Source of the DNA: Schleiferia thermophila | GTDB lineage: Bacteria; Bacteroidota; Bacteroidia; Flavobacteriales; Schleiferiaceae | NCBI RefSeq assembly: GCF_003337435.1 | Contig: NZ_QPJS01000002.1 | Coordinates: forward strand, 186,001 to 250,000 | Direction of reading: 5' to 3' | Length of the DNA stretch: 64,000 nucleotides | Shown here: piece by piece, positions 1 to 64,000 of the stretch | Numbering within the stretch: position 1 is the first letter of the stretch | Layout of the letters: every line of letters begins with the position of its first letter | The notes under the pieces: model-generated | The model's input: the letters and a program-made list of their open reading frames with translations, nothing else | Databases searched by the model: none | What the model was told of the DNA's origin: nothing | Program-made: the position numbers and the translations under genes

Positions 1-214
1 TGGCATAGCAGTGTCAGCGGGCAGTGCGTGCAACAGTGGAAGTCTAAAACCATCCCATGTCATTAGCTATTTGTATCCTCAGCGAGTAAAATATGCAAAC
101 CTTAGAATATCAATGGGTTCTGAAACCACTTCCAATGAAATCATCGAATTTTGTCAGATACTGAAAAAATGTTTGCCAAAATCATCCCTCACTTCCAGCC
201 ATCAGCACGGATAA
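1..214 (+). CDS. Cysteine desulfurase (class V aminotransferase), C-terminal end, 5' truncated by window
   Basis: The frame is open from the window edge (first full codon at base 2) to the stop at 212-214. It carries the active-site loop of NifS/IscS-type cysteine desulfurases: a G-S-A-C-N-S-G stretch whose catalytic cysteine codon is at 29-31, followed by L-K-P-S-H-V and a terminal R-I-S-M-G segment that resembles the family's R-x-S-L-G motif. Such enzymes take sulfur from cysteine through PLP and pass it on as persulfide for Fe-S clusters or tRNA thiolation. Only about 70 residues are visible, so IscS, SufS and NifS types cannot be separated; the S-A-G-S-A-C-N-S-G context fits the IscS/NifS group better than SufS. 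It converges on rlmB, and the two coding ends overlap by 33 bp. Confidence 0.85.
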   Translation, partial: GIAVSAGSACNSGSLKPSHVISYLYPQRVKYANLRISMGSETTSNEIIEFCQILKKCLPKSSLTSSHQHG

Positions 215-940
215 AGCTATTCCTGCAGCTACGGCCACATTAAGCGACGAAGTACTGCCTTTCATCGGAATTTTGACTTCATTCTGACAAAGTTTTCGCA
301 AATCCGTGGCAATTCCATTTTCTTCATTTCCCATCAATAGGGCGAAAGGTCTTTGTACTTTCAGTTCATAGATTGATTTTTGGGCTTTTTCGGTGCAGGC
401 TATGGTCTCAAACCCGCTGTCTTTTAAGTACCTGAGAGTGTTTCTCAGATTGTCTTCCCTGCAAATAGGCAAACGTGCCAGTGCACCGGCACTGGTTTTC
501 ATTGCATCGCTGTTTACGGAGGCACTGCCCTTTTTGGGTATGACTACTGCATGGGCCCCCAGACACTCAGCTGTGCGAACTATAGAGCCAAAGTTTCGGA
601 CATCACTTACTCTGTCCAGCAGCACTAAAACAGGCAACGTACCATTTGACAACAAACGATTTACCACCTCTTCCGCACGGTAGAACTCAACTTCGGCAAG
701 CCAAGCTGCTACAAACTGGTGGTTTTTGTCTCTGATAAAAGAGAATTTTTCAGGTGGAACTTCCTGTACAAAAACCCCTGTTGCTTTTGCTTCCGCTTTG
801 ATTTTTTGTACTATAGGCGGATTGTAGTGTTTTTTTACAATGATTTTATCCAGGCTTATTCCAGCTTTCAGAGCTTCAAGTATGGGTTTAGAACCAAAAA
901 TAAGGTTGTCGCTGGAGTCTGATTTGTTGGTCTCTTTCAT
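182..940 (-). CDS. rlmB: 23S rRNA 2'-O-ribose methyltransferase, RlmB/TrmH (SpoU) family
   Basis: This is a SpoU-class (SPOUT) methyltransferase that uses S-adenosylmethionine to methylate a ribose 2'-OH; the architecture fits RlmB, which modifies G2251 of 23S rRNA. An N-terminal substrate-binding domain opens with N-L-I-F-G-S-K-P-I-L-E-A-L. The catalytic domain has the three SpoU motifs: D-R-V-S-D-V-R-N-F-G-S-I-V-R-T-A-E, then L-L-M-G-N-E-E-N-G-I, then I-P-M-K-G-S-T-S-S-L-N-V-A-V-A-A-G-I, which together form the knotted cofactor site. I chose the ATG at 938-940 because the frame runs further upstream but conserved sequence starts there. The start lies 53 bp inside the end of the upstream GWxTD gene, so the two are probably co-transcribed. 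The exact rRNA target is inferred from the family. Confidence 0.88.
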   Translation of the reverse strand: MKETNKSDSSDNLIFGSKPILEALKAGISLDKIIVKKHYNPPIVQKIKAEAKATGVFVQEVPPEKFSFIRDKNHQFVAAWLAEVEFYRAEEVVNRLLSNGTLPVLVLLDRVSDVRNFGSIVRTAECLGAHAVVIPKKGSASVNSDAMKTSAGALARLPICREDNLRNTLRYLKDSGFETIACTEKAQKSIYELKVQRPFALLMGNEENGIATDLRKLCQNEVKIPMKGSTSSLNVAVAAGIALSVLMAGSEG

Positions 941-2264
941 CTTGTTCTTTCTTGATGTCCCTGATGGAGTAGATGCGGCCATTACGCCAGGCATCCACTG
1001 CCTGCCCCCAAATGTAGCGGTATTGGTCGTTTCGCTCCAGCACATGGTAAAAACCCGAGAAAGGAAGCCTGATTACATGAAAATTAAATCGATATTGCAT
1101 CGTGCTGTTGTCATCGCCATAAATCCATAGTTCTTTGTCGTTGTATCGGTATACGATGTTGGGAGGTCCAAAGATGATGTATATCATTCCTCTATCTGTC
1201 TTCCACCCCTCTTTAAAAGATGTGAAAAGCTCATTGGCACGCTGTACTCTTCCGTAGTAGGCTTTTACGAGATTTCTGGCTTTTTCCGGATTACCGGCTT
1301 TTAATAGCCAGAATTGGTCTGCAAGGAATTTCAATGAGTCAGGTTCATTGGCCTGCAAGTTGTCAAATTCTCTTTGGGTGGTTAGGTATCGGAGTGGACC
1401 GACCAATTGATTTCGCCTGTTAATTAATGGGTAATCGTCGTTGCGAACCATCAGATAAAACCCCTCCAGACTGGTTGTGTCTATCTGAAAGAGATAAAAT
1501 CCAGATTTTTCTAAACACATACAACTGGAATCCTTAACCAAATATCCAAGATATTTTACCTTTCCAATATTGAGCTCTTCCTGGGAATTGGAAAAGGGAG
1601 GTTGAGCCACATGAAATGGCTCAAAAAGATAGCGCACGAAGATTTTTTCACTCCCGGGATGCGTGACACATATTGTGTCACCTGAATAAAAATACTTGTT
1701 GACCAATGGGTTCCCTTCTGAATCTTCGATGTTAAAAAAGGTACGTGATTGATTTGAAGATCTGTCCAGGTATTCAAAAAAGCTGTATTCTAGATTTCTA
1801 TTAAGGTCTTTGACAGTAAGCAGCCCCAATGGCCTGGGGATGTTTTCATTGGACTTAACTTCGATGGGAATGCTTCCGATGATCTTTCCGTTTTGTTCCG
1901 ATTTTTTAATTTTGATTTTTATACTTCCGCTATCTAGAATTTGAACTGGTGGACTATATCCGGTCACTATGGCATAGTGCAATTCCACATTAGCTATAAA
2001 ATCATCAATTTCCGAGTCTCTCATGTAGAGAAACTGTCCCTCTGAAATTTTATAATGCAGCTCTGCTGAATCATGGGTCAGAAATTGAAATCGGACATCT
2101 GGCTTTAGAAGGGTCTCCGAAGGTTGATAGAGATTGGAAAAATTGATGTTGGTAAAACCCTGCTTGACCGGCGAAGTTTTACATGCCGTAGCAATGAGCA
2201 GTACAAGAGCACTTCCCGCGATGCTCTTTAAGCAATTTACGTAGTTGATTCCGTTTTTTTGCAT
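888..2264 (-). CDS. GWxTD domain-containing lipoprotein
   Basis: A predicted lipoprotein of 458 residues. After the ATG at 2262-2264 comes a short basic stretch, a hydrophobic segment and a lipobox ending A-T-A-C-K, so export and lipid anchoring are likely. The C-terminal third has the defining G-W-K-T-D-R-G-M-I-Y-I-I-F-G-P-P motif of the GWxTD domain, a family common in Bacteroidota and related phyla with no established biochemical role. The middle region looks like a beta-rich extracytoplasmic domain. The reading frame stays open another 36 codons upstream, but that part would place charged residues before the signal and overlap most of the previous gene, so the internal ATG is preferred. 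It overlaps the small membrane-protein gene upstream by 28 bp and rlmB downstream by 53 bp, which suggests a tight operon. Confidence 0.85.
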   Translation of the reverse strand: MQKNGINYVNCLKSIAGSALVLLIATACKTSPVKQGFTNINFSNLYQPSETLLKPDVRFQFLTHDSAELHYKISEGQFLYMRDSEIDDFIANVELHYAIVTGYSPPVQILDSGSIKIKIKKSEQNGKIIGSIPIEVKSNENIPRPLGLLTVKDLNRNLEYSFFEYLDRSSNQSRTFFNIEDSEGNPLVNKYFYSGDTICVTHPGSEKIFVRYLFEPFHVAQPPFSNSQEELNIGKVKYLGYLVKDSSCMCLEKSGFYLFQIDTTSLEGFYLMVRNDDYPLINRRNQLVGPLRYLTTQREFDNLQANEPDSLKFLADQFWLLKAGNPEKARNLVKAYYGRVQRANELFTSFKEGWKTDRGMIYIIFGPPNIVYRYNDKELWIYGDDNSTMQYRFNFHVIRLPFSGFYHVLERNDQYRYIWGQAVDAWRNGRIYSIRDIKKEQDERDQQIRLQRQPYFWF

Positions 2265-2440
2265 TGCTGATCGGGCATTGCTCCACAAAAACCGCATGGC
2301 TCTCCTTCTTTGTTCAGAAAAGGAGAATTTGATGCACAGGTACCTGCGAATTTTCCATCTTTTTTGGCCCAAATTTTTATGGCAATTCCGGCAAAGGCAA
2401 TTCCGATCAACACAAACGCTATTATAAATAATTTCAACAT
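2237..2440 (-). CDS. Small conserved membrane protein with cysteine-rich C-terminal tail
   Basis: A 67-residue protein with one N-terminal hydrophobic helix (about residues 3-24) followed by K-K-D-G-K-F-A-G-T-C-A-S and a tail with G-E-P-C-G-F-C-G. I recognise the pattern of one membrane helix, then F-A-G-T-C-A-S, then N-K-E-G-E-x-C-G-x-C-G as a small Bacteroidota family without a known function. The conserved cysteines could bind metal or be redox active, but that is only a guess. A good -7 box sits 17 bases before the ATG. It is the first gene of the minus-strand unit that continues through the GWxTD lipoprotein and rlmB. Confidence 0.72.
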   Translation of the reverse strand: MLKLFIIAFVLIGIAFAGIAIKIWAKKDGKFAGTCASNSPFLNKEGEPCGFCGAMPDQQCKKTESTT

Positions 2441-2456
2441 TTTACATAAATTTTTA

Positions 2457-2464
2457 CAAAGGTA
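2457..2464 (-). promoter_or_regulatory. Bacteroidota -7 promoter box for the small membrane protein/GWxTD/rlmB unit
   Basis: On the minus strand the sequence reads TACCTTTG, an exact match to the Bacteroidota sigma-ABfr -7 consensus TAnnTTTG. It ends 17 bases before the ATG at 2440, giving a short 5' leader. I did not find a convincing -33 TTTG. Confidence 0.5.
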
Positions 2465-2533
2465 CTAAATATAGGCTGAGTTCACCGGTATTCCATCGTA
2501 CAGGCGCTCTTTTTTTAGCCTTTCTTGAGTGAG

Positions 2534-3274
2534 TCAATCGACTAGGTATTCGAGTTTTACAGTGATGTGAGCAGTCTTCTTTCTAGAAAATGTGTTGAAG
2601 GTGCCTCCCCATGAAAAGTCTTCCCCGGAATTTTGCCCTACGATTTGAAATACACCCAATGTGGCCCTTTTGAGTTTTCCAATTTTGTTACCAGAATTTT
2701 CGGCTAGTATACGTGCTCTTTTATTGGCATCTAGTGTTGCTGTCTCAATCATTTGTAGCTTCAATTCGGCCAGTTTGGTATAGAAATATTGTGGACTTGC
2801 GGAGTAAAATTCAATACCCTGATTGATTAGTTCAGTAATGGAACGTCCGGCCTCTTCCACCACATCCACCTGGTCTGATTCAATGGTGACTGATTGGCTG
2901 AGGTTGTACCCAACGAAGGTTTTTTTTCTCAGGTTATATGTATCATCGTATTGGTGGTCAAATTCTTTGTTGATCTGAATGCTTTGGAAAACAATACTAC
3001 TTTCTTTTATTCCTTTGGAAATTAAATATTGTAAGATGATGAACCGATCTTTTTCGATTTCTGCGTAGGCTTTTTTCAGGTCCTTATCGATCCTGGAAAA
3101 AGTTCCTGACCAAACGATTAAATCACTATCAAAATCAACGCTTCCGAGCCCAGTGACAGCTATTGTGTGATTTGATGTGTACTTTTCAAGGATAGCACTG
3201 CGAATTAATAGTGCGATGACGATGGCTGCCAGGCAGATCATAGCGTATGCCAGTAGGTTGATTTGCTTTTTCAT
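2534..3274 (-). CDS. SIMPL (DUF541) domain protein, membrane anchored
   Basis: A 246-residue protein with an N-terminal signal or anchor helix (about residues 6-27) and an extracytoplasmic SIMPL/DUF541 domain. Family signs are the opening I-A-V-T-G-L-G-S-V-D-F-D strand, a long helix beginning A-Y-A-E-I-E-K-D, the Y-N-L-S-Q-S-V-T-I strand, and the helix that includes A-N-K-R-A-R-I-L-A-E. SIMPL proteins are periplasmic or surface proteins with poorly defined roles (BP26/OMP28 and the mammalian IRAK-binding SIMPL belong here). It is transcribed divergently from the nqr operon and has its own promoter, so there is no sign of a shared function. Confidence 0.82.
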   Translation of the reverse strand: MKKQINLLAYAMICLAAIVIALLIRSAILEKYTSNHTIAVTGLGSVDFDSDLIVWSGTFSRIDKDLKKAYAEIEKDRFIILQYLISKGIKESSIVFQSIQINKEFDHQYDDTYNLRKKTFVGYNLSQSVTIESDQVDVVEEAGRSITELINQGIEFYSASPQYFYTKLAELKLQMIETATLDANKRARILAENSGNKIGKLKRATLGVFQIVGQNSGEDFSWGGTFNTFSRKKTAHITVKLEYLVD

Positions 3275-3284
3275 AAGTTTTTTT

Positions 3285-3317
3285 CAAAATTAACGAATTG
3301 AACTGTTGCATTGCAAA
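3285..3317 (-). promoter_or_regulatory. Promoter of the SIMPL gene (-33 TTTG and -7 TAATTTTG)
   Basis: Read on the minus strand, TAATTTTG at 3292-3285 matches TAnnTTTG, and a TTTG lies about 20 bases further upstream at 3317-3314. Both element sequences and their spacing fit Bacteroidota housekeeping promoters. The predicted transcript starts a few bases before the ATG at 3274. Confidence 0.55.
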
Positions 3318-3406
3318 CCTGTTTACAAGTTACAAACAATATTTTAAATCGAAATGATTTTGCATGCTATGGCTTAAAAAACAAATATTTAAAAAGTGAA
3401 CCTGTA

Positions 3407-3414
3407 TAATTTTG
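3407..3414 (+). promoter_or_regulatory. -7 box upstream of nqrA
   Basis: TAATTTTG matches the consensus TAnnTTTG and lies 25 bases before the nqrA ATG. The 165-bp divergent region between this operon and the SIMPL gene is AT rich. No clear -33 element was found. Confidence 0.5.
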
Positions 3415-3439
3415 TGCACCTTAAAATTCGAATTATTAA

Positions 3440-4789
3440 ATGAACATCAGGGTAAAAAGAGGAGCCGACATTAACATTGCCGGAGCCCCCGAAAAAGCAG
3501 TTTTAGGTAAGATCAGTAGTGCGGTAGTGGCTATTAAGCCCGATGATTTTAAATTTTTATATTCCAAGCTTTCCGTCAGGGAGGGTGATAGGGTCAAAGT
3601 TGGTTCTCCGGTTATATTCAGTAAGGACGATACTCGAATTGTGATTCCCAGTCCTGTAAGTGGGGAGGTGGTTGAAGTAAAAAGAGGTGAAAAGAGGAAA
3701 ATCCTAGCCATTAAAATCAAGGCTGACAATAATCTTGAGTTTGAAAATTTTGGAGTAGCAGATCCCAAGAACCTTTCGCGGCAGGAAATTATTGACAAAC
3801 TTCTTGCTTCAGGCCTGTGGTCTTTGATCAGGCAGAGGCCTTACGGGTGTATTGCCAACCCTGACGACATGCCGAAGTCAATTTTTATTTCCTGTGTAGA
3901 TACAGCTCCGATTTCCGCAGATCCTCTTTTTATCGTAAAGGATAAGAAAAATTTCCTCAAAGTGGGGTTGGACGCCATCAAAAAACTCACTGATGGAAAG
4001 GTTCATGTGACTTTTTCAGCCACAGAGCCTAATCCGGACTTGTTTTCCGGCATTATAGGTGATAACGTAGAAACCCATACGGTTTCTGGTCCACATCCAG
4101 CTGGAAATGTTGGGGTTCACATCCACCACATAGACCCTATCAACAAGGGAGAAAAAGTCTGGTACCTATATCCGCAAGACCTGGCTCAGATTGGTGAATT
4201 GTTTCAAACCGGTCAATATAATCCCAAAAAAATTGTAGCACTCACTGGTCCTATGGTGAAAAATCCCGGTTACTATGAAACGATTGCGGGCGCATCTCTA
4301 TCAGGTTTGAAAGAACATTTAAAAGGCGAAGATGTAAGAATTATTTCTGGCAATATATTGACAGGTGTAAAACAGGATGAAGACGGCTATCTAGGCTTTT
4401 ATGATTATACAGTTTCCGTTCTGGAAGAAAACCATGAGCCAGAATTTTTGGGTTGGTTACTTCCAGGTATTGGTAAGTTTACCATACACAGAGTCCTTTT
4501 AAACTGGTTTCAAAATGGAAAAGCGCTGCCATACAATACAAAAATGAATGGAGAGGAAAGGGCCTTTGTGATGACAGGTGAATATGAAAAAGTATTTCCC
4601 TTTGACATCTATCCGGTACAACTGCTCAAATCTATAATGGTCAATGACATTGATAAAATGGAACAATTGGGCCTATATGAAGTCATTGAAGAGGACTTTG
4701 CACTGTGTGAGGTGGTATGCACTTCCAAAATTCCGGTTCAGGAAACAGTTTACAAAGGTCTTGAACTACTGAAAAAGGAAGTGGGTTAG
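3440..4789 (+). CDS. nqrA: Na+-translocating NADH:quinone reductase subunit A
   Basis: NqrA is the cytoplasmic subunit of the six-protein sodium-pumping NADH:quinone oxidoreductase, which passes electrons from NADH to the quinone pool and exports Na+. The 449-residue length is typical. The N-terminal region has the lipoyl/barrel-hybrid look shared with RnfC proteins (I-P-S-P-V-S-G-E-V-V-E-V near residues 73-84), and the N-R-x-L-L-N-W and P-F-D-I-Y-P-V-Q-L-L-K segments near the C-terminus are family features. It is first in the order nqrABCDEF, with a TAnnTTTG promoter box upstream. This order and the small gaps leave little doubt about identity. Confidence 0.96.
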   Translation: MNIRVKRGADINIAGAPEKAVLGKISSAVVAIKPDDFKFLYSKLSVREGDRVKVGSPVIFSKDDTRIVIPSPVSGEVVEVKRGEKRKILAIKIKADNNLEFENFGVADPKNLSRQEIIDKLLASGLWSLIRQRPYGCIANPDDMPKSIFISCVDTAPISADPLFIVKDKKNFLKVGLDAIKKLTDGKVHVTFSATEPNPDLFSGIIGDNVETHTVSGPHPAGNVGVHIHHIDPINKGEKVWYLYPQDLAQIGELFQTGQYNPKKIVALTGPMVKNPGYYETIAGASLSGLKEHLKGEDVRIISGNILTGVKQDEDGYLGFYDYTVSVLEENHEPEFLGWLLPGIGKFTIHRVLLNWFQNGKALPYNTKMNGEERAFVMTGEYEKVFPFDIYPVQLLKSIMVNDIDKMEQLGLYEVIEEDFALCEVVCTSKIPVQETVYKGLELLKKEVG

Positions 4790-4830
4790 ATAGTAGTAAT
4801 GTAGTATGAAATAAAAATAGCAAAAACAAA

Positions 4831-6024
4831 ATGAAAGCGATTCAAAATCTGATGGATTCCCTCAGGCCACAGTTTGAGCCAGGAGGAAAGTATCACAAAT
4901 TCTGGCCGGCATACGATGCCTTTTATACCTTTTTATTTGTCCCTGGTCATACCACTCCTGCCAGAGGGGCTCACATACGCGATGGGATCGACCTCAAGCG
5001 CACCATGTTTACAGTAATAATCGCATTAATACCTGCCTTGCTATTTGGAATGTACAATGCTGGATACCAGCATTTTAAGGCTGCGGATATGCTTCAGACG
5101 GTTACTTTTTGGGACATGTTTCTCTACGGTGCGGGCAAAATCATTCCTATGCTGATTGTTTCTTATGGAGTAGGGCTTGGAATTGAATTCGGTATGGCGG
5201 TAGCAAGAGGTCATCAGGTAAACGAAGGCTATCTGGTCACTGGAATGTTGATTCCATTGATTATGCCGATTGATTTACCTCTTTGGATGCTGGCAATTTC
5301 AGTAGTTTTTGCGGTAGTGATCGGGAAAGAGGTATTCGGAGGAACCGGAATGAATATTCTAAATCCCGCACTTACAGCCCGCGTATTTGCTTTCTTTGCC
5401 TATCCGTCGTACATGTCTGGGGATAAAGTATGGATAGGTGGAATGCTCAGAGGAGAAGCTGTGGACGGATATTCAGGAGCTACTGCTCTCGGTGATTTGG
5501 CTACTACCGGCACTACCCAATTTTCCGTGATGGATATGTTTATAGGTTTTATTCCGGGATCTGTGGGTGAAACCTCAACTTTGGCCATTTTAATAGGTGC
5601 AGCCATACTGTTGATTACGGGAGTTGGCAGTTGGAAAATTATGTTGAGTGGTGTAATCGGCGCTTTGTTTATGGGTATTCTATTAAATGGTATCAGTGGA
5701 TATGCCACTACACCTGAAATGCAAGGATTTTTGAGTGTGCCTGCCTGGCAACATCTTATTATGGGAGGTTTTGCCTTTGGTATTGTTTTTATGGCTACAG
5801 ACCCAGTAAGTGCTGCCCAGACGGAAAAAGGAAAATGGATTTATGGATTTCTGGTTGGTTTCTTTGCTATTCTGATCCGTGTACTCAATCCAGCATATCC
5901 AGAGGGCATTATGCTCGCTATTCTTTTGATGAATGTGTTTGCTCCCCTGATCGATCATTACGTGGTTGAAGCAAACATCAGAAAAAGGATGAAAAGAATG
6001 AAACTTCAAACAGTAAAAGCGTAA
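4831..6024 (+). CDS. nqrB: Na+-translocating NADH:quinone reductase subunit B
   Basis: An integral membrane subunit (397 residues, about ten hydrophobic segments) related to RnfD; it takes part in Na+ translocation and binds covalent FMN. The attachment motif is present as G-Y-S-G-A-T-A-L-G, with the acceptor threonine at residue 218, matching Thr236 of Vibrio NqrB. ApbE, which makes this phosphoester bond, is encoded just downstream of the operon. The gap from nqrA is 41 bp, and nqrC begins 3 bp after its stop. Confidence 0.96.
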   Translation: MKAIQNLMDSLRPQFEPGGKYHKFWPAYDAFYTFLFVPGHTTPARGAHIRDGIDLKRTMFTVIIALIPALLFGMYNAGYQHFKAADMLQTVTFWDMFLYGAGKIIPMLIVSYGVGLGIEFGMAVARGHQVNEGYLVTGMLIPLIMPIDLPLWMLAISVVFAVVIGKEVFGGTGMNILNPALTARVFAFFAYPSYMSGDKVWIGGMLRGEAVDGYSGATALGDLATTGTTQFSVMDMFIGFIPGSVGETSTLAILIGAAILLITGVGSWKIMLSGVIGALFMGILLNGISGYATTPEMQGFLSVPAWQHLIMGGFAFGIVFMATDPVSAAQTEKGKWIYGFLVGFFAILIRVLNPAYPEGIMLAILLMNVFAPLIDHYVVEANIRKRMKRMKLQTVKA

Positions 6025-6027
6025 ACC

Positions 6028-6717
6028 ATGAACGTCAACAGCAACGGGTACACCTTTGGGTTTGCAGGTGTGATGGTAATATTAGTAGCAGCCATACTTT
6101 CCTTTACCGCTATATCACTCAAAGACAGACAAAAGAAAAACATCGACCTGGAAATAAAGCAAAACATACTAAGGTCGATAGGAGTCCAAGTAGAAAGAAG
6201 CGAAGCAGATAAAGCCTTTGATGATTACATAAAAAGGTCCCTGGTAGTAAAAAACAACCAGCCGGTAGAAGGCATCGATGCATTATCAGTGAATCTTGCA
6301 GACGAAATTAAAAAACGTCCAGAAGACCGTTTGAATCCACTTTTCGTGGCTGAAAAAGAGGGTCAGAAATTTTACATCATACCTTTGAGAGGAAAGGGAC
6401 TGTGGGGACCTATCTGGGGATATATTGCCCTGATGGATGATATTGAAACGGTTTACGGTGTCACTTTTGATCATAAATCGGAAACACCTGGATTGGGAGC
6501 TGAAATCAATACAGCTGGATTTCAGTCTCAGTTCAGAAACAAGAAGATCATGAGATCAGGAGAGTTTGTGTCCATCGAGGTAAGAAAAGGCGATGCCTCC
6601 GGCGATCATCAGGTTAATGGAATTTCAGGAGGGACCATCACATCAGTGGGTGTAGATGCTATGCTGAGAGATATTCTTGCTAATTACGTAGAGTTTTTAA
6701 AATCCGGTAACATATAA
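6028..6717 (+). CDS. nqrC: Na+-translocating NADH:quinone reductase subunit C
   Basis: NqrC has one N-terminal membrane helix (about residues 9-31) and a periplasmic FMN-binding domain. The flavinylation motif reads S-G-G-T-I-T-S, with acceptor Thr203; the usual form is S-G-A-T, so alanine is replaced by glycine while serine and threonine are kept. The 229-residue length is slightly below the roughly 255 of Vibrio NqrC. The protein relays electrons between the NqrB and NqrF sides of the complex. It lies 3 bp after nqrB and 11 bp before nqrD. Confidence 0.95.
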   Translation: MNVNSNGYTFGFAGVMVILVAAILSFTAISLKDRQKKNIDLEIKQNILRSIGVQVERSEADKAFDDYIKRSLVVKNNQPVEGIDALSVNLADEIKKRPEDRLNPLFVAEKEGQKFYIIPLRGKGLWGPIWGYIALMDDIETVYGVTFDHKSETPGLGAEINTAGFQSQFRNKKIMRSGEFVSIEVRKGDASGDHQVNGISGGTITSVGVDAMLRDILANYVEFLKSGNI

Positions 6718-6728
6718 TTCCATCTGAC

Positions 6729-7412
6729 ATGAGCGAAGTTGTTGAAAAAAATGTGGTAGAAACAAAGAGAGAACCTCTCTTTTCCAAGAAAAACAGAAAA
6801 CTAATCACAGATCCGCTGAACGATAATAATCCAATTACCGTACAAGTGTTGGGCATCTGTTCAGCATTGGCCATCACTGTAAAATTAAAACCAGCCGTTG
6901 TGATGGCTTTGTCGGTTCTATTTGTGCTTGGTGTAGGAAATGTGGTCATCTCACTACTGAGAAATTTTATCCCCAATCGGATACGAATTATTGTACAGCT
7001 GGTAGTTGTGGCTTCACTTGTGATATTGGTTGATCAGGTGCTGAAAGCTTATGTTTATGATGTGAGCAAGCAACTTTCAGTCTTTGTGGGATTGATCATT
7101 ACAAATTGCATCATCATGGGAAGGTTTGAGGCTTTTGCACTTGGAAATACGCCTTGGAAATCTTTTCTCGATGGAGTAGGCAATGCCTTTGGATATGGAA
7201 TTATCCTGATCATAGTAGCCTTTTTCAGGGAATTGCTCGGCAACGGTACCTTGTTTGACTTCCATGTAATACCCGAGTCCTGGATGATCAGCAATGGAGG
7301 TTTCTATGCCAACAACGGACTAATGCTACTGCCCCCAATGGCACTAATCGTCGTTGCCATTATTATTTGGGTACAAAGATCCAGAAATACCAAATTGATT
7401 GAAAACAACTAA
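6729..7412 (+). CDS. nqrD: Na+-translocating NADH:quinone reductase subunit D
   Basis: An RnfE-related membrane subunit of 227 residues with about six transmembrane helices. The family signature I-I-T-N-C-I-I-M-G-R-F-E-A-F-A is clear; its cysteine is one of the ligands of the intramembrane iron centre shared by NqrD and NqrE. A charged N-terminal extension of about 25 residues precedes D-P-L-N-D-N-N-P-I-T-V-Q, where homologues usually begin to align. It sits between nqrC and nqrE with gaps of about 12 bp. Confidence 0.95.
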   Translation: MSEVVEKNVVETKREPLFSKKNRKLITDPLNDNNPITVQVLGICSALAITVKLKPAVVMALSVLFVLGVGNVVISLLRNFIPNRIRIIVQLVVVASLVILVDQVLKAYVYDVSKQLSVFVGLIITNCIIMGRFEAFALGNTPWKSFLDGVGNAFGYGIILIIVAFFRELLGNGTLFDFHVIPESWMISNGGFYANNGLMLLPPMALIVVAIIIWVQRSRNTKLIENN

Positions 7413-7424
7413 AATGTAAAAAAG

Positions 7425-8042
7425 ATGCAAGATCTGATCAATATCTTCGTCAAGGCCATCTTCGTTGAAAATATGATTTTTGCCTATTTTCTCGGAATGT
7501 GCTCTTACCTTGCGGTATCCAAGACGGTAAAAACCGGTGTAGGTCTTGGTATAGCAGTGATTTTTGTGTTGGGAATAACCGTTCCTATCAATTATCTTCT
7601 GGAGAATTATGTGCTTAAAGAGGGTGCACTCACTTGGCTAGATGAATCCTTTGCAACGGTTGACCTAAGCTTTCTGAGTTTCATTATGTTCATTGCTGTA
7701 ATCGCCTCAATGGTACAATTGGTTGAAATGACCGTTGAGAAATTTGCTCCTGCTCTGTACAATGCTTTGGGAATTTTTCTTCCTCTTATCGCAGTGAACT
7801 GTGCGATTTTGGGAGGGTCTCTTTTTATGCAAGAAAGAGCATACAGCAATATTTCGGAAGCTACAGTTTTCGGTCTTGGCAGTGGAGTGGGTTGGTTTTT
7901 GGCAATAGTTGCAATAGCTGCTATTCGAGAAAAAATAAGATATTCCAATGTACCAGCTCCTTTGAGAGGTCTTGGAATTACGTTCGTCATCACAGGTCTA
8001 ATGGGCCTTGGCTTTATGGCATTTATGGGGATTAAACTTTAA
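7425..8042 (+). CDS. nqrE: Na+-translocating NADH:quinone reductase subunit E
   Basis: An RnfA-related membrane subunit of 205 residues, the usual length. It starts with [14 protein letters not shown] and contains the A-V-N-C-A-I-L-G-G segment whose cysteine contributes to the iron centre formed with NqrD. The two proteins are inverted-topology homologues that make the sodium and electron path through the membrane. The gap to nqrF is 3 bp. Confidence 0.95.
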
Positions 8043-8045
8043 AAA

Positions 8046-9359
8046 ATGGATGGTATGTTTTTGAGTGTAAATGTGATTTTGGTCAGTGTGGTAGTCTTTT
8101 TTATCCTAATTCTGCTTTTAGTTTCAATCCTTTTGTATGCCAAAGCAAAGCTTTCACCGGGAGGAAAGGTAAAGTTGGATGTGAATGGCAATATATTAGA
8201 AGTAGAAGCAGGAAGCACTTTGCTCACTACGCTGAGCAATAACAAAATATTTCTCCCCTCTGCATGTGGTGGCGGAGGTACCTGTGCCATGTGTAAATGC
8301 CAGGTACTTGAGGGCGGAGGAGAAATCCTTCCCACGGAAGTTGGATATTTTACCAGAAAACAAATACAAGAGCACTGGAGGCTAGGCTGCCAGGTCAAGG
8401 TAAAAAACGATATGAAAATAAAGGTGCCAGAGGAAATATTTGGCATCAAGAAGTGGGAATGTGAAGTTGTGTCCAACTACAATGTTGCAACTTTTATAAA
8501 GGAATTTGTTGTAAAACTCCCTGAAGGTGAACACCTTCATTTCGAAGCAGGAGGGTATATTCAGGTAGACGTTCCCCCATGTGTTGTCGACTATAAAGAT
8601 ATTGATATCAAGCCTTATCCCGATGATCCAGCAGGACCTGACAAGTTTAAGCCTGACTGGGATAAGTATGACATGTGGTCGCTCAAGATGGTCAACGATG
8701 AGCCTATTTTCAGGGCGTATTCCATGGCGAATCACCCCGCCGAAGGCAATATCATAATGCTCAATATTCGGATTGCCACCCCACCTTGGGACCGAGCTAA
8801 AAACAAATGGATGGATGTAAATCCCGGCATTTGTTCGTCCTACATATTCTCCCGTAAACCCGGAGATAAGGTCACAATCTCAGGGCCATTTGGAGAATTT
8901 TTTATAAAGGATACCGACAAGGAAATGATATACATTGGTGGGGGTGCTGGTATGGCACCACTCAGAGCTCACATCTTCCACCTCTTTCACACTTTAAAAA
9001 CCAAAAGAAAAGTTTCATACTGGTATGGTGGTCGCAGCCGCAGGGAGCTTTTTTATATAGATCACTTCCGAAAAATTGAAAAAGAATTTCCAAATTTTAG
9101 GTTTTACGTTGTGCTCTCTGAACCATTGCCTGAAGATAATTGGAAGGTGGCAAAAGACATTAACGACAGGGACGCTGATGGTTTTGTAGGGTTCGTACAT
9201 CAAGCTTTGATCGACAACTATCTGAAGCACCACCCAGAGCCGGAAGAAGTAGAATACTACTTCTGTGGGCCACCGATGATGAATGCAGCTGTATTGAAAA
9301 TGCTCGACGACTGGGGCGTACCTAAAGAGAACATTTCCTTCGATGACTTCGGTGGATAA
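8046..9359 (+). CDS. nqrF: Na+-translocating NADH:quinone reductase subunit F
   Basis: NqrF is the NADH-oxidising entry subunit. It has one N-terminal membrane helix (about residues 8-31), a ferredoxin-like domain with [2Fe-2S] ligands Cys74, Cys80, Cys83 and Cys115, then an FAD and NADH reductase module. The FAD motif R-A-Y-S-M-A-N and the nucleotide motifs [10 protein letters not shown] and Y-F-C-G-P-P-M-M-N are all present. At 437 residues it is slightly longer than Vibrio NqrF. It is the last nqr gene and is followed at once by an intrinsic terminator. Confidence 0.96.
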
Positions 9360-9369
9360 TTAAAAGCAC

Positions 9370-9393
9370 AAGCCCCTACTCGAGGGGCTTTTT
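9370..9393 (+). terminator. Intrinsic terminator after nqrF
   Basis: An 8-bp perfect stem (9370-9377 with 9383-9390), a five-base loop and a run of T. It lies between nqrF and apbE, so apbE is either read through at a reduced level or has its own start. Confidence 0.75.
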
Positions 9394-9416
9394 CACTTCT
9401 TAGAAGAATTATTTTT

Positions 9417-10421
9417 ATGAAACACTTCAATTTTTTGTCATTTCCAATCGTCGTATTGCTCCTGGCGTGCAACTCCAATAGCAATGACTTCGTTCAAAGA
9501 ATCAATCGTGGTAATGCCCAGGGAACTACCTACAACATTCAGTATCTGGTAAAAACCGGTACTGACTACCAAATAAATATTGATTCTATTTTCAGGTTTG
9601 TTGATAGTGAAATGAGTACGTACATACCAAACAGCACCATTTCGAAGCTAAACAAGGGCGAAAATGCGCCGATCAGCGAACACTTTTTTAAAGTTTTAAA
9701 AAAGTCAGAAGAGGTATATGAGTTAACCGGTGGTTTTTTTGATGTTACGGTTTTTCCATTGGTCAACTTCTGGAAGATTGAAAATAAGGACGAAAACGTC
9801 ATACCAGACTCATCTAAAGTTGACTCAGTTCTGCACATTACAGGGTTTAAAAAGGTAGTTTTCACTGAAAATTCTGTTTCGCTGCCTAAAGGCATGAGTC
9901 TTGACCTAAACGCAATTGCTCAGGGATATACGGTAGATCTTATCGCAGAATTTCTTGAGTCAAAAGGTGTAGAAAATTACATGGTAGAAGTAGGAGGAGA
10001 AGTGCGGGCCAAAGGGAAAACCATCAACGAGAATATCTGGAAGATCGGAATTGAAAAACCGACAGAGAGCACGGATCAGACTGCCTTTCAAACAGTAATT
10101 GTACTTAAGGACAAATCACTGGCTACATCAGGCAGCTACCGAAAGTACAAAACAATGCCTGACGGGTCGAGGTTGTCACATGTTATAAATCCAATTACAG
10201 GCTACCCTGCCAATCACAATCTGCTAAGCGTGTCGGTAGTAGCCGATGATTGTATGACAGCCGATGCTTTGGCTACAGCACTGCTTGTCATGGGTCTTGA
10301 GGATGCAAAGCAATTTGCCAAAGCCCATCCGGAATGGGATTATTATTTTATATATTTTGATAAATATAAAGGATACAATACCTGGAGCTCAGATGGTTTC
10401 AAAGAGATGATGTTCAAATAA
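9417..10421 (+). CDS. apbE: FAD:protein FMN transferase (ApbE), lipoprotein
   Basis: ApbE transfers FMN from FAD to threonine in S-G-A-T-type motifs, the modification needed by NqrB and NqrC encoded just upstream. A lipoprotein signal ends L-L-L-A-C, with Cys18 as the predicted lipidation site, consistent with work outside the cytoplasm. Family motifs include G-T-T-Y-N-I-Q-Y, L-D-L-N-A-I-A-Q-G-Y, V-E-V-G-G-E-V-R-A-K-G, S-H-V-I-N-P-I-T-G-Y-P and D-C-M-T-A-D-A-L-A-T-A-L. The 334-residue length is typical. Clustering with nqr points to Na+-NQR as its main client. Confidence 0.94.
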   Translation: MKHFNFLSFPIVVLLLACNSNSNDFVQRINRGNAQGTTYNIQYLVKTGTDYQINIDSIFRFVDSEMSTYIPNSTISKLNKGENAPISEHFFKVLKKSEEVYELTGGFFDVTVFPLVNFWKIENKDENVIPDSSKVDSVLHITGFKKVVFTENSVSLPKGMSLDLNAIAQGYTVDLIAEFLESKGVENYMVEVGGEVRAKGKTINENIWKIGIEKPTESTDQTAFQTVIVLKDKSLATSGSYRKYKTMPDGSRLSHVINPITGYPANHNLLSVSVVADDCMTADALATALLVMGLEDAKQFAKAHPEWDYYFIYFDKYKGYNTWSSDGFKEMMFK

Positions 10422-10424
10422 AAT

Positions 10425-10826
10425 TCATTCTTCTTCAGAATCTAACAATTTCCTCTCGATTTCTTCCATTTCAAGAAAATCACGGGCTTCCTGTTCAGTC
10501 GGTACAACGGGCGCATGCTCGTCAAAATAACTAAGATCTTCAATTTTTGTTATAAATATTAGGGAACGCCTGGTGCTTCTGTGTTTGTCGAATAGCTTGT
10601 TTATTTCTCTGGATAAAGCTTCATTGATTTTAATTTCTGTAACATCAGCAATACAATGCTCTTCTAAGTAATTATTTAGAAGGCGGTCCATATCAGAAAA
10701 TAAATCTGAAGGGTTCTCAACAGATTTGATCTTTACCTTGATGAGATCTTTCTCTTGTGTGACATTGCTTTTCATACTAATCGAGAATGTGAATGAGATA
10801 ACAATAGCAATATGAGCAAATTTCAT
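10425..10826 (-). CDS. Hypothetical protein, possibly exported
   Basis: A 133-residue reading frame that I do not recognise. It starts with a short hydrophobic stretch (about residues 3-17) that could be a weak signal peptide or anchor, followed by a charged domain and a very acidic C-terminus. It lies only 4 bp from the end of apbE, convergent with it. Its ATG at 10826 overlaps by 15 bp the first ATG of the divergent thioredoxin gene, so one of those starts is probably placed too early; a second in-frame ATG here lies at 10775. Amino-acid composition looks like real protein, but there is no family match that I can name. Confidence 0.5.
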   Translation of the reverse strand: MKFAHIAIVISFTFSISMKSNVTQEKDLIKVKIKSVENPSDLFSDMDRLLNNYLEEHCIADVTEIKINEALSREINKLFDKHRSTRRSLIFITKIEDLSYFDEHAPVVPTEQEARDFLEMEEIERKLLDSEEE

Positions 10827-11393
10827 ACATTTGTAAAAATAAATTTGAAAGTGAAAAAAATCAAAGTCCTTTTTTTAACAGCATTCCTGGCTTTTGCTTC
10901 ACTTGCTTTTTTGTCGTATAAGCAAAAGTTGCAATCAGTAGGTCTTTCTGTTGGGGATGTGGCGCCCGAACTTGCTTTTCCAAATCCCGAGGGAAAAATC
11001 ATTAAACTATCGGATTACAGAGGTAAGATAGTCTTAATTGATTTTTGGGCATCGTGGTGCAGGCCATGCCGTATGGAAAACCCCAACCTCGTTAAACTCT
11101 ACAAAAATTACAATGATGTAAAATTTGGCAAAGCCAACGGTTTTGAAATATTCTCCGTGTCATTAGACCAAAACAAAGCGGACTGGGTTAATGCCATCAA
11201 AGCAGACGGTTTGCTATGGACGGGGCATGTAAGCGATTTAAAATTCTGGAAATCTGAAGCAGCCAGAATATACAACGTAAACTCTATACCGATGACCTAT
11301 TTGATCGATGAAAAAGGGGTAATTATTGCTAGAGGGCTCAAAGGTCAGGCACTGGAGCGCGCACTCGAAGGGCTTCGGAACAATCAGAGATAA
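10812..11393 (+). CDS. TlpA/ResA-like thioredoxin-fold protein, membrane anchored
   Basis: An N-terminal hydrophobic segment (about residues 18-35) is followed by an AhpC/TSA-like thioredoxin domain: G-D-V-A-P-E-L-A-F, then F-W-A-S-W-C-R-P-C with the redox pair C-x-x-C, and the cis-proline region S-I-P-M-T-Y-L-I-D. TlpA/ResA proteins reduce disulfides outside the cytoplasm, often for cytochrome maturation; the client here is unknown. The start is uncertain. The ATG at 10812 overlaps the divergent gene, while a GTG at 10851 lies just before the hydrophobic segment and downstream of two TAnnTTTG matches (10826-10833 and 10840-10847). Confidence 0.83.
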   Translation: MSKFHTFVKINLKVKKIKVLFLTAFLAFASLAFLSYKQKLQSVGLSVGDVAPELAFPNPEGKIIKLSDYRGKIVLIDFWASWCRPCRMENPNLVKLYKNYNDVKFGKANGFEIFSVSLDQNKADWVNAIKADGLLWTGHVSDLKFWKSEAARIYNVNSIPMTYLIDEKGVIIARGLKGQALERALEGLRNNQR

Positions 11394-11422
11394 TCCAGAC
11401 AATTTGTCGTACTAAAAAACCT

Positions 11423-11449
11423 GGCAATTGATTTGAGAAAATCATTGCC
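11423..11449. repeat. Imperfect inverted repeat upstream of grpE
   Basis: Arms GGCAATTGATTT (11423-11434) and AAATCATTGCC (11439-11449) are complementary except for one bulged base, around a four-base loop. The structure ends 16 bases before the grpE ATG. It does not match the CIRCE operator and has no T-run, so it may be an operator or a leader hairpin for the chaperone genes. The role is a guess. Confidence 0.35.
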
Positions 11450-11465
11450 GATAATGCTATTTACA

Positions 11466-12011
11466 ATGGAACAAACCACCAGAAATACGGACTCAAACCA
11501 TGAACATCAAACAGTAGTAGACACCCATGAGTCTGGAGCAGAAGAGACTCAGAATCAAGATGCTACTGCTGTAGAAAATGCGGAATTAGCCGAGCTAAAA
11601 GACAAGTATATACGACTTTACGCAGATTTTGATAATTTCAGAAAGAGAACCAATCGTGAGCGACTGGAAGTAATTCAAAGTGCAAACAGAGACTTGATGC
11701 TTGCATTGTTGCCAGTGCTTGACGATTTTGACAGAGCATTTAAAAATTTAGGTGACAAAACTTCAGGTGATCCCGTTCTCGAGGGCTTTAAACTTATTCA
11801 CCACAAACTGATCGACATTATGAACCATAAAGGTTTAAAACCCATGGAATCAAGCGTTGGGAAAGAGTTTGACGTGGAAACCATGGAAGCTGTGACCAAT
11901 GTGCCCGTACAGGATGAAAGCCAAAAAGGAAAAGTCATAGACGAACTCGAGCGGGGATATATGCTTGGGGAGAAAATATTGCGATTTGCCAAAGTAGTAG
12001 TTGGAGAATAG
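11466..12011 (+). CDS. grpE: Nucleotide exchange factor GrpE
   Basis: GrpE promotes ADP release from DnaK. An acidic, glutamine-rich N-terminus is followed by the long helical region (A-E-L-A-E-L-K-D-K-Y-I-R-L-Y-A-D-F-D-N-F-R-K-R-T) that dimerises, then the beta domain with V-G-K-E-F-D-V-E-T-M-E-A-V and R-G-Y-M-L-G-E-K-I-L-R-F-A-K-V-V-V. The ATG at 11466 gives a protein of 181 residues; the frame has another ATG 33 bp upstream, but that would add a hydrophobic stretch not expected in GrpE. dnaJ follows 13 bp later; dnaK is not in the window. Confidence 0.93.
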   Translation: MEQTTRNTDSNHEHQTVVDTHESGAEETQNQDATAVENAELAELKDKYIRLYADFDNFRKRTNRERLEVIQSANRDLMLALLPVLDDFDRAFKNLGDKTSGDPVLEGFKLIHHKLIDIMNHKGLKPMESSVGKEFDVETMEAVTNVPVQDESQKGKVIDELERGYMLGEKILRFAKVVVGE

Positions 12012-12024
12012 AATGTATTGAGGT

Positions 12025-13125
12025 ATGGCAACCAAAAGAGATTATTATGAAGTACTAGGAGTCAGCAAAAACGCGACACCGGAAGAAATAAAAAAAGCCT
12101 ATAGAAAACTTGCAATTCAATACCACCCCGATAAAAATCCCAACAATAAAGAGGCAGAAGAAAAGTTTAAGGAAGCGGCTGAGGCGTATGAAGTACTAAG
12201 TGATCCGGAAAAAAGAGCCCGATACGACCAGTTTGGCCATGCCGGTACCTCGGACATCGGAGGTCAATACACTTACGCTGACCCGTATGATATTTTTGAG
12301 CGATTCAAAGACATTTTTGGGTTTGATACCGGATTTAACTTTGGCGGGGGCTCCAGAACCAGCAAAGGTTCAAATCTGAGAGTTCGAATAAAAGTAACTC
12401 TAGATGAAATCATTAATGGCACAGAGAAAAAAATAAAAATTAAAAGAGCAGTCCTGGCAAAAGGCGTGAATTTTACCACTTGCCGAATCTGCAATGGTAC
12501 CGGCAGGGTGTATCGCGTGCAAAACACCATTTTTGGTGCCATGCGTACTGAATCCATTTGTGGTCATTGTCAGGGCACGGGAAAGACAGCCTCTTCTATT
12601 CCACCCGGAGTAGGTCCTGATGGGTTGGAAAGAAAGGAAGAAGTAGTAACCATTCAAATCCCTCCAGGTGCAGTGGCAGGCATGCAGTTGCAGATGAGGG
12701 GCAAAGGGAATGAACCTCCAGGAGGTGGTACTCCGGGCGACCTGATTGTGGTCATCGATGAGGTCGAGCATGATAAATTTAAACGCGAAGGCCTGAATCT
12801 GCACTACGAATTATATGTTTCAATACCTGATGCTGTACTTGGCAGTCAGGTAGAAATTCCCTACTTTGGCAATAAGTTGAGAATTAAAATAGACCCAGGA
12901 ACCCAAAGCGGAAAAATTCTGAGACTGAAGGGCAAGGGTATTCCCGATGTAAATGGATATGAAAAAGGTGATTTGCTGATACATGTGAACGTGTGGATTC
13001 CCAAAAAACTTTCTTCAGAGCAGCAAAGAATCATGCAATCCTGGGCCAATGACCCAAATTTTACACCCTCTCCGACAAGTGCAGATAAGACATTTTTTGA
13101 AAGGGTAAAAGAAATGTTTTCATAG
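12025..13125 (+). CDS. dnaJ: Chaperone DnaJ with a single (zinc-II-type) zinc centre
   Basis: A DnaK co-chaperone of 366 residues. The J domain covers residues 5-70 with the H-P-D motif at 34-36, then a short glycine/phenylalanine region, the zinc region and two C-terminal substrate-binding domains. Classical DnaJ has four C-x-x-C-x-G-x-G motifs; here only two are present (Cys153/Cys156 and Cys179/Cys182). By alignment they are motifs 2 and 3, which together form zinc centre II. The positions of motifs 1 and 4 have no cysteines. Centre II is the one reported as essential for cooperation with DnaK, so activity is expected. I recall the same reduced form from other Bacteroidota. It forms a unit with grpE. 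Confidence 0.94.
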
Positions 13126-13133
13126 AAAGTTCA

Positions 13134-13194
13134 ATTCAGGGATGATAAACGTCAGTTGTAAAAGCGTACCATTGACACTAAGTTTGCCCTGAAT
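13134..13194. promoter_or_regulatory. Promoter of pfkA-gap enclosed by an 8-bp inverted repeat
   Basis: A TTG at 13156-13158 and TAAGTTTG at 13179-13186 are spaced 20 bp apart and match the Bacteroidota -33 and -7 elements; the ATG follows 16 bases later. Perfect arms ATTCAGGG (13134-13141) and CCCTGAAT (13187-13194) flank the promoter, the second directly abutting the -7 box. Such placement would suit a repressor, but no binding protein can be named. Confidence 0.5.
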
Positions 13195-13202
13195 ACTGAA
13201 AT

Positions 13203-15208
<2,006 letters not shown>

Positions 15209-15224
15209 CGATAAAAAATAAGAG

Positions 15225-15250
15225 CCGGCCTGTGAAGACAGGCCGGTTTT
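15225..15250 (+). terminator. Intrinsic terminator of the pfkA-gap operon
   Basis: A perfect 9-bp GC-rich stem (15225-15233 with 15238-15246), a four-base loop GAAG and a following TTTT. It begins 17 bases after the gap stop codon. Confidence 0.85.
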
Positions 15251-15322
15251 ATTGCTTTCATCACTGAATTTTCAAAATCCTGAGTAAGGAAGCATGTACA
15301 CTGCCTATCAGAAAAAAATGGT

Positions 15323-15742
15323 ATGTACCTATTAAGAAGTTTTATTGCATTGATAGCTGCCCTTTCTTGTGTTTCCTGCCAATCCTCGTACACAGCTGTA
15401 AACGTAGTGATGAACAAGCGGGAATGCGGTGGGGCATTTGGTATGGGATTGACGTTTGAGCAAGTACCTGAAATCGGCGAAGTGTTTTTTGTAAAAAAAG
15501 ACAACTCCAGACCCAAGCCGGTAAAAGTGAATGATAAAGGGCTTTTGGTACTCAAAGGCAGGAGAGGAAGAGCAGAGGTTTTTATCTCCGAAAAAATTTC
15601 TACCAAAGTGGAAATGCAGGGACCTCAATGCGAACAATGGCGAAAAACACCAGATTTTGTTGTACTGCTTAAAAAGGGAAAACATACTCAAGCTGTCGTC
15701 ATCGATGTGATGTGCAATCCGTGCTTACGCCCCGCTCCCTAG
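15323..15742 (+). CDS. Small predicted lipoprotein of unknown function
   Basis: A 139-residue protein with an N-terminal signal ending in the lipobox-like C-V-S-C (cysteine at residue 19). I do not recognise the mature domain. Its C-terminal half is basic and ends in V-M-C-N-P-C; together with cysteines near residues 35 and 102 this may form disulfides outside the cytoplasm. The gene stands alone after the gap terminator and converges on the ViaA-like gene 18 bp away. Confidence 0.6.
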   Translation: MYLLRSFIALIAALSCVSCQSSYTAVNVVMNKRECGGAFGMGLTFEQVPEIGEVFFVKKDNSRPKPVKVNDKGLLVLKGRRGRAEVFISEKISTKVEMQGPQCEQWRKTPDFVVLLKKGKHTQAVVIDVMCNPCLRPAP

Positions 15743-15760
15743 AGCCGGAGAGCTCATTTC

Positions 15761-17368
15761 CTACAGGGAGCTTAGTGCTTCGCGATAAATTCTTTTCACT
15801 ACATTTTTTTCTTCTGTATTGTAAAGCCACACATGGTCAAAGCGCTCCACGACTCTTTCATTGGCTTCGTTGGAAATAATGAGGCTGTGAAAAGCTGTAC
15901 CCTGATGGAGTTGTTGGCGCGCTATGCGTTGCATGATTTCTTCCGATATTCTGTACATTATAAAATCTGAAATCACCAGTACATCGGCATCTTTGTAATG
16001 ATTGGTTTCAAGTTGGCGCAATGCTTCATCGAGTGCCAGCGAGATGTCGGTTCCTCCACGGAAGCTCATTTTGAGGAAATCCACAAGTGCACTGAGTTCT
16101 GAAGTAATGTTTTTTAGATCAATTGTTTTGATACCGGTGGAAAAATTTATCAGATATGCAGCTCTGTCTTGGTGGGATGCCATGCGCACGATGGCGAAAC
16201 AAAGAACTTTAGCGATTTTTTCGGGTTCGCCCTCCATGCTGCCACTGGTATCCACGCAGACAATAAAAGGACCTTTTTTCTTTTTTCGGGTTACAGTACG
16301 CGATTGGGAGGTATGCTCCGTACCTTTTACTCTTAGCTGGTCGTCGTAGTGAAGTTGCACCAATTGGTTATCAGCGAATTTTTTCAGAAAATTCCATTCA
16401 AGTTTTTCCTGGTCGAGAAGGCTAAGTTCCTGAGGCAGCGCGAGTGGTATGGAATTTCCTAAGGTAATTCCCGATATTTCTGATCTGTAATGGGGATCCC
16501 GGGTAGTACTGTAGGTGGTAAGTTGTACTTCATACCGTTCTTCGAGGGTTTCGAGCTCTGCTTCCCTTAGACTGCCCAGAGTGTCGGCTAGTTGCTGTAT
16601 GGAGGAGACATCCTTCAAATACTGGTGAAACCGGTCTAGGATTTCAAAATCGTCCTCTTTGATTACAGAGTTGTTGAGATTCCACTCCGGCTCCAGATAG
16701 TCTGAAAAATTGCCCAAAATAGATTTGACGCGAATTATTTCCAGAGTTTTGTTTTGGATGTTTTGCGCGAGTTCCTCATACTGTTCCTTGATTTGGCTGA
16801 TTTGCCAGCGAAGGATGCGCACCTGTAATCCGGCATCCCATATGGAAAGCAAATCGTCGATCAGCAGATTGAAGATATGATGATCCGGATGGTTTTCTAG
16901 TTCCTTGAGCCGGGTGCGGTGATATTCGAGATCGCGGCTCTCAAATTCTGCGGTCGAGAGAATATCTCTTAGCAAGTATGGCCATTGTTTTCTGAGGATG
17001 TGAAGAGGCCTGGCTGTCCAACCTTCGAGGGTAGCCTGCTCTGCTTGCCACGGATGTTGTTTTTGGGTTTTTTTGGCTACATTTCTGAAAAAAAACAGTA
17101 TTTCAGAGAGAATTCTACGCGACAATAAAGTGTTCTGCTGCAGTTCTGCCAGCACTTCTTCCCTTTCGAAAAGTTTGTCGAGATGTTGTCTGAGCTCGGC
17201 AGCATAATTTTCTTTGAGTTCAACGGAAGGTTTCCAGGTCGATTGGAGCCGAAGTTTCTGAAGAAGATATGAAGCTATGTACTCGCGCATCCGGCGATTG
17301 AGTACCTGACCAAATTCTACAAAGGCCTCTACCTCATCGGACAATTTCAATTCATCGGTGTATTTCAT
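15761..17368 (-). CDS. ViaA-like VWA-domain protein
   Basis: A 535-residue protein whose C-terminal part (from about residue 367) is a von Willebrand factor A domain with an intact metal-ion site D-T-S-G-S (residues 373-377) and G-G-T-D-I later. The long helical N-terminal region resembles ViaA. In E. coli, ViaA stimulates the MoxR-type ATPase RavA, and the pair affects respiratory complexes and aminoglycoside entry. Here the gene overlaps its RavA-like partner by 4 bp (ATGA), so the two are translationally coupled. Assignment to ViaA rather than another VWA partner of MoxR ATPases rests on the gene pair and total length. Confidence 0.8.
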   Translation of the reverse strand: MKYTDELKLSDEVEAFVEFGQVLNRRMREYIASYLLQKLRLQSTWKPSVELKENYAAELRQHLDKLFEREEVLAELQQNTLLSRRILSEILFFFRNVAKKTQKQHPWQAEQATLEGWTARPLHILRKQWPYLLRDILSTAEFESRDLEYHRTRLKELENHPDHHIFNLLIDDLLSIWDAGLQVRILRWQISQIKEQYEELAQNIQNKTLEIIRVKSILGNFSDYLEPEWNLNNSVIKEDDFEILDRFHQYLKDVSSIQQLADTLGSLREAELETLEERYEVQLTTYSTTRDPHYRSEISGITLGNSIPLALPQELSLLDQEKLEWNFLKKFADNQLVQLHYDDQLRVKGTEHTSQSRTVTRKKKKGPFIVCVDTSGSMEGEPEKIAKVLCFAIVRMASHQDRAAYLINFSTGIKTIDLKNITSELSALVDFLKMSFRGGTDISLALDEALRQLETNHYKDADVLVISDFIMYRISEEIMQRIARQQLHQGTAFHSLIISNEANERVVERFDHVWLYNTEEKNVVKRIYREALSSL

Positions 17369-18921
17369 AGCACTTTTTCAGCAGATGTATGAGCGCTGTA
17401 TTGAAACCGTGCTTTTTCCAGCCTCAGCTTTAGCTGTTCTAACCTCGAGGTGGTTTTTGTGTAGTTTTCAGAAATCAGATGCAATATACTTTCATCTACA
17501 AAAAGATGTTCGGAATTGTCATCAAGTTCACGAGGCATGTTGTTTTGAAGCCATTCAAATCGCTCATCGATAAATTTTTCGAGTTTTTCGCCCCACTCGT
17601 CCCAATAAGCCTTTACCAACGGGTGAGGCGCCTTGTAAACGTACCTGGTAACTTCCTGTTTTACGGTCTGAATATCGAGAGTTAATGTTCTGCTGTTGTG
17701 GAGCACTTTGATAGTATACGGTCTATTGCCAAGGGATGTTTGCAATCTGTAGACAAGTTTTAAATCCTGGTCGTAAAAATTGATGACTTGAAATTCTCCT
17801 GGCGATAGGGCTTTGAAATCAATTATTTTAAGGTAGGTGGCACTAGGAAGGTCATCGCATTTTTCCAGAGGAAAGAATTCATCACGCACTGTACGGGGCA
17901 CATCTGTCAGGTCGATGACTTTTAATTTGGTTTCTGATAGGATTTCATTTTCATAGCGCTGAATTTCAGCAGTTAGAAGTGAAAGCTTCATGGCCGTGTT
18001 GTATCCGTGTTCGCGGATGGTCTCGCTTACGATTTTTCTCAAAATCGGAATCTGGGAGGTATGGTTCCAAAGGCAGTGTACGGCCAGGTAAACATCGCTC
18101 AAATGAATGGCCCGGCGCCCATGACATACTGCGGAGACTTTCATCAGTCGCACGATTTTTTTCCAGCGTCGGTCATAAATTTGGAAAGGGGGAATCTCAG
18201 TCTGTCGGTTGTTAACTTCTTCCAGTTTTTCATAAATCACCCTGATGGCAGTGGCCACTTCATCAGGAATCTCCACCTCATCAGCCATCTGTGACCACTG
18301 CCTTAACTCTTCGATCGATATTTTGAGGTCAGGGGGAATGTTGTCAGTATACAAATTTTGATTTCCGGAAATAAGTTTCAGAAATGCGCTCGCATTTTTT
18401 ACCGGGTGAACCTGGTAGCGGATTAAAAATCTGTCCCAAAGAGGTCCATAGCTTTCACCTTCGGGCGGCAGTTCATTGCTTGCTCCAATGATGGCGTGCA
18501 GATTGACGTGTATTTCCTGGGTGCCGTTTCGATAGATGCGCTCGTTGAGGATGGTGAGCAAGGCATTTTGTATAGCAGGTCCTGATTTCCAGATTTCGTC
18601 TAAAAAAACCACATTGGCACCGGGAAGATACTCCTCTGTCAGTCGCTCGTATTTGTCCTCTTCTTTGAGTTTTTTGATGGAAATCGGGCCGAAAATCTCT
18701 TCCGGTGTACTAAACTTGGTCATGAGGTACTCAAACGATTTTCCATCGGAAAAAACATGTTTCAATCTTCTGGCTATAAGGCTTTTTCCTACTCCAGGAG
18801 GACCATAAAGAAAAATACTCTCTCCGGCTACTGCACTCAGGAGGGTGAGCTTAACTGCTTCTTCCCGTTCTACAAGTCCTTCGGTCAGGTAATGGAGTAG
18901 CTGTTTTAATCTGTTTTTCAT
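17365..18921 (-). CDS. RavA-like MoxR-family AAA+ ATPase
   Basis: An AAA+ ATPase of 518 residues with Walker A G-P-P-G-V-G-K-S (40-47), Walker B V-V-F-L-D-E-I (104-110), a sensor region G-A-S-N-E-L-P, and an arginine-containing second half that includes the RavA-type G-P-L-W-D-R-F-L-I-R-Y segment. The C-terminal third is the non-AAA region seen in RavA. MoxR ATPases act as chaperones that assemble complexes or insert metals. It is the first gene of the pair with the VWA gene, and the E. coli ravA-viaA order is the same. The client here is not known; the nqr genes on this contig are too far away to imply a link. Confidence 0.83.
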   Translation of the reverse strand: MKNRLKQLLHYLTEGLVEREEAVKLTLLSAVAGESIFLYGPPGVGKSLIARRLKHVFSDGKSFEYLMTKFSTPEEIFGPISIKKLKEEDKYERLTEEYLPGANVVFLDEIWKSGPAIQNALLTILNERIYRNGTQEIHVNLHAIIGASNELPPEGESYGPLWDRFLIRYQVHPVKNASAFLKLISGNQNLYTDNIPPDLKISIEELRQWSQMADEVEIPDEVATAIRVIYEKLEEVNNRQTEIPPFQIYDRRWKKIVRLMKVSAVCHGRRAIHLSDVYLAVHCLWNHTSQIPILRKIVSETIREHGYNTAMKLSLLTAEIQRYENEILSETKLKVIDLTDVPRTVRDEFFPLEKCDDLPSATYLKIIDFKALSPGEFQVINFYDQDLKLVYRLQTSLGNRPYTIKVLHNSRTLTLDIQTVKQEVTRYVYKAPHPLVKAYWDEWGEKLEKFIDERFEWLQNNMPRELDDNSEHLFVDESILHLISENYTKTTSRLEQLKLRLEKARFQYSAHTSAEKVL

Positions 18922-19047
18922 TCCTATGTTTAACAGCTTCAGGATATAGAATTGTTTTTAAAGATAAATGTATCTCATTAAAAAAGAAATGGCTAATTGA
19001 AAAGGACGAAGGGACTTGCCCAGGTGGGCCAGGATAGATGTTGATAC

Positions 19048-19072
19048 AAAAAAAGGTTGCTTTAAGCAACCT
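19048..19072 (-). terminator. Intrinsic terminator after tRNA-CAU
   Basis: On the minus strand an 8-bp perfect stem (19072-19065 with 19061-19054), three-base loop and seven T. It starts 11 bases after the CCA end of the tRNA. Confidence 0.8.
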
Positions 19073-19082
19073 ATATTTTCAA

Positions 19083-19159
19083 TGGTGGGCCCAACAGGGC
19101 TTGAACCTGTGACCCCCTGATTATGAGTCAGGTGCTCTGACCAGCTGAGCTATAGGCCC
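19083..19159 (-). tRNA. tRNA with CAU anticodon (elongator Met, or Ile2)
   Basis: A complete 77-nt cloverleaf including an encoded CCA (19083-19085). The acceptor pairs GGGCCTA with TGGGCCC, the D arm has AGCTCAGCTGGT, the anticodon stem CCTGA/TCAGG encloses CTCATAA with anticodon CAU, and the T arm is ACAGG-TTCAAGC-CCTGT. It is not initiator tRNA, which would begin CGC and carry three G-C pairs in the anticodon stem. The variable and T arms resemble elongator tRNA-Met, but a lysidine-modified tRNA-Ile2 has the same anticodon and cannot be excluded. Confidence 0.93.
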
Positions 19160-19199
19160 TCCCTTTTGCAGGGGCTGCAAATATACATTCACACATGAA

Positions 19200-20654
19200 T
19201 TAATTGTGAGAAAAAATCCTTTTTCGAATGAACCAAAGCCCTAAAACCATCAAAAGGCCGTTGATTACAATCAGTTCAAAGCTGAAGGTATAACCGAACC
19301 ATTTCCCGCTATTGACTTTTAGAATATAGGTAAAAGCGGGAGCCAGCACGGCAACTACCGGAATGTATTGGTCTTTGATATTCCATCGGGTAAACATGCC
19401 CACAGCATACAGCCCAAGCAGGGGCCCGTAAGTGAATCCAGCTACAGTAAAAATTTCATTGATTACACTTTGACTTACAAAGTACCTGAAAATCGCTATC
19501 AACAGCAAAAGGGCAAGAGCAAAACCCAGATGGGTTAATTTTCGGATTTGGCGGTTTTTCCGTGTGTCTTCCAAAGAAATCCCCATCACATCGACAGTAA
19601 AAGAGGTAGTAAGAGCAGTAAGAGCGCTATCGGCACTGCTGTAAGCTGCAGCTATGATTCCAACAATAAACAATATACCTAAAATCACTGGGGCATTCGG
19701 GCTAAAGGCTACCGCAGCAAATAGTTCGTCGCCGGCAGCATCAATTCCAAATCTTTCTGCCCATTCATAAAGGAGCACGCCCAACGACAGAAATAGCAAA
19801 TTCACAGGAATGAGCAGAAAGGAGAAGACCATCATGTTTTTCTGAGCCTCAGGCAGGCTGCGGCAGGCCAGGTTTTTTTGCATCATATCCTGGTCGAGCC
19901 CGGTCATGGTGAGTGCTATGAAAACACCGCTGAGAAACTGCTTGATAAAATGCTTACTGTCGGATAGGAAATTTTCAAAGTGCCAGATTTTGGACATGCT
20001 GTTTGAGGTAATAAATTGAAATAGGCCACCCTCAGTTTCACCTTTGAGCTGTTGCCATAAAAAATACATGGCAGTAATCAGGGTACCGATCATAAAGACG
20101 GTTTGCACCACATCCGTGTAAATGACGGTTCCAATGCCACCTTTGAAGGTGTAGAGGTAAATCATAACGATGCTGATCGATACGGTGAGCCAAAAAGGGA
20201 AGCCAAAAGGTTCAAAGACCAGGGTATGAAGTATTAATGCCACCAGATACAACCGGAATCCTGCACCAAACAGCCTTGAAAAAATAAAAAACGCGGCACC
20301 GGTCTTATAGCCAGCTTTGCCAAACCGCTCATCGAGATATTGGTAAATGGAAATAAGACGGATTCTGTAGTAAAGTGGTAGCAATACACTGGCAATTAAG
20401 GCGTAACCGACCAAGTAGCCAAAAACCATCTGCATGTAGGCCATCTGTTGGGTTTTTACCCAGCCGGGTATGGAGATGAAAGTGACGCCCGAGAGCGATG
20501 CTCCAATCATTCCAATGGAAATCATCCACCATTGCGCATTGCGTCCACCGGTGAAAAAGTGAAAATTGTCAGATCTTTTTCTCTTTGATGATATCCAGAT
20601 TAATATCCCAAAGTACGAGACAATCAGCAGGAGTATATAGAGGGGATGCGCCAT
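19200..20654 (-). CDS. Sodium:solute symporter family transporter
   Basis: A 484-residue membrane protein with about 13 hydrophobic segments, typical of the SSS family (LeuT fold). Signature stretches include F-F-T-G-G-R-N near residue 35, G-A-S-L-S-G-V-T-F-I-S-I-P-G in helix 1, G-G-I-G-T-V-I-Y-T-D-V-V-Q-T-V-F-M, and A-A-Y-S-S-A-D-S-A-L-T-A-L-T-T-S-F near helix 8, where serines contribute to the Na2 site. The substrate cannot be read from sequence. It lies between two tRNA genes on the same strand, each with its own terminator. Confidence 0.9.
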   Translation of the reverse strand: MAHPLYILLLIVSYFGILIWISSKRKRSDNFHFFTGGRNAQWWMISIGMIGASLSGVTFISIPGWVKTQQMAYMQMVFGYLVGYALIASVLLPLYYRIRLISIYQYLDERFGKAGYKTGAAFFIFSRLFGAGFRLYLVALILHTLVFEPFGFPFWLTVSISIVMIYLYTFKGGIGTVIYTDVVQTVFMIGTLITAMYFLWQQLKGETEGGLFQFITSNSMSKIWHFENFLSDSKHFIKQFLSGVFIALTMTGLDQDMMQKNLACRSLPEAQKNMMVFSFLLIPVNLLFLSLGVLLYEWAERFGIDAAGDELFAAVAFSPNAPVILGILFIVGIIAAAYSSADSALTALTTSFTVDVMGISLEDTRKNRQIRKLTHLGFALALLLLIAIFRYFVSQSVINEIFTVAGFTYGPLLGLYAVGMFTRWNIKDQYIPVVAVLAPAFTYILKVNSGKWFGYTFSFELIVINGLLMVLGLWFIRKRIFSHN

Positions 20655-20672
20655 TGGCTTTTGACACTCAAC

Positions 20673-20704
20673 AAAAAAAACACCTCTTTTTCAGGAGGTG
20701 TTTT
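20673..20704 (-). terminator. Intrinsic terminator after tRNA-Leu
   Basis: On the minus strand the AAAACACCTC arm pairs with GAGGTGTTTT around an eight-base loop, followed by further T. It lies 8 bases after the tRNA end and upstream of the symporter gene, so the symporter needs its own promoter. Confidence 0.8.
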
Positions 20705-20712
20705 GAGGTTTG

Positions 20713-20794
20713 TGCGGATGGAGGGACTCGAACCCCCACGCCTCACGGCACCAGATCCTAAGTCTGGCGCGGCTACCAATTACGCCACATCCGC
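20713..20794 (-). tRNA. tRNA-Leu (UAG anticodon)
   Basis: An 82-nt class II tRNA. Acceptor GCGGATG pairs with CATCCGC, the anticodon stem CCAGA/TCTGG encloses CTTAGGA with anticodon UAG, there is a long variable arm (TGCCGTGAGGCGTG) typical of leucine tRNAs, and the T arm contains GGTTCGAGTCC. No CCA is encoded: the discriminator A is followed by CAA. Confidence 0.94.
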
Positions 20795-20919
20795 TTTTGG
20801 ATTTTCCAAAAAACGTCTGCAAAGCTAATGGAAAAAATCCATTTGTCCTGCAATTTTGTTTACTGAGTTATATTGTTTTACGGAGTGTACTTTGCCGCCC
20901 GAATTCAGACAACATTCAT

Positions 20920-21816
20920 ATGATAAAGATTAAACCAGGAGACATTCCGGTTCCGCGCTTTCAAGGTTTGTTGCAGCATGCAGTAGCTCCACGTCCTATA
21001 GCTCTAGCCAGCACAGTTGATGCTCAGGGCAATCCCAATCTGAGTCCATTCAGCTTTTTCAATGTATTCAGTGCGAATCCACCCATACTGGTGTTTTCCC
21101 CGGCGCGCAGAGTTAGAAACAACACTACCAAAGACACCCTTGAGAATGTAAAAGTAACAAAGGAAGTCGTGATTAATGTTGTTACCTATGCCATGGTTCA
21201 GCAGACTTCTCTTGCTTCATCAGAGTATCCAACTGGTGTCAATGAGTTTGTAAAAGCTGGTTTCACACCTGTAGAATCCGAATTGGTAAAACCCTTCAGG
21301 GTGAAAGAATCGCCTGTGCAGTTTGAATGTGTAGTCAACGACATTATAGCTCTGGGCCACCAGGGCGGAGCGGGTCACTTAGTCATCAGTGAGGTAAAGC
21401 TGGTACATCTCTCCCCCGATATCCTTGGACCAGATGGGCTGATAGACCAGCATAAAATCGACCTGGTGGCCCGCCTGGGGCGAAATTGGTATTCGCGCAA
21501 CAGTGGAGAAGCTTTGTTTGAAATTGAGAAGCCCCTGGAGAAACTGGGGGTGGGGGTAGATTCAATTCCCGAAGAGGTGAAAAAAAGCGGAATATTCAGC
21601 GGCAATGACCTAGGACGCCTTGGCAATGTAGAAGTAATTCCCACCTTGGAAGAAGCCAAGCTGTTTGTTCAAACGCTTAGAAAAGATACAGCCTACAGAG
21701 AGATCGAACAGTTTTCAAAGCAGGAACTTATGCAACTGGCCAGAGATTTCCTGGCAGACCAGGATTCTAGTGCCAAAGACGCGTGGATGCTGATCTTATA
21801 CGCTTTGAACAGATAA
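20920..21816 (+). CDS. Flavin reductase-like (split-barrel FMN-binding) protein
   Basis: A 298-residue protein whose N-terminal half is a flavin reductase/DIM6-NTAB-type split barrel. It has A-P-R-P-I-A-L-A-S-T followed by N-L-S-P-F-S-F-F-N-V-F-S-A-N-P-P, and V-N-V-V-T-Y further on. Members bind FMN and reduce it or use it with NAD(P)H; the electron partner here is unknown. The C-terminal extension of about 90 residues is unlike the core domain. The frame is open through the tRNA upstream, so the ATG at 20920 is chosen; it follows a TACTTTG box with one base missing from the promoter consensus. The gene converges with the SpoU methyltransferase 2 bp away. Confidence 0.85.
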   Translation: MIKIKPGDIPVPRFQGLLQHAVAPRPIALASTVDAQGNPNLSPFSFFNVFSANPPILVFSPARRVRNNTTKDTLENVKVTKEVVINVVTYAMVQQTSLASSEYPTGVNEFVKAGFTPVESELVKPFRVKESPVQFECVVNDIIALGHQGGAGHLVISEVKLVHLSPDILGPDGLIDQHKIDLVARLGRNWYSRNSGEALFEIEKPLEKLGVGVDSIPEEVKKSGIFSGNDLGRLGNVEVIPTLEEAKLFVQTLRKDTAYREIEQFSKQELMQLARDFLADQDSSAKDAWMLILYALNR

Positions 21817-21818
21817 GG

Positions 21819-22367
21819 TCACAGAGAAATCCTGTCTTTCAGCTGATTGAAAAGCTCGTAAATAACAATTCCTGCACAAACGGAGATGTTCAGTGAGTGT
21901 TTCGTGCCGTATTGAGGCAACTCCAGGCAGTAGTGACACAAGTCAATGACTGCCTGGCTAACTCCCATCACTTCGTGGCCAAAGATTACGGCTAATTTTT
22001 CTGCCTGCTGGCATATCCTGGGAATTTGCGAGGGAGTCATTGCTTCTGTGGCTTGCTCGATGGCTATCAAGGTGTAGTGGTCTGATTTAAGATTGTTTAA
22101 AGCCGTAAGTATATCGCGCTCATAGCTCCAGCTTACGGACTCTGTAGCACCCAGAGCCGTCTTATGAATTTCGCGATGAGGTGGTACCGGCGTGGTACCG
22201 GTCAGGAGGATGTGCTCAACCCTGTAAGCATCGCAGGTGCGAAAGATGGAACCCACATTGTGCATACTCCTGACGCTGTCTAAAACTACCGTAAGCGGTA
22301 TTTTTGGTGCAGTTTTGAATGCGGCAACATCGAGCCTTCCGAGGTCTTGATTTGCAATTTTTTGCAT
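21819..22367 (-). CDS. SpoU/TrmH-family RNA methyltransferase
   Basis: A short (182-residue) SPOUT methyltransferase without the extra N-terminal domain of RlmB. The motifs are V-V-L-D-S-V-R-S-M-H-N-V-G-S-I-F-R-T-C-D, then V-I-F-G-H-E-V-M-G-V and L-P-Q-Y-G-T-K-H-S-L-N-I-S-V-C-A-G-I. In motif 2 the more common G-x-E carries histidine (G-H-E). It probably methylates a ribose in tRNA or rRNA; the target is not predictable. The start is the ATG at 22365-22367, and it is divergent from mutS with only 21 bp between the proposed starts. Confidence 0.87.
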   Translation of the reverse strand: MQKIANQDLGRLDVAAFKTAPKIPLTVVLDSVRSMHNVGSIFRTCDAYRVEHILLTGTTPVPPHREIHKTALGATESVSWSYERDILTALNNLKSDHYTLIAIEQATEAMTPSQIPRICQQAEKLAVIFGHEVMGVSQAVIDLCHYCLELPQYGTKHSLNISVCAGIVIYELFNQLKDRISL

Positions 22368-22388
22368 AGCTACAAAAAGGACAGAAGA

Positions 22389-24971
22389 TTGAGCAAAGGA
22401 GCAGATACCCCACTGATGAAGCAATATTACAGCATTAAGGCAAAATACCCTGATGCCATTTTGCTATTCCGGGTGGGAGATTTCTATGAGACTTTTGGCG
22501 ATGACGCTATAAAGACAGCCCGAGCTCTTGATATTGTATTGACAAAGCGATCCAACGGAGCTGCAGCCGATATAGAATTGGCGGGATTTCCTCACCATTC
22601 CCTTGAAGTCTACTTACCGCGATTGGTGCGTGCAGGGTATCGGGTGGCTGTTTGCGAACAGTTGGAAGATCCGAAGTTGGCCAAAAAAATTGTCAAAAGA
22701 GGTGTCACCGAACTAGTAACACCGGGACTGGCCATCAGCGATCATTTGTTGCCATCTCGATCCAATAATTTCCTTGCTTCTGTAATGTATCGCGAACCCA
22801 ATGCTGCCGTGGCTCTGATTGACATTTCCACAGGTGAATTTTACTATACTCAAGGACAGCTTCCCGATGTAGAAAAAATAGTATCGGCTACAAAACCGGG
22901 TGAAATAATATACCCCAAGAAATCATCCGAAAGCTTGAAGCAACTGCTTTCGTTGGGAGGGTTTCATTTTGGGTTGGACGACTGGATCTACAGAGGAAAC
23001 TATGCCGAGGAGCAACTGCTCAGGCACTTTGGTGTGAGCACGCTTAAGGGTTTTGGGTTACACGAATCACCGGAAGCCTTGTTGGCAGCCGGAGCTGCGC
23101 TTCATTACGTGCGCGAAGCACAGCAGCGTGACCTTTCGCACATTGCCTCCATTCAACGCATCGGAAATGAAAATCACCTCTGGATTGATCGCTTCACGCT
23201 CAGAAATCTGGAAATTTTCAGTCCCATATCGCCGGACGGGACAAGCCTGGTAGAGGTACTCGATTGTACCAGTAGCCCTATGGGCTCCCGTATGCTGAAA
23301 CGATGGTTGTCCCTACCCCTCAAAAACATTGAAAAAATAAATACGCGCCTGGAAGTTGTCCAATGGTTTACGGAAAAAATAGATGTTCTCAGGAAGCTGT
23401 CAGAAAAACTATCGCAAGTGATGGATCTGGAGCGGGTCACTTCCAAAATTGCAGCGCAAAAAGTTTCACCCCGCGAATTGGTAGTACTTTCCAGAAGTTT
23501 GGGTTTATGTCACGAAATTCGACAACTGCTGCATCAGCAAGAGGGTGTAGGAGCAAAATTTTGGTCAAAAGTTCCAGATACCATACCCATAAAAAATCTT
23601 CTGGATGAAAAATTACACGAAGACGCACCGGTCGCCATCAATAAAGGGAATGTTATAAAACAAGGAGTAAGCACTGAACTGGATGAACTCAGAACGCTAA
23701 GGTCCAATGCTCAGGACTTCCTGCTCAACCTCCAGCAGAGAGAATCGGATAATACCGGAATTCCAAACTTAAAAGTAGCTTACAACAACGTGTTTGGTTA
23801 TTATCTGGAGGTCCGCAATACACATAAGGACCGCGTTCCTGCGCACTGGATTCGCAAGCAGACCTTGGTGAGTGCAGAGCGCTACATTACCGAAGAGCTC
23901 AAGGTTTTTGAGGATAAAATCCTGAATGCCGAAGAAAAAATCCTTGCTCTGGAAATGCGACTTTACAGCGAACTCCTGGAAGAGTTGACCAGTCACATTC
24001 CCGTATTGCAGCAAATAGCCAAGACTTTGGCTGAAATCGATTGCTATGCTTCGCTGGCACTGTTGGCGATTGAAAACAACTACACTCGCCCAGAGATGAC
24101 CAATCATCCAGTCATTGACATCAAAGGAGGCCGGCATCCTGTGATCGAAAATCGCCTTCCACCAGGACGTGATTATATACCCAACGACTTAAAGCTCAAT
24201 AAGGAAGATTGTCAGATAATGATGATAACCGGACCAAACATGTCGGGCAAATCAGCATTACTCAGACAAACGGCACTCATCTGCCTGATGGCACAGGTAG
24301 GTAGCTTTGTACCGGCAGAAAAAGCAGTACTCACTCCTTTGGACCGGATTTTTGTACGTGTAGGAGCTTCAGATAACATCTCGCAGGGAGAGTCGACCTT
24401 TATGGTTGAAATGATTGAAACTTCTTTGATTCTCAATAATGTATCGGAACGCTCCCTTATCTTGTTGGATGAAATCGGACGAGGTACCAGCACGTACGAT
24501 GGCATTTCCATAGCCTGGTCAATAGCGGCCTATCTCCACGATCATCCATGCAGACCATTTACCCTCTTTGCTACTCATTACCATGAAATGAATGAAATGG
24601 AAGGTCAGTATGAAAGGATAAAAAACTTCTCAATCTGCGTGAAAGAAGAAAAAAACAACATTGTTTTTCTCCGTAAACTCATACCCGGCGGCAGTGAGCA
24701 TTCCTTTGGGATTCACGTAGCCCAAATGGCCGGATTGCCTGCAATTGTGGTCCAAAATGCAAAGCAAATGCTGCAAAAACTCGAAGAACGTTCGAAAAAT
24801 AAACCAACAGGCATTCCCAGGGAAATACAGCTATCCCTCTTTCAGATGGAAGATATGGTGCTCGAAGAAATACGAAAATCCCTTAACATGCTCGACCTGA
24901 ATGCCATCACCCCTATAGAAGCACTGATAAAACTCAACGAGATCAAAAAAATCATCAATAGCGGCAAATAG
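22389..24971 (+). CDS. mutS: DNA mismatch repair protein MutS
   Basis: MutS recognises mispaired bases and starts mismatch repair. At 860 residues it is full length. The mismatch-binding domain has L-F-R-V-G-D-F-Y-E-T-F-G, where the phenylalanine-x-glutamate pair contacts the mismatch; the ATPase has Walker A T-G-P-N-M-S-G-K-S, Walker B L-I-L-L-D-E-I-G-R-G-T-S and F-A-T-H-Y-H-E. No ATG precedes the conserved T-P-L-M-K-Q-Y in a sensible place; a TTG at 22389 gives L/M-S-K-G-A-D-T-P-L-M-K-Q-Y, matching homologous N-termini. The ATG at 22416 is an alternative that would shorten the N-terminus by nine residues. MutL is not nearby. Confidence 0.94.
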   Translation: MSKGADTPLMKQYYSIKAKYPDAILLFRVGDFYETFGDDAIKTARALDIVLTKRSNGAAADIELAGFPHHSLEVYLPRLVRAGYRVAVCEQLEDPKLAKKIVKRGVTELVTPGLAISDHLLPSRSNNFLASVMYREPNAAVALIDISTGEFYYTQGQLPDVEKIVSATKPGEIIYPKKSSESLKQLLSLGGFHFGLDDWIYRGNYAEEQLLRHFGVSTLKGFGLHESPEALLAAGAALHYVREAQQRDLSHIASIQRIGNENHLWIDRFTLRNLEIFSPISPDGTSLVEVLDCTSSPMGSRMLKRWLSLPLKNIEKINTRLEVVQWFTEKIDVLRKLSEKLSQVMDLERVTSKIAAQKVSPRELVVLSRSLGLCHEIRQLLHQQEGVGAKFWSKVPDTIPIKNLLDEKLHEDAPVAINKGNVIKQGVSTELDELRTLRSNAQDFLLNLQQRESDNTGIPNLKVAYNNVFGYYLEVRNTHKDRVPAHWIRKQTLVSAERYITEELKVFEDKILNAEEKILALEMRLYSELLEELTSHIPVLQQIAKTLAEIDCYASLALLAIENNYTRPEMTNHPVIDIKGGRHPVIENRLPPGRDYIPNDLKLNKEDCQIMMITGPNMSGKSALLRQTALICLMAQVGSFVPAEKAVLTPLDRIFVRVGASDNISQGESTFMVEMIETSLILNNVSERSLILLDEIGRGTSTYDGISIAWSIAAYLHDHPCRPFTLFATHYHEMNEMEGQYERIKNFSICVKEEKNNIVFLRKLIPGGSEHSFGIHVAQMAGLPAIVVQNAKQMLQKLEERSKNKPTGIPREIQLSLFQMEDMVLEEIRKSLNMLDLNAITPIEALIKLNEIKKIINSGK

Positions 24972-25024
24972 GATAGAACAATTCTAAATAGCCCGGGCCG
25001 ATAGTAAGCTCTTAGCTCGAAATG

Positions 25025-25032
25025 TAATTTTG
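25025..25032 (+). promoter_or_regulatory. -7 box upstream of dps
   Basis: TAATTTTG matches TAnnTTTG and ends 17 bases before the dps ATG. No clear -33 element or OxyR-like site was recognised in the 78-bp gap after mutS. Confidence 0.45.
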
Positions 25033-25049
25033 CAGAAAACCATAATTCA

Positions 25050-25526
25050 ATGAACAATTTGAGTATCATAGGATTGAACAAAGAAAAATCTCAGGAATTA
25101 GCAGAAAAGCTCAACAAACTTCTGGCAAATTACTCTGTTTATTACATGAATGTAAGAGGCTATCACTGGAACATAAGGGGTGATAAATTTTTTGAACTCC
25201 ACCTGAAGTTTGAGGAACTATACAATGACCTGCTGGTAAAAATTGACGAAATAGCCGAACGAATCCTGACACTTGGTCATACGCCCTATCATTCCTATCC
25301 CACAATTATAAAAAATGCCACCGTGAAAATAGATGAAAACGTGACCGATGGTCACCAGTGTGTAGAGGGTATTCTCGGAGCATTAAAGGTCATCATTTCG
25401 CAGCAAAGAGAGCTCCTCGAACTTTCGGACGAAGTAAACGACGAGGGTACTAATGCGCTGATGAGCGACTACATTCGCGAACAGGAAAAGCTCAGCTGGA
25501 TGTATTCTGCCTACCTTAATAAGTAA
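25050..25526 (+). CDS. dps: Dps-family ferritin-like protein
   Basis: A 158-residue Dps: a dodecameric mini-ferritin that uses peroxide to oxidise iron and protects DNA. The Dps signature is clear in Y-H-W-N-I-R-G-D-K-F-F-E-L-H followed by Y-N-D-L-L-V-K-I-D-E-I-A-E-R-I, which supplies the His, Asp and Glu ligands of the inter-subunit iron site. The N-terminus lacks the lysine-rich tail of E. coli Dps, so DNA binding may be weak or absent. acnA starts 19 bp downstream; aconitase has an oxidant-sensitive Fe-S cluster, so co-expression would make sense, but this is inference. Confidence 0.9.
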   Translation: MNNLSIIGLNKEKSQELAEKLNKLLANYSVYYMNVRGYHWNIRGDKFFELHLKFEELYNDLLVKIDEIAERILTLGHTPYHSYPTIIKNATVKIDENVTDGHQCVEGILGALKVIISQQRELLELSDEVNDEGTNALMSDYIREQEKLSWMYSAYLNK

Positions 25527-25545
25527 CCCCCCAAAATCCAAATAC

Positions 25546-28272
25546 ATGAGCAACAATGACATTTTTGGTATAGTCAGAGAGTTGCATGCCTCCTCAGGAA
25601 AGGTGAAATATTACTCTCTTAAAGCACTGGAAGAGCAGGGCTACAAGGTTTCACATCTGCCATATTCCATACGGATATTGCTGGAAAATGCCTTGAGAAA
25701 CTACGATGATTTTGGCATTACGCGCGAAAACATCAGCACCATCCTAAACTGGGCACCCGTTCCTCCCAATCAGGAAATTCCCTTCAAACCGGGCAGGGTG
25801 CTCATGCAGGATTTCACAGGTGTGCCTGCTGTAGTAGACATTGCTTCCATACGAGATGAAGTTGCACGCAGGGGAAAAGACCCAGATTCCATCAATCCAC
25901 TAATACCGGTCGATCTTATCATCGACCATTCGGTAATTGTAGACTATTTCGGTACCAATTACGCATTTCGGAAAAATGTAGAGGTGGAATATCAGCGAAA
26001 CCGAGAGCGCTATCAATTGTTAAAATGGGCTCAGAAGTCCTTTAAAAATTTTTCCGTAGTGCCTCCCGGAAGCGGAATCTGCCATCAAGTAAACCTGGAA
26101 TATCTGGCCACCGGAGTCACAGTAAGGGATGGTATCGCATTTCCGGATACTTTAGTCGGCACAGATTCGCATACCCCTATGGTCAATGGCATTGGTGTAG
26201 TAGCCTGGGGTGTGGGCGGCATTGAAGCTGAAGCTGCGTTGCTTGGCCAGCCTATTTATTTTATTACACCAGAAGTAGTAGGTCTTAAGCTAACCGGTGC
26301 TTTGCCAGTCGGTACTACTGCTACAGACTTGGTGCTTACCATCACAGAACTTCTGCGCCGGCACAAAGTAGTTGGAAAATTTGTAGAAGTTTTTGGTCCG
26401 GGGCTCAGCAATCTGACAGTTCCCGACAGAGCCACCATCTCCAATATGTCTCCGGAGTTTGGCTGTACGATTACCTATTTTCCCATAGATGATCGCACGC
26501 TGGAATATATGCGCCTTACAAACCGCAGCGAAGAAACCATCAAACTGGTAGAAGATTATTGCAAGTCCAACATGCTCTGGCGCGATGACCAGGCTACTAT
26601 ACAGTATTCACAGCTTATAGAGCTCGATCTTTCTACTATTGAGCCAACGGTATCAGGCCCTAAACGCCCACAAGACAAAATTCTGCTAAAAGAGTTTAAG
26701 GAAAAATTCATTCACTTGCTGGAGACAGGTTATGGCCGAACCTATCTGCCATCCGATGAACGAGAGGAGTATGCAGGTACAGATGTGGCAGTAGCTGAAG
26801 AGGTAAAGACCATGAAAACAGTCGCCGTTAAAATAGGAACAGAGACAGAACTCATAGGCGACGGTAGTGTAGTGATCGCAGCTATCACATCCTGCACCAA
26901 TACCTCTAACCCATCTGTCATGATCGGCGCGGGAATTTTAGCCAGAAAGGCCCGTGAGAGAGGACTGAATGTAAAACCCTGGGTGAAGACATCGCTGGCC
27001 CCTGGGTCCAAAGTAGTGACCGACTACCTAGAGCGCTCCGGACTCCTGAAAGACCTTGAAGCGCTTAGATTTCATGTGGTTGGATATGGCTGTACCTCAT
27101 GTATAGGAAACTCTGGTCCCCTCCCAGCTCCGGTAGCCAAAGCCATCGATGAAAATAACCTCGTGGTGGCCTCAGTGCTCTCAGGCAACAGAAATTTCGA
27201 GGCACGCGTGCACCCCCAGGTAAAGATGAATTTTCTGATGTCACCCATTCTGGTAGTAGCCTATGCCATAGCAGGCCGCGTAGATATTGATTTAAACAAC
27301 GAACCTATTGGTTACGACCCCAATCTGGAACCTGTTTACCTCAAGGATATCTGGCCATCAGAAGATGAAATCCGAACTACCATGACAAGTGTAATTACCC
27401 CGGAGGATTTCAGGCGTAGTTATTCGACCATATTTGAGGGGGATGAGCAGTGGAAAGCCCTTGATGCTCCGGAAGGAAAGACCTTCCGATGGGATCCTTC
27501 GTCCACATATATAAAAGAGGCACCATTTTTCAAAGACTTAAAAGAAAACCCTGACCGGCCTGCAGATATTGTGAACTCCAAAGTACTGCTTTGGCTGGGA
27601 GACAGTGTTACCACAGATCATATATCCCCGGCAGGTTCGTTCAAAGAAGATTCTGCAGCAGGGAAATATCTGCTTTCTAAGGGTGTGGAAAAGAAGGATT
27701 TTAATTCCTATGGTTCCAGACGTGGTAATGACGAAGTGATGGTAAGGGGTACTTTTGCCAATGTACGCATCAAAAACCGTATTGCAACCCGCGAGGGAGG
27801 ATATTCTGTGCACTTGCCTACAGGCATTGAAGATACGGTCTTTGATACTGCTATGAGGTACAAGGCTGAAAACACCCCTTTGATAGTGCTTGCAGGTAAG
27901 GAATACGGTTCCGGCTCATCGCGTGACTGGGCTGCCAAAGGCACCTATTTGCTCGGTATTAAAGCTGTGATCGCAGAGAGCTATGAGCGCATCCACCGCT
28001 CCAATTTGGTGGGTATGGGGGTAATGCCGCTTCAGTTTTTGGATGGTCAAAACGCTGACAGCCTTGGGCTGACGGGACGAGAGACCTTTACCATTACAGG
28101 CATAAGCGAAGGTCTCGAGCCGGGAAAAATTTTAAAAGTCATTGCCAAAGACGATTCCAGCAAGGAGAAGACCTTTGAAGTCATCTGCCGCCTAGATTCA
28201 AAAATTGAAATTGAATACTACACTCATGGGGGCATTTTGCAGTATGTTCTGAGGCAGTTTTTGGCTTCATAG
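25546..28272 (+). CDS. acnA: Aconitate hydratase, AcnA/IRP type
   Basis: Interconverts citrate and isocitrate using a [4Fe-4S] cluster. The 908-residue length and order match AcnA/IRP1 enzymes. The cluster ligands are seen as A-I-T-S-C-T-N-T-S-N-P and later G-Y-G-C-T-S-C-I-G-N-S-G. Other motifs are G-T-D-S-H-T-P-M-V-N-G, G-D-S-V-T-T-D-H-I-S-P-A-G at the start of the swivel domain, and G-S-G-S-S-R-D-W-A-A-K-G with active-site residues. Together with aceB and aceA 4-6 kb downstream it supplies three enzymes of the glyoxylate cycle. It ends at a strong terminator. Confidence 0.96.
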   Translation: MSNNDIFGIVRELHASSGKVKYYSLKALEEQGYKVSHLPYSIRILLENALRNYDDFGITRENISTILNWAPVPPNQEIPFKPGRVLMQDFTGVPAVVDIASIRDEVARRGKDPDSINPLIPVDLIIDHSVIVDYFGTNYAFRKNVEVEYQRNRERYQLLKWAQKSFKNFSVVPPGSGICHQVNLEYLATGVTVRDGIAFPDTLVGTDSHTPMVNGIGVVAWGVGGIEAEAALLGQPIYFITPEVVGLKLTGALPVGTTATDLVLTITELLRRHKVVGKFVEVFGPGLSNLTVPDRATISNMSPEFGCTITYFPIDDRTLEYMRLTNRSEETIKLVEDYCKSNMLWRDDQATIQYSQLIELDLSTIEPTVSGPKRPQDKILLKEFKEKFIHLLETGYGRTYLPSDEREEYAGTDVAVAEEVKTMKTVAVKIGTETELIGDGSVVIAAITSCTNTSNPSVMIGAGILARKARERGLNVKPWVKTSLAPGSKVVTDYLERSGLLKDLEALRFHVVGYGCTSCIGNSGPLPAPVAKAIDENNLVVASVLSGNRNFEARVHPQVKMNFLMSPILVVAYAIAGRVDIDLNNEPIGYDPNLEPVYLKDIWPSEDEIRTTMTSVITPEDFRRSYSTIFEGDEQWKALDAPEGKTFRWDPSSTYIKEAPFFKDLKENPDRPADIVNSKVLLWLGDSVTTDHISPAGSFKEDSAAGKYLLSKGVEKKDFNSYGSRRGNDEVMVRGTFANVRIKNRIATREGGYSVHLPTGIEDTVFDTAMRYKAENTPLIVLAGKEYGSGSSRDWAAKGTYLLGIKAVIAESYERIHRSNLVGMGVMPLQFLDGQNADSLGLTGRETFTITGISEGLEPGKILKVIAKDDSSKEKTFEVICRLDSKIEIEYYTHGGILQYVLRQFLAS

Positions 28273-28303
28273 TCCCGATTGACAAATTCAAATAATACGC
28301 TAT

Positions 28304-28329
28304 ACCCGGGCAACTGCCCGGGTTTTTTT
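28304..28329 (+). terminator. Intrinsic terminator after acnA
   Basis: A perfect 8-bp stem ACCCGGGC/GCCCGGGT with a four-base loop, followed by a seven-base T run (28323-28329). It lies 32 bases after the acnA stop. Confidence 0.88.
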
Positions 28330-28369
28330 ATGGTAATTGGGTGATGGGTTGGAAAAGATATCGCGACTG

Positions 28370-29353
28370 TCAATCGCCGAAATAGATCAGCTTAGAACCT
28401 TCATTTTCAAACTGAAAGGGAAAGTGTCGCAGAGAGGAGAGCTTGCTCATTACAGTTGCTTTTTTCTCAGGTTCAACAAAGAAGAGCATAAAACCGCCAC
28501 CCCCGGCGCCGAGCAGTTTTCCCCCAATGGCTCCAGCCGAGAGAGCAGTCTGGTAAATTTCATCAATTACAGCGTTGGTGATGCCTCCGGCCAATTGTCT
28601 TTTTAGAAGCCAGTTTCTGTGAAGGTAAGTACCCATTTCGAGAATTTCGCCCTGGATCAGTTTATCAAAAAGCTCTTCAGCCATATCGGCCATTGAGCAG
28701 AGGGCATTGAATTTCTCTTGTTGGATAGCAGTGTTTTTATTTTGTTCGGCCAGGATGGCACTAGCGCTTCTTTGACTTCCTATATAGAAGAGCATCAGGT
28801 GTTCCTCCAGGGCTTTTCTGTTTTGCGGTTTTAGATAAAGGGGGGATACCCGCACGGTTTCATCCGGGTGGAATTCTATCAGGTTTATACCCCCATACGC
28901 TGCAGCATATTGGTCTTGCTTGCCAATGGGTTCTCCCAGAATGTCGATTTCTATTTCACAGGCTGTAGAGGCGAGTATTTCTTTGGAGACGGGCAGCTGT
29001 TTTCGCACCATCAGGTTGTGAAGTACACCCACGGTAAAGGAGGAAGAGGAACCCATGCCCGTGCCTGCGGGCACATCGGCAATACTGCTGATTTCTAATC
29101 CGCCGTTTACCTGCAGTTTGGTAAGTACTGTGCGAAGAATGGGATGCTTTAATTCTTCAACTCGGTCTACGGTTTCGGTGATGGAGTATTTGGTTCTTAT
29201 TTTTTTGGGTTCGAAGAAGTCGTGGCTACTGATGTACATGAACTTGTTAATGGTGGCGCTAAGCACTGCTCCTTTTCGGCGACTGTAAAAGGTTCTCAAA
29301 TCTGTGCCACCTCCTACAAAACTTATTCTGAAAGGTGTTTTCGTAATGATCAA
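28370..29353 (-). CDS. GHMP-family sugar kinase (HddA-like)
   Basis: A 327-residue GHMP kinase. The N-terminus T-P-F-R-I-S-F-V-G-G-G-T-D, the ATP loop P-A-G-T-G-M-G-S-S-S-S-F and the C-terminal G-A-I-G-G-K-L-L-G-A-G-G-G-G-F-M-L-F match the group that phosphorylates D-glycero-D-manno-heptose 7-phosphate (HddA) or related sugars such as fucose. The exact substrate is not certain, and no other heptose gene is nearby. The best start is TTG at 29351-29353; there is no ATG or GTG close upstream. It is the last gene of a minus-strand group with the hydrolase and the glyoxylate regulator. Confidence 0.82.
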   Translation of the reverse strand: MIITKTPFRISFVGGGTDLRTFYSRRKGAVLSATINKFMYISSHDFFEPKKIRTKYSITETVDRVEELKHPILRTVLTKLQVNGGLEISSIADVPAGTGMGSSSSFTVGVLHNLMVRKQLPVSKEILASTACEIEIDILGEPIGKQDQYAAAYGGINLIEFHPDETVRVSPLYLKPQNRKALEEHLMLFYIGSQRSASAILAEQNKNTAIQQEKFNALCSMADMAEELFDKLIQGEILEMGTYLHRNWLLKRQLAGGITNAVIDEIYQTALSAGAIGGKLLGAGGGGFMLFFVEPEKKATVMSKLSSLRHFPFQFENEGSKLIYFGD

Positions 29354-29364
29354 TGGATTAGGTT

Positions 29365-30318
29365 TTAGCTGTTGGGATTTGAATCGTCTTGTTTTCTTTT
29401 GGGGATCAGATAGCGAATTTGTTGGTCAGTGAGCGATTTTAGTTCGGGATTTTTGTCCAGAAAGCGCAAGATGCGTTTTATCACTGCCTTGTCGCGCAGC
29501 ACTCGTCTGTGTCCCAGGCCTGACGTTGTGTGAAGCCTGCTTCCCGGCCAGTGATTGTGGATTTCGATGGCCTCTGCATAGGATACATCTTCATCATCGG
29601 TATCGTGTATTATGAGTCCGGGCATGCTAAGACCTTTGACTACTTCTGCCAGGGAGTATTGGTGGATTTTGGTCCCGTAGAGTTGTTCTAGTTTTTTGTA
29701 GAGTGCAGTTTGAGTTGTACTCGATGCACCTATTCGTACACAAAAATCGCGGACGGTATAGCTTATGCGAGCCGGGGAGGCGATGATCACCAATTTCAAG
29801 GCGTGAACCTTTCCATGAGCTGCATTGGCTATGGCCACTCCTCCCAACGAATGCCCGACCATTGCATAGAAGGGCCCATATGAGGCGGAAGTAACTTCTA
29901 TAGCTTGAATAAACTTAACCAGGTCGGTAAATTTGGAAGGAAATCTGCCATGTCCAGGGGCATCGATTGCTATGGGCTGATAGCCTTTTTCGAGCAACTT
30001 TTTGATGAGTTTGTAGAACTGTGTACCGCGTCCGCTCCATCCATGTACAAGCAATATTTTTTTGCCTTTTTTGTTCCATCTGTATACGGTAAAGGGCAAT
30101 CCATCGGCATAGAGGGTTTTTACGGAGGCTTTGCGCTGCCATTTGAGCTCTTTAGGTGGGGTTTTGAAGGGGATGGGGCGGAAGAATATTTTCAGAGCCA
30201 GTTTCAGAGCCAGTTTTGGAAAGGCTTTTTCCAGCAGTTTTATTGTGACCGGAATCCATGCAGGAACCTTGAAGCTGGGGGCTGGTTTGCTGTTATTTTT
30301 ATTGTGATGTAGAATCAT
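29365..30318 (-). CDS. Alpha/beta hydrolase
   Basis: A 317-residue alpha/beta-hydrolase. After a basic N-terminal part, the fold shows L-L-V-H-G-W-S-G-R-G (oxyanion region), the nucleophile elbow G-H-S-L-G-G (serine), I-I-H-D-T-D-D-E-D supplying a likely acid, and G-L-G-H-R-R with the probable catalytic histidine. The substrate is unknown; esterase or lipase activity is a reasonable guess. The ATG at 30318 overlaps the stop of the regulator gene (ATGA), so translation is coupled. Coupling to an acyl-CoA/acetate-type regulator hints at a role in ester or fatty-acid use, which is inference. Confidence 0.82.
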   Translation of the reverse strand: MILHHNKNNSKPAPSFKVPAWIPVTIKLLEKAFPKLALKLALKIFFRPIPFKTPPKELKWQRKASVKTLYADGLPFTVYRWNKKGKKILLVHGWSGRGTQFYKLIKKLLEKGYQPIAIDAPGHGRFPSKFTDLVKFIQAIEVTSASYGPFYAMVGHSLGGVAIANAAHGKVHALKLVIIASPARISYTVRDFCVRIGASSTTQTALYKKLEQLYGTKIHQYSLAEVVKGLSMPGLIIHDTDDEDVSYAEAIEIHNHWPGSRLHTTSGLGHRRVLRDKAVIKRILRFLDKNPELKSLTDQQIRYLIPKRKQDDSNPNS

Positions 30319-31805
30319 TTGATGAGTCCTTGGGATTTCAGAAGGTCTTTTACTCGTTGAATTTCCTGAAGTTTTTTGTAAATTCTTGGCTCGGCTGCAC
30401 GCTCGCTGCAATCTTCAAGTCGGCAGCGCTGGCAGGTGATGTTGACTTCTCGGACCGGTATATCTGGGTCATCGATCCATCTAATTTTTTTGCGGGCTTC
30501 GTTGTTGATTTCAATTCCTATGCTAACGGAAGTGCGGCTGAAAGGGTGAATGAGGGTTTGTCTGGCCCAAGAGAGCACGATGTACTGCAGTCCGGTGTCG
30601 ATGTAAGAAGACTTTTGAATACCGAGGGCCTGTTTCTTCTCGGCTGAGAGTTGGTTGAAGATGTTGATGCTTATCCACCGGCGGCAGTAATGCTCACCGC
30701 TTTCGTTGCCATGAGGCTGGTGCTTGTTTCCGAGATGAAGTTCCTTTGAGAGGTGAAAGCTCTGCCTGTTGCCATCCTGATTAAAACGGAGAAAGAAAAT
30801 TTTTTGTAGCCCAAACCGGCCCGGAAGCACATTGGTAAGGCGATACATCAAGGTTTCTGGGGATGTATTCCAACGTTTGAGCAGTGATTCGAGAAACTGG
30901 CCAGGAAATTCCATTGATTCCAGAAAGTAAGACACATCGCTGCAAAAGGATTGCAGTGGGAGCAGAAGGGAACCCGCAAAATAAGAGGCCTGAAAATTGA
31001 CCAATGCCTGATCAAATTTTTCGGTACTGCTCCAGTCTTTGTAATAGTAAATGCGCTGATCGAGGGGTAATTTGAGCCAATGGTAGCCAATTTCTTTGGC
31101 CAGAATAAATGCTTTTTGATAGGGGTGTAAATCGGGATGTATGGCCAGTTCTCTTCTTTCCGGATAGTATAAGGCTCTCAGATAGGGTAGGGCATTGTTG
31201 TCGTCTTTTTCGCGGAGTTCAGTGATTGTGGTGCCATATTCTTTGGTGAGAATTTCCTTCAGGAAAGTCCAGTCAACCGGTTCATTGAGTGGTATTTTGT
31301 ATTTTCTGGCACAGAGTTCGGCTTCTTTTTCGAGCTGAGGAAAATAGTTGTCGTGCAATTCCTGATAGGAGCGGAGGGCAGCTGAAAGGAATTTTTCCTT
31401 GTTGAGGTCGTAGTTTCTGGCTATATCGATGTAGGTGGAGATAAAGGCGCTTACCTTGGCCGGGGATTGGGTGATGATTTCCACAAATTTCTGGTAATCG
31501 ATACCGAAATGTTCGAAGGGCAGTTCATCGAGCACTCCCGAATTGAAAATGTCAACTAAAGGGGTCAACGCCCGCGGTAGCTTTGTGCTGACCAGATAAT
31601 CGTAGGATGTGCCGAGAGCTTCTGCAAGTTCGGCTATTTTATCGGCTTTTGGAAATTTTTTACCTTTTTCTATTTCGTTGATATAAGAGACGGAAAGGCC
31701 GCTTTTATCGGCTATTTCCTGTTGAGAGAGGTTTTGTTCGGAACGGAGATGCCGGACTTTAAAGCCAAAAATTAGGCGGATTTTGTCTTCTGTGAGTTTG
31801 TACAT
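30315..31805 (-). CDS. RamB/ScfR-like XRE-family regulator with degenerate IrrE-type domain
   Basis: A 496-residue regulator with an XRE helix-turn-helix (about residues 14-70, L-S-Q-Q-E-I-A-D-K-S-G-L-S-V-S-Y-I), a middle region shaped like the IrrE/ImmA domain and a C-terminal domain ending in a cysteine cluster (C458-Q-R-C461, C466, then S-E-R-A). This layout is that of the short-chain fatty acyl regulators (ScfR), including RamB, which controls aceA, aceB and acetate genes in Corynebacterium. The expected H-E-x-x-H zinc motif is replaced by K-E-I-G-Y (237-241), so peptidase activity is unlikely. The ATG at 31805 is chosen because an exact TAnnTTTG box ends only five bases before it. It is divergent from aceB-aceA. 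Confidence 0.83.
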   Translation of the reverse strand: MYKLTEDKIRLIFGFKVRHLRSEQNLSQQEIADKSGLSVSYINEIEKGKKFPKADKIAELAEALGTSYDYLVSTKLPRALTPLVDIFNSGVLDELPFEHFGIDYQKFVEIITQSPAKVSAFISTYIDIARNYDLNKEKFLSAALRSYQELHDNYFPQLEKEAELCARKYKIPLNEPVDWTFLKEILTKEYGTTITELREKDDNNALPYLRALYYPERRELAIHPDLHPYQKAFILAKEIGYHWLKLPLDQRIYYYKDWSSTEKFDQALVNFQASYFAGSLLLPLQSFCSDVSYFLESMEFPGQFLESLLKRWNTSPETLMYRLTNVLPGRFGLQKIFFLRFNQDGNRQSFHLSKELHLGNKHQPHGNESGEHYCRRWISINIFNQLSAEKKQALGIQKSSYIDTGLQYIVLSWARQTLIHPFSRTSVSIGIEINNEARKKIRWIDDPDIPVREVNITCQRCRLEDCSERAAEPRIYKKLQEIQRVKDLLKSQGLIK

Positions 31806-31809
31806 GGTA

Positions 31810-31817
31810 CAAAAGTA
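31810..31817 (-). promoter_or_regulatory. -7 box of the ScfR-like regulator, implying a leaderless mRNA
   Basis: On the minus strand TACTTTTG is an exact TAnnTTTG match, and its last base is only 4 bases before the ATG at 31805. With usual spacing, transcription would start at or next to the A of the start codon, so the mRNA would have almost no leader. Confidence 0.5.
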
Positions 31818-31857
31818 ATGTTTGGCGGAAAAAAGTACACTTTTCACGAATAAAATG

Positions 31858-31893
31858 CGATAATCGAAAATTTTTTAATAGCGAAAATTCGCT
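31858..31893. promoter_or_regulatory. Candidate operator sites between the ScfR-like regulator and aceB
   Basis: The 136-bp divergent region holds two palindromes: CGATAATCG (31858-31866) and AGCGAA-AA-TTCGCT (31880-31893). The octamer CGAAAATT occurs twice, at 31865-31872 and 31882-31889, 17 bp apart start to start. Both palindromes lie upstream of the aceB -7 box, in the -30 to -70 region. They are natural candidates for binding by the adjacent regulator, but binding is inferred from position and symmetry only. Confidence 0.45.
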
Positions 31894-31912
31894 GCAAATG
31901 AAATTTATCTTA

Positions 31913-31920
31913 TATCTTTG
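31913..31920 (+). promoter_or_regulatory. -7 box upstream of aceB
   Basis: TATCTTTG matches TAnnTTTG and lies 21 bases before the aceB ATG at 31942. No -33 TTTG is evident in the usual place, consistent with a promoter that depends on an activator at the palindromes just upstream. Confidence 0.5.
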
Positions 31921-31941
31921 CTTCACAATAAGCCCAGACAC

Positions 31942-33534
31942 ATGATCACAAACAAAACCTCACTTCTCAGAATTTCAGCCCCGATACCTTCCGGTGCTGA
32001 GGGTATTTTCAGTGATGAAGCGATGGCCTTTGTTGAAGCCCTTCACAAGGAATTCAATGAAAGAAGGCTTGAATTGCTCAACCTGAGAATTCAACGGCAA
32101 AAAGAGATTGACATGGGAAGATTGCCTGATTTTTTGCCGGAAACTGAATCCGTACGAAACGGCGGATGGAAAGCTGCTCCGGTGCCAGAGGTAATCGCCG
32201 ATCGCAGAGTGGAGATTACCGGCCCGGTGGACAGAAAGATGATCATCAATGCTCTGAATAGTGGAGCCAATGTGTTCATGGCCGATTTTGAGGATGCCAA
32301 TTCACCTACATGGACGAATGTGTGCGAGGGACAGGTCAATCTCTACGATGCAGTCCGCAGGCAAATTGAATACACATCTCCTGAGGGTAAAGTGTATCAG
32401 CTCAAGGATGAGTTGGCTGTTCTTTTTGTAAGGCCACGGGGCCTTCACCTTCCCGAAAAGCATATCCGCTTTGGCAGTCAATATGCATCCGGCGCACTGG
32501 TTGATTTTGGTTTTTACTTTTTTCACAATGCACACAAAGCAATTGAAAGCGGTTTGGGGCCGTTTTTCTACCTTCCTAAATTGGAAAGCCATTTGGAGGC
32601 GCGGTGGTGGAATGATGTATTTGTTTTTTCACAAAAGTATTTGGGCATACCACAAGGCACCATCAAGGCCACCGTGCTGATAGAGACCATATTGGCGACT
32701 TTTGAAGCCGATGAAATCATATACGAACTGCGCGAGCATTCTGCAGGGCTGAACTGCGGTCGGTGGGATTATATTTTTTCCTACATAAAAAAGCTGAGAA
32801 ATCACAAAGGGTATGTATTGCCGGATAGGTCCCTTGTAACCATGGAAACCCCTTTTATGGATGCGTATTCCAGATATGTAGTGCAGGTATGCCATAAAAG
32901 AGGTGTTCATGCCATGGGAGGCATGTCGGCTTTCATTCCGGTAAAGGGCAAAGATCAAGAAAACATTGCCGCATTTGAAAAAGTAAAGCAAGACAAACTC
33001 AGGGAGGTAAAAAACGGTCATGACGGTACCTGGGTGGCTCACCCGGCTCTGGTTTCGGTAGCCAGAGAAGTATTTGACCAATATATGCCAGGGCCAAATC
33101 AGATTTCAAGTCGGTCAGATGAACAGACGATTACGGCTGCTGAGCTCCTGAGCCCTCCGAAGCTGGTTGTCACCGAAAAAGGTATACGACACAACATCAA
33201 TGTAGCCCTATTGTATATAGAGAGCTGGCTAAACGGGGTTGGTGCTGCCGCCCTCTACAATCTGATGGAAGATGCGGCCACTGCAGAAATTTCGAGGGCT
33301 CAGCTATGGCAGTGGCTCAGAAATAAAGTAGTGACAGAAGAGGGGACCACCTTCAACGAGCTTTTGTATCAAAAATTTAAAAGTGAAGAACTTCAGAAAA
33401 TACGAAAGCTACTCGGAGATGATCGCTTTGAAAATGGAAGATTTAAGGTGGCAGAAGGCATACTGGACCAATTGGTTTTGGAAGAGGAATTTGTCGAATT
33501 CTTAACTCTGCCTGCTTACGAATTCTTGCCTTAG
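31942..33534 (+). CDS. aceB: Malate synthase A
   Basis: Condenses glyoxylate with acetyl-CoA to malate, the second glyoxylate-shunt step. The 530-residue length matches malate synthase A. Motifs seen are G-P-V-D-R-K-M-I-I-N-A-L-N-S-G-A-N-V-F-M, then M-A-D-F-E-D-A, L-F-V-R-P-R-G-L-H-L-P-E-K-H, T-V-L-I-E-T-I-L-A and G-L-N-C-G-R-W-D-Y-I-F-S, covering the metal- and acetyl-CoA-binding parts of the barrel. The frame continues to a TTG upstream inside the promoter box, so the ATG at 31942 is chosen. aceA follows 35 bp downstream. Confidence 0.95.
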   Translation: MITNKTSLLRISAPIPSGAEGIFSDEAMAFVEALHKEFNERRLELLNLRIQRQKEIDMGRLPDFLPETESVRNGGWKAAPVPEVIADRRVEITGPVDRKMIINALNSGANVFMADFEDANSPTWTNVCEGQVNLYDAVRRQIEYTSPEGKVYQLKDELAVLFVRPRGLHLPEKHIRFGSQYASGALVDFGFYFFHNAHKAIESGLGPFFYLPKLESHLEARWWNDVFVFSQKYLGIPQGTIKATVLIETILATFEADEIIYELREHSAGLNCGRWDYIFSYIKKLRNHKGYVLPDRSLVTMETPFMDAYSRYVVQVCHKRGVHAMGGMSAFIPVKGKDQENIAAFEKVKQDKLREVKNGHDGTWVAHPALVSVAREVFDQYMPGPNQISSRSDEQTITAAELLSPPKLVVTEKGIRHNINVALLYIESWLNGVGAAALYNLMEDAATAEISRAQLWQWLRNKVVTEEGTTFNELLYQKFKSEELQKIRKLLGDDRFENGRFKVAEGILDQLVLEEEFVEFLTLPAYEFLP

Positions 33535-33569
33535 CAAACCATGTCAAACCCAAATAATCCCCCCAAACT

Positions 33570-34847
33570 ATGAACAGACATCAAGCCGTGGAAGCCCTCA
33601 AAGTAGACTGGGCTACCAATAAGCGCTGGGCTGGTATTACCCGCCCGTACACAGCCGAAGAAGTCGTCAATCTCAGAGGCTCTGTAAAACTTGAATACAC
33701 GCTGGCACGCAGGGGTGCCGAGCGACTGTGGAAAGAGCTCAATACGCTGCCGGTGGTATCGGCCTTGGGTGCTCTTACAGGCAATCAGGCCATTCAGGAG
33801 GTACAGGCTGGCCTGCGTGCTATCTACTGCTCTGGATGGCAGGTGGCCGGAGACAACAATACAGCCGGTGAAGTGTACCCTGACCAAAGTCTTTATCCTG
33901 TCAACAGTGTACCTGAGCTTGTCCGCCGGATCAACAATGCTCTGCTGCGTACCGATCAGATTTATTGGATGAACGATGATACATCCATCGACTGGCTGGT
34001 GCCGATCGTAGCAGATGCCGAAGCTGGATTTGGAGGTAATTTGAATGCTTTTGAGCTGATGAAAGCGATGATTGCAGCAGGGGCTTCTGGTGTGCATTTT
34101 GAAGATCAGCTTTCTTCAGCCAAAAAATGCGGTCATTTGGGCGGCAAGGTGCTCGTTCCCACACAGGAGGCCATCAATAAATTGGTGGCGGCCCGCCTGG
34201 CTGCTGATGTGCTGGATGTACCTACAGTGATTATAGCCCGTACCGATGCAGACGCGGCCAATTTGCTCACAAGTGATGTAGATCCGAGAGACCAGCCGTT
34301 TTTGACCGGTGAGAGAAGTTCGGAAGGATTTTACTATGTGCGCAAAGGCATAGAGCAGGCCATAGCTCGTGGATTGGCTTATGCTCCGTATGCTGATTTG
34401 ATCTGGTGTGAAACTTCCAAACCTTCGCTGGAGGAAGCCCGTCAGTTTGCCGAGGGCATTCACAGCAAGTATCCGGGTAAATTGCTGGCGTACAATTGCT
34501 CACCTTCGTTTAACTGGGCGGCAAAACTCACCGAGCGTCAGATGAGAACCTTCCGCGAGGAACTGGCGGAGATGGGGTATAAGTTTCAGTTTATCACCCT
34601 GGCCGGGTGGCATGCGCTCAACAACAGCATGTTTGAGCTGGCACTGGCATATAAAGAGGAAGGGATGGTTGCCTACAGCCGCCTGCAGCAGCGTGAATTT
34701 GAAAATGAAGCCTTTGGATACAGGGCGGTAAAACACCAGGCATTTGTGGGTACTGGCTATTTCGATGCCGTACAGAATACCATAACAGGTGGCGTAGCCT
34801 CTACCCTGGCATTGGCCGGATCTACAGAGTCAGAGCAGTTTCATTAG
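33570..34847 (+). CDS. aceA: Isocitrate lyase
   Basis: Splits isocitrate into glyoxylate and succinate, the first step of the shunt that lets cells grow on acetate or fatty acids. At 425 residues it is of the short bacterial type. The catalytic signature K-K-C-G-H is at residues 185-189, with Cys187 as the general acid, and other active-site stretches are [18 protein letters not shown] and N-C-S-P-S-F-N-W. It is second in the aceB-aceA operon, under the divergent ScfR-like regulator, and ends before a hairpin terminator. Confidence 0.96.
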
Positions 34848-34895
34848 TAGTTTTCCCCTTTTGCTTGCTCTCTTGTGCTCTGACTTCAGTGAAGG

Positions 34896-34929
34896 AAGCC
34901 GTCTCATTGTACAATAAGGCGGTTTTTTT
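34896..34929 (+). terminator. Intrinsic terminator after aceA
   Basis: A stem of about 11 pairs with one wobble and one mismatch (roughly 34899-34909 with 34912-34922), followed by TTTTTTT at 34923-34929. It is about 50 bases after the aceA stop. A second hairpin, CAGGCAG/CTGCCTG (34949-34955 with 34972-34978) followed by TTTT, lies just downstream. Confidence 0.72.
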
Positions 34930-34978
34930 GTGTGGTGTTCTTCGTATTCAGGCAGAAAGGAAACCGGCTGGCTGCCTG

Positions 34979-35199
34979 TTTTCATTCGTTGTGCGCGAAC
35001 TTTTCGGCTGGTGTGGGTTTGCCCTAGCTCAAAACGGTCCTGAGGTGCAGGATGGCATTGATTGATGGGGTTGGTGGAAAGGAAGGTGTGAAAAGTCGTA
35101 GAACCATGTGTGCTGATGAATGTCTGTACTGTAAATGAAATGCTGGGTATTGGATTTTGAAGCTGGTGATTAGGTTATCGGGTGGCGTCCTGTAACCTG
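34979..35199. other. Non-coding G-rich stretch upstream of interspersed element copy 1
   Basis: No gene, RNA or repeat was recognised here. The base composition is striking: for example 35041-35100 has 26 G and 3 C. It leads into the GC-rich element at 35200. Short open frames exist but have no sensible start or family. Confidence 0.5.
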
Positions 35200-35375
35200 C
35201 GCCAGGGCGGAGGCGGATATGAGCCGTAGCGGGCGGGTTCTGTGGCACACGGGCGAGGAGGCGGAGCGGCAGCAAGCCACCGCAGCCCGATGTGTCACGC
35301 CCGATCCGCAAGGGGAATAGGAGCCGCAGACCGGCCCCCGGCCGCCTGTGTAAAAGCGGCCGGGGGAGGCGCCCA
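35200..35375 (+). repeat. GC-rich structured interspersed element, copy 1
   Basis: A 176-bp element that also occurs at 49705-49876 (inverted) and 54626-54797. The ends are complementary (GCGCC at the start, GGCGC near the end). Inside are nested pairings: GCGGAT 35214-35219 with 35305-35310, CGGGC 35231-35235 with 35300-35304, GTGGCACA 35243-35250 with 35292-35299 (one G-T wobble), and GGGC 35252-35255 with 35286-35289. An 11-base bulge follows the outermost helix. The 3' part is a hairpin of CCCCCGGCCGC with GCGGCCGGGGG around a loop unique to this copy. No transposase, target duplication or T-run is seen. I do not recognise the family; it could be a structured RNA or a non-autonomous mobile repeat. 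Confidence 0.85.
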
Positions 35376-35444
35376 CGTAAAAAAAAATGATGGAGTGGTG
35401 GGGGTTAGAGGAGGTAATTTTGGCCGTTTTTAACCGGGTGACTT

Positions 35445-36356
35445 TTGGCAAATTTTGTTTTAATTGTATTGTGTCTGCTGATAGGGCAGGGACTGAGGAG
35501 GGTGAAGGACTTTCCCAGGGATGGGCACAGGGCATTGAATGCTTTTATCATCTATGTGGCCCTTCCGGCGGTGGCCTTCAGATATGTGCCGGCCATCGAA
35601 TGGTCAGGGGCTGTGGTGTGGCCGTTTGTGGTGCAATTTGTCGGATTTGGGGTGGCGCTTGGTGCGGTGTGGTTGTTTGGAAGGATGAAACCGTTGGATA
35701 CGGCTACACGGGGTGCCATGCTGCTGACGATGGGGCTTTGTAACACGAGTTTTGTGGGATTTCCGCTGGTGGAGACCTGGTATGGGGCCGATGCGATACG
35801 GGTGGCTCTGCTGAGCGATCAGGGGGCTTTTTTTGTGTTGAGCTTGCTTGGGGTGGGTTTCGCGACTTGGTATGCGGAGGGGCATGTGAGTGTGGGCTAT
35901 CTGGTGCGAAGGGTGGTGAGTTTTCCGCCGTTTATTGCTTTTGTGCTGGCGGTTTTGTTACCGGTGAACATTTTGCCAGGCTGGTGGGGGGTTCTGATGG
36001 AAAAGTTGTCGGCTCCGCTGGTGCCTTTGGCGCTGATTTCTGTATCGTTGCAGATTTCATTTGGAGAGCGGTTTGGGCAGTGGGGGGAGCTGTGGTGGTC
36101 GTTGATGGTGAAGCTGGTGGTGGTGCCGGCAGTGGCGCTGGGGATGCTGTGGTGGGTGGCTGACATGCCGGAGGAGTATTTTAAAGTTACGGTTTTTGAA
36201 TCGGCAATGGCGCCAATGGTGACGGCGTATGTAGTGGCTTCACAGTTTAGATTGAATTCGACTTTGGCAGGGTATACAGTAGGTGTGGGGATACTGCTTT
36301 CGCTGCTGAGTACAGCGGGTTGGTACTATCTGCTGGAATGGTGGTGGGAGGGCTAA
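35445..36356 (+). CDS. AEC-family transporter (auxin efflux carrier fold)
   Basis: A 303-residue membrane protein with about ten hydrophobic segments. The N-terminal L-N-A-F-I-I-Y-V-A-L-P-A-V-A-F and the middle G-L-C-N-T-S-F-V-G-F-P-L segment are typical of AEC carriers, which export or import small organic acids or similar solutes. The substrate is unknown. An in-frame stop at 35439 and the family N-terminus indicate a TTG start at 35445. The coding strand is exceptionally G rich (36061-36120 has 32 G and 5 C), which raises valine, glycine and tryptophan content. This may reflect the neighbouring element rather than horizontal transfer. Confidence 0.83.
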   Translation: MANFVLIVLCLLIGQGLRRVKDFPRDGHRALNAFIIYVALPAVAFRYVPAIEWSGAVVWPFVVQFVGFGVALGAVWLFGRMKPLDTATRGAMLLTMGLCNTSFVGFPLVETWYGADAIRVALLSDQGAFFVLSLLGVGFATWYAEGHVSVGYLVRRVVSFPPFIAFVLAVLLPVNILPGWWGVLMEKLSAPLVPLALISVSLQISFGERFGQWGELWWSLMVKLVVVPAVALGMLWWVADMPEEYFKVTVFESAMAPMVTAYVVASQFRLNSTLAGYTVGVGILLSLLSTAGWYYLLEWWWEG

Positions 36357-36470
36357 ATGTGGCTGATGGAAATAATTGCCCGGCAAAAGGAAGAATCGGA
36401 GTATTTTCAACGCCGGATTGCAGGAGCGGAAGCTGTGATTCAATTGTTTAATATTCAATAATTTGTGTTT

Positions 36471-37484
36471 ATGAGTGCAGATAAAGAGGCCAAGCTCAGA
36501 GCGCTTAAGCTCACCCTGGAGAAGATGGACAAGACCTATGGAAAGGGTGCTGTAATGCGTATGGGAGATGCGCCAGTGGAGCAAATGGAAGTAATAAGTA
36601 CAGGCTCCATAGGGCTTGACGTGGCTCTGGGTGTGGGGGGTTACCCGAAAGGGAGAATTGTGGAAATTTTCGGACCGGAGTCATCGGGTAAAACTACTTT
36701 GACACTCCATGCCATAGCAGAGGTGCAAAAGCAGGGTGGTATAGCGGCCTTTATCGATGCCGAGCATGCATTTGACAGATTTTATGCCGAAAAACTGGGA
36801 GTGAATACCGATGATTTAATCATATCTCAGCCTGACAATGGGGAACAAGCACTGGAAATCGCAGATAACTTAATCAGATCCGGAGCTATCGACTTGATTG
36901 TAATTGACTCTGTGGCTGCCCTGACGCCAAAAAGCGAGATAGAGGGCGAAATGGGGGATTCCAAAGTAGGTCTGCAGGCCCGGCTGATGTCGCAGGCATT
37001 GAGAAAGCTGACGGCCACCATCAGCAAAACGAATTGCTGCTGTATTTTCATCAACCAACTCAGGGAGAAAATCGGGGTTATGTTTGGTAATCCGGAAACT
37101 ACTACCGGTGGTAATGCATTGAAATTTTATGCTTCAGTGAGGATAGACATCCGAAGAAGTACACAAATCAAAGAGGGCGAACAGGTGACTGGCAACCGCG
37201 TGAAAGTAAAAGTGGTAAAAAACAAGGTGGCTCCGCCCTTTCGCTCGGCAGAATTTGATATAATGTACGGGGAAGGAATTTCCAAAGTCGGAGAAATCAT
37301 TGATATGGGAACTGACTTTGGAATCATCAAAAAAAGCGGAAGCTGGTATAGCTACGGCGACACGAGGCTGGCTCAGGGACGCGATGCAGTAAAAATGTTG
37401 CTGATGGACAATCCGGAACTGCTGGAAGAACTAGAAACCAAAGTGCGCGAAAAACTCAAGCAGGCTCAGGAAAACAGCAAATAA
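36471..37484 (+). CDS. recA: Recombinase RecA
   Basis: The strand-exchange and SOS co-protease protein, 337 residues. Walker A reads [10 protein letters not shown], Walker [13 protein letters not shown], then the [19 protein letters not shown] loop 1 region and [20 protein letters not shown] loop 2. The ATG at 36471 is preferred over a GTG two codons earlier. Unlike the AEC gene before it, base use is nearly balanced (36961-37020 has 19 G and 17 C). I see no recognisable LexA box in the short upstream gap. Confidence 0.97.
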
Positions 37485-37516
37485 CAACCTGGTCAATTAC
37501 TAAGATTCTACTGCAA

Positions 37517-38785
37517 ATGCTGGTACTGCAAGAAATCAGGGAAAATAGGGAAAAAGTCATCGAAGCGCTGAAAAAGCGCAATCTGGATGCCGAAGGTTTG
37601 GTAAACAGCATACTGGATGCTGATTCCATCCGCAGAGCCATACAGACTGACTTGGACAACATTCGCAACGAAGCCAATCTGATCGGAAAACAGGTAGGCG
37701 CTCTGCAAAGAGAAGGCAAAAGGAATGAAGCTCAGGAGCTGATGAACAAAAGTGCAGCGCTTAAAGAACGCATCAAAGAGCTGACCGAGCAGCTTAAAGA
37801 AGCTGAAATACAACTTCGCGATATTCTTCTCACTGTGCCCAACGCACCGGCCGGATCGGTAAAGCCCGGTAAATCTGCTGAGGACAATGAAGTGGTGGCC
37901 CAATGGGGTGAGCCGCTGCAATTGCCTGATGATGCCAAGCCACACTGGGACATAGCCAGAGAGCTGGACATCATTGATTTTGAGCTTGGGGTAAAGGTGA
38001 CGGGTAGCGGATTTCCTGTTTACAAAGGAAAAGGTGCCAGATTACAAAGAGCCTTGATTCAGTATTTTTTGGATTACAACACACGTGCCGGGTATTTGGA
38101 GGTACAACCTCCTCATTTTGTCAACGAAGCGTCGGGATTTGGCACCGGACAATTGCCCGATAAGGAGGGTCAGATGTATTATATTGAGCGTGACGGGCTC
38201 TATGCCATTCCAACGGCAGAAGTGCCTGTGACCAATTTTTTCAGGGATGTGATTTTGTCTGAAAATGAATTGCCTCAAAAGCTTACGGCCTACACTCCTT
38301 GTTTTCGCAGAGAAGCCGGCTCTTATGGTGCCCATGTGAGGGGATTAAATCGATTGCATCAGTTTGATAAAGTGGAAATTGTAGTGATCAGCCATCCCGA
38401 AGACTCCTATCGGATATTGGAGGAGATGGTAGATCATGTGGCCGGATTGCTGCAGTCGCTGAAATTGCCTTATCGCATTCTGAGACTATGCGGAGGTGAT
38501 ATGGGGTTTGCCAGTGCCATGACCTACGATTTCGAAGTATGGTCTGCGGCACAGAAACGGTGGTTGGAGGTAAGCTCGGTGTCAAATTTCGAAACCTTTC
38601 AGGCCAACAGGCTGCAGCTCCGGTTTAAAGACAGCAATGGAAAAAACCGGCTCTGCCACACACTCAACGGCTCTTCACTGGCGCTTCCCCGGGTAGTGGC
38701 TGCATTGCTGGAAAACAATTTTGATGGCAATAGGGTAAAGCTGCCGGAAATAGTGGCTCAGTATGCCGGATTTGACTCGATCTGA
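37517..38785 (+). CDS. serS: Seryl-tRNA synthetase
   Basis: Class II aminoacyl-tRNA synthetase of 422 residues. The N-terminal region is the long antiparallel coiled coil (about residues 30-105) that grips the long variable arm of tRNA-Ser. The catalytic part has the class II motifs: G-S-G-F-P-V-Y-K-G-K-G-A-R-L-Q-R-A, motif 2 in F-R-R-E-A-G-S-Y-G, and motif 3 in N-G-S-S-L-A-L-P-R. In motif 2 many bacteria have A-G-S-A-G-R-D-T; here it is A-G-S-Y-G-A-H-V, a form I have seen in Bacteroidota. Only 32 bp separate it from recA. Confidence 0.95.
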   Translation: MLVLQEIRENREKVIEALKKRNLDAEGLVNSILDADSIRRAIQTDLDNIRNEANLIGKQVGALQREGKRNEAQELMNKSAALKERIKELTEQLKEAEIQLRDILLTVPNAPAGSVKPGKSAEDNEVVAQWGEPLQLPDDAKPHWDIARELDIIDFELGVKVTGSGFPVYKGKGARLQRALIQYFLDYNTRAGYLEVQPPHFVNEASGFGTGQLPDKEGQMYYIERDGLYAIPTAEVPVTNFFRDVILSENELPQKLTAYTPCFRREAGSYGAHVRGLNRLHQFDKVEIVVISHPEDSYRILEEMVDHVAGLLQSLKLPYRILRLCGGDMGFASAMTYDFEVWSAAQKRWLEVSSVSNFETFQANRLQLRFKDSNGKNRLCHTLNGSSLALPRVVAALLENNFDGNRVKLPEIVAQYAGFDSI

Positions 38786-38791
38786 GAGCTG

Positions 38792-39847
38792 ATGAAGCAT
38801 CTGCTGCTTGTGGGTCAGGGTATTGCCGGGAGCACGCTGGCTCTTCTGGCCGAAGAAAGGGGTATACGGGTAACCTGTATCGGTCTGCCGGGATTAAGCA
38901 ACAGCTCGGCAGTGGCCTCAGGCATATGGAATCCGATAGTGTTGAAACGGATGACTCTGGTATGGCGGGCTGCAGAAATGCTGGAAGCACTCGAAGCATT
39001 TTACCCAAAAGCACAAGCACTTACAGAAGAGGTGTTTTTTCATCCCATGCCTGTATACAGGATTTTTCACTCTCCGGCAGAAGTCAATGAGTGGCAGGTT
39101 AAGAGCACCTTGCCTCTGTGGAATACACTTTTAATTTCCGACCCAGTGGAATTGCCAGCGTATATACGGGCTCCCTACGGAGCCGGTAAGGTGCTGCGGA
39201 CCGGATATGTAAATACGGTCAAATACATAGAGGGAGTTCAACGCAGATTGCAGTTTTTGGAATGGGCATTCTACGAGCAGTTTTTTTACGACAAGTTGAA
39301 AATTAAAGATTCGGGAGTAGAATATCTGGGCTTGTGGTACGATGGGGTGGTTTTTGCAGATGGAATGTATGCCTGGCAGCACAATCCCTGGTTCCCTCGT
39401 ACATGGATGCGCCCTACGCGGGGGGATGTACTCACGCTCACCGACCTGCCTGCAGACTGGAATTTTATACTACATTTCAGCCACTTTGTAGTGCCGCTGG
39501 CTGATGGCCAATGGAAGCTAGGAGCCACTTACGACTTCAAACGACCGACGCCTCAGCCCAACCTGCTGATGGCTGGCCAGATGCTGGATGAACTCAAGTC
39601 GGTCGCTGAGGTCACACCTGTCGTGACGAAAGCTGAGGCCGGGGTACGTCCCAATACCAAAGACCGGAGGCCGATGATAGGCTCACATCCTGAGCATCCG
39701 CAGGTGTTTTTCATCAATGGATTGGGAAGCCGGGGTGTATTGTTGGCTCCTAAGCTGTCGGAGTGGTTGCTCGATTGGATTACAGAAGGCAGTCCCGTTC
39801 CTGAGGAAGCAGATATCAAAAGGTGTTTTCCGAAAAATAAGGATTGA
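38792..39847 (+). CDS. FAD-dependent oxidoreductase (DAO family)
   Basis: A 351-residue flavoenzyme. The N-terminal dinucleotide fold is seen as L-L-L-V-G-Q-G-I-A-G-S-T-L-A; the first position of the G-x-G-x-x-G motif is normal. The C-terminal A-E-A-G-V-R-P-N-T-K-D-R-R-P-M-I-G followed by N-G-L-G-S-R-G-V is typical of the D-amino-acid oxidase superfamily, where it closes the FAD site. The substrate is probably an amine or amino acid but is not predictable. It begins 6 bp after serS and may be co-transcribed with it. Confidence 0.83.
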   Translation: MKHLLLVGQGIAGSTLALLAEERGIRVTCIGLPGLSNSSAVASGIWNPIVLKRMTLVWRAAEMLEALEAFYPKAQALTEEVFFHPMPVYRIFHSPAEVNEWQVKSTLPLWNTLLISDPVELPAYIRAPYGAGKVLRTGYVNTVKYIEGVQRRLQFLEWAFYEQFFYDKLKIKDSGVEYLGLWYDGVVFADGMYAWQHNPWFPRTWMRPTRGDVLTLTDLPADWNFILHFSHFVVPLADGQWKLGATYDFKRPTPQPNLLMAGQMLDELKSVAEVTPVVTKAEAGVRPNTKDRRPMIGSHPEHPQVFFINGLGSRGVLLAPKLSEWLLDWITEGSPVPEEADIKRCFPKNKD

Positions 39848-39919
39848 GTCCGGAATTCAAGGGGTATTCGAGTATTTCGACTTTATTTGAAAGCCAAAAA
39901 GGAGGCAAAATTTTCCTCA

Positions 39920-41311
39920 ATGAACGCTCAAAATCAAATTGCTGCAAAACCCCTCAACAATTTGCTGCTGATATCAGGCATCCTGATATTGGTATATGTA
40001 TTGGCATTTATAGTGCCTTCGGGTGAGTACCAACGAAGGCAAGAGGATGGCATCACGGTGGTTGTTCCCGGAAGCTATTCGCAGATTCAAAAAATACGTC
40101 CTACGGTAATGGAGCTGCTCTCAGCACCGGCCAGGGGATTCAGTGCCTCTGCTGATGTAATTGCTTTTGTATTGCTGATTGGCGGTGCTTTTGGGGTAAT
40201 AGGACGTACAGGTGCCCTTGAGGCAGGACTCAAATCAATGGTGCATGTCACCTCCAGACACAAACGCCTAAAAAAACTCTTTCCGGCTCTTTTGCTTATG
40301 GTCTTTTCACTGGCGGGAAACACCTTTGGAATGAGTGAGGAAGTCCTTCTTTTTGTAATGATTACAGTTCCTATGGCCCATCAAATGGGGTATGACACGC
40401 TCACGGGTTTAGCCATTCCATTTGTGGGAGCTGCGGTTGGATTTGCCGGTGCTGCTTTTAACCCTTTTACCGTGGGGGTAGCGCAGGGAATCGCTCAATT
40501 ACCCCCGTTCTCCGGATTTGAATATCGGATGGGTGTATGGATGGTGTTTACTTTAGCTGCAATAGCCTATGTGTATGGACATATTCGGAAGGTGGCCAAA
40601 AATCCTTCGGCAGGTTTCTTTTCGGATATTCGTGGTTTTGAAACCGGTTCGGACCCAACCCATTCGCGGAATGTGACCACGCTTTTGATCATATTTGGAA
40701 TGGGGTTGGTACTGATGATGGTCGGGGTCAAATTATGGGAATGGTACATTGCCGAGTTGGCAGGAATGTTTATTGGCATGGCAGTAGTGGTAGCTGTAAT
40801 CGGAAGGTTACAACCACAGGAAGCAACAGATGCATTTTTAAACGGCTGCAGGGACATGGTACCTGTGGTTGTGGTAATCGGACTTTCGCGGTCCATCCTT
40901 GTGCTGGCAGAAGATGCCGGAATTATTGATACACTGTTATACGGCATTGTTCAAGTGACCGAAGGTCTGCCCGGGGAAATTGCTGTGCAGATGATGTTTC
41001 TTACACAGGGATTGATCAATTTCTTCATTCCTTCTGGCTCTGGTCAGGCAGCCCTTACCATGCCATTAATGACACCGCTTGCAGACCTGATGCAGATCAA
41101 CAGACAAACAGCTGTGTTGGCATTTCAGTTTGGCGATGGAATTTTTAACATGATAATACCTACAAGCGGAGTCACGGTGGGAGTCTTGTCTTTGACCGGG
41201 ATCCCCTTCAATGTCTGGGTGCGATGGTGTATGAAATTAGTACTGTGGTTGGTCATATTGGCAGGGATTGCACTTGCTATCGGAGTATTTTTTCCAAATG
41301 TGTGGCAATAA
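39920..41311 (+). CDS. YfcC-family (C4-dicarboxylate/arginine-type) membrane carrier
   Basis: A membrane carrier of 463 residues with about 12 segments. The N-terminal helix followed by F-I-V-P-S-G-E-Y-Q-R, the A-P-A-R-G-F segment, S-L-A-G-N-T-F-G-M-S-E-E and the late I-P-S-G-S-G-Q-A-A-L-T-M-P-L-M-T-P are hallmarks of the YfcC group within the IT superfamily. Members have been linked to uptake of peptides, arginine/ornithine or dicarboxylates; the substrate here is open. The frame continues back to a TTG at 39887, but the ATG at 39920 lies after an AGGAGG-like stretch and fits the family start. Confidence 0.84.
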   Translation: MNAQNQIAAKPLNNLLLISGILILVYVLAFIVPSGEYQRRQEDGITVVVPGSYSQIQKIRPTVMELLSAPARGFSASADVIAFVLLIGGAFGVIGRTGALEAGLKSMVHVTSRHKRLKKLFPALLLMVFSLAGNTFGMSEEVLLFVMITVPMAHQMGYDTLTGLAIPFVGAAVGFAGAAFNPFTVGVAQGIAQLPPFSGFEYRMGVWMVFTLAAIAYVYGHIRKVAKNPSAGFFSDIRGFETGSDPTHSRNVTTLLIIFGMGLVLMMVGVKLWEWYIAELAGMFIGMAVVVAVIGRLQPQEATDAFLNGCRDMVPVVVVIGLSRSILVLAEDAGIIDTLLYGIVQVTEGLPGEIAVQMMFLTQGLINFFIPSGSGQAALTMPLMTPLADLMQINRQTAVLAFQFGDGIFNMIIPTSGVTVGVLSLTGIPFNVWVRWCMKLVLWLVILAGIALAIGVFFPNVWQ

Positions 41312-41445
41312 GCGTAATGCACGTGTGACTCCGCCAATGGATGCACAAAGTGTAAAACAAAAATTAAATTTTCCTGGGCAGTTAGAATGTAGGCGAAGCT
41401 GGATGTCACAAAATCGAAAAAACATTTTTTTGCCATGGAGGATGA

Positions 41446-42996
<1,551 letters not shown>

Positions 42997-43013
42997 GTCG
43001 AAATCTTTAAAAG

Positions 43014-43289
43014 ATGAATGTAGAAATCGTATCACCGGAAGGCAAAGTTTTTTCAGGTCAGGCCAAAGCAGTTCAACTGCCGGGAACGAATGGATTGTTC
43101 CAGATTCTGGACAACCATGCCCCTTTGATTTCCACTCTGACCAGCGGAAGCATAAAACTTGAAATTTCAGAAAAAACTGCTGACCTCCCGTCTGTATTTG
43201 AAAAGACTTCCGGTAGTCAGTACCTCTTGCCCATCAAAGGTGGCGTGGTAGAAGTGCTGGCTAACAAGGTGATTATCCTCGTGGATTAA
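43014..43289 (+). CDS. atpC: ATP synthase F1 subunit epsilon
   Basis: A 91-residue epsilon subunit containing only the N-terminal beta-sandwich domain (V-E-I-V-S-P-E-G-K-V-F-S-G-Q-A, L-P-G-T-N-G-L-F-Q-I-L-D-N-H-A-P-L-I-S-T-L), without the C-terminal helical hairpin that inhibits the enzyme in many bacteria. It follows atpD by 17 bp and ends at a terminator. The lack of the inhibitory helices suggests that ATP hydrolysis is controlled in another way. Confidence 0.93.
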   Translation: MNVEIVSPEGKVFSGQAKAVQLPGTNGLFQILDNHAPLISTLTSGSIKLEISEKTADLPSVFEKTSGSQYLLPIKGGVVEVLANKVIILVD

Positions 43290-43316
43290 TTATTTTTTCG
43301 ATACAATGTACCTTCG

Positions 43317-43347
43317 ACCCCGCCACCCATATGGCGGGGTTTTTTTT
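43317..43347 (+). terminator. Intrinsic terminator after atpC
   Basis: A perfect 8-bp stem ACCCCGCC/GGCGGGGT (43317-43324 with 43333-43340), an eight-base loop and eight T. Confidence 0.88.
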
Positions 43348-43368
43348 AATTTGTTAAATACGACACCT

Positions 43369-44013
43369 ATGGATTTTATTCCGGAGCACATCTCTAAATA
43401 TGCTGAGCAGCACACACGTCATGAAGGCTTCGTTTTGGAAGAGCTGGAAAAGGATACGTACCTCAAAGTCTTGATGCCCAGAATGTGCAGCGGTCATTTG
43501 CAGGGGCAAATCCTGCGCATGTTTACTGCCATGATCCGGCCAAAGCGCGTACTCGAAATCGGCACCTACACGGGATATTCAGCCATCGCCATGGCCGAAG
43601 TCCTGCCCAGCGGTGCAGAATTACACACCATCGACATCAATGCTGAATTAAAGCCTATGGTCGAAACGTATATAAATAAGGCCGGTATGGAAAGAACCAT
43701 CAAACTGCACATAGGCAATGCTATGAACATTATCCCCACTCTCGAAGGTTCATGGGATATGGTATTTATCGATGCCGATAAGGAAAACTACCTCAATTAT
43801 TACCATATGGTATTACCTGCCCTTAAACCGGGAGGCTTTATCATCGCCGATAATGTGCTGTGGAGTGGTAAGGTGTGTGATGAAACAGTCAACGACCCGG
43901 AGACCCGTGCACTCCGGGAATTCAACACTTTCGTTCACAATGACCAACGCGTAGAAAATGTATTGCTCCCGGTGCGCGACGGATTGATGATAATGCGCAA
44001 AATAAGTGAATGA
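43369..44013 (+). CDS. O-methyltransferase (catechol/caffeoyl-CoA OMT-like)
   Basis: A 214-residue class I SAM methyltransferase. The cofactor loop is V-L-E-I-G-T-Y-T-G-Y-S-A-I-A-M-A, followed by H-T-I-D-I-N-A-E, the metal/substrate region V-F-I-D-A-D-K-E-N-Y and A-D-N-V-L-W-S-G-K-V. These are the marks of the metal-dependent O-methyltransferase_3 family. The acceptor is unknown. The ATG at 43369 is used because upstream codons run through the atpC terminator. Confidence 0.9.
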   Translation: MDFIPEHISKYAEQHTRHEGFVLEELEKDTYLKVLMPRMCSGHLQGQILRMFTAMIRPKRVLEIGTYTGYSAIAMAEVLPSGAELHTIDINAELKPMVETYINKAGMERTIKLHIGNAMNIIPTLEGSWDMVFIDADKENYLNYYHMVLPALKPGGFIIADNVLWSGKVCDETVNDPETRALREFNTFVHNDQRVENVLLPVRDGLMIMRKISE

Positions 44014-44035
44014 AGACTTTAAAATTCCCATACCA

Positions 44036-44683
44036 ATGCAACTACAGGCTCCGTCCTATCTGTCTGAACTTATCAGCCATGGCGAAGGACTTCAGCTGGA
44101 TTTCAAATTTGCTATCAACGACAGCCGGAAGATTGCCATCAGTCTGTCTGCCTTTGCCAATACAAAAGGCGGCAGGCTATTGATTGGAGTGAAAGACAAC
44201 GGGCGCATTGCCGGGGTCAGAAGCGATGAAGAATTTTACATGATCGAAGCTGCCAACGATCTATACCTGAACAGGCCCCTTTCACTCACAGTAGTGGAAC
44301 ATGAAGTAGAGGGCAAAAAAGTGCTGGAAGTCGTCGTGCCGGAAGATCAGGTCAAAGGAATTAAAGCCCAGGACATTCACCGAAAATCATGGGCGTACAT
44401 CCGACACCTGGACCAGAATCTCCTCGCCTCACCCGTTCACCTGGAGCTGTGGCGATATGCATCCGATACTGCACCAAAAAAACGCCTGAGCCAAAAGCAA
44501 ATCGTAGACGGACTAAAAATCATCGAAAATTTTCCCACAGGTATTTCACTGGAAAATTTTCAGAAAAACACCGGTCTTCAGCGCAGGCGGGCCGCTGAGC
44601 TACTCGCCCGATTTATCTACTGGAACCTGGTGGACACACACATCGTCAATGGCCGAATTTTATTCACAAGTGCAGACCAATAA
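44036..44683 (+). CDS. AlbA_2 (Schlafen-type) domain protein
   Basis: A 215-residue protein with an AlbA_2 domain in its first 110 residues: the L-Q-L-D-F-K-F start strand, then S-A-F-A-N-T-K-G-G-R-L-L-I-G-V-K-D-N-G and the charged loop that follows. Related domains occur in divergent ATP/nucleic-acid-binding proteins and in Schlafen nucleases. The C-terminal part looks like a winged helix (L-S-Q-K-Q-I-V-D-G-L onwards), suggesting nucleic-acid binding or regulation. I prefer the ATG at 44036 over a GTG at 44006 that overlaps the methyltransferase. The next gene starts 35 bp before its stop. Confidence 0.75.
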   Translation: MQLQAPSYLSELISHGEGLQLDFKFAINDSRKIAISLSAFANTKGGRLLIGVKDNGRIAGVRSDEEFYMIEAANDLYLNRPLSLTVVEHEVEGKKVLEVVVPEDQVKGIKAQDIHRKSWAYIRHLDQNLLASPVHLELWRYASDTAPKKRLSQKQIVDGLKIIENFPTGISLENFQKNTGLQRRRAAELLARFIYWNLVDTHIVNGRILFTSADQ

Positions 44684-45344
44684 TCACGTGTATCTAATTT
44701 CCGGTCTGGGAGCAGATCAAAGAGCATTTAGCCTGCTTACCAGATATTTTCAACACAAGCATACATTCCTTCCCTGGATTGAACCTCTTTCTGATGAGCC
44801 ACTCGAGGCCTATGCCCTCAGAATGGCCCGTGGAAAAATAGATACCCGTTTCAAACGTCGTATCGGCATAGGACTTTCCTTTGGTGGAATAATCGGCAGA
44901 GCATTACTGGAAAAAAACCTGCTTACCCATCTGATACTGATTTCCTCCGTGAAATCACCGGCCGAATTCAGACCCCTTTTTCGAATTTTAAGAGTGGTTC
45001 CGGTCTATAGATGGGTACCAGCCACAGCACTTAAAAAAATTCTTTTGAACAGCGGACTGATCATACCGTCCGCCTTACGACACGAGCATCAGTGCATTAT
45101 GGCCGAAATGTTTGCTCAGCACTCAGCCAGCTATTACAAATGGGCAATTCATACCTTCCTGCAGATGCCGTCCCTGCCACACCGTGAAAATATTTATCAC
45201 GTCCATGGCACTCATGACGAAGTCTTCCCCATTCGATATATTTGCAATGCCATTGAAATAGCAGGCGGCTCCCATCTGATGATTTTAACCCGTGGGAAAG
45301 ACATCAGCCGCATCATAGAGCAGATTGTAAGTGACCTATCGTGA
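44649..45344 (+). CDS. Alpha/beta hydrolase
   Basis: A 231-residue protein with an alpha/beta-hydrolase outline: L-I-S-G-L-G-A-D-Q-R-A-F near the start, the nucleophile region I-G-L-S-F-G-G-I-I-G (serine in G-x-S-x-G form) and a final H-G-T-H-D-E-V-F-P followed by G-G-S-H-L-M with the likely acid and histidine. The substrate is unknown. It overlaps the AlbA_2 gene by 35 bp and precedes the helicase by 21 bp, so the three may be co-transcribed. Confidence 0.75.
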   Translation: MAEFYSQVQTNNHVYLISGLGADQRAFSLLTRYFQHKHTFLPWIEPLSDEPLEAYALRMARGKIDTRFKRRIGIGLSFGGIIGRALLEKNLLTHLILISSVKSPAEFRPLFRILRVVPVYRWVPATALKKILLNSGLIIPSALRHEHQCIMAEMFAQHSASYYKWAIHTFLQMPSLPHRENIYHVHGTHDEVFPIRYICNAIEIAGGSHLMILTRGKDISRIIEQIVSDLS

Positions 45345-45365
45345 AAAGATCATAGCATACCGAAT

Positions 45366-47699
45366 TTGAATACCGAAAACCTCTTAAAGGAACTCAACGA
45401 TGTGCAGCGCGAAGCCGTATTGCACACAGAAGGCCCGGTCATGATCATTGCAGGTGCAGGCTCGGGAAAAACCCGTGTCCTTACCTATCGCATTGCATGG
45501 CTTATGCTACAGGGCACCGACCCTTTCAATATCCTGGCCCTAACCTTTACCAACAAAGCCGCCCGGGAAATGAAAGAGCGCATTGCAGCGGTCGTAGGAC
45601 ATTCCGAGGCCAAAAATCTCTGGATGGGCACTTTTCACTCCATCTTTGCCCGATTGCTACGCATCGATGGACATATGCTCGGCTATCCGTCCAACTTTAC
45701 CATCTACGACACCGATGACTCCGAAAAACTCATCACCCAAATCGTAAAAGAAAAAAACCTCGACAAAGACCTCTATAAACCCAAAAAAATCCTCAACCGA
45801 ATCTCTTCCCTGAAAAACAACCTAATCATACCACAGTATTACGACAACTTTCCTGAGCTTAGAGAATACGACGAAGCAGCAAAAATTCCCGACTTTAAAA
45901 ACATTTACACCGCCTATGTGGAGCGTTGTTTCAAAGCAGGTGCTATGGATTTCGACGACATCCTGCTCAAAACCAACGAGCTGCTCGGCACATTTCCGGA
46001 AATTCTGGCCAAGTATCAGGACCGCTTCCGCTATATCCTCGTAGACGAGTATCAAGACACCAACCACAGCCAATACATCATCATCAAGGCACTGGCCAAT
46101 AAATTTGAAAACATCTGCGTGGTAGGCGACGACGCCCAGTCCATCTACGCCTTCCGGGGAGCCAACATTCGCAATATCCTCAGCTTCCAAAAAGACTATC
46201 CCGACTGCCAAATCTTCAAACTCGAACAAAACTACCGCTCTACCCAACACATCGTAAATGCAGCAAATTCCGTAATAGCCAACAACCGCGACCAGCTGAA
46301 GAAAAATGTATGGACTTCCAATGAGACCGGCGAAAAAATTACCATCTACAAAGCCCTTAACGAAACCGAAGAAGCCCACTACATCGCAGAGCGCATCATG
46401 GAGCGCCATCTGACCTACCAGATGCCTTACAGCGATTTTGCGATTCTCTATCGCACCAATGCACAAAGCCGCGCATTGGAAGAGCAACTCCGTCGCAAAA
46501 ACATTCCCTATCGCATCTACGGCGGAATGAGTTTCTACCAACGCAAAGAAGTAAAAGACTTACTCGCCTATCTGCGCCTGGCCGTAAATCCGCACGACGA
46601 AGAAGCCCTACGTCGTGTAATTAACTATCCTGCCCGCGGCATCGGGCAGACCACTGTAGAGCGCCTTACCATCCTGGCCGACCAACACAACACCACCCTC
46701 TGGGACATCTGCCGGAATGCCATCAATTTCAAAAATGAACTGGGAACCGCCCCGGCCCAAAAAGTCAGTGACTTTGCAACTATGATCACCGAGTTTGGCG
46801 TTCGTGCCCGAAGAGAAAGCGCATGGGATGCAGCGGAGCACATCTTCAAAGCATCCGGCATCCTAAGAGCACTCAACGACGACAAAACCGAAGAAGGCAT
46901 CTCACGCCTTGGAAATGTCCAGGAATTGCTCAACAACATAAAATCCTTCACCGATACCCAACTCAGCCTCGAAGAAAACAACGACATCTCGCTCGACTAC
47001 TTTCTTCAGGACATCGCCCTGCTTACATCTACCGACCAGCAAGACGACGGTGAGCCCAACAAAGTCTCCCTCATGACACTCCATCTGGCCAAAGGCCTCG
47101 AATTTCCCGTCGTCTTCATTTCCGGAATGGAAGAAGAACTCTTCCCCTCATCCCAGATGGTCAATACCCGTGCTGACCTCGAAGAAGAACGCCGTCTCTT
47201 CTACGTCGGCATGACCCGCGCCAAAAAAAAGCTCTTTCTCACATTCACCCACATGCGCATGCGCTACGGCAAAACCAACGATTGCGAGCCCAGCCGATTT
47301 CTTGATGAAATCGACGACCAATACACCGAACTCATTCTGCCTGCCTTCCACCGTAGCCAGCCAACCTTCCTCTCAGGGCCGGCATGGGGTGCCGGGCCCG
47401 CCAACAACCACTCATCCGGCCCTTTTGCCCCCATCGGCACCTCCAGACAAAAAACGCCTCACCTCGCCACCCGCCCTTCCAGCACAGCATCCAATGCTCT
47501 CCCACCTGAAAAACCCCAAGGCGAAATCCTGACCCACACCGTACCCGGAGACCGGGTCTTTCACGAAAAATTCGGATATGGCAACGTATTGGAAGTCGAA
47601 GGCTCTGGCGTCAATGTCAAAGCTACAGTAGCCTTTGACCAGGCCGGCCAGAAAAAATTACTCCTCCAATATGCCAAACTCATCAAAGTAAAACCCTGA
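45366..47699 (+). CDS. pcrA: UvrD/PcrA-type superfamily 1 DNA helicase
   Basis: A 777-residue 3'-5' helicase acting in repair and in clearing proteins from DNA. Motifs seen: L-N-D-V-Q-R-E-A-V (Q motif), Walker A A-G-A-G-S-G-K-T-R-V, motif Ia T-F-T-N-K-A-A, motif II V-D-E-Y-Q-D-T-N, motif III G-D-D-A-Q-S-I-Y-A-F-R-G-A, motif IV L-E-Q-N-Y-R-S-T, motif V T-L-H-L-A-K-G-L-E-F and motif VI V-G-M-T-R-A-K-K. The C-terminal tail resembles the PcrA/UvrD Tudor-like end (D-R-V-F-H-E-K-F-G-Y-G). The start is TTG at 45366, which is the only sensible one. The second half is very C rich on the coding strand (47401-47460 has 28 C and 7 G). Confidence 0.93.
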   Translation: MNTENLLKELNDVQREAVLHTEGPVMIIAGAGSGKTRVLTYRIAWLMLQGTDPFNILALTFTNKAAREMKERIAAVVGHSEAKNLWMGTFHSIFARLLRIDGHMLGYPSNFTIYDTDDSEKLITQIVKEKNLDKDLYKPKKILNRISSLKNNLIIPQYYDNFPELREYDEAAKIPDFKNIYTAYVERCFKAGAMDFDDILLKTNELLGTFPEILAKYQDRFRYILVDEYQDTNHSQYIIIKALANKFENICVVGDDAQSIYAFRGANIRNILSFQKDYPDCQIFKLEQNYRSTQHIVNAANSVIANNRDQLKKNVWTSNETGEKITIYKALNETEEAHYIAERIMERHLTYQMPYSDFAILYRTNAQSRALEEQLRRKNIPYRIYGGMSFYQRKEVKDLLAYLRLAVNPHDEEALRRVINYPARGIGQTTVERLTILADQHNTTLWDICRNAINFKNELGTAPAQKVSDFATMITEFGVRARRESAWDAAEHIFKASGILRALNDDKTEEGISRLGNVQELLNNIKSFTDTQLSLEENNDISLDYFLQDIALLTSTDQQDDGEPNKVSLMTLHLAKGLEFPVVFISGMEEELFPSSQMVNTRADLEEERRLFYVGMTRAKKKLFLTFTHMRMRYGKTNDCEPSRFLDEIDDQYTELILPAFHRSQPTFLSGPAWGAGPANNHSSGPFAPIGTSRQKTPHLATRPSSTASNALPPEKPQGEILTHTVPGDRVFHEKFGYGNVLEVEGSGVNVKATVAFDQAGQKKLLLQYAKLIKVKP

Positions 47700-47711
47700 A
47701 CCACACCAACC

Positions 47712-48374
47712 ATGTCAGATACAAAAAGTCTTACCTACAACACCAGTAAAGATCCACTCCGCATTCCAGAATACGGCCGTGTCGTCCATGAAATGATACG
47801 CCATACCCTAAGCCTCCCCGATCGCGAGCAGCGCAGCAAAGCAGCCAGAGCCATTATCGAAGTCATTGGAAATCTCAACCCACAGCTTCGCGACCAACCC
47901 GATTTCCGCCATAAACTCTGGGACCACCTTTTTATAATGTCCGATTTTCAGCTCGATGTTGACGCACCCTACCCCATACCCACCCGCGAACAGCTCACCG
48001 AACCTCCACGACGCCTTCAATACCCCCAAAAAACTCACAGACACCGCTACTACGGCTCCATCATCCGCCAGATGATCAAAAAAGCCTCCGATATGCCCGA
48101 GGGAGAAGAAAAAATTCAATACATCCGCCTGATTGCCAATCAAATGAAGAAAACCTATCTTCAGTGGAATAAAGACACCGTCGAAGACCAAGTCATCATC
48201 GACGACCTCGTCGAACTCTCAAACGGAAAACTCCAAATCTCCGACCTCACCCTTACTTCCAGCTCCACACTTAAAAAACTCACAACCCCGACCAATCAAT
48301 CAGGCAAAAAGAAAAACGGATACAAAAAAAACCAAAAAGCCTACGGTAAGCACAAGAAAAACTTTAAAAAATAA
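47712..48374 (+). CDS. DUF4290 family protein
   Basis: A 220-residue protein of a family confined, as far as I know, to Bacteroidota. Characteristic stretches are I-P-E-Y-G-R-V-V-H-E-M-I, A-R-A-I-I-E-V-I-G-N-L-N-P-Q-L-R-D and K-L-W-D-H-L-F-I-M-S-D-F-Q-L-D-V-D-A-P-Y-P. The last 40 residues are lysine rich and probably disordered. Its function is unknown, but it is directly followed by murA 3 bp later, an association that I recall from other members of the phylum and that hints at a cell-envelope role. Confidence 0.83.
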   Translation: MSDTKSLTYNTSKDPLRIPEYGRVVHEMIRHTLSLPDREQRSKAARAIIEVIGNLNPQLRDQPDFRHKLWDHLFIMSDFQLDVDAPYPIPTREQLTEPPRRLQYPQKTHRHRYYGSIIRQMIKKASDMPEGEEKIQYIRLIANQMKKTYLQWNKDTVEDQVIIDDLVELSNGKLQISDLTLTSSSTLKKLTTPTNQSGKKKNGYKKNQKAYGKHKKNFKK

Positions 48375-48377
48375 TCC

Positions 48378-49688
48378 ATGAGCCAGTTTAAAATACGCGG
48401 AGGCAAGCCTCTGAAAGGCGACATCGTGCCGCAAGGAGCCAAAAACGAAGCCCTTCAGGTCATCTGCGCTACCCTGCTCACCCCCGAGCCCGTCACCATC
48501 AGCAATCTGCCCGATATAGTTGACGTACGCAAACTCATCGATCTGCTTGCCGCCCTAGGGGTCAAAATCACCCCACACTCCCCAAACGAATATACCTTTC
48601 AGGCCGATACCATCGACATCGACTACCTGTATACCGACGACTTTCGCCGGCGAGGTGCAGCTTTGCGCGGCTCTGTCATGATCGTGGGCCCACTGCTCGC
48701 CCGCTTCGGAAAAGGGTACATCCCCAAGCCCGGAGGCGACAAAATAGGACGCCGGCGACTCGACACCCACTTCGATGGGTTCATAAAACTCGGAGCCCGC
48801 CTACGCGGCAATCCCGGCGAAAACTTCTACGGAGTAGAAACCCACAGCCCATTACAAGGCACCTATATGCTCCTCGAGGAGGCCTCCGTCACAGGCACAG
48901 CCAATATCCTCATGGCCGCCGTGCTCGCCCGAGGCACCACCACTATCTACCATGCCGCCTGCGAACCCTACATCCAGCAGCTCTGCCGAATGCTCAACTC
49001 CATGGGCGCCCGCATTACCGGCATAGGCTCCAATCTCCTAACCATCGAAGGAGTCACCTCCCTCCACGGCACCACCCATCGCTGTCTGCCCGATATGATT
49101 GAAGTTGGCTCATTCATCGGCTTAGCAGCCATCACCGGGAGCGACATTACCATCCGAAATGCAGGCGTCCCATATCTGGGCCAGATCCCTTCCGTCTTCC
49201 GAAAACTTGGCATCACCCTACACATCATCGGCGACGACATCCACATACCCCCACACGATCACTACGAAATCGACACCTTCATGGACGGCTCCATCATGAC
49301 CATCTCCGATGCCCCATGGCCAGGCTTCACACCCGACCTGCTCTCCATCGTACTCGTCACAGCCACTCAGGCACGCGGCAGCGTACTCATCCACCAGAAA
49401 ATGTTCGAATCCAGGCTTTTCTTCGTCGATAAGCTCATCGATATGGGCGCACAGATCATTCTCTGCGACCCCCACCGCGCCACCGTCATAGGCCTCGACC
49501 GCCGTCAGCCACTACGCCCCGCTACTATGAGCTCACCCGACATCCGCGCTGGTGTGTCCCTACTCATCGCAGCCCTCAGTGCCGATGGCACTTCCATCAT
49601 CCAAAACATCGAACAAATCGACCGCGGATACCAAAACATCGAGCATCGGCTTCGGCTGTTGGGAGCCGACATCGAGCGAATCCCCTGA
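48378..49688 (+). CDS. murA: UDP-N-acetylglucosamine 1-carboxyvinyltransferase with Asp at the fosfomycin-target position
   Basis: MurA transfers enolpyruvate from PEP to UDP-GlcNAc, the first committed step of peptidoglycan synthesis. The 436-residue protein has P-Q-G-A-K-N-E-A-L near the N-terminus and the active-site loop G-Y-I-P-K-P-G-G-D-K-I-G. In E. coli this loop has Cys115, which fosfomycin alkylates; here the equivalent residue is Asp121. The same Cys-to-Asp change is known to give intrinsic fosfomycin resistance in Mycobacterium and Chlamydia. The coding strand is strongly C rich, especially towards the 3' end. An interspersed element begins 17 bp after the stop. Confidence 0.94.
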   Translation: MSQFKIRGGKPLKGDIVPQGAKNEALQVICATLLTPEPVTISNLPDIVDVRKLIDLLAALGVKITPHSPNEYTFQADTIDIDYLYTDDFRRRGAALRGSVMIVGPLLARFGKGYIPKPGGDKIGRRRLDTHFDGFIKLGARLRGNPGENFYGVETHSPLQGTYMLLEEASVTGTANILMAAVLARGTTTIYHAACEPYIQQLCRMLNSMGARITGIGSNLLTIEGVTSLHGTTHRCLPDMIEVGSFIGLAAITGSDITIRNAGVPYLGQIPSVFRKLGITLHIIGDDIHIPPHDHYEIDTFMDGSIMTISDAPWPGFTPDLLSIVLVTATQARGSVLIHQKMFESRLFFVDKLIDMGAQIILCDPHRATVIGLDRRQPLRPATMSSPDIRAGVSLLIAALSADGTSIIQNIEQIDRGYQNIEHRLRLLGADIERIP

Positions 49689-49704
49689 TTCAAAATTGTA
49701 CATT

Positions 49705-49876
49705 GGGCGCCTCCCCCGGCCATCCAGGGGAGGCCGGGGGCCGGTCTACGGCTCCTATTCCCCTTGCAGACCGGGCGTAGACCATCGGGCTGCGGTGGCT
49801 CGCTGCCGCTCCGCCTCCTCGCCCGTGGGCTACTTTGCCCGCCTGCTGCGGCTCATATCCGCCTCCGCCCTGGCGC
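49705..49876 (-). repeat. GC-rich structured interspersed element, copy 2 (inverted)
   Basis: A 172-bp copy of the element at 35200-35375, on the opposite strand. Read on the minus strand it begins at 49876. One helix pairs GTAGCCCA (49833-49826) with TGGTCTAC (49784-49777). Compared with copy 1, G-C has become A-T at the third pair, A-T has become C-G at the sixth, and the fifth pair is mismatched, so pairing has been largely kept through double changes. The 3' hairpin keeps the CCCCCGGCC/GGCCGGGGG stem, but its loop sequence is wholly different. The other strand is open in one frame, but the differences between copies fall mostly on first and second codon positions, which argues against a protein. 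Confidence 0.83.
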
Positions 49877-50401
49877 GGAACTCACACTGGTAGACATCTA
49901 CACTTGAAGTACTTCAGGCTTCCATACCAAAGTCTCACACATCACAACCTCCAGCCAACCGCAATCCATTTGCTCCGCTTCCCGCAATCAAGCATTTACT
50001 ACCAATACGGCTACGTAATAGCGCATTTATCATTTTTCAACAAAACCTGTTAAGCAACTTCCAACTGTGCCAAAGTGGGAGATACTCCCGCAAAAAATTC
50101 CCGTAAGTACGCGACAGTCCGATGCATACCGTGTAATGGGAATTTTGCCACAGCCTGAACCACCCCCCACACTTCCGCAAGTACACGACTGTACCAATCC
50201 ATCCCTCTGCCTCTACTCAGCAACTGTATCCTCAAAGGACTATAAAGAACTTCCCTGCATCCGGCCAGTATTCACCATATTTGGACAAGGCTATTGTCAA
50301 TAGGCCATATGGATGAGCAGATCAATATCCGGTTTCCACCGTCATCCGCATGAAATCCCTCCCATGTACCAACCGGATATGTAGGCTGTGCAACTTATCA
50401 C
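49877..50401. other. Non-coding C-rich region after element copy 2, with short imperfect repeats
   Basis: No convincing gene is present. The + strand is C rich (49921-49980 has 25 C and 5 G). A 9-bp inverted repeat AAAATTCCC/GGGAATTTT lies at 50094-50102 and 50138-50146. CCGTAAGTACGCGAC (50101-50115) recurs as CCGCAAGTACACGAC (50175-50189). Two short frames (50067-50303 + and 50050-50235 -) lack any recognisable domain. The stretch may be a decayed insertion or plain spacer. Confidence 0.5.
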
Positions 50402-51232
50402 TTATTCCTTGAGCTGCTTACCACAATGAGGGCATGTGGTGCTTGCTTCCTTCGAATCCTTTTCTGTGTCCTCTTGTGCAATTTTCTGTAACTCCGTGCT
50501 GAATCCACCTGCCAAAATACCAGCCGGTAAGGCAAAAAGACCAATTCCCATGAGAGCGATAATTCCCCCCAGAAATTTTCCAACCGGAGTTATGGGATGC
50601 ATATCTCCATAACCCACCGTGGTCAGGGTGATAATGCCCCACCACATCGTTTCCGGTATGCTGCGAAAAACTTCCGGCTGGGCTTTGTTTTCTACATAAA
50701 ACATCAGAAAAGAAACAAATATCAGCATGATGATAATGAAAAACAAGGCAAACATCAGCTCCTGAAACTTTGCTCTGAAAACTCGACCCAGCAGTTGAAG
50801 AGCCGTAAAATACCTGAAAAGCTTAAAAATCCGAAACAGCCTGAAGACCATCAGATAGTAATAATTTAGCCCAAACATGAAGTTGAGATAGAAAGGCAAA
50901 ATGGCCAGCAAATCCACGATCCCATAAAAACTCAGCACAAAGCCCACTCTAGGTCTTTTAAATCTGGAATACACTTCTGTGACAGGAGCTATCCAGATTC
51001 TAAGCACGTATTCGATAGTGAAAAACAATACAGTAAATACCTCAAGCAGATAAAAATTCTGTCGGTAGTAAAGCGGAATATCCGGTACTGAATCGATGAT
51101 GAGTACCGTGAGGTTTACAATGATAATAAGGGTGATAAATACATCTATGGCTTTTGCCCATCCAGATTCAGCAGTTCCAGGTTCGAGCAGATAGGCACAT
51201 CGCTCTTTTAGTTTTTGATATGTTTTCCTCAT
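50402..51232 (-). CDS. Voltage-gated-type potassium channel (6-TM ion transporter)
   Basis: A 276-residue channel with six transmembrane segments and a pore loop. The selectivity filter T-T-V-G-Y-G-D occupies residues 204-210, and an S4-like helix carries spaced basic residues (Arg131, Arg134, Lys137, Arg140), as in KvAP-type channels. It probably conducts K+ in a voltage-dependent way as a tetramer. The cytoplasmic tail ends with C-P-H-C-G-K, half of a zinc-ribbon-like motif. It stands alone between the non-coding region after copy 2 and the S9 peptidase, and is divergent from the latter. Confidence 0.88.
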   Translation of the reverse strand: MRKTYQKLKERCAYLLEPGTAESGWAKAIDVFITLIIIVNLTVLIIDSVPDIPLYYRQNFYLLEVFTVLFFTIEYVLRIWIAPVTEVYSRFKRPRVGFVLSFYGIVDLLAILPFYLNFMFGLNYYYLMVFRLFRIFKLFRYFTALQLLGRVFRAKFQELMFALFFIIIMLIFVSFLMFYVENKAQPEVFRSIPETMWWGIITLTTVGYGDMHPITPVGKFLGGIIALMGIGLFALPAGILAGGFSTELQKIAQEDTEKDSKEASTTCPHCGKQLKE

Positions 51233-51513
51233 GCACGGAAAGTACTAAAAACACAACACAGCACCAAATATGAAAGTAGCCGTCAATATTTTATCAAAAA
51301 GTTTTGTAGGGGATTCAAATTTGCTTGCAGAAATTTTCCTGTGATATCACTACATTGGCAGGAGTGAGCGATGATTCAAAAAAGCTTATGGAAAAGATGT
51401 TTTTCTTGTTTTTACTTCATTGGTCCCTGTTGCATGTAAGCAGGATACTGTAAAGATCACAGGCGCACGGGTTTGGCTTATCATATTTATTTTGTACATC
51501 CATAATCCAATCT

Positions 51514-54312
51514 ATGAAAGAGTACTCATTCGCACGGGTAAAATATGCAGTTGTATGTGTATGTGTGAGTTTTTCGGCTATTGGCCAGATGGGGCAAAGC
51601 TTTGATCCAGACATAATTGAAAAATTTCATCACCTGAGAGATGAAAAAGTCAGCCGCGATTCCAAATGGATGGCCTGGAAAGTTGGGCCGGTAGAGGGCG
51701 ATGGCTATATGATGCTTCTCAACAACGATGGCGGAGATACTATCCGACTCGACCGGTGTATTCAAGTGCATTTTAATTACCTGTCTGATTACGCCCTCGC
51801 TATCGTAAGTCCGCCTTTTGAAGAGGTTCGAAATGCCAAGCTTGCTAAAAAACCAAAAGATAAATGGCCAAAAAACATCCTGATTCGGATATCTGCTAGT
51901 TTTCAGATTGATACTGTAGGTGAGGTGGAGAGGCTTTACTTCCCCGAAAAGTCGACGGAAGTAGTCTACTTTACAGCTCCTTCCCGGCCGAAACAGACCG
52001 TAAAAGATAGCACTGAAGCCGATACAGCAGCATCAAAGCCATCCAAAATCACGACTCCTAAAGAAAAGCCTCTGTATCGACTTAATATAAAGACGGGTGA
52101 CACGCTGTTTCTGGCATATCCTACGGATGTAGGGGTCTCTGCCGATGGCATGTGGCTTTTGTATGCCTCGAAAAATCCAGAAACATCGTCCGAAAAAAAA
52201 ATTCTCAGACTGTTTAAATCGTCTGACGCGACTCACCAGGTGCTCGATACACTTTCATTTGAATTCAGAAAGTTGCTTGTCTCGGATCATGGTACATACA
52301 TTTCATGGTTGGCACAGTCGGATAGTGCTGCTGATCCGCCGATATGGAAGTGGACGCTGGCATGCAATGCCAGGGGAAAGCAAGTCCAGATTCAGATTAC
52401 GGATACGCTTGCTTTGAACGGATACTTTAATGCCGATGGCGATTGGATGTTTTCGGAGTCGGAAAACAGGCTGTACCTGACAATGCATACAGGCAGACCA
52501 GGGAAACAAAACCCTGATTCAACAAAGCTTGAAGATGAAAGGCCTGAATTCGATCTCTACACGCACGCAGACTACCATCTGATGTCATGGCAGCTGGCAA
52601 ATCTCGGTCAGTTGCGCAGCAAGGGACTCAAAGCGGTCTATCACACCGGAAAAAATAAACTGGTGATGATAACTTCGGATATCGAAGAATACGCTTACAT
52701 CGATACAAAAAAGGATGACCCCTATATACTGGTGCGATTGGATGAAGGTCTGAAGGAGGGAAGGAATTGGGAATTTCCCAATGAGTTTTCTTATCAATTG
52801 GTGCATACAGATGATGGGAGGAGAATACCGGTGGTCAGAAAAGTTCGCTCAGGTGCAGTCCTATCGCCTGGCGGGCAGTTTGTCACCTGGTTTGATCCAG
52901 AGGAGCGGGTTTGGAAGTGTTTTAGGGTAAGAGATCAATCAGTGGTGATGTTGGGTGCAGATGTGGCTACAGAATGGCACCAGGCCAGCCATGATCTTCC
53001 GTCACCTCCTCCTGCCTTTGGGTTGGCAGGGTTCACTGCTGGTGATCGCCGGGTGTGGATATACGACCGGCATCATATCTATGCTTGTGATCCAAATGGC
53101 AGAGCAAAAAGCGTAAAAGTCAGTCATTTTTCGGACCAGGACCATGAGGTTCGTTATCGCGGGATTTATCAGAGAGAGAATTTTATAGGTCAGGTCAGTG
53201 GGTCGGCTTTGCTTGTGCAAAAAAATCTCCACTCTCTTGAAGAAAAGCTGGTGTTGGTGAGTCTTCGCAAGGGCAATGTCCTAAATAGCCGTGCGCTCAA
53301 CAAATCGCTGCTGCGTATACTGGGGGGTGAGTTTGGACAATGGTTTCTGCTACGGGAAGAGAGTTATCTGCAGTATCCTGAAATACAAACGGCAGATTCG
53401 GAATTGGAGCGTTTTCGCCAATGGTCGGATCTTGGCCTTCAGTACGATGGATTCAGGCGGGGTCAGGTTTTCAAATTTCCATATGAGGTGCGGCTTTCCA
53501 ACGATTCGTTGGTAGCGCTCGAGGGGCTGGTATACCTGGATACGACTGCAGCAGAAAAACAGCCGGGCATTGTTTACTTCTACGAGCGCAATGCCGAGAA
53601 TATGCATCGCCACTATTCACCGCGCTTTAGCAGGAGTATTATCAATCCGCTGGTGTATGTTTCGCATGGATATGCGGTGATCATACCGGATATTGTATAT
53701 ACGACGGGCAATCCGGGGCAGGATGCTTTGAAGTGTGTGACGGCCGCAGTGGATTCAGCACTCAGGTTGTTTGACCGCATCGACGGGTCACGGCTTGGGG
53801 TCAACGGACAAAGCTGGGGGGGCTATCAGGTGGCCTATATCATCACGCAGACAAACCGGTACAAGTCCGCCTTTGCCGGTGCTCCGGTGGCCAATATGAC
53901 GAGCGCATACGGCGGCATCCGATGGGGTACCGGGCATAGCCGCATCTCCCAATACGAGCAGGGGCAGAGCCGGATAGGCGCTGCTCTGTGGGACAATCCG
54001 CAGGCCTACATCCAAAACAGTCCTCTCTTTCACCTGCCCGGTGTTGAGACTCCACTGCTGATCATGCACAACGACCGCGATGGTGCGGTACCTTATTATC
54101 AGGGGATAGAACTCTTCATGGGACTGAACCGACTCAAAAAGCCTGTGTGGATGCTGGTGTACAACAAGGAAGACCACAATCTGACACAGCTTAAGAATAT
54201 GCGCGATTTGACGGGTAAGGTGCTGGATTTTTACAATCATTTTCTCAAAGGTGAGCCAATGCCTGAGTGGATGAAGGGAATACCGGCTACACGGAAGGGT
54301 TTGGACTTTTAG
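51514..54312 (+). CDS. S9-family serine peptidase (prolyl oligopeptidase-like), exported
   Basis: A 932-residue protein with an N-terminal hydrophobic signal (about residues 8-25), a long beta-rich region that may form the propeller, and a C-terminal alpha/beta-hydrolase peptidase domain. The catalytic triad is readable: Ser767 in G-Q-S-W-G-G, Asp856 in H-N-D-R-D-G-A-V-P and His888 in K-E-D-H-N-L. These enzymes cut peptides, often after proline or alanine, in the periplasm or outside the cell. It resembles the large S9C-type peptidases of Bacteroidota. Base use becomes increasingly G rich towards the 3' end, near element copy 3. Confidence 0.88.
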   Translation: MKEYSFARVKYAVVCVCVSFSAIGQMGQSFDPDIIEKFHHLRDEKVSRDSKWMAWKVGPVEGDGYMMLLNNDGGDTIRLDRCIQVHFNYLSDYALAIVSPPFEEVRNAKLAKKPKDKWPKNILIRISASFQIDTVGEVERLYFPEKSTEVVYFTAPSRPKQTVKDSTEADTAASKPSKITTPKEKPLYRLNIKTGDTLFLAYPTDVGVSADGMWLLYASKNPETSSEKKILRLFKSSDATHQVLDTLSFEFRKLLVSDHGTYISWLAQSDSAADPPIWKWTLACNARGKQVQIQITDTLALNGYFNADGDWMFSESENRLYLTMHTGRPGKQNPDSTKLEDERPEFDLYTHADYHLMSWQLANLGQLRSKGLKAVYHTGKNKLVMITSDIEEYAYIDTKKDDPYILVRLDEGLKEGRNWEFPNEFSYQLVHTDDGRRIPVVRKVRSGAVLSPGGQFVTWFDPEERVWKCFRVRDQSVVMLGADVATEWHQASHDLPSPPPAFGLAGFTAGDRRVWIYDRHHIYACDPNGRAKSVKVSHFSDQDHEVRYRGIYQRENFIGQVSGSALLVQKNLHSLEEKLVLVSLRKGNVLNSRALNKSLLRILGGEFGQWFLLREESYLQYPEIQTADSELERFRQWSDLGLQYDGFRRGQVFKFPYEVRLSNDSLVALEGLVYLDTTAAEKQPGIVYFYERNAENMHRHYSPRFSRSIINPLVYVSHGYAVIIPDIVYTTGNPGQDALKCVTAAVDSALRLFDRIDGSRLGVNGQSWGGYQVAYIITQTNRYKSAFAGAPVANMTSAYGGIRWGTGHSRISQYEQGQSRIGAALWDNPQAYIQNSPLFHLPGVETPLLIMHNDRDGAVPYYQGIELFMGLNRLKKPVWMLVYNKEDHNLTQLKNMRDLTGKVLDFYNHFLKGEPMPEWMKGIPATRKGLDF

Positions 54313-54625
54313 TTTCCGGGAAATTTAGGGAGGGTCGTACTGTATGCATGCCTGAGGTTGTGAAGTAGGGCATGCAATGGAAGTTAGGGGAGTTTTTGAT
54401 GGTGAATTGTCGGATTGATAGTGTGTATGATGTTGGATGGTGATGTTCAGACTTAGGTTTTTTGTCAGGTAATTGGAGGGGGGGGTAGTGGTTTATTGGG
54501 AGGTCAGAGGTTTAAAAATGGAGGCTTTTGAACGCGTAATGTTTATGGGTAAACTAGTTTGGATGGTGGTATTTGGTGAGTGGGGTTGTAAAGTCCACAC
54601 AGTGTAGGGGCATGATGTGTTTGAT
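54313..54625. other. Non-coding G/T-rich stretch before element copy 3
   Basis: No gene or RNA recognised. The + strand is nearly devoid of C (54421-54480 has 22 G and 3 C) and contains a run of nine G at 54478-54486. It joins the S9 peptidase gene to the interspersed element at 54626. Confidence 0.5.
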
Positions 54626-54797
54626 GCGCCAGGGCGGAGGCGGATATGAGCTGCAGCGGGCGGGCGGTGTGGATCACGGGCGAGGAGGCGGAGCGGTAGC
54701 GAGCCACCGCAGCCCGATGTGCCACGCCCGATCCGCAAAGGGAATAGGAGCCGCAGACCGGCCCCCGGCCGCTCACAGGCGGCCGGGGGAGGCGCCC
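54626..54797 (+). repeat. GC-rich structured interspersed element, copy 3
   Basis: A 172-bp copy in the same orientation as copy 1. GCGCC at the start pairs with GGCGC near the end. The outer helix GCGGAT/ATCCGC and the CGGGC/GCCCG helix are identical to copy 1. The inner helix GTGGATCA (54669-54676) with TGTGCCAC (54718-54725) has two internal mismatches here. The 3' hairpin CCCCCGGCCGC/GCGGCCGGGGG encloses TCACAG. It sits between the S9 peptidase and the end of secA, 24 bases from the secA stop codon, so it could be in the 3' region of the secA message, where it would be read as antisense. Confidence 0.84.
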
Positions 54798-54820
54798 TAT
54801 GGAGAAATTTTTATTGGATT

Positions 54821-57800
54821 TTAATCTATGATGACCCAGTTGCCGGTTTGAAGGAGGGGTTGGGCTTGTTTGTATTTGAGGTTTTTGCGTTCGCCGGTGG
54901 TGAGGTTTTGGATGGTGATATGGTCGTTGCGTCCGTATTTTTTGTCGCTGATGATGGGGCGACGTGTGGGCGGTGAGTCGGGCAATGATGAGGAGGCTGG
55001 TCCTGAGGTGGTTAGGACCTCGCTGCGGTTTTTGATATGGCGTGCCGGGGCAGGGGCGGTGACTTGTTCGGCGTTTTGGACGGGGATGAACGCGTGCATG
55101 AGAAAGGATACCAGCTCGCGGTTGAGTTTTTCCTTCATCTTTTTGAAGAGCTCGAAAGATTCGAATTTGTAGATGAGGAGAGGGTCTTTTTGTTCGTATA
55201 TTGCTCCTTGTACGGCCTGTCGGAGGTCGTCCATGTCGCGGAGGTGGTCTTTCCAGGCTTCGTCGATCAGGGTGAGGGTGACGGATTTTTCGAAATCGCG
55301 GATGATGGATTGGCAGCGTGTTTCGTAGGCTTTTTGGAGGTTGGCGGCTATTTGGATGCCTTTATGTCCGTCGGTGAAGGGGATGAGGATGTTTTGATAG
55401 TGGGTGCCGTGGGTTTCGAATACATTTTTGATGGCGGGCCAGGCTTTTTCGGCCAGGATTTGTGATTTTTTGGTGTAGTGGTCAGTGACGGTGTGGTAGA
55501 GTTGATCGATGAGTTTGTTGGTGTCGATGCGTTCGAATTCTTCCTGGCTGAACGGGGAGTCGATGCCGAAGTAGCGGGCCAGTTCGACGCGGAAACCTTC
55601 GAAGTCTTTGGTGTCTTTAAAGAGTTCTACGGCGGAGGCACAGGTTTGAAAGATTGCGTCGGCCAGGTCGATGGCGAGTTTTTCGCCGTAGAGGGCGTTT
55701 CGGCGCCAGCGGTAGATGACTTCGCGTTGTTTGTTCATGACATCGTCGTACTCGAGCAGGCGTTTGCGAATGCCGAAGTTGTTTTCTTCTACTTTTCGCT
55801 GTGCGCGTTCGATGGATTTGGTGACCATTGAGTGCTGGATGACTTCGCCTTCTTTGTGCCCGAGGCGGTCCATGATGGAGGCGATGCGTTCGGAGCCGAA
55901 GAGCCGCATGAGGTTGTCCTCGAGGGACACGAAGAACTGGGAGGATCCCGGGTCGCCCTGGCGGCCGGCGCGTCCGCGCAGCTGGCGATCGACGCGACGG
56001 GAGTCGTGACGTTCGGTGCCTATGATGGCCAATCCTCCAGCAGCTCGGCTTTCGGGGGTGAGTTTGATGTCGGTACCGCGGCCTGCCATGTTGGTGGCGA
56101 TGGTGACGGTGCCCGGGCGGCCGGCTTCGGCTACGATTTCGGCTTCGCGCTGGTGGAGTTTGGCGTTGAGGACATTGTGCTTGATTTTGCGCAGGGTGAG
56201 TGCGCGACTGAGGAGTTCGGAATTTTCGACACTGGTGGTACCAACGAGCACAGGCCTGTTTTGCTGTACGAGGTTTATGATTTCTTCGATGACGGCATTG
56301 AATTTTTCTCGTTTGGTCTTATAGACGAGGTCTTCTTTGTCCTGGCGAATTACGGGTTTGTTGGTGGGAATTACGACGACGTCGAGTTTGTAGATGTCCC
56401 AGAATTCGGCGGCTTCGGTTTCGGCGGTACCGGTCATACCGGCCAGCTTGTGGTACATGCGGAAGTAATTCTGGAGGGTGATGGTGGCATAGGTCTGTGT
56501 GGAGGCTTCTATTTTGACGCCTTCTTTGGCTTCGATGGCTTGGTGGAGTCCGTCGGAGTATCGGCGGCCTTCCATGATACGGCCTGTTTGCTCGTCTACG
56601 ATTTTGACTTTGTTGTCCATCACTACGTATTCTACATCACGTTCGAACATGGTGTAGGCTCTGACGAGCTGATTCATTATGTGGATGCGCTCACTGCGGA
56701 GGGCAAAGTCGCGCATGAGTTGTTCTTTTTGCTTGATTTTTTCCTCTGGGGTGGTGTTTTGTTTTTCGATTTCGGCTACAGCTGCACCTATGTCGGGCAG
56801 GATAAAGAAATCGGGCGAGGTGTCGCGCGAAAGGAATTCAATGCCTTTTTCGGTGAGGTCTATCTGGTTGTTTTTTTCTTCGATGGTGAAGAGGAGTGCG
56901 GCATCGACTTTGGGCATTTCCTTGCCTTGCTCCTGGAGATAGTAGTTTTCGGTTTTTTGCAGGATGGTTTTGATGCCTTCTTCGCTGAGGTATTTGATGA
57001 GGGGCTTAAACTTCGGGAGGCCTCGATGGGCGCGCAGCAGGTGAAATCCGCCGTCTTTGGTATTGCCGGCTGCAATGAGTTTTTTAGCTTCGTTGAGTTC
57101 TGTGGTTACGATTTTTCGTTGTTCTTCGACCAGGCGTGCGACGTAGGGTTTGAGTTCTTCGAAGTCTTTCAGGTTATTTTTTCCGGTAGGTCCTGAGATG
57201 ATGAGGGGTGTACGTGCATCGTCGATGAGTACGGAGTCTACCTCGTCTACTATGGCGTAGTGGTGTTTTCTTTGGACGATTTCGTCGATGCTTCGTGCCA
57301 TGTTGTCGCGGAGGTAGTCAAAGCCGAATTCGGAGTTGGTACCGAAAGTAATATCACATTGATAGGCTGCTCTTCGTTCTGGGGAGTTGGGTTGGGTTTT
57401 ATCGATGCAGCCTACGGAAAGTCCGTGGAATTCATAGATCGGGCCCATCCAGTCGGCGTCGCGTTTGGCGAGGTAGTCGTTTACGGTGACCAGATGTACG
57501 CCTTTACCTGCAAGTGCATTGAGATAGACGGGTAGGGTAGCTACGAGAGTTTTCCCTTCGCCGGTGGCCATTTCGGCAATTTTTCCTTTGTGTAAGGCTA
57601 CACCACCGATCAACTGTACGTCGTAGTGCACCATGTCCCACCGTACGGGGTGGCCGGCAACCAACCAGGTGGATGACCAGCGGGCTTTGTCGCCGAGGAT
57701 TTGTACATTGGATTTTCTGGCCGATAGGGCTCTGTCAAATTCTGTGGCTGTGACTTCGATGTATTCATTTTCTTTGAATCGCCTGGCCGTCTCTCTAACC

Positions 57801-58138
57801 ACAGCAAAGGCTTCTGGAAGGAGGTCTATCAGCACTTTTTCGATGATTTCTAATTCTTGCTTTTCGAGTTTTTCGATTTCGGAATAGAGTTTTTCTTTCA
57901 GGTCTACATCGTCAGATTGGTCGGCCTGTAGTTTCTTTTGTTCGATTTGAGAGGTAATGTTGGCTGTGGCTGAGGCTATTTTTTCTTTGAAGCCTGTTGT
58001 TTTGTCTCTCAGTTCATCATCGGAAAGACTTTGGAGTGTTGGGTATATTTCATTTATTCTCTTTACAAAGGGGTGAATTTCTTCCAGATCCTTTTGGTTT
58101 TTGCTGCCAAAGAGTTTTGTGAGAAGTTTATTTATCAT
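54821..58138 (-). CDS. secA: Protein translocase ATPase SecA
   Basis: SecA drives preproteins through SecYEG. The 1105-residue protein is long, as in other Bacteroidota, because of insertions. Walker A reads [11 protein letters not shown], Walker B region [21 protein letters not shown], followed later by [10 protein letters not shown] and [16 protein letters not shown]. The C-terminus ends in a short basic segment and lacks the usual C-x-C-x8-C-H zinc motif, so SecB binding in the E. coli way is not expected. The ATG at 58138 begins [12 protein letters not shown]. The + strand through the gene is G rich. Confidence 0.96.
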
Positions 58139-58237
58139 TTTTCTGATGAATCATTAGTGTGAAAGATACAAATATCTGAGTGATTTTTGGAACGAATTAG
58201 TAAAGTTAGGTGAAAATCAATAGGTACATTAATTTGG

Positions 58238-58834
58238 TCATCGTCGGGTCTTTTTTAAAGGGAAGTAATCGGTGGGGTGTTCCGGTCTGTTGGGTTCTGG
58301 CTCGAGGAGAGGTTCAACTTCTAAGCAGGTTTCGTGCATTTGCCGAGGGAGTTTCATATACAGTTCGGTTCCTTGAGTTTTCCAGGCAATCATTTCGTCG
58401 GTGAGTTTTTTAATGACCTGGGCCGGATTTCCAACGGCCAAACTTCTGGATGGGATGGTCATGCCTTGTGGCACAAACGACATGGCGCCGATGATACTGT
58501 CGTCTCCTATTTCTACTTCATCCATTACTACCGTATTCATGCCGATCAGTACATTTCGTCCGATTTGGGCACCATGTATCATGGCCCCATGGCCGATATG
58601 GGCCATTTCTTCCAAAATTACAGTTACGCCTGGAAACATATGAATTACACAATTTTCCTGCACATTGCAGCCGTCTTTGATGATTATGCGACCCCAATCA
58701 CCTCTGATGCGTGCGCCGGGGCCTATATATACATCGCGGCCGATGAAAACGTCTCCAATAACAGTGGCCTGTGGATGCACATAGGCGGTAGGATGAACTA
58801 CGGGTATAAACCTGTCAAAACTATATATAGCCAT
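58238..58834 (-). CDS. Left-handed beta-helix (hexapeptide) protein, PaaY/gamma-carbonic-anhydrase-like
   Basis: A 198-residue protein made of hexapeptide repeats (I-G-D-V-F-I, I-G-P-G-A-R, I-R-G-D-W-G, V-I-H-M-F-P and so on) forming a left-handed beta-helix. Family members are trimeric gamma-carbonic anhydrases or CaiE/PaaY-type proteins. Histidines that could bind metal are seen in V-I-H-M-F, I-G-H-G-A and M-I-H-G, in the right pattern for the three-histidine site. The C-terminal 60 residues are acidic and proline rich, as in PaaY. It lies 5 bp from the next minus-strand gene and may share its transcript. Confidence 0.83.
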   Translation of the reverse strand: MAIYSFDRFIPVVHPTAYVHPQATVIGDVFIGRDVYIGPGARIRGDWGRIIIKDGCNVQENCVIHMFPGVTVILEEMAHIGHGAMIHGAQIGRNVLIGMNTVVMDEVEIGDDSIIGAMSFVPQGMTIPSRSLAVGNPAQVIKKLTDEMIAWKTQGTELYMKLPRQMHETCLEVEPLLEPEPNRPEHPTDYFPLKKTRR

Positions 58835-58838
58835 GCAA

Positions 58839-59765
58839 CTAAAGTTTATTGTAAATCAATACCATTGAAAGTGCTAAATACCCAGTGAATAAAATCTCTC
58901 TTACAAGGGTTTTTTTTCTGAAATAAATAAAATTGGAATACAGGTATATAATCACAGGAATGGACATTCCAAATGTGTACTTATCGATGAAAGTATATGC
59001 TAAAATATCAAGTGAGGAAAATATAATGAAAAATGAAAATAATGACTTTTTGAATAAACTAGCCCTCCTTTGTAACTTTGGAAGTTCGTACAATCCAAAT
59101 AAAAAACACGTTGTCATTACTATACTTTCTGTTTTTACAGTCGGATTGAATCTGAATCCTTCGATTAAATGGTTGATATTGTATATTTTTATGCTGGGAA
59201 TGTACATGGATGCGAAGAAGGAAACGCTGTAAATAAAGAAAAAAACAAGTATAGACGATACGAAAAGAGTCAACAGGTTTTTAGTAGGATTTATATTGAA
59301 CAAAATGAGAATTAGAATGAATGGAATGATCAGAGATAAACCGGAGGCATTGAAAAAATATATGACAATAATTACAGCTGTAAGATGAAAGATAACCATT
59401 GTAATATTTTCTGTGTTTTGATTTTTTAAAAGCATGTAAAATATTCCAATAAAAACGAGTTGTATCAGTATGAAAAAAAAATCATTTGTAAAAATGAAAA
59501 TATACAAATTACTAACGAAAGTTAGAGGTATGAAAAAAAATTGTCTTTTGGTTAATTCAAGTTTTGTAAATGTGTAATCTAAAAAAATCAGATTAGCAGA
59601 ATTCAACAAAAAAAACAATAAAATACTTTTCATGCTCAGTGTAGGGGGCTTTGACTTGATGACAAGAAGTAGAAAAAAAAGCAAAGCAATAATCAAAGTA
59701 AAAACCGCCAGCGTAAGAGGTTTAGATGCCGTCTTTTTTTCAAAAATTTTATTTAGCCCTGCCAA
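58839..59765 (-). CDS. Multi-pass membrane protein, DUF6427-like
   Basis: A 308-residue, AT-rich gene product with about nine or ten hydrophobic segments and very few charged residues. I link it tentatively to the DUF6427 family of Bacteroidota, on weak sequence resemblance and because a DUF6341-type small protein is encoded divergently next door, as I recall for those two families. The function is not known. The start is TTG at 59763-59765 (M-A-G-L-N-K-I-F). The gene's AT content is above that of its neighbours, a common trait of membrane proteins of this type. Confidence 0.6.
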   Translation of the reverse strand: MAGLNKIFEKKTASKPLTLAVFTLIIALLFFLLLVIKSKPPTLSMKSILLFFLLNSANLIFLDYTFTKLELTKRQFFFIPLTFVSNLYIFIFTNDFFFILIQLVFIGIFYMLLKNQNTENITMVIFHLTAVIIVIYFFNASGLSLIIPFILILILFNINPTKNLLTLFVSSILVFFFIYSVSFFASMYIPSIKIYNINHLIEGFRFNPTVKTESIVMTTCFLFGLYELPKLQRRASLFKKSLFSFFIIFSSLDILAYTFIDKYTFGMSIPVIIYLYSNFIYFRKKTLVREILFTGYLALSMVLIYNKL

Positions 59766-59774
59766 CCGATAATT

Positions 59775-59782
59775 TATTTTTG
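59775..59782 (+). promoter_or_regulatory. -7 box upstream of the DUF6341-type small gene
   Basis: TATTTTTG matches TAnnTTTG and ends 16 bases before the ATG at 59799. The divergent gap is only 33 bp, so its regulatory elements overlap those of the membrane-protein gene. Confidence 0.45.
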
Positions 59783-59798
59783 TGGCAAATTAAAAGAG

Positions 59799-59966
59799 AT
59801 GGTATCAAAGATAGCTTATGCACTTGGCGATTTTTTTGAATGGACCTTTCAAATTCTACCAGTGTTGGGAAACATTCCCAATGTATTGCTTTTAGGAATT
59901 GGTTTTGTAGCGTTTTTTTACTGGATAGGAGAGATGCGCAAGCATCAAAAGGCGGGTGAGCGTTGA
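59799..59966 (+). CDS. Small membrane protein, DUF6341-like (55 residues)
   Basis: An ORF of 55 codons that is easily missed because of its size. It reads M-V-S-K-I-A-Y-A-L-G-D-F-F-E-W-T-F-Q-I-L, then P-V-L-G-N-I-P-N-V-L, a hydrophobic helix and a basic tail. The L-G-D-F-F-E-W and P-V-L-G-N-I-P-N segments match what I remember of the DUF6341 family in Flavobacteriia. It has a consensus -7 box 24 bases upstream and is divergent from the DUF6427-like membrane gene, so the two could act together. Function unknown. Confidence 0.72.
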   Translation: MVSKIAYALGDFFEWTFQILPVLGNIPNVLLLGIGFVAFFYWIGEMRKHQKAGER

Positions 59967-60103
59967 TTGCATCAGTTGGCAAATGTTTTGACTTTTGGCA
60001 TACGCGCTCTGCTGTTTGGCATATACAATAGTCTTTTATCATACACATCTACGGGTGCTGAATCCAGGATAATCCGGCAATCTAACCGAAAAGCTGCTCG
60101 AAA

Positions 60104-61186
60104 ATGCTCGTATTAGGGGTAATGTCAGGCACTTCTTTGGACGGAATAGATTTGGCATTATGTCACTTCAGTGGATTTGGCCCTATAAATTATGAAATAT
60201 TGTATGCTGAGACCATTGAATATGATCGTGAATGGAGGGAGGAACTCTCAAATCTCTATATGCGAGATGGATCGTATCTCTGCTCGATGAACATTCATTA
60301 TGCCAGGCTTATAGCGCTTCAGATTCAGAATTTTTTATCGAAAAAAGAGGTAATTGAGATTTTAAAATCCCGTAATACCCAGAATTCAGATCTACTTATA
60401 AGTTCACATGGACATACGGTGTTTCATGAGCCAGATACCGGATTGACACTTCAGATTGGTCACGGGGCTGTAATTATGGCCATGACAAAGTGCCATGTGA
60501 TCTGCGATTTCAGGTCACAGGATGTAGCTTTAGGCGGTCAGGGTGCTCCACTTGTACCAATAGGGGATGAACTGTTATTTGGCGAATATGATGCCTGCTT
60601 GAATATTGGAGGATTTGCCAATGTGAGCTTGAAAATAGATGGTAAGCGAAGGGCTTGGGATATTTGCCCTGCCAACATCGTGCTGAATCGTTGGGCGGCC
60701 CGACTGGGCGACACTATGGACCGGGATGGTAAATATTCACAAACAGGAAGGTTGATTAGAGAAATATTAGACCAGTGGGAACATTTGGAATACTATCAGA
60801 AAAAAGGTCCTAAATCTCTGGGGAGGGAGTGGGTAGAATCTATATTTTTGGAAAACGTCTACGAATCTGTTTTCAATCCAAGAGATTTGCTACATACGGC
60901 AGTGGAGCATATAGCACGTAGAATAGCGGCTGACCTTCCATCTTCAGGCAGAGTGCTCGTGACCGGGGGTGGTGCGTATCATCCGGGCATTATAAATCGC
61001 TTAAAGCAGCTTACTTCTGCAGAAATTATTTTGCCAGACAAGTGGCTGATTGATTTTAAAGAAGCCCTTGTTTTTGGCCTGATGGGGTACTTGGGATGGC
61101 ATAATAAAATTAATGTCTTGAGTTCTGTGACTGGTGCAGAAAAAGACCATTGCTCTGGAGTGATATTTAAAAATCAGAATTTTTAA
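60104..61186 (+). CDS. anmK: Anhydro-N-acetylmuramic acid kinase
   Basis: Phosphorylates and opens anhMurNAc released during cell-wall turnover, giving MurNAc 6-phosphate. The 360-residue length and motifs fit: G-V-M-S-G-T-S-L-D-G-I-D-L-A-L at the nucleotide site, D-F-R-S-Q-D-V-A-L-G-G-Q-G-A-P-L-V-P with the catalytic aspartate, N-I-G-G-F-A-N-V-S, and V-T-G-G-G-A-Y-H. In this lineage it would support peptidoglycan recycling together with murA activity elsewhere on the contig. It converges on hemN with 3 bp between the stops. Confidence 0.93.
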   Translation: MLVLGVMSGTSLDGIDLALCHFSGFGPINYEILYAETIEYDREWREELSNLYMRDGSYLCSMNIHYARLIALQIQNFLSKKEVIEILKSRNTQNSDLLISSHGHTVFHEPDTGLTLQIGHGAVIMAMTKCHVICDFRSQDVALGGQGAPLVPIGDELLFGEYDACLNIGGFANVSLKIDGKRRAWDICPANIVLNRWAARLGDTMDRDGKYSQTGRLIREILDQWEHLEYYQKKGPKSLGREWVESIFLENVYESVFNPRDLLHTAVEHIARRIAADLPSSGRVLVTGGGAYHPGIINRLKQLTSAEIILPDKWLIDFKEALVFGLMGYLGWHNKINVLSSVTGAEKDHCSGVIFKNQNF

Positions 61187-61189
61187 TTT

Positions 61190-62545
61190 TTAAATACTCT
61201 TGCTGAAAACATTGTCTCGCATACCTAAGCGATAGAGGTACGGATCCATGATTGACGCAATATTTCGTATCAGGAGCAGACCTGCTTCTGTAGCTACAAG
61301 CGATTCATTTTCCCACTGCAGGAGACCGTCATTGATGAATTCGGTAATTTTCTCTTCTATGTACGCGAGATGTTCAGGTGAGAGATCATTGGGTAGTTTT
61401 ATTTTACCCTTGCACATTACATCCATTATATGTCTTTTATTGGTAACGTCCTCCTCAGTCAGCAGATGTCCTTTCTCAATGGCCAGGTGGCCGGAGGCTA
61501 TAGTTGATTGGTAAGTTTCAACTTCTTTATAATTCTGGACATATGCAGTATTAAAGTCGCTGATGGAGGAGGCTCCAAGGCCAATAAGGGTAGGAGAGAT
61601 ATCGGTAGTATAGCCCATGAAATTTCTGTTTAGTTTTCCTGCTTTAAATGCGATACTAAGCGGGTCGTGGGGCATTGCAAAGTGGTCCATCCCTACTTGT
61701 ACGTATCCTGTGGACAACAGCCATTTTCTGGCGAATAAAAACATATTGAATCTGTCTGCCGAGGAAGGAAGGTCTTTCTCAGTGTATCTTCTTTGAGCTT
61801 TGCTTTTCCAAGGTACATGAGCATATGCATAATAAGCGATGCGATGTGGTTTAAGCTTTTCTATCTTTTCAAGTGTATAGGCTATGCTGTCAAGTGTCTG
61901 TAGTGGTAAGCCGTAGACCAAATCGACATTTATTCCGGTAAATCCTATATTTCGGGCTTCTTCTATAATTGAACGGGTTTTTTCAAATGTTTGATTTCTG
62001 TTGATACTATATAGAACCTTTGGATCGAAATCTTGGATTCCAACGGAAATTCTCCGAAAGCCAAGGTTATAGAGGGTTTTTAAATGTTTAGTTGTACATA
62101 TGTTTGGGTGTACTTCAACGCTAAATTCGTACTCTTCAGCTGTTTTTTGGCCGTTTAATAAGCCAGTGATAAGAATTGTTAATTGCTCAGGAGAAAAGAA
62201 TGTAGGTGTACCCCCTCCCAGATGGATATGACTTATTACAGGCTGTGTTGGTAAGAGCATTTTGTAAAGTTTCCATTCCTCGAGTACTGATTGGATGTAA
62301 GGGGCCTCTACCTGGTGGTTTCTGGTGATTCGCTTATTGCATCCGCAGAAGGTGCATAAACTCTCACAAAAGGGCAGGTGAATGTATAGGCTCACTCTGG
62401 GATCAAGTAATACTTGATTTTTTAGCAATTGAATTGCTTTAGAGGGTTGGAAGTGATTTTGGTCCCAATGTGGAAGAGTTGGAAATGATGTATAGCGAGG
62501 CAGGGAAATTTCGTACTTCGCCAACAGTTCGGGAGTGATCGTCAC
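61190..62545 (-). CDS. hemN: Oxygen-independent coproporphyrinogen III dehydrogenase (HemN)
   Basis: A radical SAM enzyme that converts coproporphyrinogen III to protoporphyrinogen IX without oxygen. The 451-residue length is right for true HemN. The cluster motif C-E-S-L-C-T-F-C-G-C has Cys60, Cys64 and Cys67, plus the fourth HemN-typical Cys69, matching E. coli Cys62, 66, 69 and 71. Y-I-H-L-P-F-C and H-L-G-G-G-T-P-T-F flank the SAM site. The C-x-x-x-C-x-x-C-x-C pattern supports HemN over the related HemW. Presence suggests haem can be made under low oxygen. Confidence 0.93.
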   Translation of the reverse strand: MTITPELLAKYEISLPRYTSFPTLPHWDQNHFQPSKAIQLLKNQVLLDPRVSLYIHLPFCESLCTFCGCNKRITRNHQVEAPYIQSVLEEWKLYKMLLPTQPVISHIHLGGGTPTFFSPEQLTILITGLLNGQKTAEEYEFSVEVHPNICTTKHLKTLYNLGFRRISVGIQDFDPKVLYSINRNQTFEKTRSIIEEARNIGFTGINVDLVYGLPLQTLDSIAYTLEKIEKLKPHRIAYYAYAHVPWKSKAQRRYTEKDLPSSADRFNMFLFARKWLLSTGYVQVGMDHFAMPHDPLSIAFKAGKLNRNFMGYTTDISPTLIGLGASSISDFNTAYVQNYKEVETYQSTIASGHLAIEKGHLLTEEDVTNKRHIMDVMCKGKIKLPNDLSPEHLAYIEEKITEFINDGLLQWENESLVATEAGLLLIRNIASIMDPYLYRLGMRDNVFSKSI

Positions 62546-62644
62546 GCTAAATCAAGAAATTTCTTAGAGGCTACAAAGATTCTATTCTAGCCTGAATGAA
62601 AAGATGATTTAAATCAAGATGTGTTAAATGGTTAAGCAAATGTC

Positions 62645-63457
62645 CTAAAAGCCGGAGAATTTTATGAATGTGTTGTACCGTTCATTAACAAAATGGACCT
62701 TTACCAAATCATTACATTGGTCAGAGTCAATGAAGTCTAAAATCACCTCTGATGAGTCATTTTTATGTTGTAGGAAGATGATACCGCTTAAAATTTTGTA
62801 ATCACATGACATAGCCACATGGAGGTCGCGATTGGTTACCGTGTTGAACCCTATGGTGTAGGGCACTGAATTTCTGGACGCGGTTCCAGAAAAGCTTATA
62901 TGTAGTGTATCATCATCGTTTGTCACGGAGAGGAATCCAGTTTTCCAGAAAATTTCGGATTCAATATTGAATTTCATATCTCTAAAGGTAAAATTTGAAG
63001 AAGTAAGGATAAATGATTCGTTGGTTTGCTTTGTGGATATGCCAATAGTTCCTTCCACGGGATTGTTATTTACTCTGTAGGAGACAAATTCCAGTTGAAA
63101 TGCACTACCTGCAATTCCGTATATTCCTGATAGAGTCACTTCAATTCTTCCTCTGCGGGTTTTTCCATCTTCGCAGAGCTTCTGAATATTGCCGAAATCA
63201 ATGACCAGTACGCTGCCATTGATGGCAATATTCGCCTGATCGATGCTGACTTGTCCACCGGCTATAACTGTGGGATTTCGCAAGGCCTCATCTACCCGCT
63301 TCCAGATGTTGAAAAGTTCACTCATCACTTCAGAATAAAGTTGAGTGTTTTCCACCTTTTCTGGCGATGGCATCAGAAACTCATCTTCACATGATGTGAA
63401 GAGAATGGAAAAAGCAATTAGTAGAGGTATAAAAAATTTTTGAAGTGATAATTTCAT
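62645..63457 (-). CDS. Predicted lipoprotein, unknown function
   Basis: A 270-residue protein with a signal segment (about residues 5-22) ending in F-T-S-C, with Cys23 as the likely lipid-modified residue. The mature part is beta-strand rich and resembles Bacteroidota surface or periplasmic lipoproteins of unassigned function. I do not recognise a domain. It starts 1 bp after the end of the outer-membrane barrel gene upstream, so both are on one transcript and may form one envelope system. Confidence 0.68.
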   Translation of the reverse strand: MKLSLQKFFIPLLIAFSILFTSCEDEFLMPSPEKVENTQLYSEVMSELFNIWKRVDEALRNPTVIAGGQVSIDQANIAINGSVLVIDFGNIQKLCEDGKTRRGRIEVTLSGIYGIAGSAFQLEFVSYRVNNNPVEGTIGISTKQTNESFILTSSNFTFRDMKFNIESEIFWKTGFLSVTNDDDTLHISFSGTASRNSVPYTIGFNTVTNRDLHVAMSCDYKILSGIIFLQHKNDSSEVILDFIDSDQCNDLVKVHFVNERYNTFIKFSGF

Positions 63458-63458
63458 T

Positions 63459-64000
63459 TTATTCAGTATTCAGTTCTTTGTTTTTTATCTTCTTTTTTTT
63501 TGAAGGTAAACCGGATGAGTAATACGAATGATTTGTCAAAGAGTAGTTTATTCCAATTCGTACATTTATTGAATTCAATTTTTCCGGATTAAAGATGGAA
63601 TTTAATTGATCTGTAATTGCAAATATCTGAAAACCTAATAATTTAATTGCAAATCCTGCTCCGAAATTGTAAAAATTCCTGTTGGAAACAGTATAAGATC
63701 CCATGAGATGAAACCATGTAAAGAGTGGAATATGATATTGAGCACCGAAAGCAAAGAATGCGAAATCGTTTGTAAATCTGTAATCTGCAAATGCCATCAA
63801 TCGCTGATTTTTGTAAAATTTGTAATCAACTATAGCAGATAGTCGTACCGGAAGAGCAGTAGAATATGATGTTCCCTCCCTTTTATTGATGTTCAAAGCT
63901 GAATTGATTGAATCTATGACTTCTTGGAAAGAGTCTTGCTGACTATCATCGGCAAGGTTGATGTTCAGACCTTTAAATTCTGCAGTACCTGATGAATAAT
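63459..64000 (-). CDS. Outer-membrane beta-barrel protein, 3' part, truncated by window (DUF5723/PorP-like)
   Basis: The frame is open on the minus strand to the window edge, so this is the C-terminal part (about 180 residues seen) of a longer protein. Alternating amphipathic strands ending in aromatic residues (F-A-D-Y-R-F, F-A-F-G-A-Q-Y-H, F-Y-N-F-G-A-G-F-A-I-K) are those of an outer-membrane barrel, similar to DUF5723 or PorP/SprF proteins. A TTG at 63896 should not be taken as the start because codons upstream keep the family-like G-L-N-I-N-L pattern. It ends in a lysine-rich tail, and the lipoprotein gene follows it directly. Confidence 0.7.
   Translation of the reverse strand, partial: YSSGTAEFKGLNINLADDSQQDSFQEVIDSINSALNINKREGTSYSTALPVRLSAIVDYKFYKNQRLMAFADYRFTNDFAFFAFGAQYHIPLFTWFHLMGSYTVSNRNFYNFGAGFAIKLLGFQIFAITDQLNSIFNPEKLNSINVRIGINYSLTNHSYYSSGLPSKKKKIKNKELNTE

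Follow-up and report, generated by a model that had tools for sequence, protein, structure and literature searches.

When Flavo-1 (RF01705) was first listed as a candidate RNA, no function could be assigned to it (Weinberg et al. 2010, PMC2864571). The copies in F. psychrophilum show no preference for the sense or the antisense orientation relative to transcripts, and many of them are untranscribed (PMC9723704). Rfam classes Flavo-1 as an sRNA, and its 76-nt model spans only the arm, with neither a terminal stem nor a 3′ hairpin. REP and BIME repeats, together with RAYT (Y1) transposases, are dispersed intergenic folded repeats that act on one strand; we know of no kilobase mutation gradient associated with them. 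Primosome assembly and single-strand initiation sites are strand-specific hairpins in single-stranded DNA that load a helicase one way, and Chi exerts a polar, kilobase-scale effect on one side that decays with distance. In vertebrate mitochondrial DNA, strand asymmetry is set by the time spent single stranded, and the exposed strand gains A-to-G changes (PMC3269012).

The window studied here, a stretch of 64,000 nucleotides of the Schleiferia thermophila genome, carries three copies of a folded element that resembles each of these systems in part. Copy 1 (L010, 176 bp) lies at 35199..35374 on the + strand, copy 2 (L019, 172 bp) at 49705..49876 on the − strand, and copy 3 (L001, 172 bp) at 54626..54797 on the + strand, with the secA stop codon 23 bp away. 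These positions confirm a preliminary description of the same DNA, apart from the start of copy 1, which had been placed one base off. That description also predicted many copies genome-wide, and a search of the whole 2.6-Mb genome returned 25 full copies with conserved structure (172 to 176 bp; median pairwise identity, 88%) and one partial copy that adjoins a scaffold gap. The gap, at L179 7918-8014 (G000 C1:140417-140513), has a full copy on one side and a partial copy on the other, and their 3′ flanks are identical; this may be an assembly artefact or a tandem duplication. The window also contains two tRNA genes on the minus strand (19086-19159 and 20713-20794).

The element folds more stably than shuffled sequences (MFE, −100.1 kcal/mol; z, −4.2). 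On the + strand of copy 1, a terminal stem pairs GCGCC at 35199..35203 with positions 35368-35372 and encloses two structures: a long arm with internal loops (35212..35325), which holds the bulk of the covarying pairs (helices 2-8 of the covariation analysis), and the GC-rich 3′ hairpin with a variable loop at 35335..35366, already recognized in the preliminary description and recovered as helix 9. The GCGCC/GGCGC complementarity noted there is likewise a real stem, with the correction that its 3′ half is followed by a CC overhang (GGCGCCC, 35368..35374, from sequence and covariation). The outer stem is supported by compensatory changes: copy L025 has GCGCA/TGCGC, and the sister genus has GCGTG/CACGC. 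Among the aligned copies, 14 pairs were changed on both sides versus 4.6 expected from shuffles (0/500 shuffles), and paired cells reached 98.7%, compared with about 40% when the partner was slid by 1 to 3 columns. Imperfect pairs on the + strand comprised 17 G-U and 1 A-C, which indicates selection on the fold of the + strand alone, as RNA or as single-stranded DNA; the covariation could equally reflect RNA. The element had been reported to have no T-runs. Within the element, none follows its hairpins on either strand, and an intrinsic terminator was rejected on this ground, but the A-rich 3′ flank provides T-runs on the opposite strand.

An Rfam search found no match for the element in the window or the S. 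thermophila genome, and the earlier statement that it belongs to no recognised family is to that extent formally correct. Homology, however, leads to Flavo-1. The covariance model R1, derived from the 25 copies, gave 22 matches (best E, 5e-15) in Thermaurantimonas aggregans, which NCBI places with Schleiferia in the Schleiferiaceae, Flavobacteriales; 27 copies in total were found in the part of that genome sampled. The T. aggregans copies start with GCGTGAGGGATAG and finish with AGCGGATAGCCCGACCC-hairpin-CACGCCCAAA. A search for the 3′ core in 296 Bacteroidota genomes recovered loci that bear the 5′ core too, many of which cmscan calls Flavo-1 (RF01705). The series GCGTGAGGGATAG..AGCGGATAGCCCGACCC..CACGCCCAAA recurs phylum-wide in Flavo-1-scored loci, and through such intermediates the core motif and rod fold are common to the element and Flavo-1. 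This chain of homology through T. aggregans places the element, GC-rich and diverged, within a wider Flavo-1 superfamily. It is a remote relative of Flavo-1; neither the S. thermophila copies, those of the window included, nor the T. aggregans copies reach the RF01705 gathering score (42 bits), so it is not filed under that family. The preliminary description had taken a database match as the result that would overturn its reading, and the outcome falls halfway, with Rfam missing the element and the homology chain arriving at Flavo-1.

Features in common with Flavo-1 are a rod-like fold whose internal loops are symmetric, the presence of numerous intergenic copies in Bacteroidota, the core GATWGnAGCGG ... 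AGCGGAWAGC (present in T. aggregans and phylum-wide relatives), and a polar asymmetry of the same sign, reported below. The window copies differ from Flavo-1 in their greater length, GC-richness, and rebuilt core, and they carry a terminal stem and a 3′ hairpin not covered by the 76-nt Rfam model. The stem that reads GGG..CCC in the Schleiferiaceae type reads CCC..GGG in canonical Flavo-1 loci (L212-L231), apparently through a compensatory exchange that separates the subtypes. In T. aggregans, copies L071, L073, L088, and L090 carry about 30 to 80 nt of extra sequence within the long arm, and in L089 (C2:5330) the 3′ hairpin unit is amplified into a tandem array of ~40- to 50-bp units. Searches for the element in phage and plasmid collections found none, and searches for the core sequences in published papers returned nothing relevant.

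The copies lie within a polar strand asymmetry. On the element + strand, G is in excess, mainly against A, from about 0.3 to 1 kb upstream to 3 to 5 kb downstream, and this footprint was seen at 25/25 S. thermophila copies and 25/26 T. aggregans copies. Averaged over the 25 S. thermophila copies, + strand GC skew is about 0.30 from −500 to +1000. On the 3′ side it is positive in the first bin of all 25 copies and drops near-linearly to zero at about 5.5 to 6 kb; on the 5′ side it has the same sign but is weaker and is mostly gone within about 1 kb. T. aggregans shows the same shape, with a peak of 0.22 that is gone by 3.5 kb (16/16 positive). The signal is strongest at third codon positions, where the index G/(G+A)-C/(C+T) is 0.42 at 0 to 1 kb (25/25 positive) and 0.00 at 5 to 8 kb in S. 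thermophila and falls from 0.21 (25/26 positive) to 0.00 at 4 to 5 kb in T. aggregans.

The sign of the skew tracks the orientation of the element, not that of the genes. In the window, + strand GC skew is 0.33 to 0.41 in the domain of copy 1 (35000..36500, +), and the gene downstream of that copy (35685-36356, same strand) has a third-codon G/(G+A) of 0.83. The minus copy at 49705 flips the surrounding skew, to as low as −0.34 on the + strand, in a domain (45500..50900, −) that includes an EPSP-synthase-family gene (MurA/AroA type; 48378..49688, +). The domain of copy 3 (54000..58300, +) contains secA (54821..58138, −), identified by its SecA domains. On the element strand, G/(G+A) declines even within single genes; in secA, third-codon values run 0.90, 0.90, 0.88, 0.85, 0.83, 0.75, and 0.63 over 3.3 kb. 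The interpretation in the preliminary description is partly supported: of its readings, a chromosomal landmark comes closest, in that each copy anchors a polar, kilobase-scale strand asymmetry.

G at four-fold sites climbs from 0.295 to 0.58 as A drops from 0.25 to 0.12, with the C/T ratio constant. This points to an equilibrium shift that is mainly A to G on the + strand, together with some rise of purines relative to pyrimidines. Because substitutions at silent sites have reached saturation between the two genera, site-by-site comparison gives no direct reading of direction, and the A-to-G change is deduced from equilibrium composition. As a cause, C-to-T deamination on the + strand was rejected because C/T there is constant while G/A shifts.

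Several controls indicate that the footprint depends on the element. Gene-level tests covered about 1.5 Mb of T. aggregans and 0.41 Mb of S. thermophila, with simple ORFs as gene calls. At 869 T. aggregans gene stops without an element, read antisense, the mean was −0.002 (sd, 0.073), whereas the 26 T. aggregans copies gave 0.165 against a null maximum of 0.057 in 20,000 resamples. For 23 genes in S. thermophila domains whose T. aggregans orthologs lie away from any copy, element-strand skew3 was 0.36 near the element and 0.11 without it (p = 1e-4). Of the 19 pairs sharing 54% identity or more, 16 were higher with the element, and all three exceptions came from the weak copy L021. The reverse test (element in T. 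aggregans only) comprised one usable pair. Copy 2 has an orthologous T. aggregans copy in the same orientation (G001 C24:37575-37758), and copies at orthologous places (window 49705; C5:142477) have skew in both genomes; one gene pair is flanked by the element on one side in S. thermophila and on the other in T. aggregans, and the skew differs accordingly. An apparently recent duplicate, C1:140222, has skew in its first 500 bp only, as would be expected if skew needs time to build, a weak point since this copy lies beside an assembly gap. Codon usage of highly expressed genes was rejected as the source because the sign tracks the element and orthologs differ, and reverse transcription of neighbour mRNA was rejected because same-strand neighbours are also affected.

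A weaker footprint of the same sign was found elsewhere in the phylum. At 20 Flavo-1 loci from three genomes (18 in genus g21, which we take to be Flavobacterium, and 2 in g40), the third-codon index was 0.124 ± 0.021 at 0 to 1 kb, 0.063 at 1 to 2 kb, about 0 at 4 to 8 kb, and 0.06 at −1 to 0 kb, with both gene orientations contributing. At 36 Flavo-1 loci from many genomes it was 0.052 ± 0.019 at 0 to 1 kb. The effect in the genomes sampled outside S. thermophila and T. aggregans is therefore weak (0.05 to 0.12). In Flavobacterium-type genomes it is clear only in the third-codon index, which removes gene-orientation effects, and whole-region GC skew is weak or null. Four copies in a second genome of the sister genus (G019) are mostly positive. 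Schleiferiaceae are known for thermophiles, and that the effect is strongest in such a family may or may not be meaningful. The literature searched, with incomplete coverage, held no earlier report of such a gradient.

Any explanation must yield one-sided polarity, a reach of several kilobases, and G gain on the + strand. From the fold, its strand, the footprint, and its dependence on the element, we infer a DNA transaction. Our preferred reading, held at about even confidence, is that the element acts as strand-specifically folded DNA, with DNA synthesis or strand opening proceeding from it in one direction, 3′-ward, and leaving A-to-G errors behind. The + strand would be exposed and fold, and a one-way transaction would begin in the 3′ direction; new + strand would be made on the − strand template while the old + strand is displaced, up to about 3 to 5 kb. 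G misinserted opposite T and escaping mismatch repair would then appear as A-to-G on the + strand, as would, alternatively, adenine deamination in the displaced strand. In mismatch-repair-defective E. coli, A·T-to-G·C changes are twice as likely when T templates the leading strand (PMC8510543), and the sign of the footprint fits synthesis on the − strand as leading template. The transaction could begin when the replicative helicase is loaded onto the folded strand, in the manner of a primosome assembly site, with a strand-specific nick followed by displacement, or through one-sided resection with refilling, including a one-sided, Chi-like break. As part of the same joint explanation, we give similarly balanced credence to the element being folded DNA, dispersed in the genome, that belongs to the extended Flavo-1 superfamily and is active on a single strand.

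Among the described systems, a single-strand initiation or primosome assembly site would give the polarity and sign of the footprint, and the element has the strand-specific fold of such sites. Known primosome assembly sites come from phages and plasmids and are not dispersed chromosomal families; the element is a candidate by its fold and mutation footprint. The one-sided, kilobase-scale decay is like that of Chi, which is an unstructured signal of 5 to 8 nt recognised in duplex DNA by AddAB/RecBCD, whereas the element is a conserved covarying fold of about 110 to 180 nt. The resemblance to vertebrate mitochondrial DNA lies in A-to-G asymmetry on an exposed strand; the organelle, however, replicates its whole molecule asymmetrically from fixed origins, and the element marks many local kilobase domains.

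An R-loop would predict the same sign and polarity. If the + strand were transcribed, with the RNA starting at or passing through the element, and this G-rich RNA hybridised to the − strand, the displaced, non-template + strand would mutate over kilobases; the base content of the element (42% G and 7% T on the + strand) and the covariation suit this account, which we nevertheless consider unlikely. The canonical Bacteroidota −7 box TAnnTTTG was found within 150 bp upstream of 1/52 copies in two genomes versus 23 to 28% of genes, a scan of the canonical box that leaves room for non-canonical promoters. The same count qualifies the structured RNA suggested in the preliminary description, which the covariation supports. 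Moreover, possible read-through from the left gene makes no difference to the effect, either orientation of the right gene shows it, coding strands of ordinary genes have no G excess, and F. psychrophilum Flavo-1 copies are sense and antisense indistinctly and often untranscribed (PMC9723704).

An ordinary REP/MITE-like mobile repeat that inserts preferentially into already skewed regions would make the asymmetry no product of the element. Consistent with mobility, the copies are dispersed and mostly at different places in the two genera, and they prefer A-rich 3′ flanks beside the stop codons of convergent genes: A occupies each of the first two 3′ positions in 21/25 S. thermophila copies, and T directly precedes 19/25. 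Yet orthologous genes without a copy are unskewed, and the skew falls with distance inside genes and changes when the element is on the other side. The 25 copies are intergenic and structured with no transposon ends and no consistent target duplication, as first described, and of the features of a MITE (terminal inverted repeats plus target-site duplication) they have a short outer stem only. At 172 to 176 nt and starting with GCGCC, the element is also several times longer than a REP palindrome (20 to 40 nt) and lacks the GTAG/GGAG foot. No Y1/RAYT (PF01797) match was found in G191, G308, G324, or G244, in each of which 15 Flavo-1 matches were scored, and dependence on RAYT was rejected for lack of co-occurrence. 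We therefore regard a mobile repeat as improbable, and the REP/MITE-like reading offered initially was not supported. The RAYT look-up suggested with it did find a single Y1-transposase gene in S. thermophila, but the palindromes bordering that gene (CAACGATTAAAATCGTTG; L092 1300-1340 and 1960-2030) are unlike the element and are probably the gene's own REP-like repeats. Beside this sole Y1-transposase gene lies a short-form relative, GAGTATGAGCGGATAGCCCGGTCCCG..GCGCCC followed by A-rich sequence (L092 2030-2105; G000 C1, about 431150-431220); its neighbour at L092 2113-3192, a PhoH-like gene on visual inspection, shows the most extreme of all third-codon G/(G+A) values, 0.94.

A conserved noncoding RNA, acting in trans or as a 3′-UTR structure, was the original proposal for Flavo-1. 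Covariation and the Rfam class favor it, as does the convergent gene on the 3′ side of 23/25 S. thermophila copies, whose stop codon mostly lies 9 to 65 bp off. It is nonetheless very improbable for the element, in that canonical promoters are lacking, the folded strand is antisense to the adjacent gene in most copies, copies turn over between genera, and the kilobase gradient would be left unexplained. Just 5′ of many T. aggregans copies (e.g., L067, L070, L072), a hairpin plus T-run reads away from the element, and these elements lie between a gene stop codon and the apparent terminator. Long hairpins are known break sites, but a double-strand break at the hairpin, if resected on both sides and then repaired, would predict opposite signs on the two sides, and with the 5′ side weaker and of the same sign we give this explanation scarcely any credence.

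Returning to a folded DNA element acting on one strand, we tentatively propose, at slightly less than even confidence, that Flavo-1-type elements may be a new class of chromosomal folded-DNA sites that repeatedly launch one-way error-prone synthesis or strand exposure. They would thereby make polar mutation-gradient domains of 1 to 5 kb and, across Bacteroidota, alter the codon usage of genes as essential as secA. Flavo-1, a widespread motif, has lacked a known function for over ten years, and the footprint is the first concrete lead; it suggests that Flavo-1 acts as DNA rather than RNA, a question that genetically tractable Flavobacterium opens to direct test. Were this confirmed, repeats dispersed in bacterial chromosomes would be local sources of mutation bias, and the reading of GC skew, codon usage, and recombination near repeats would change.
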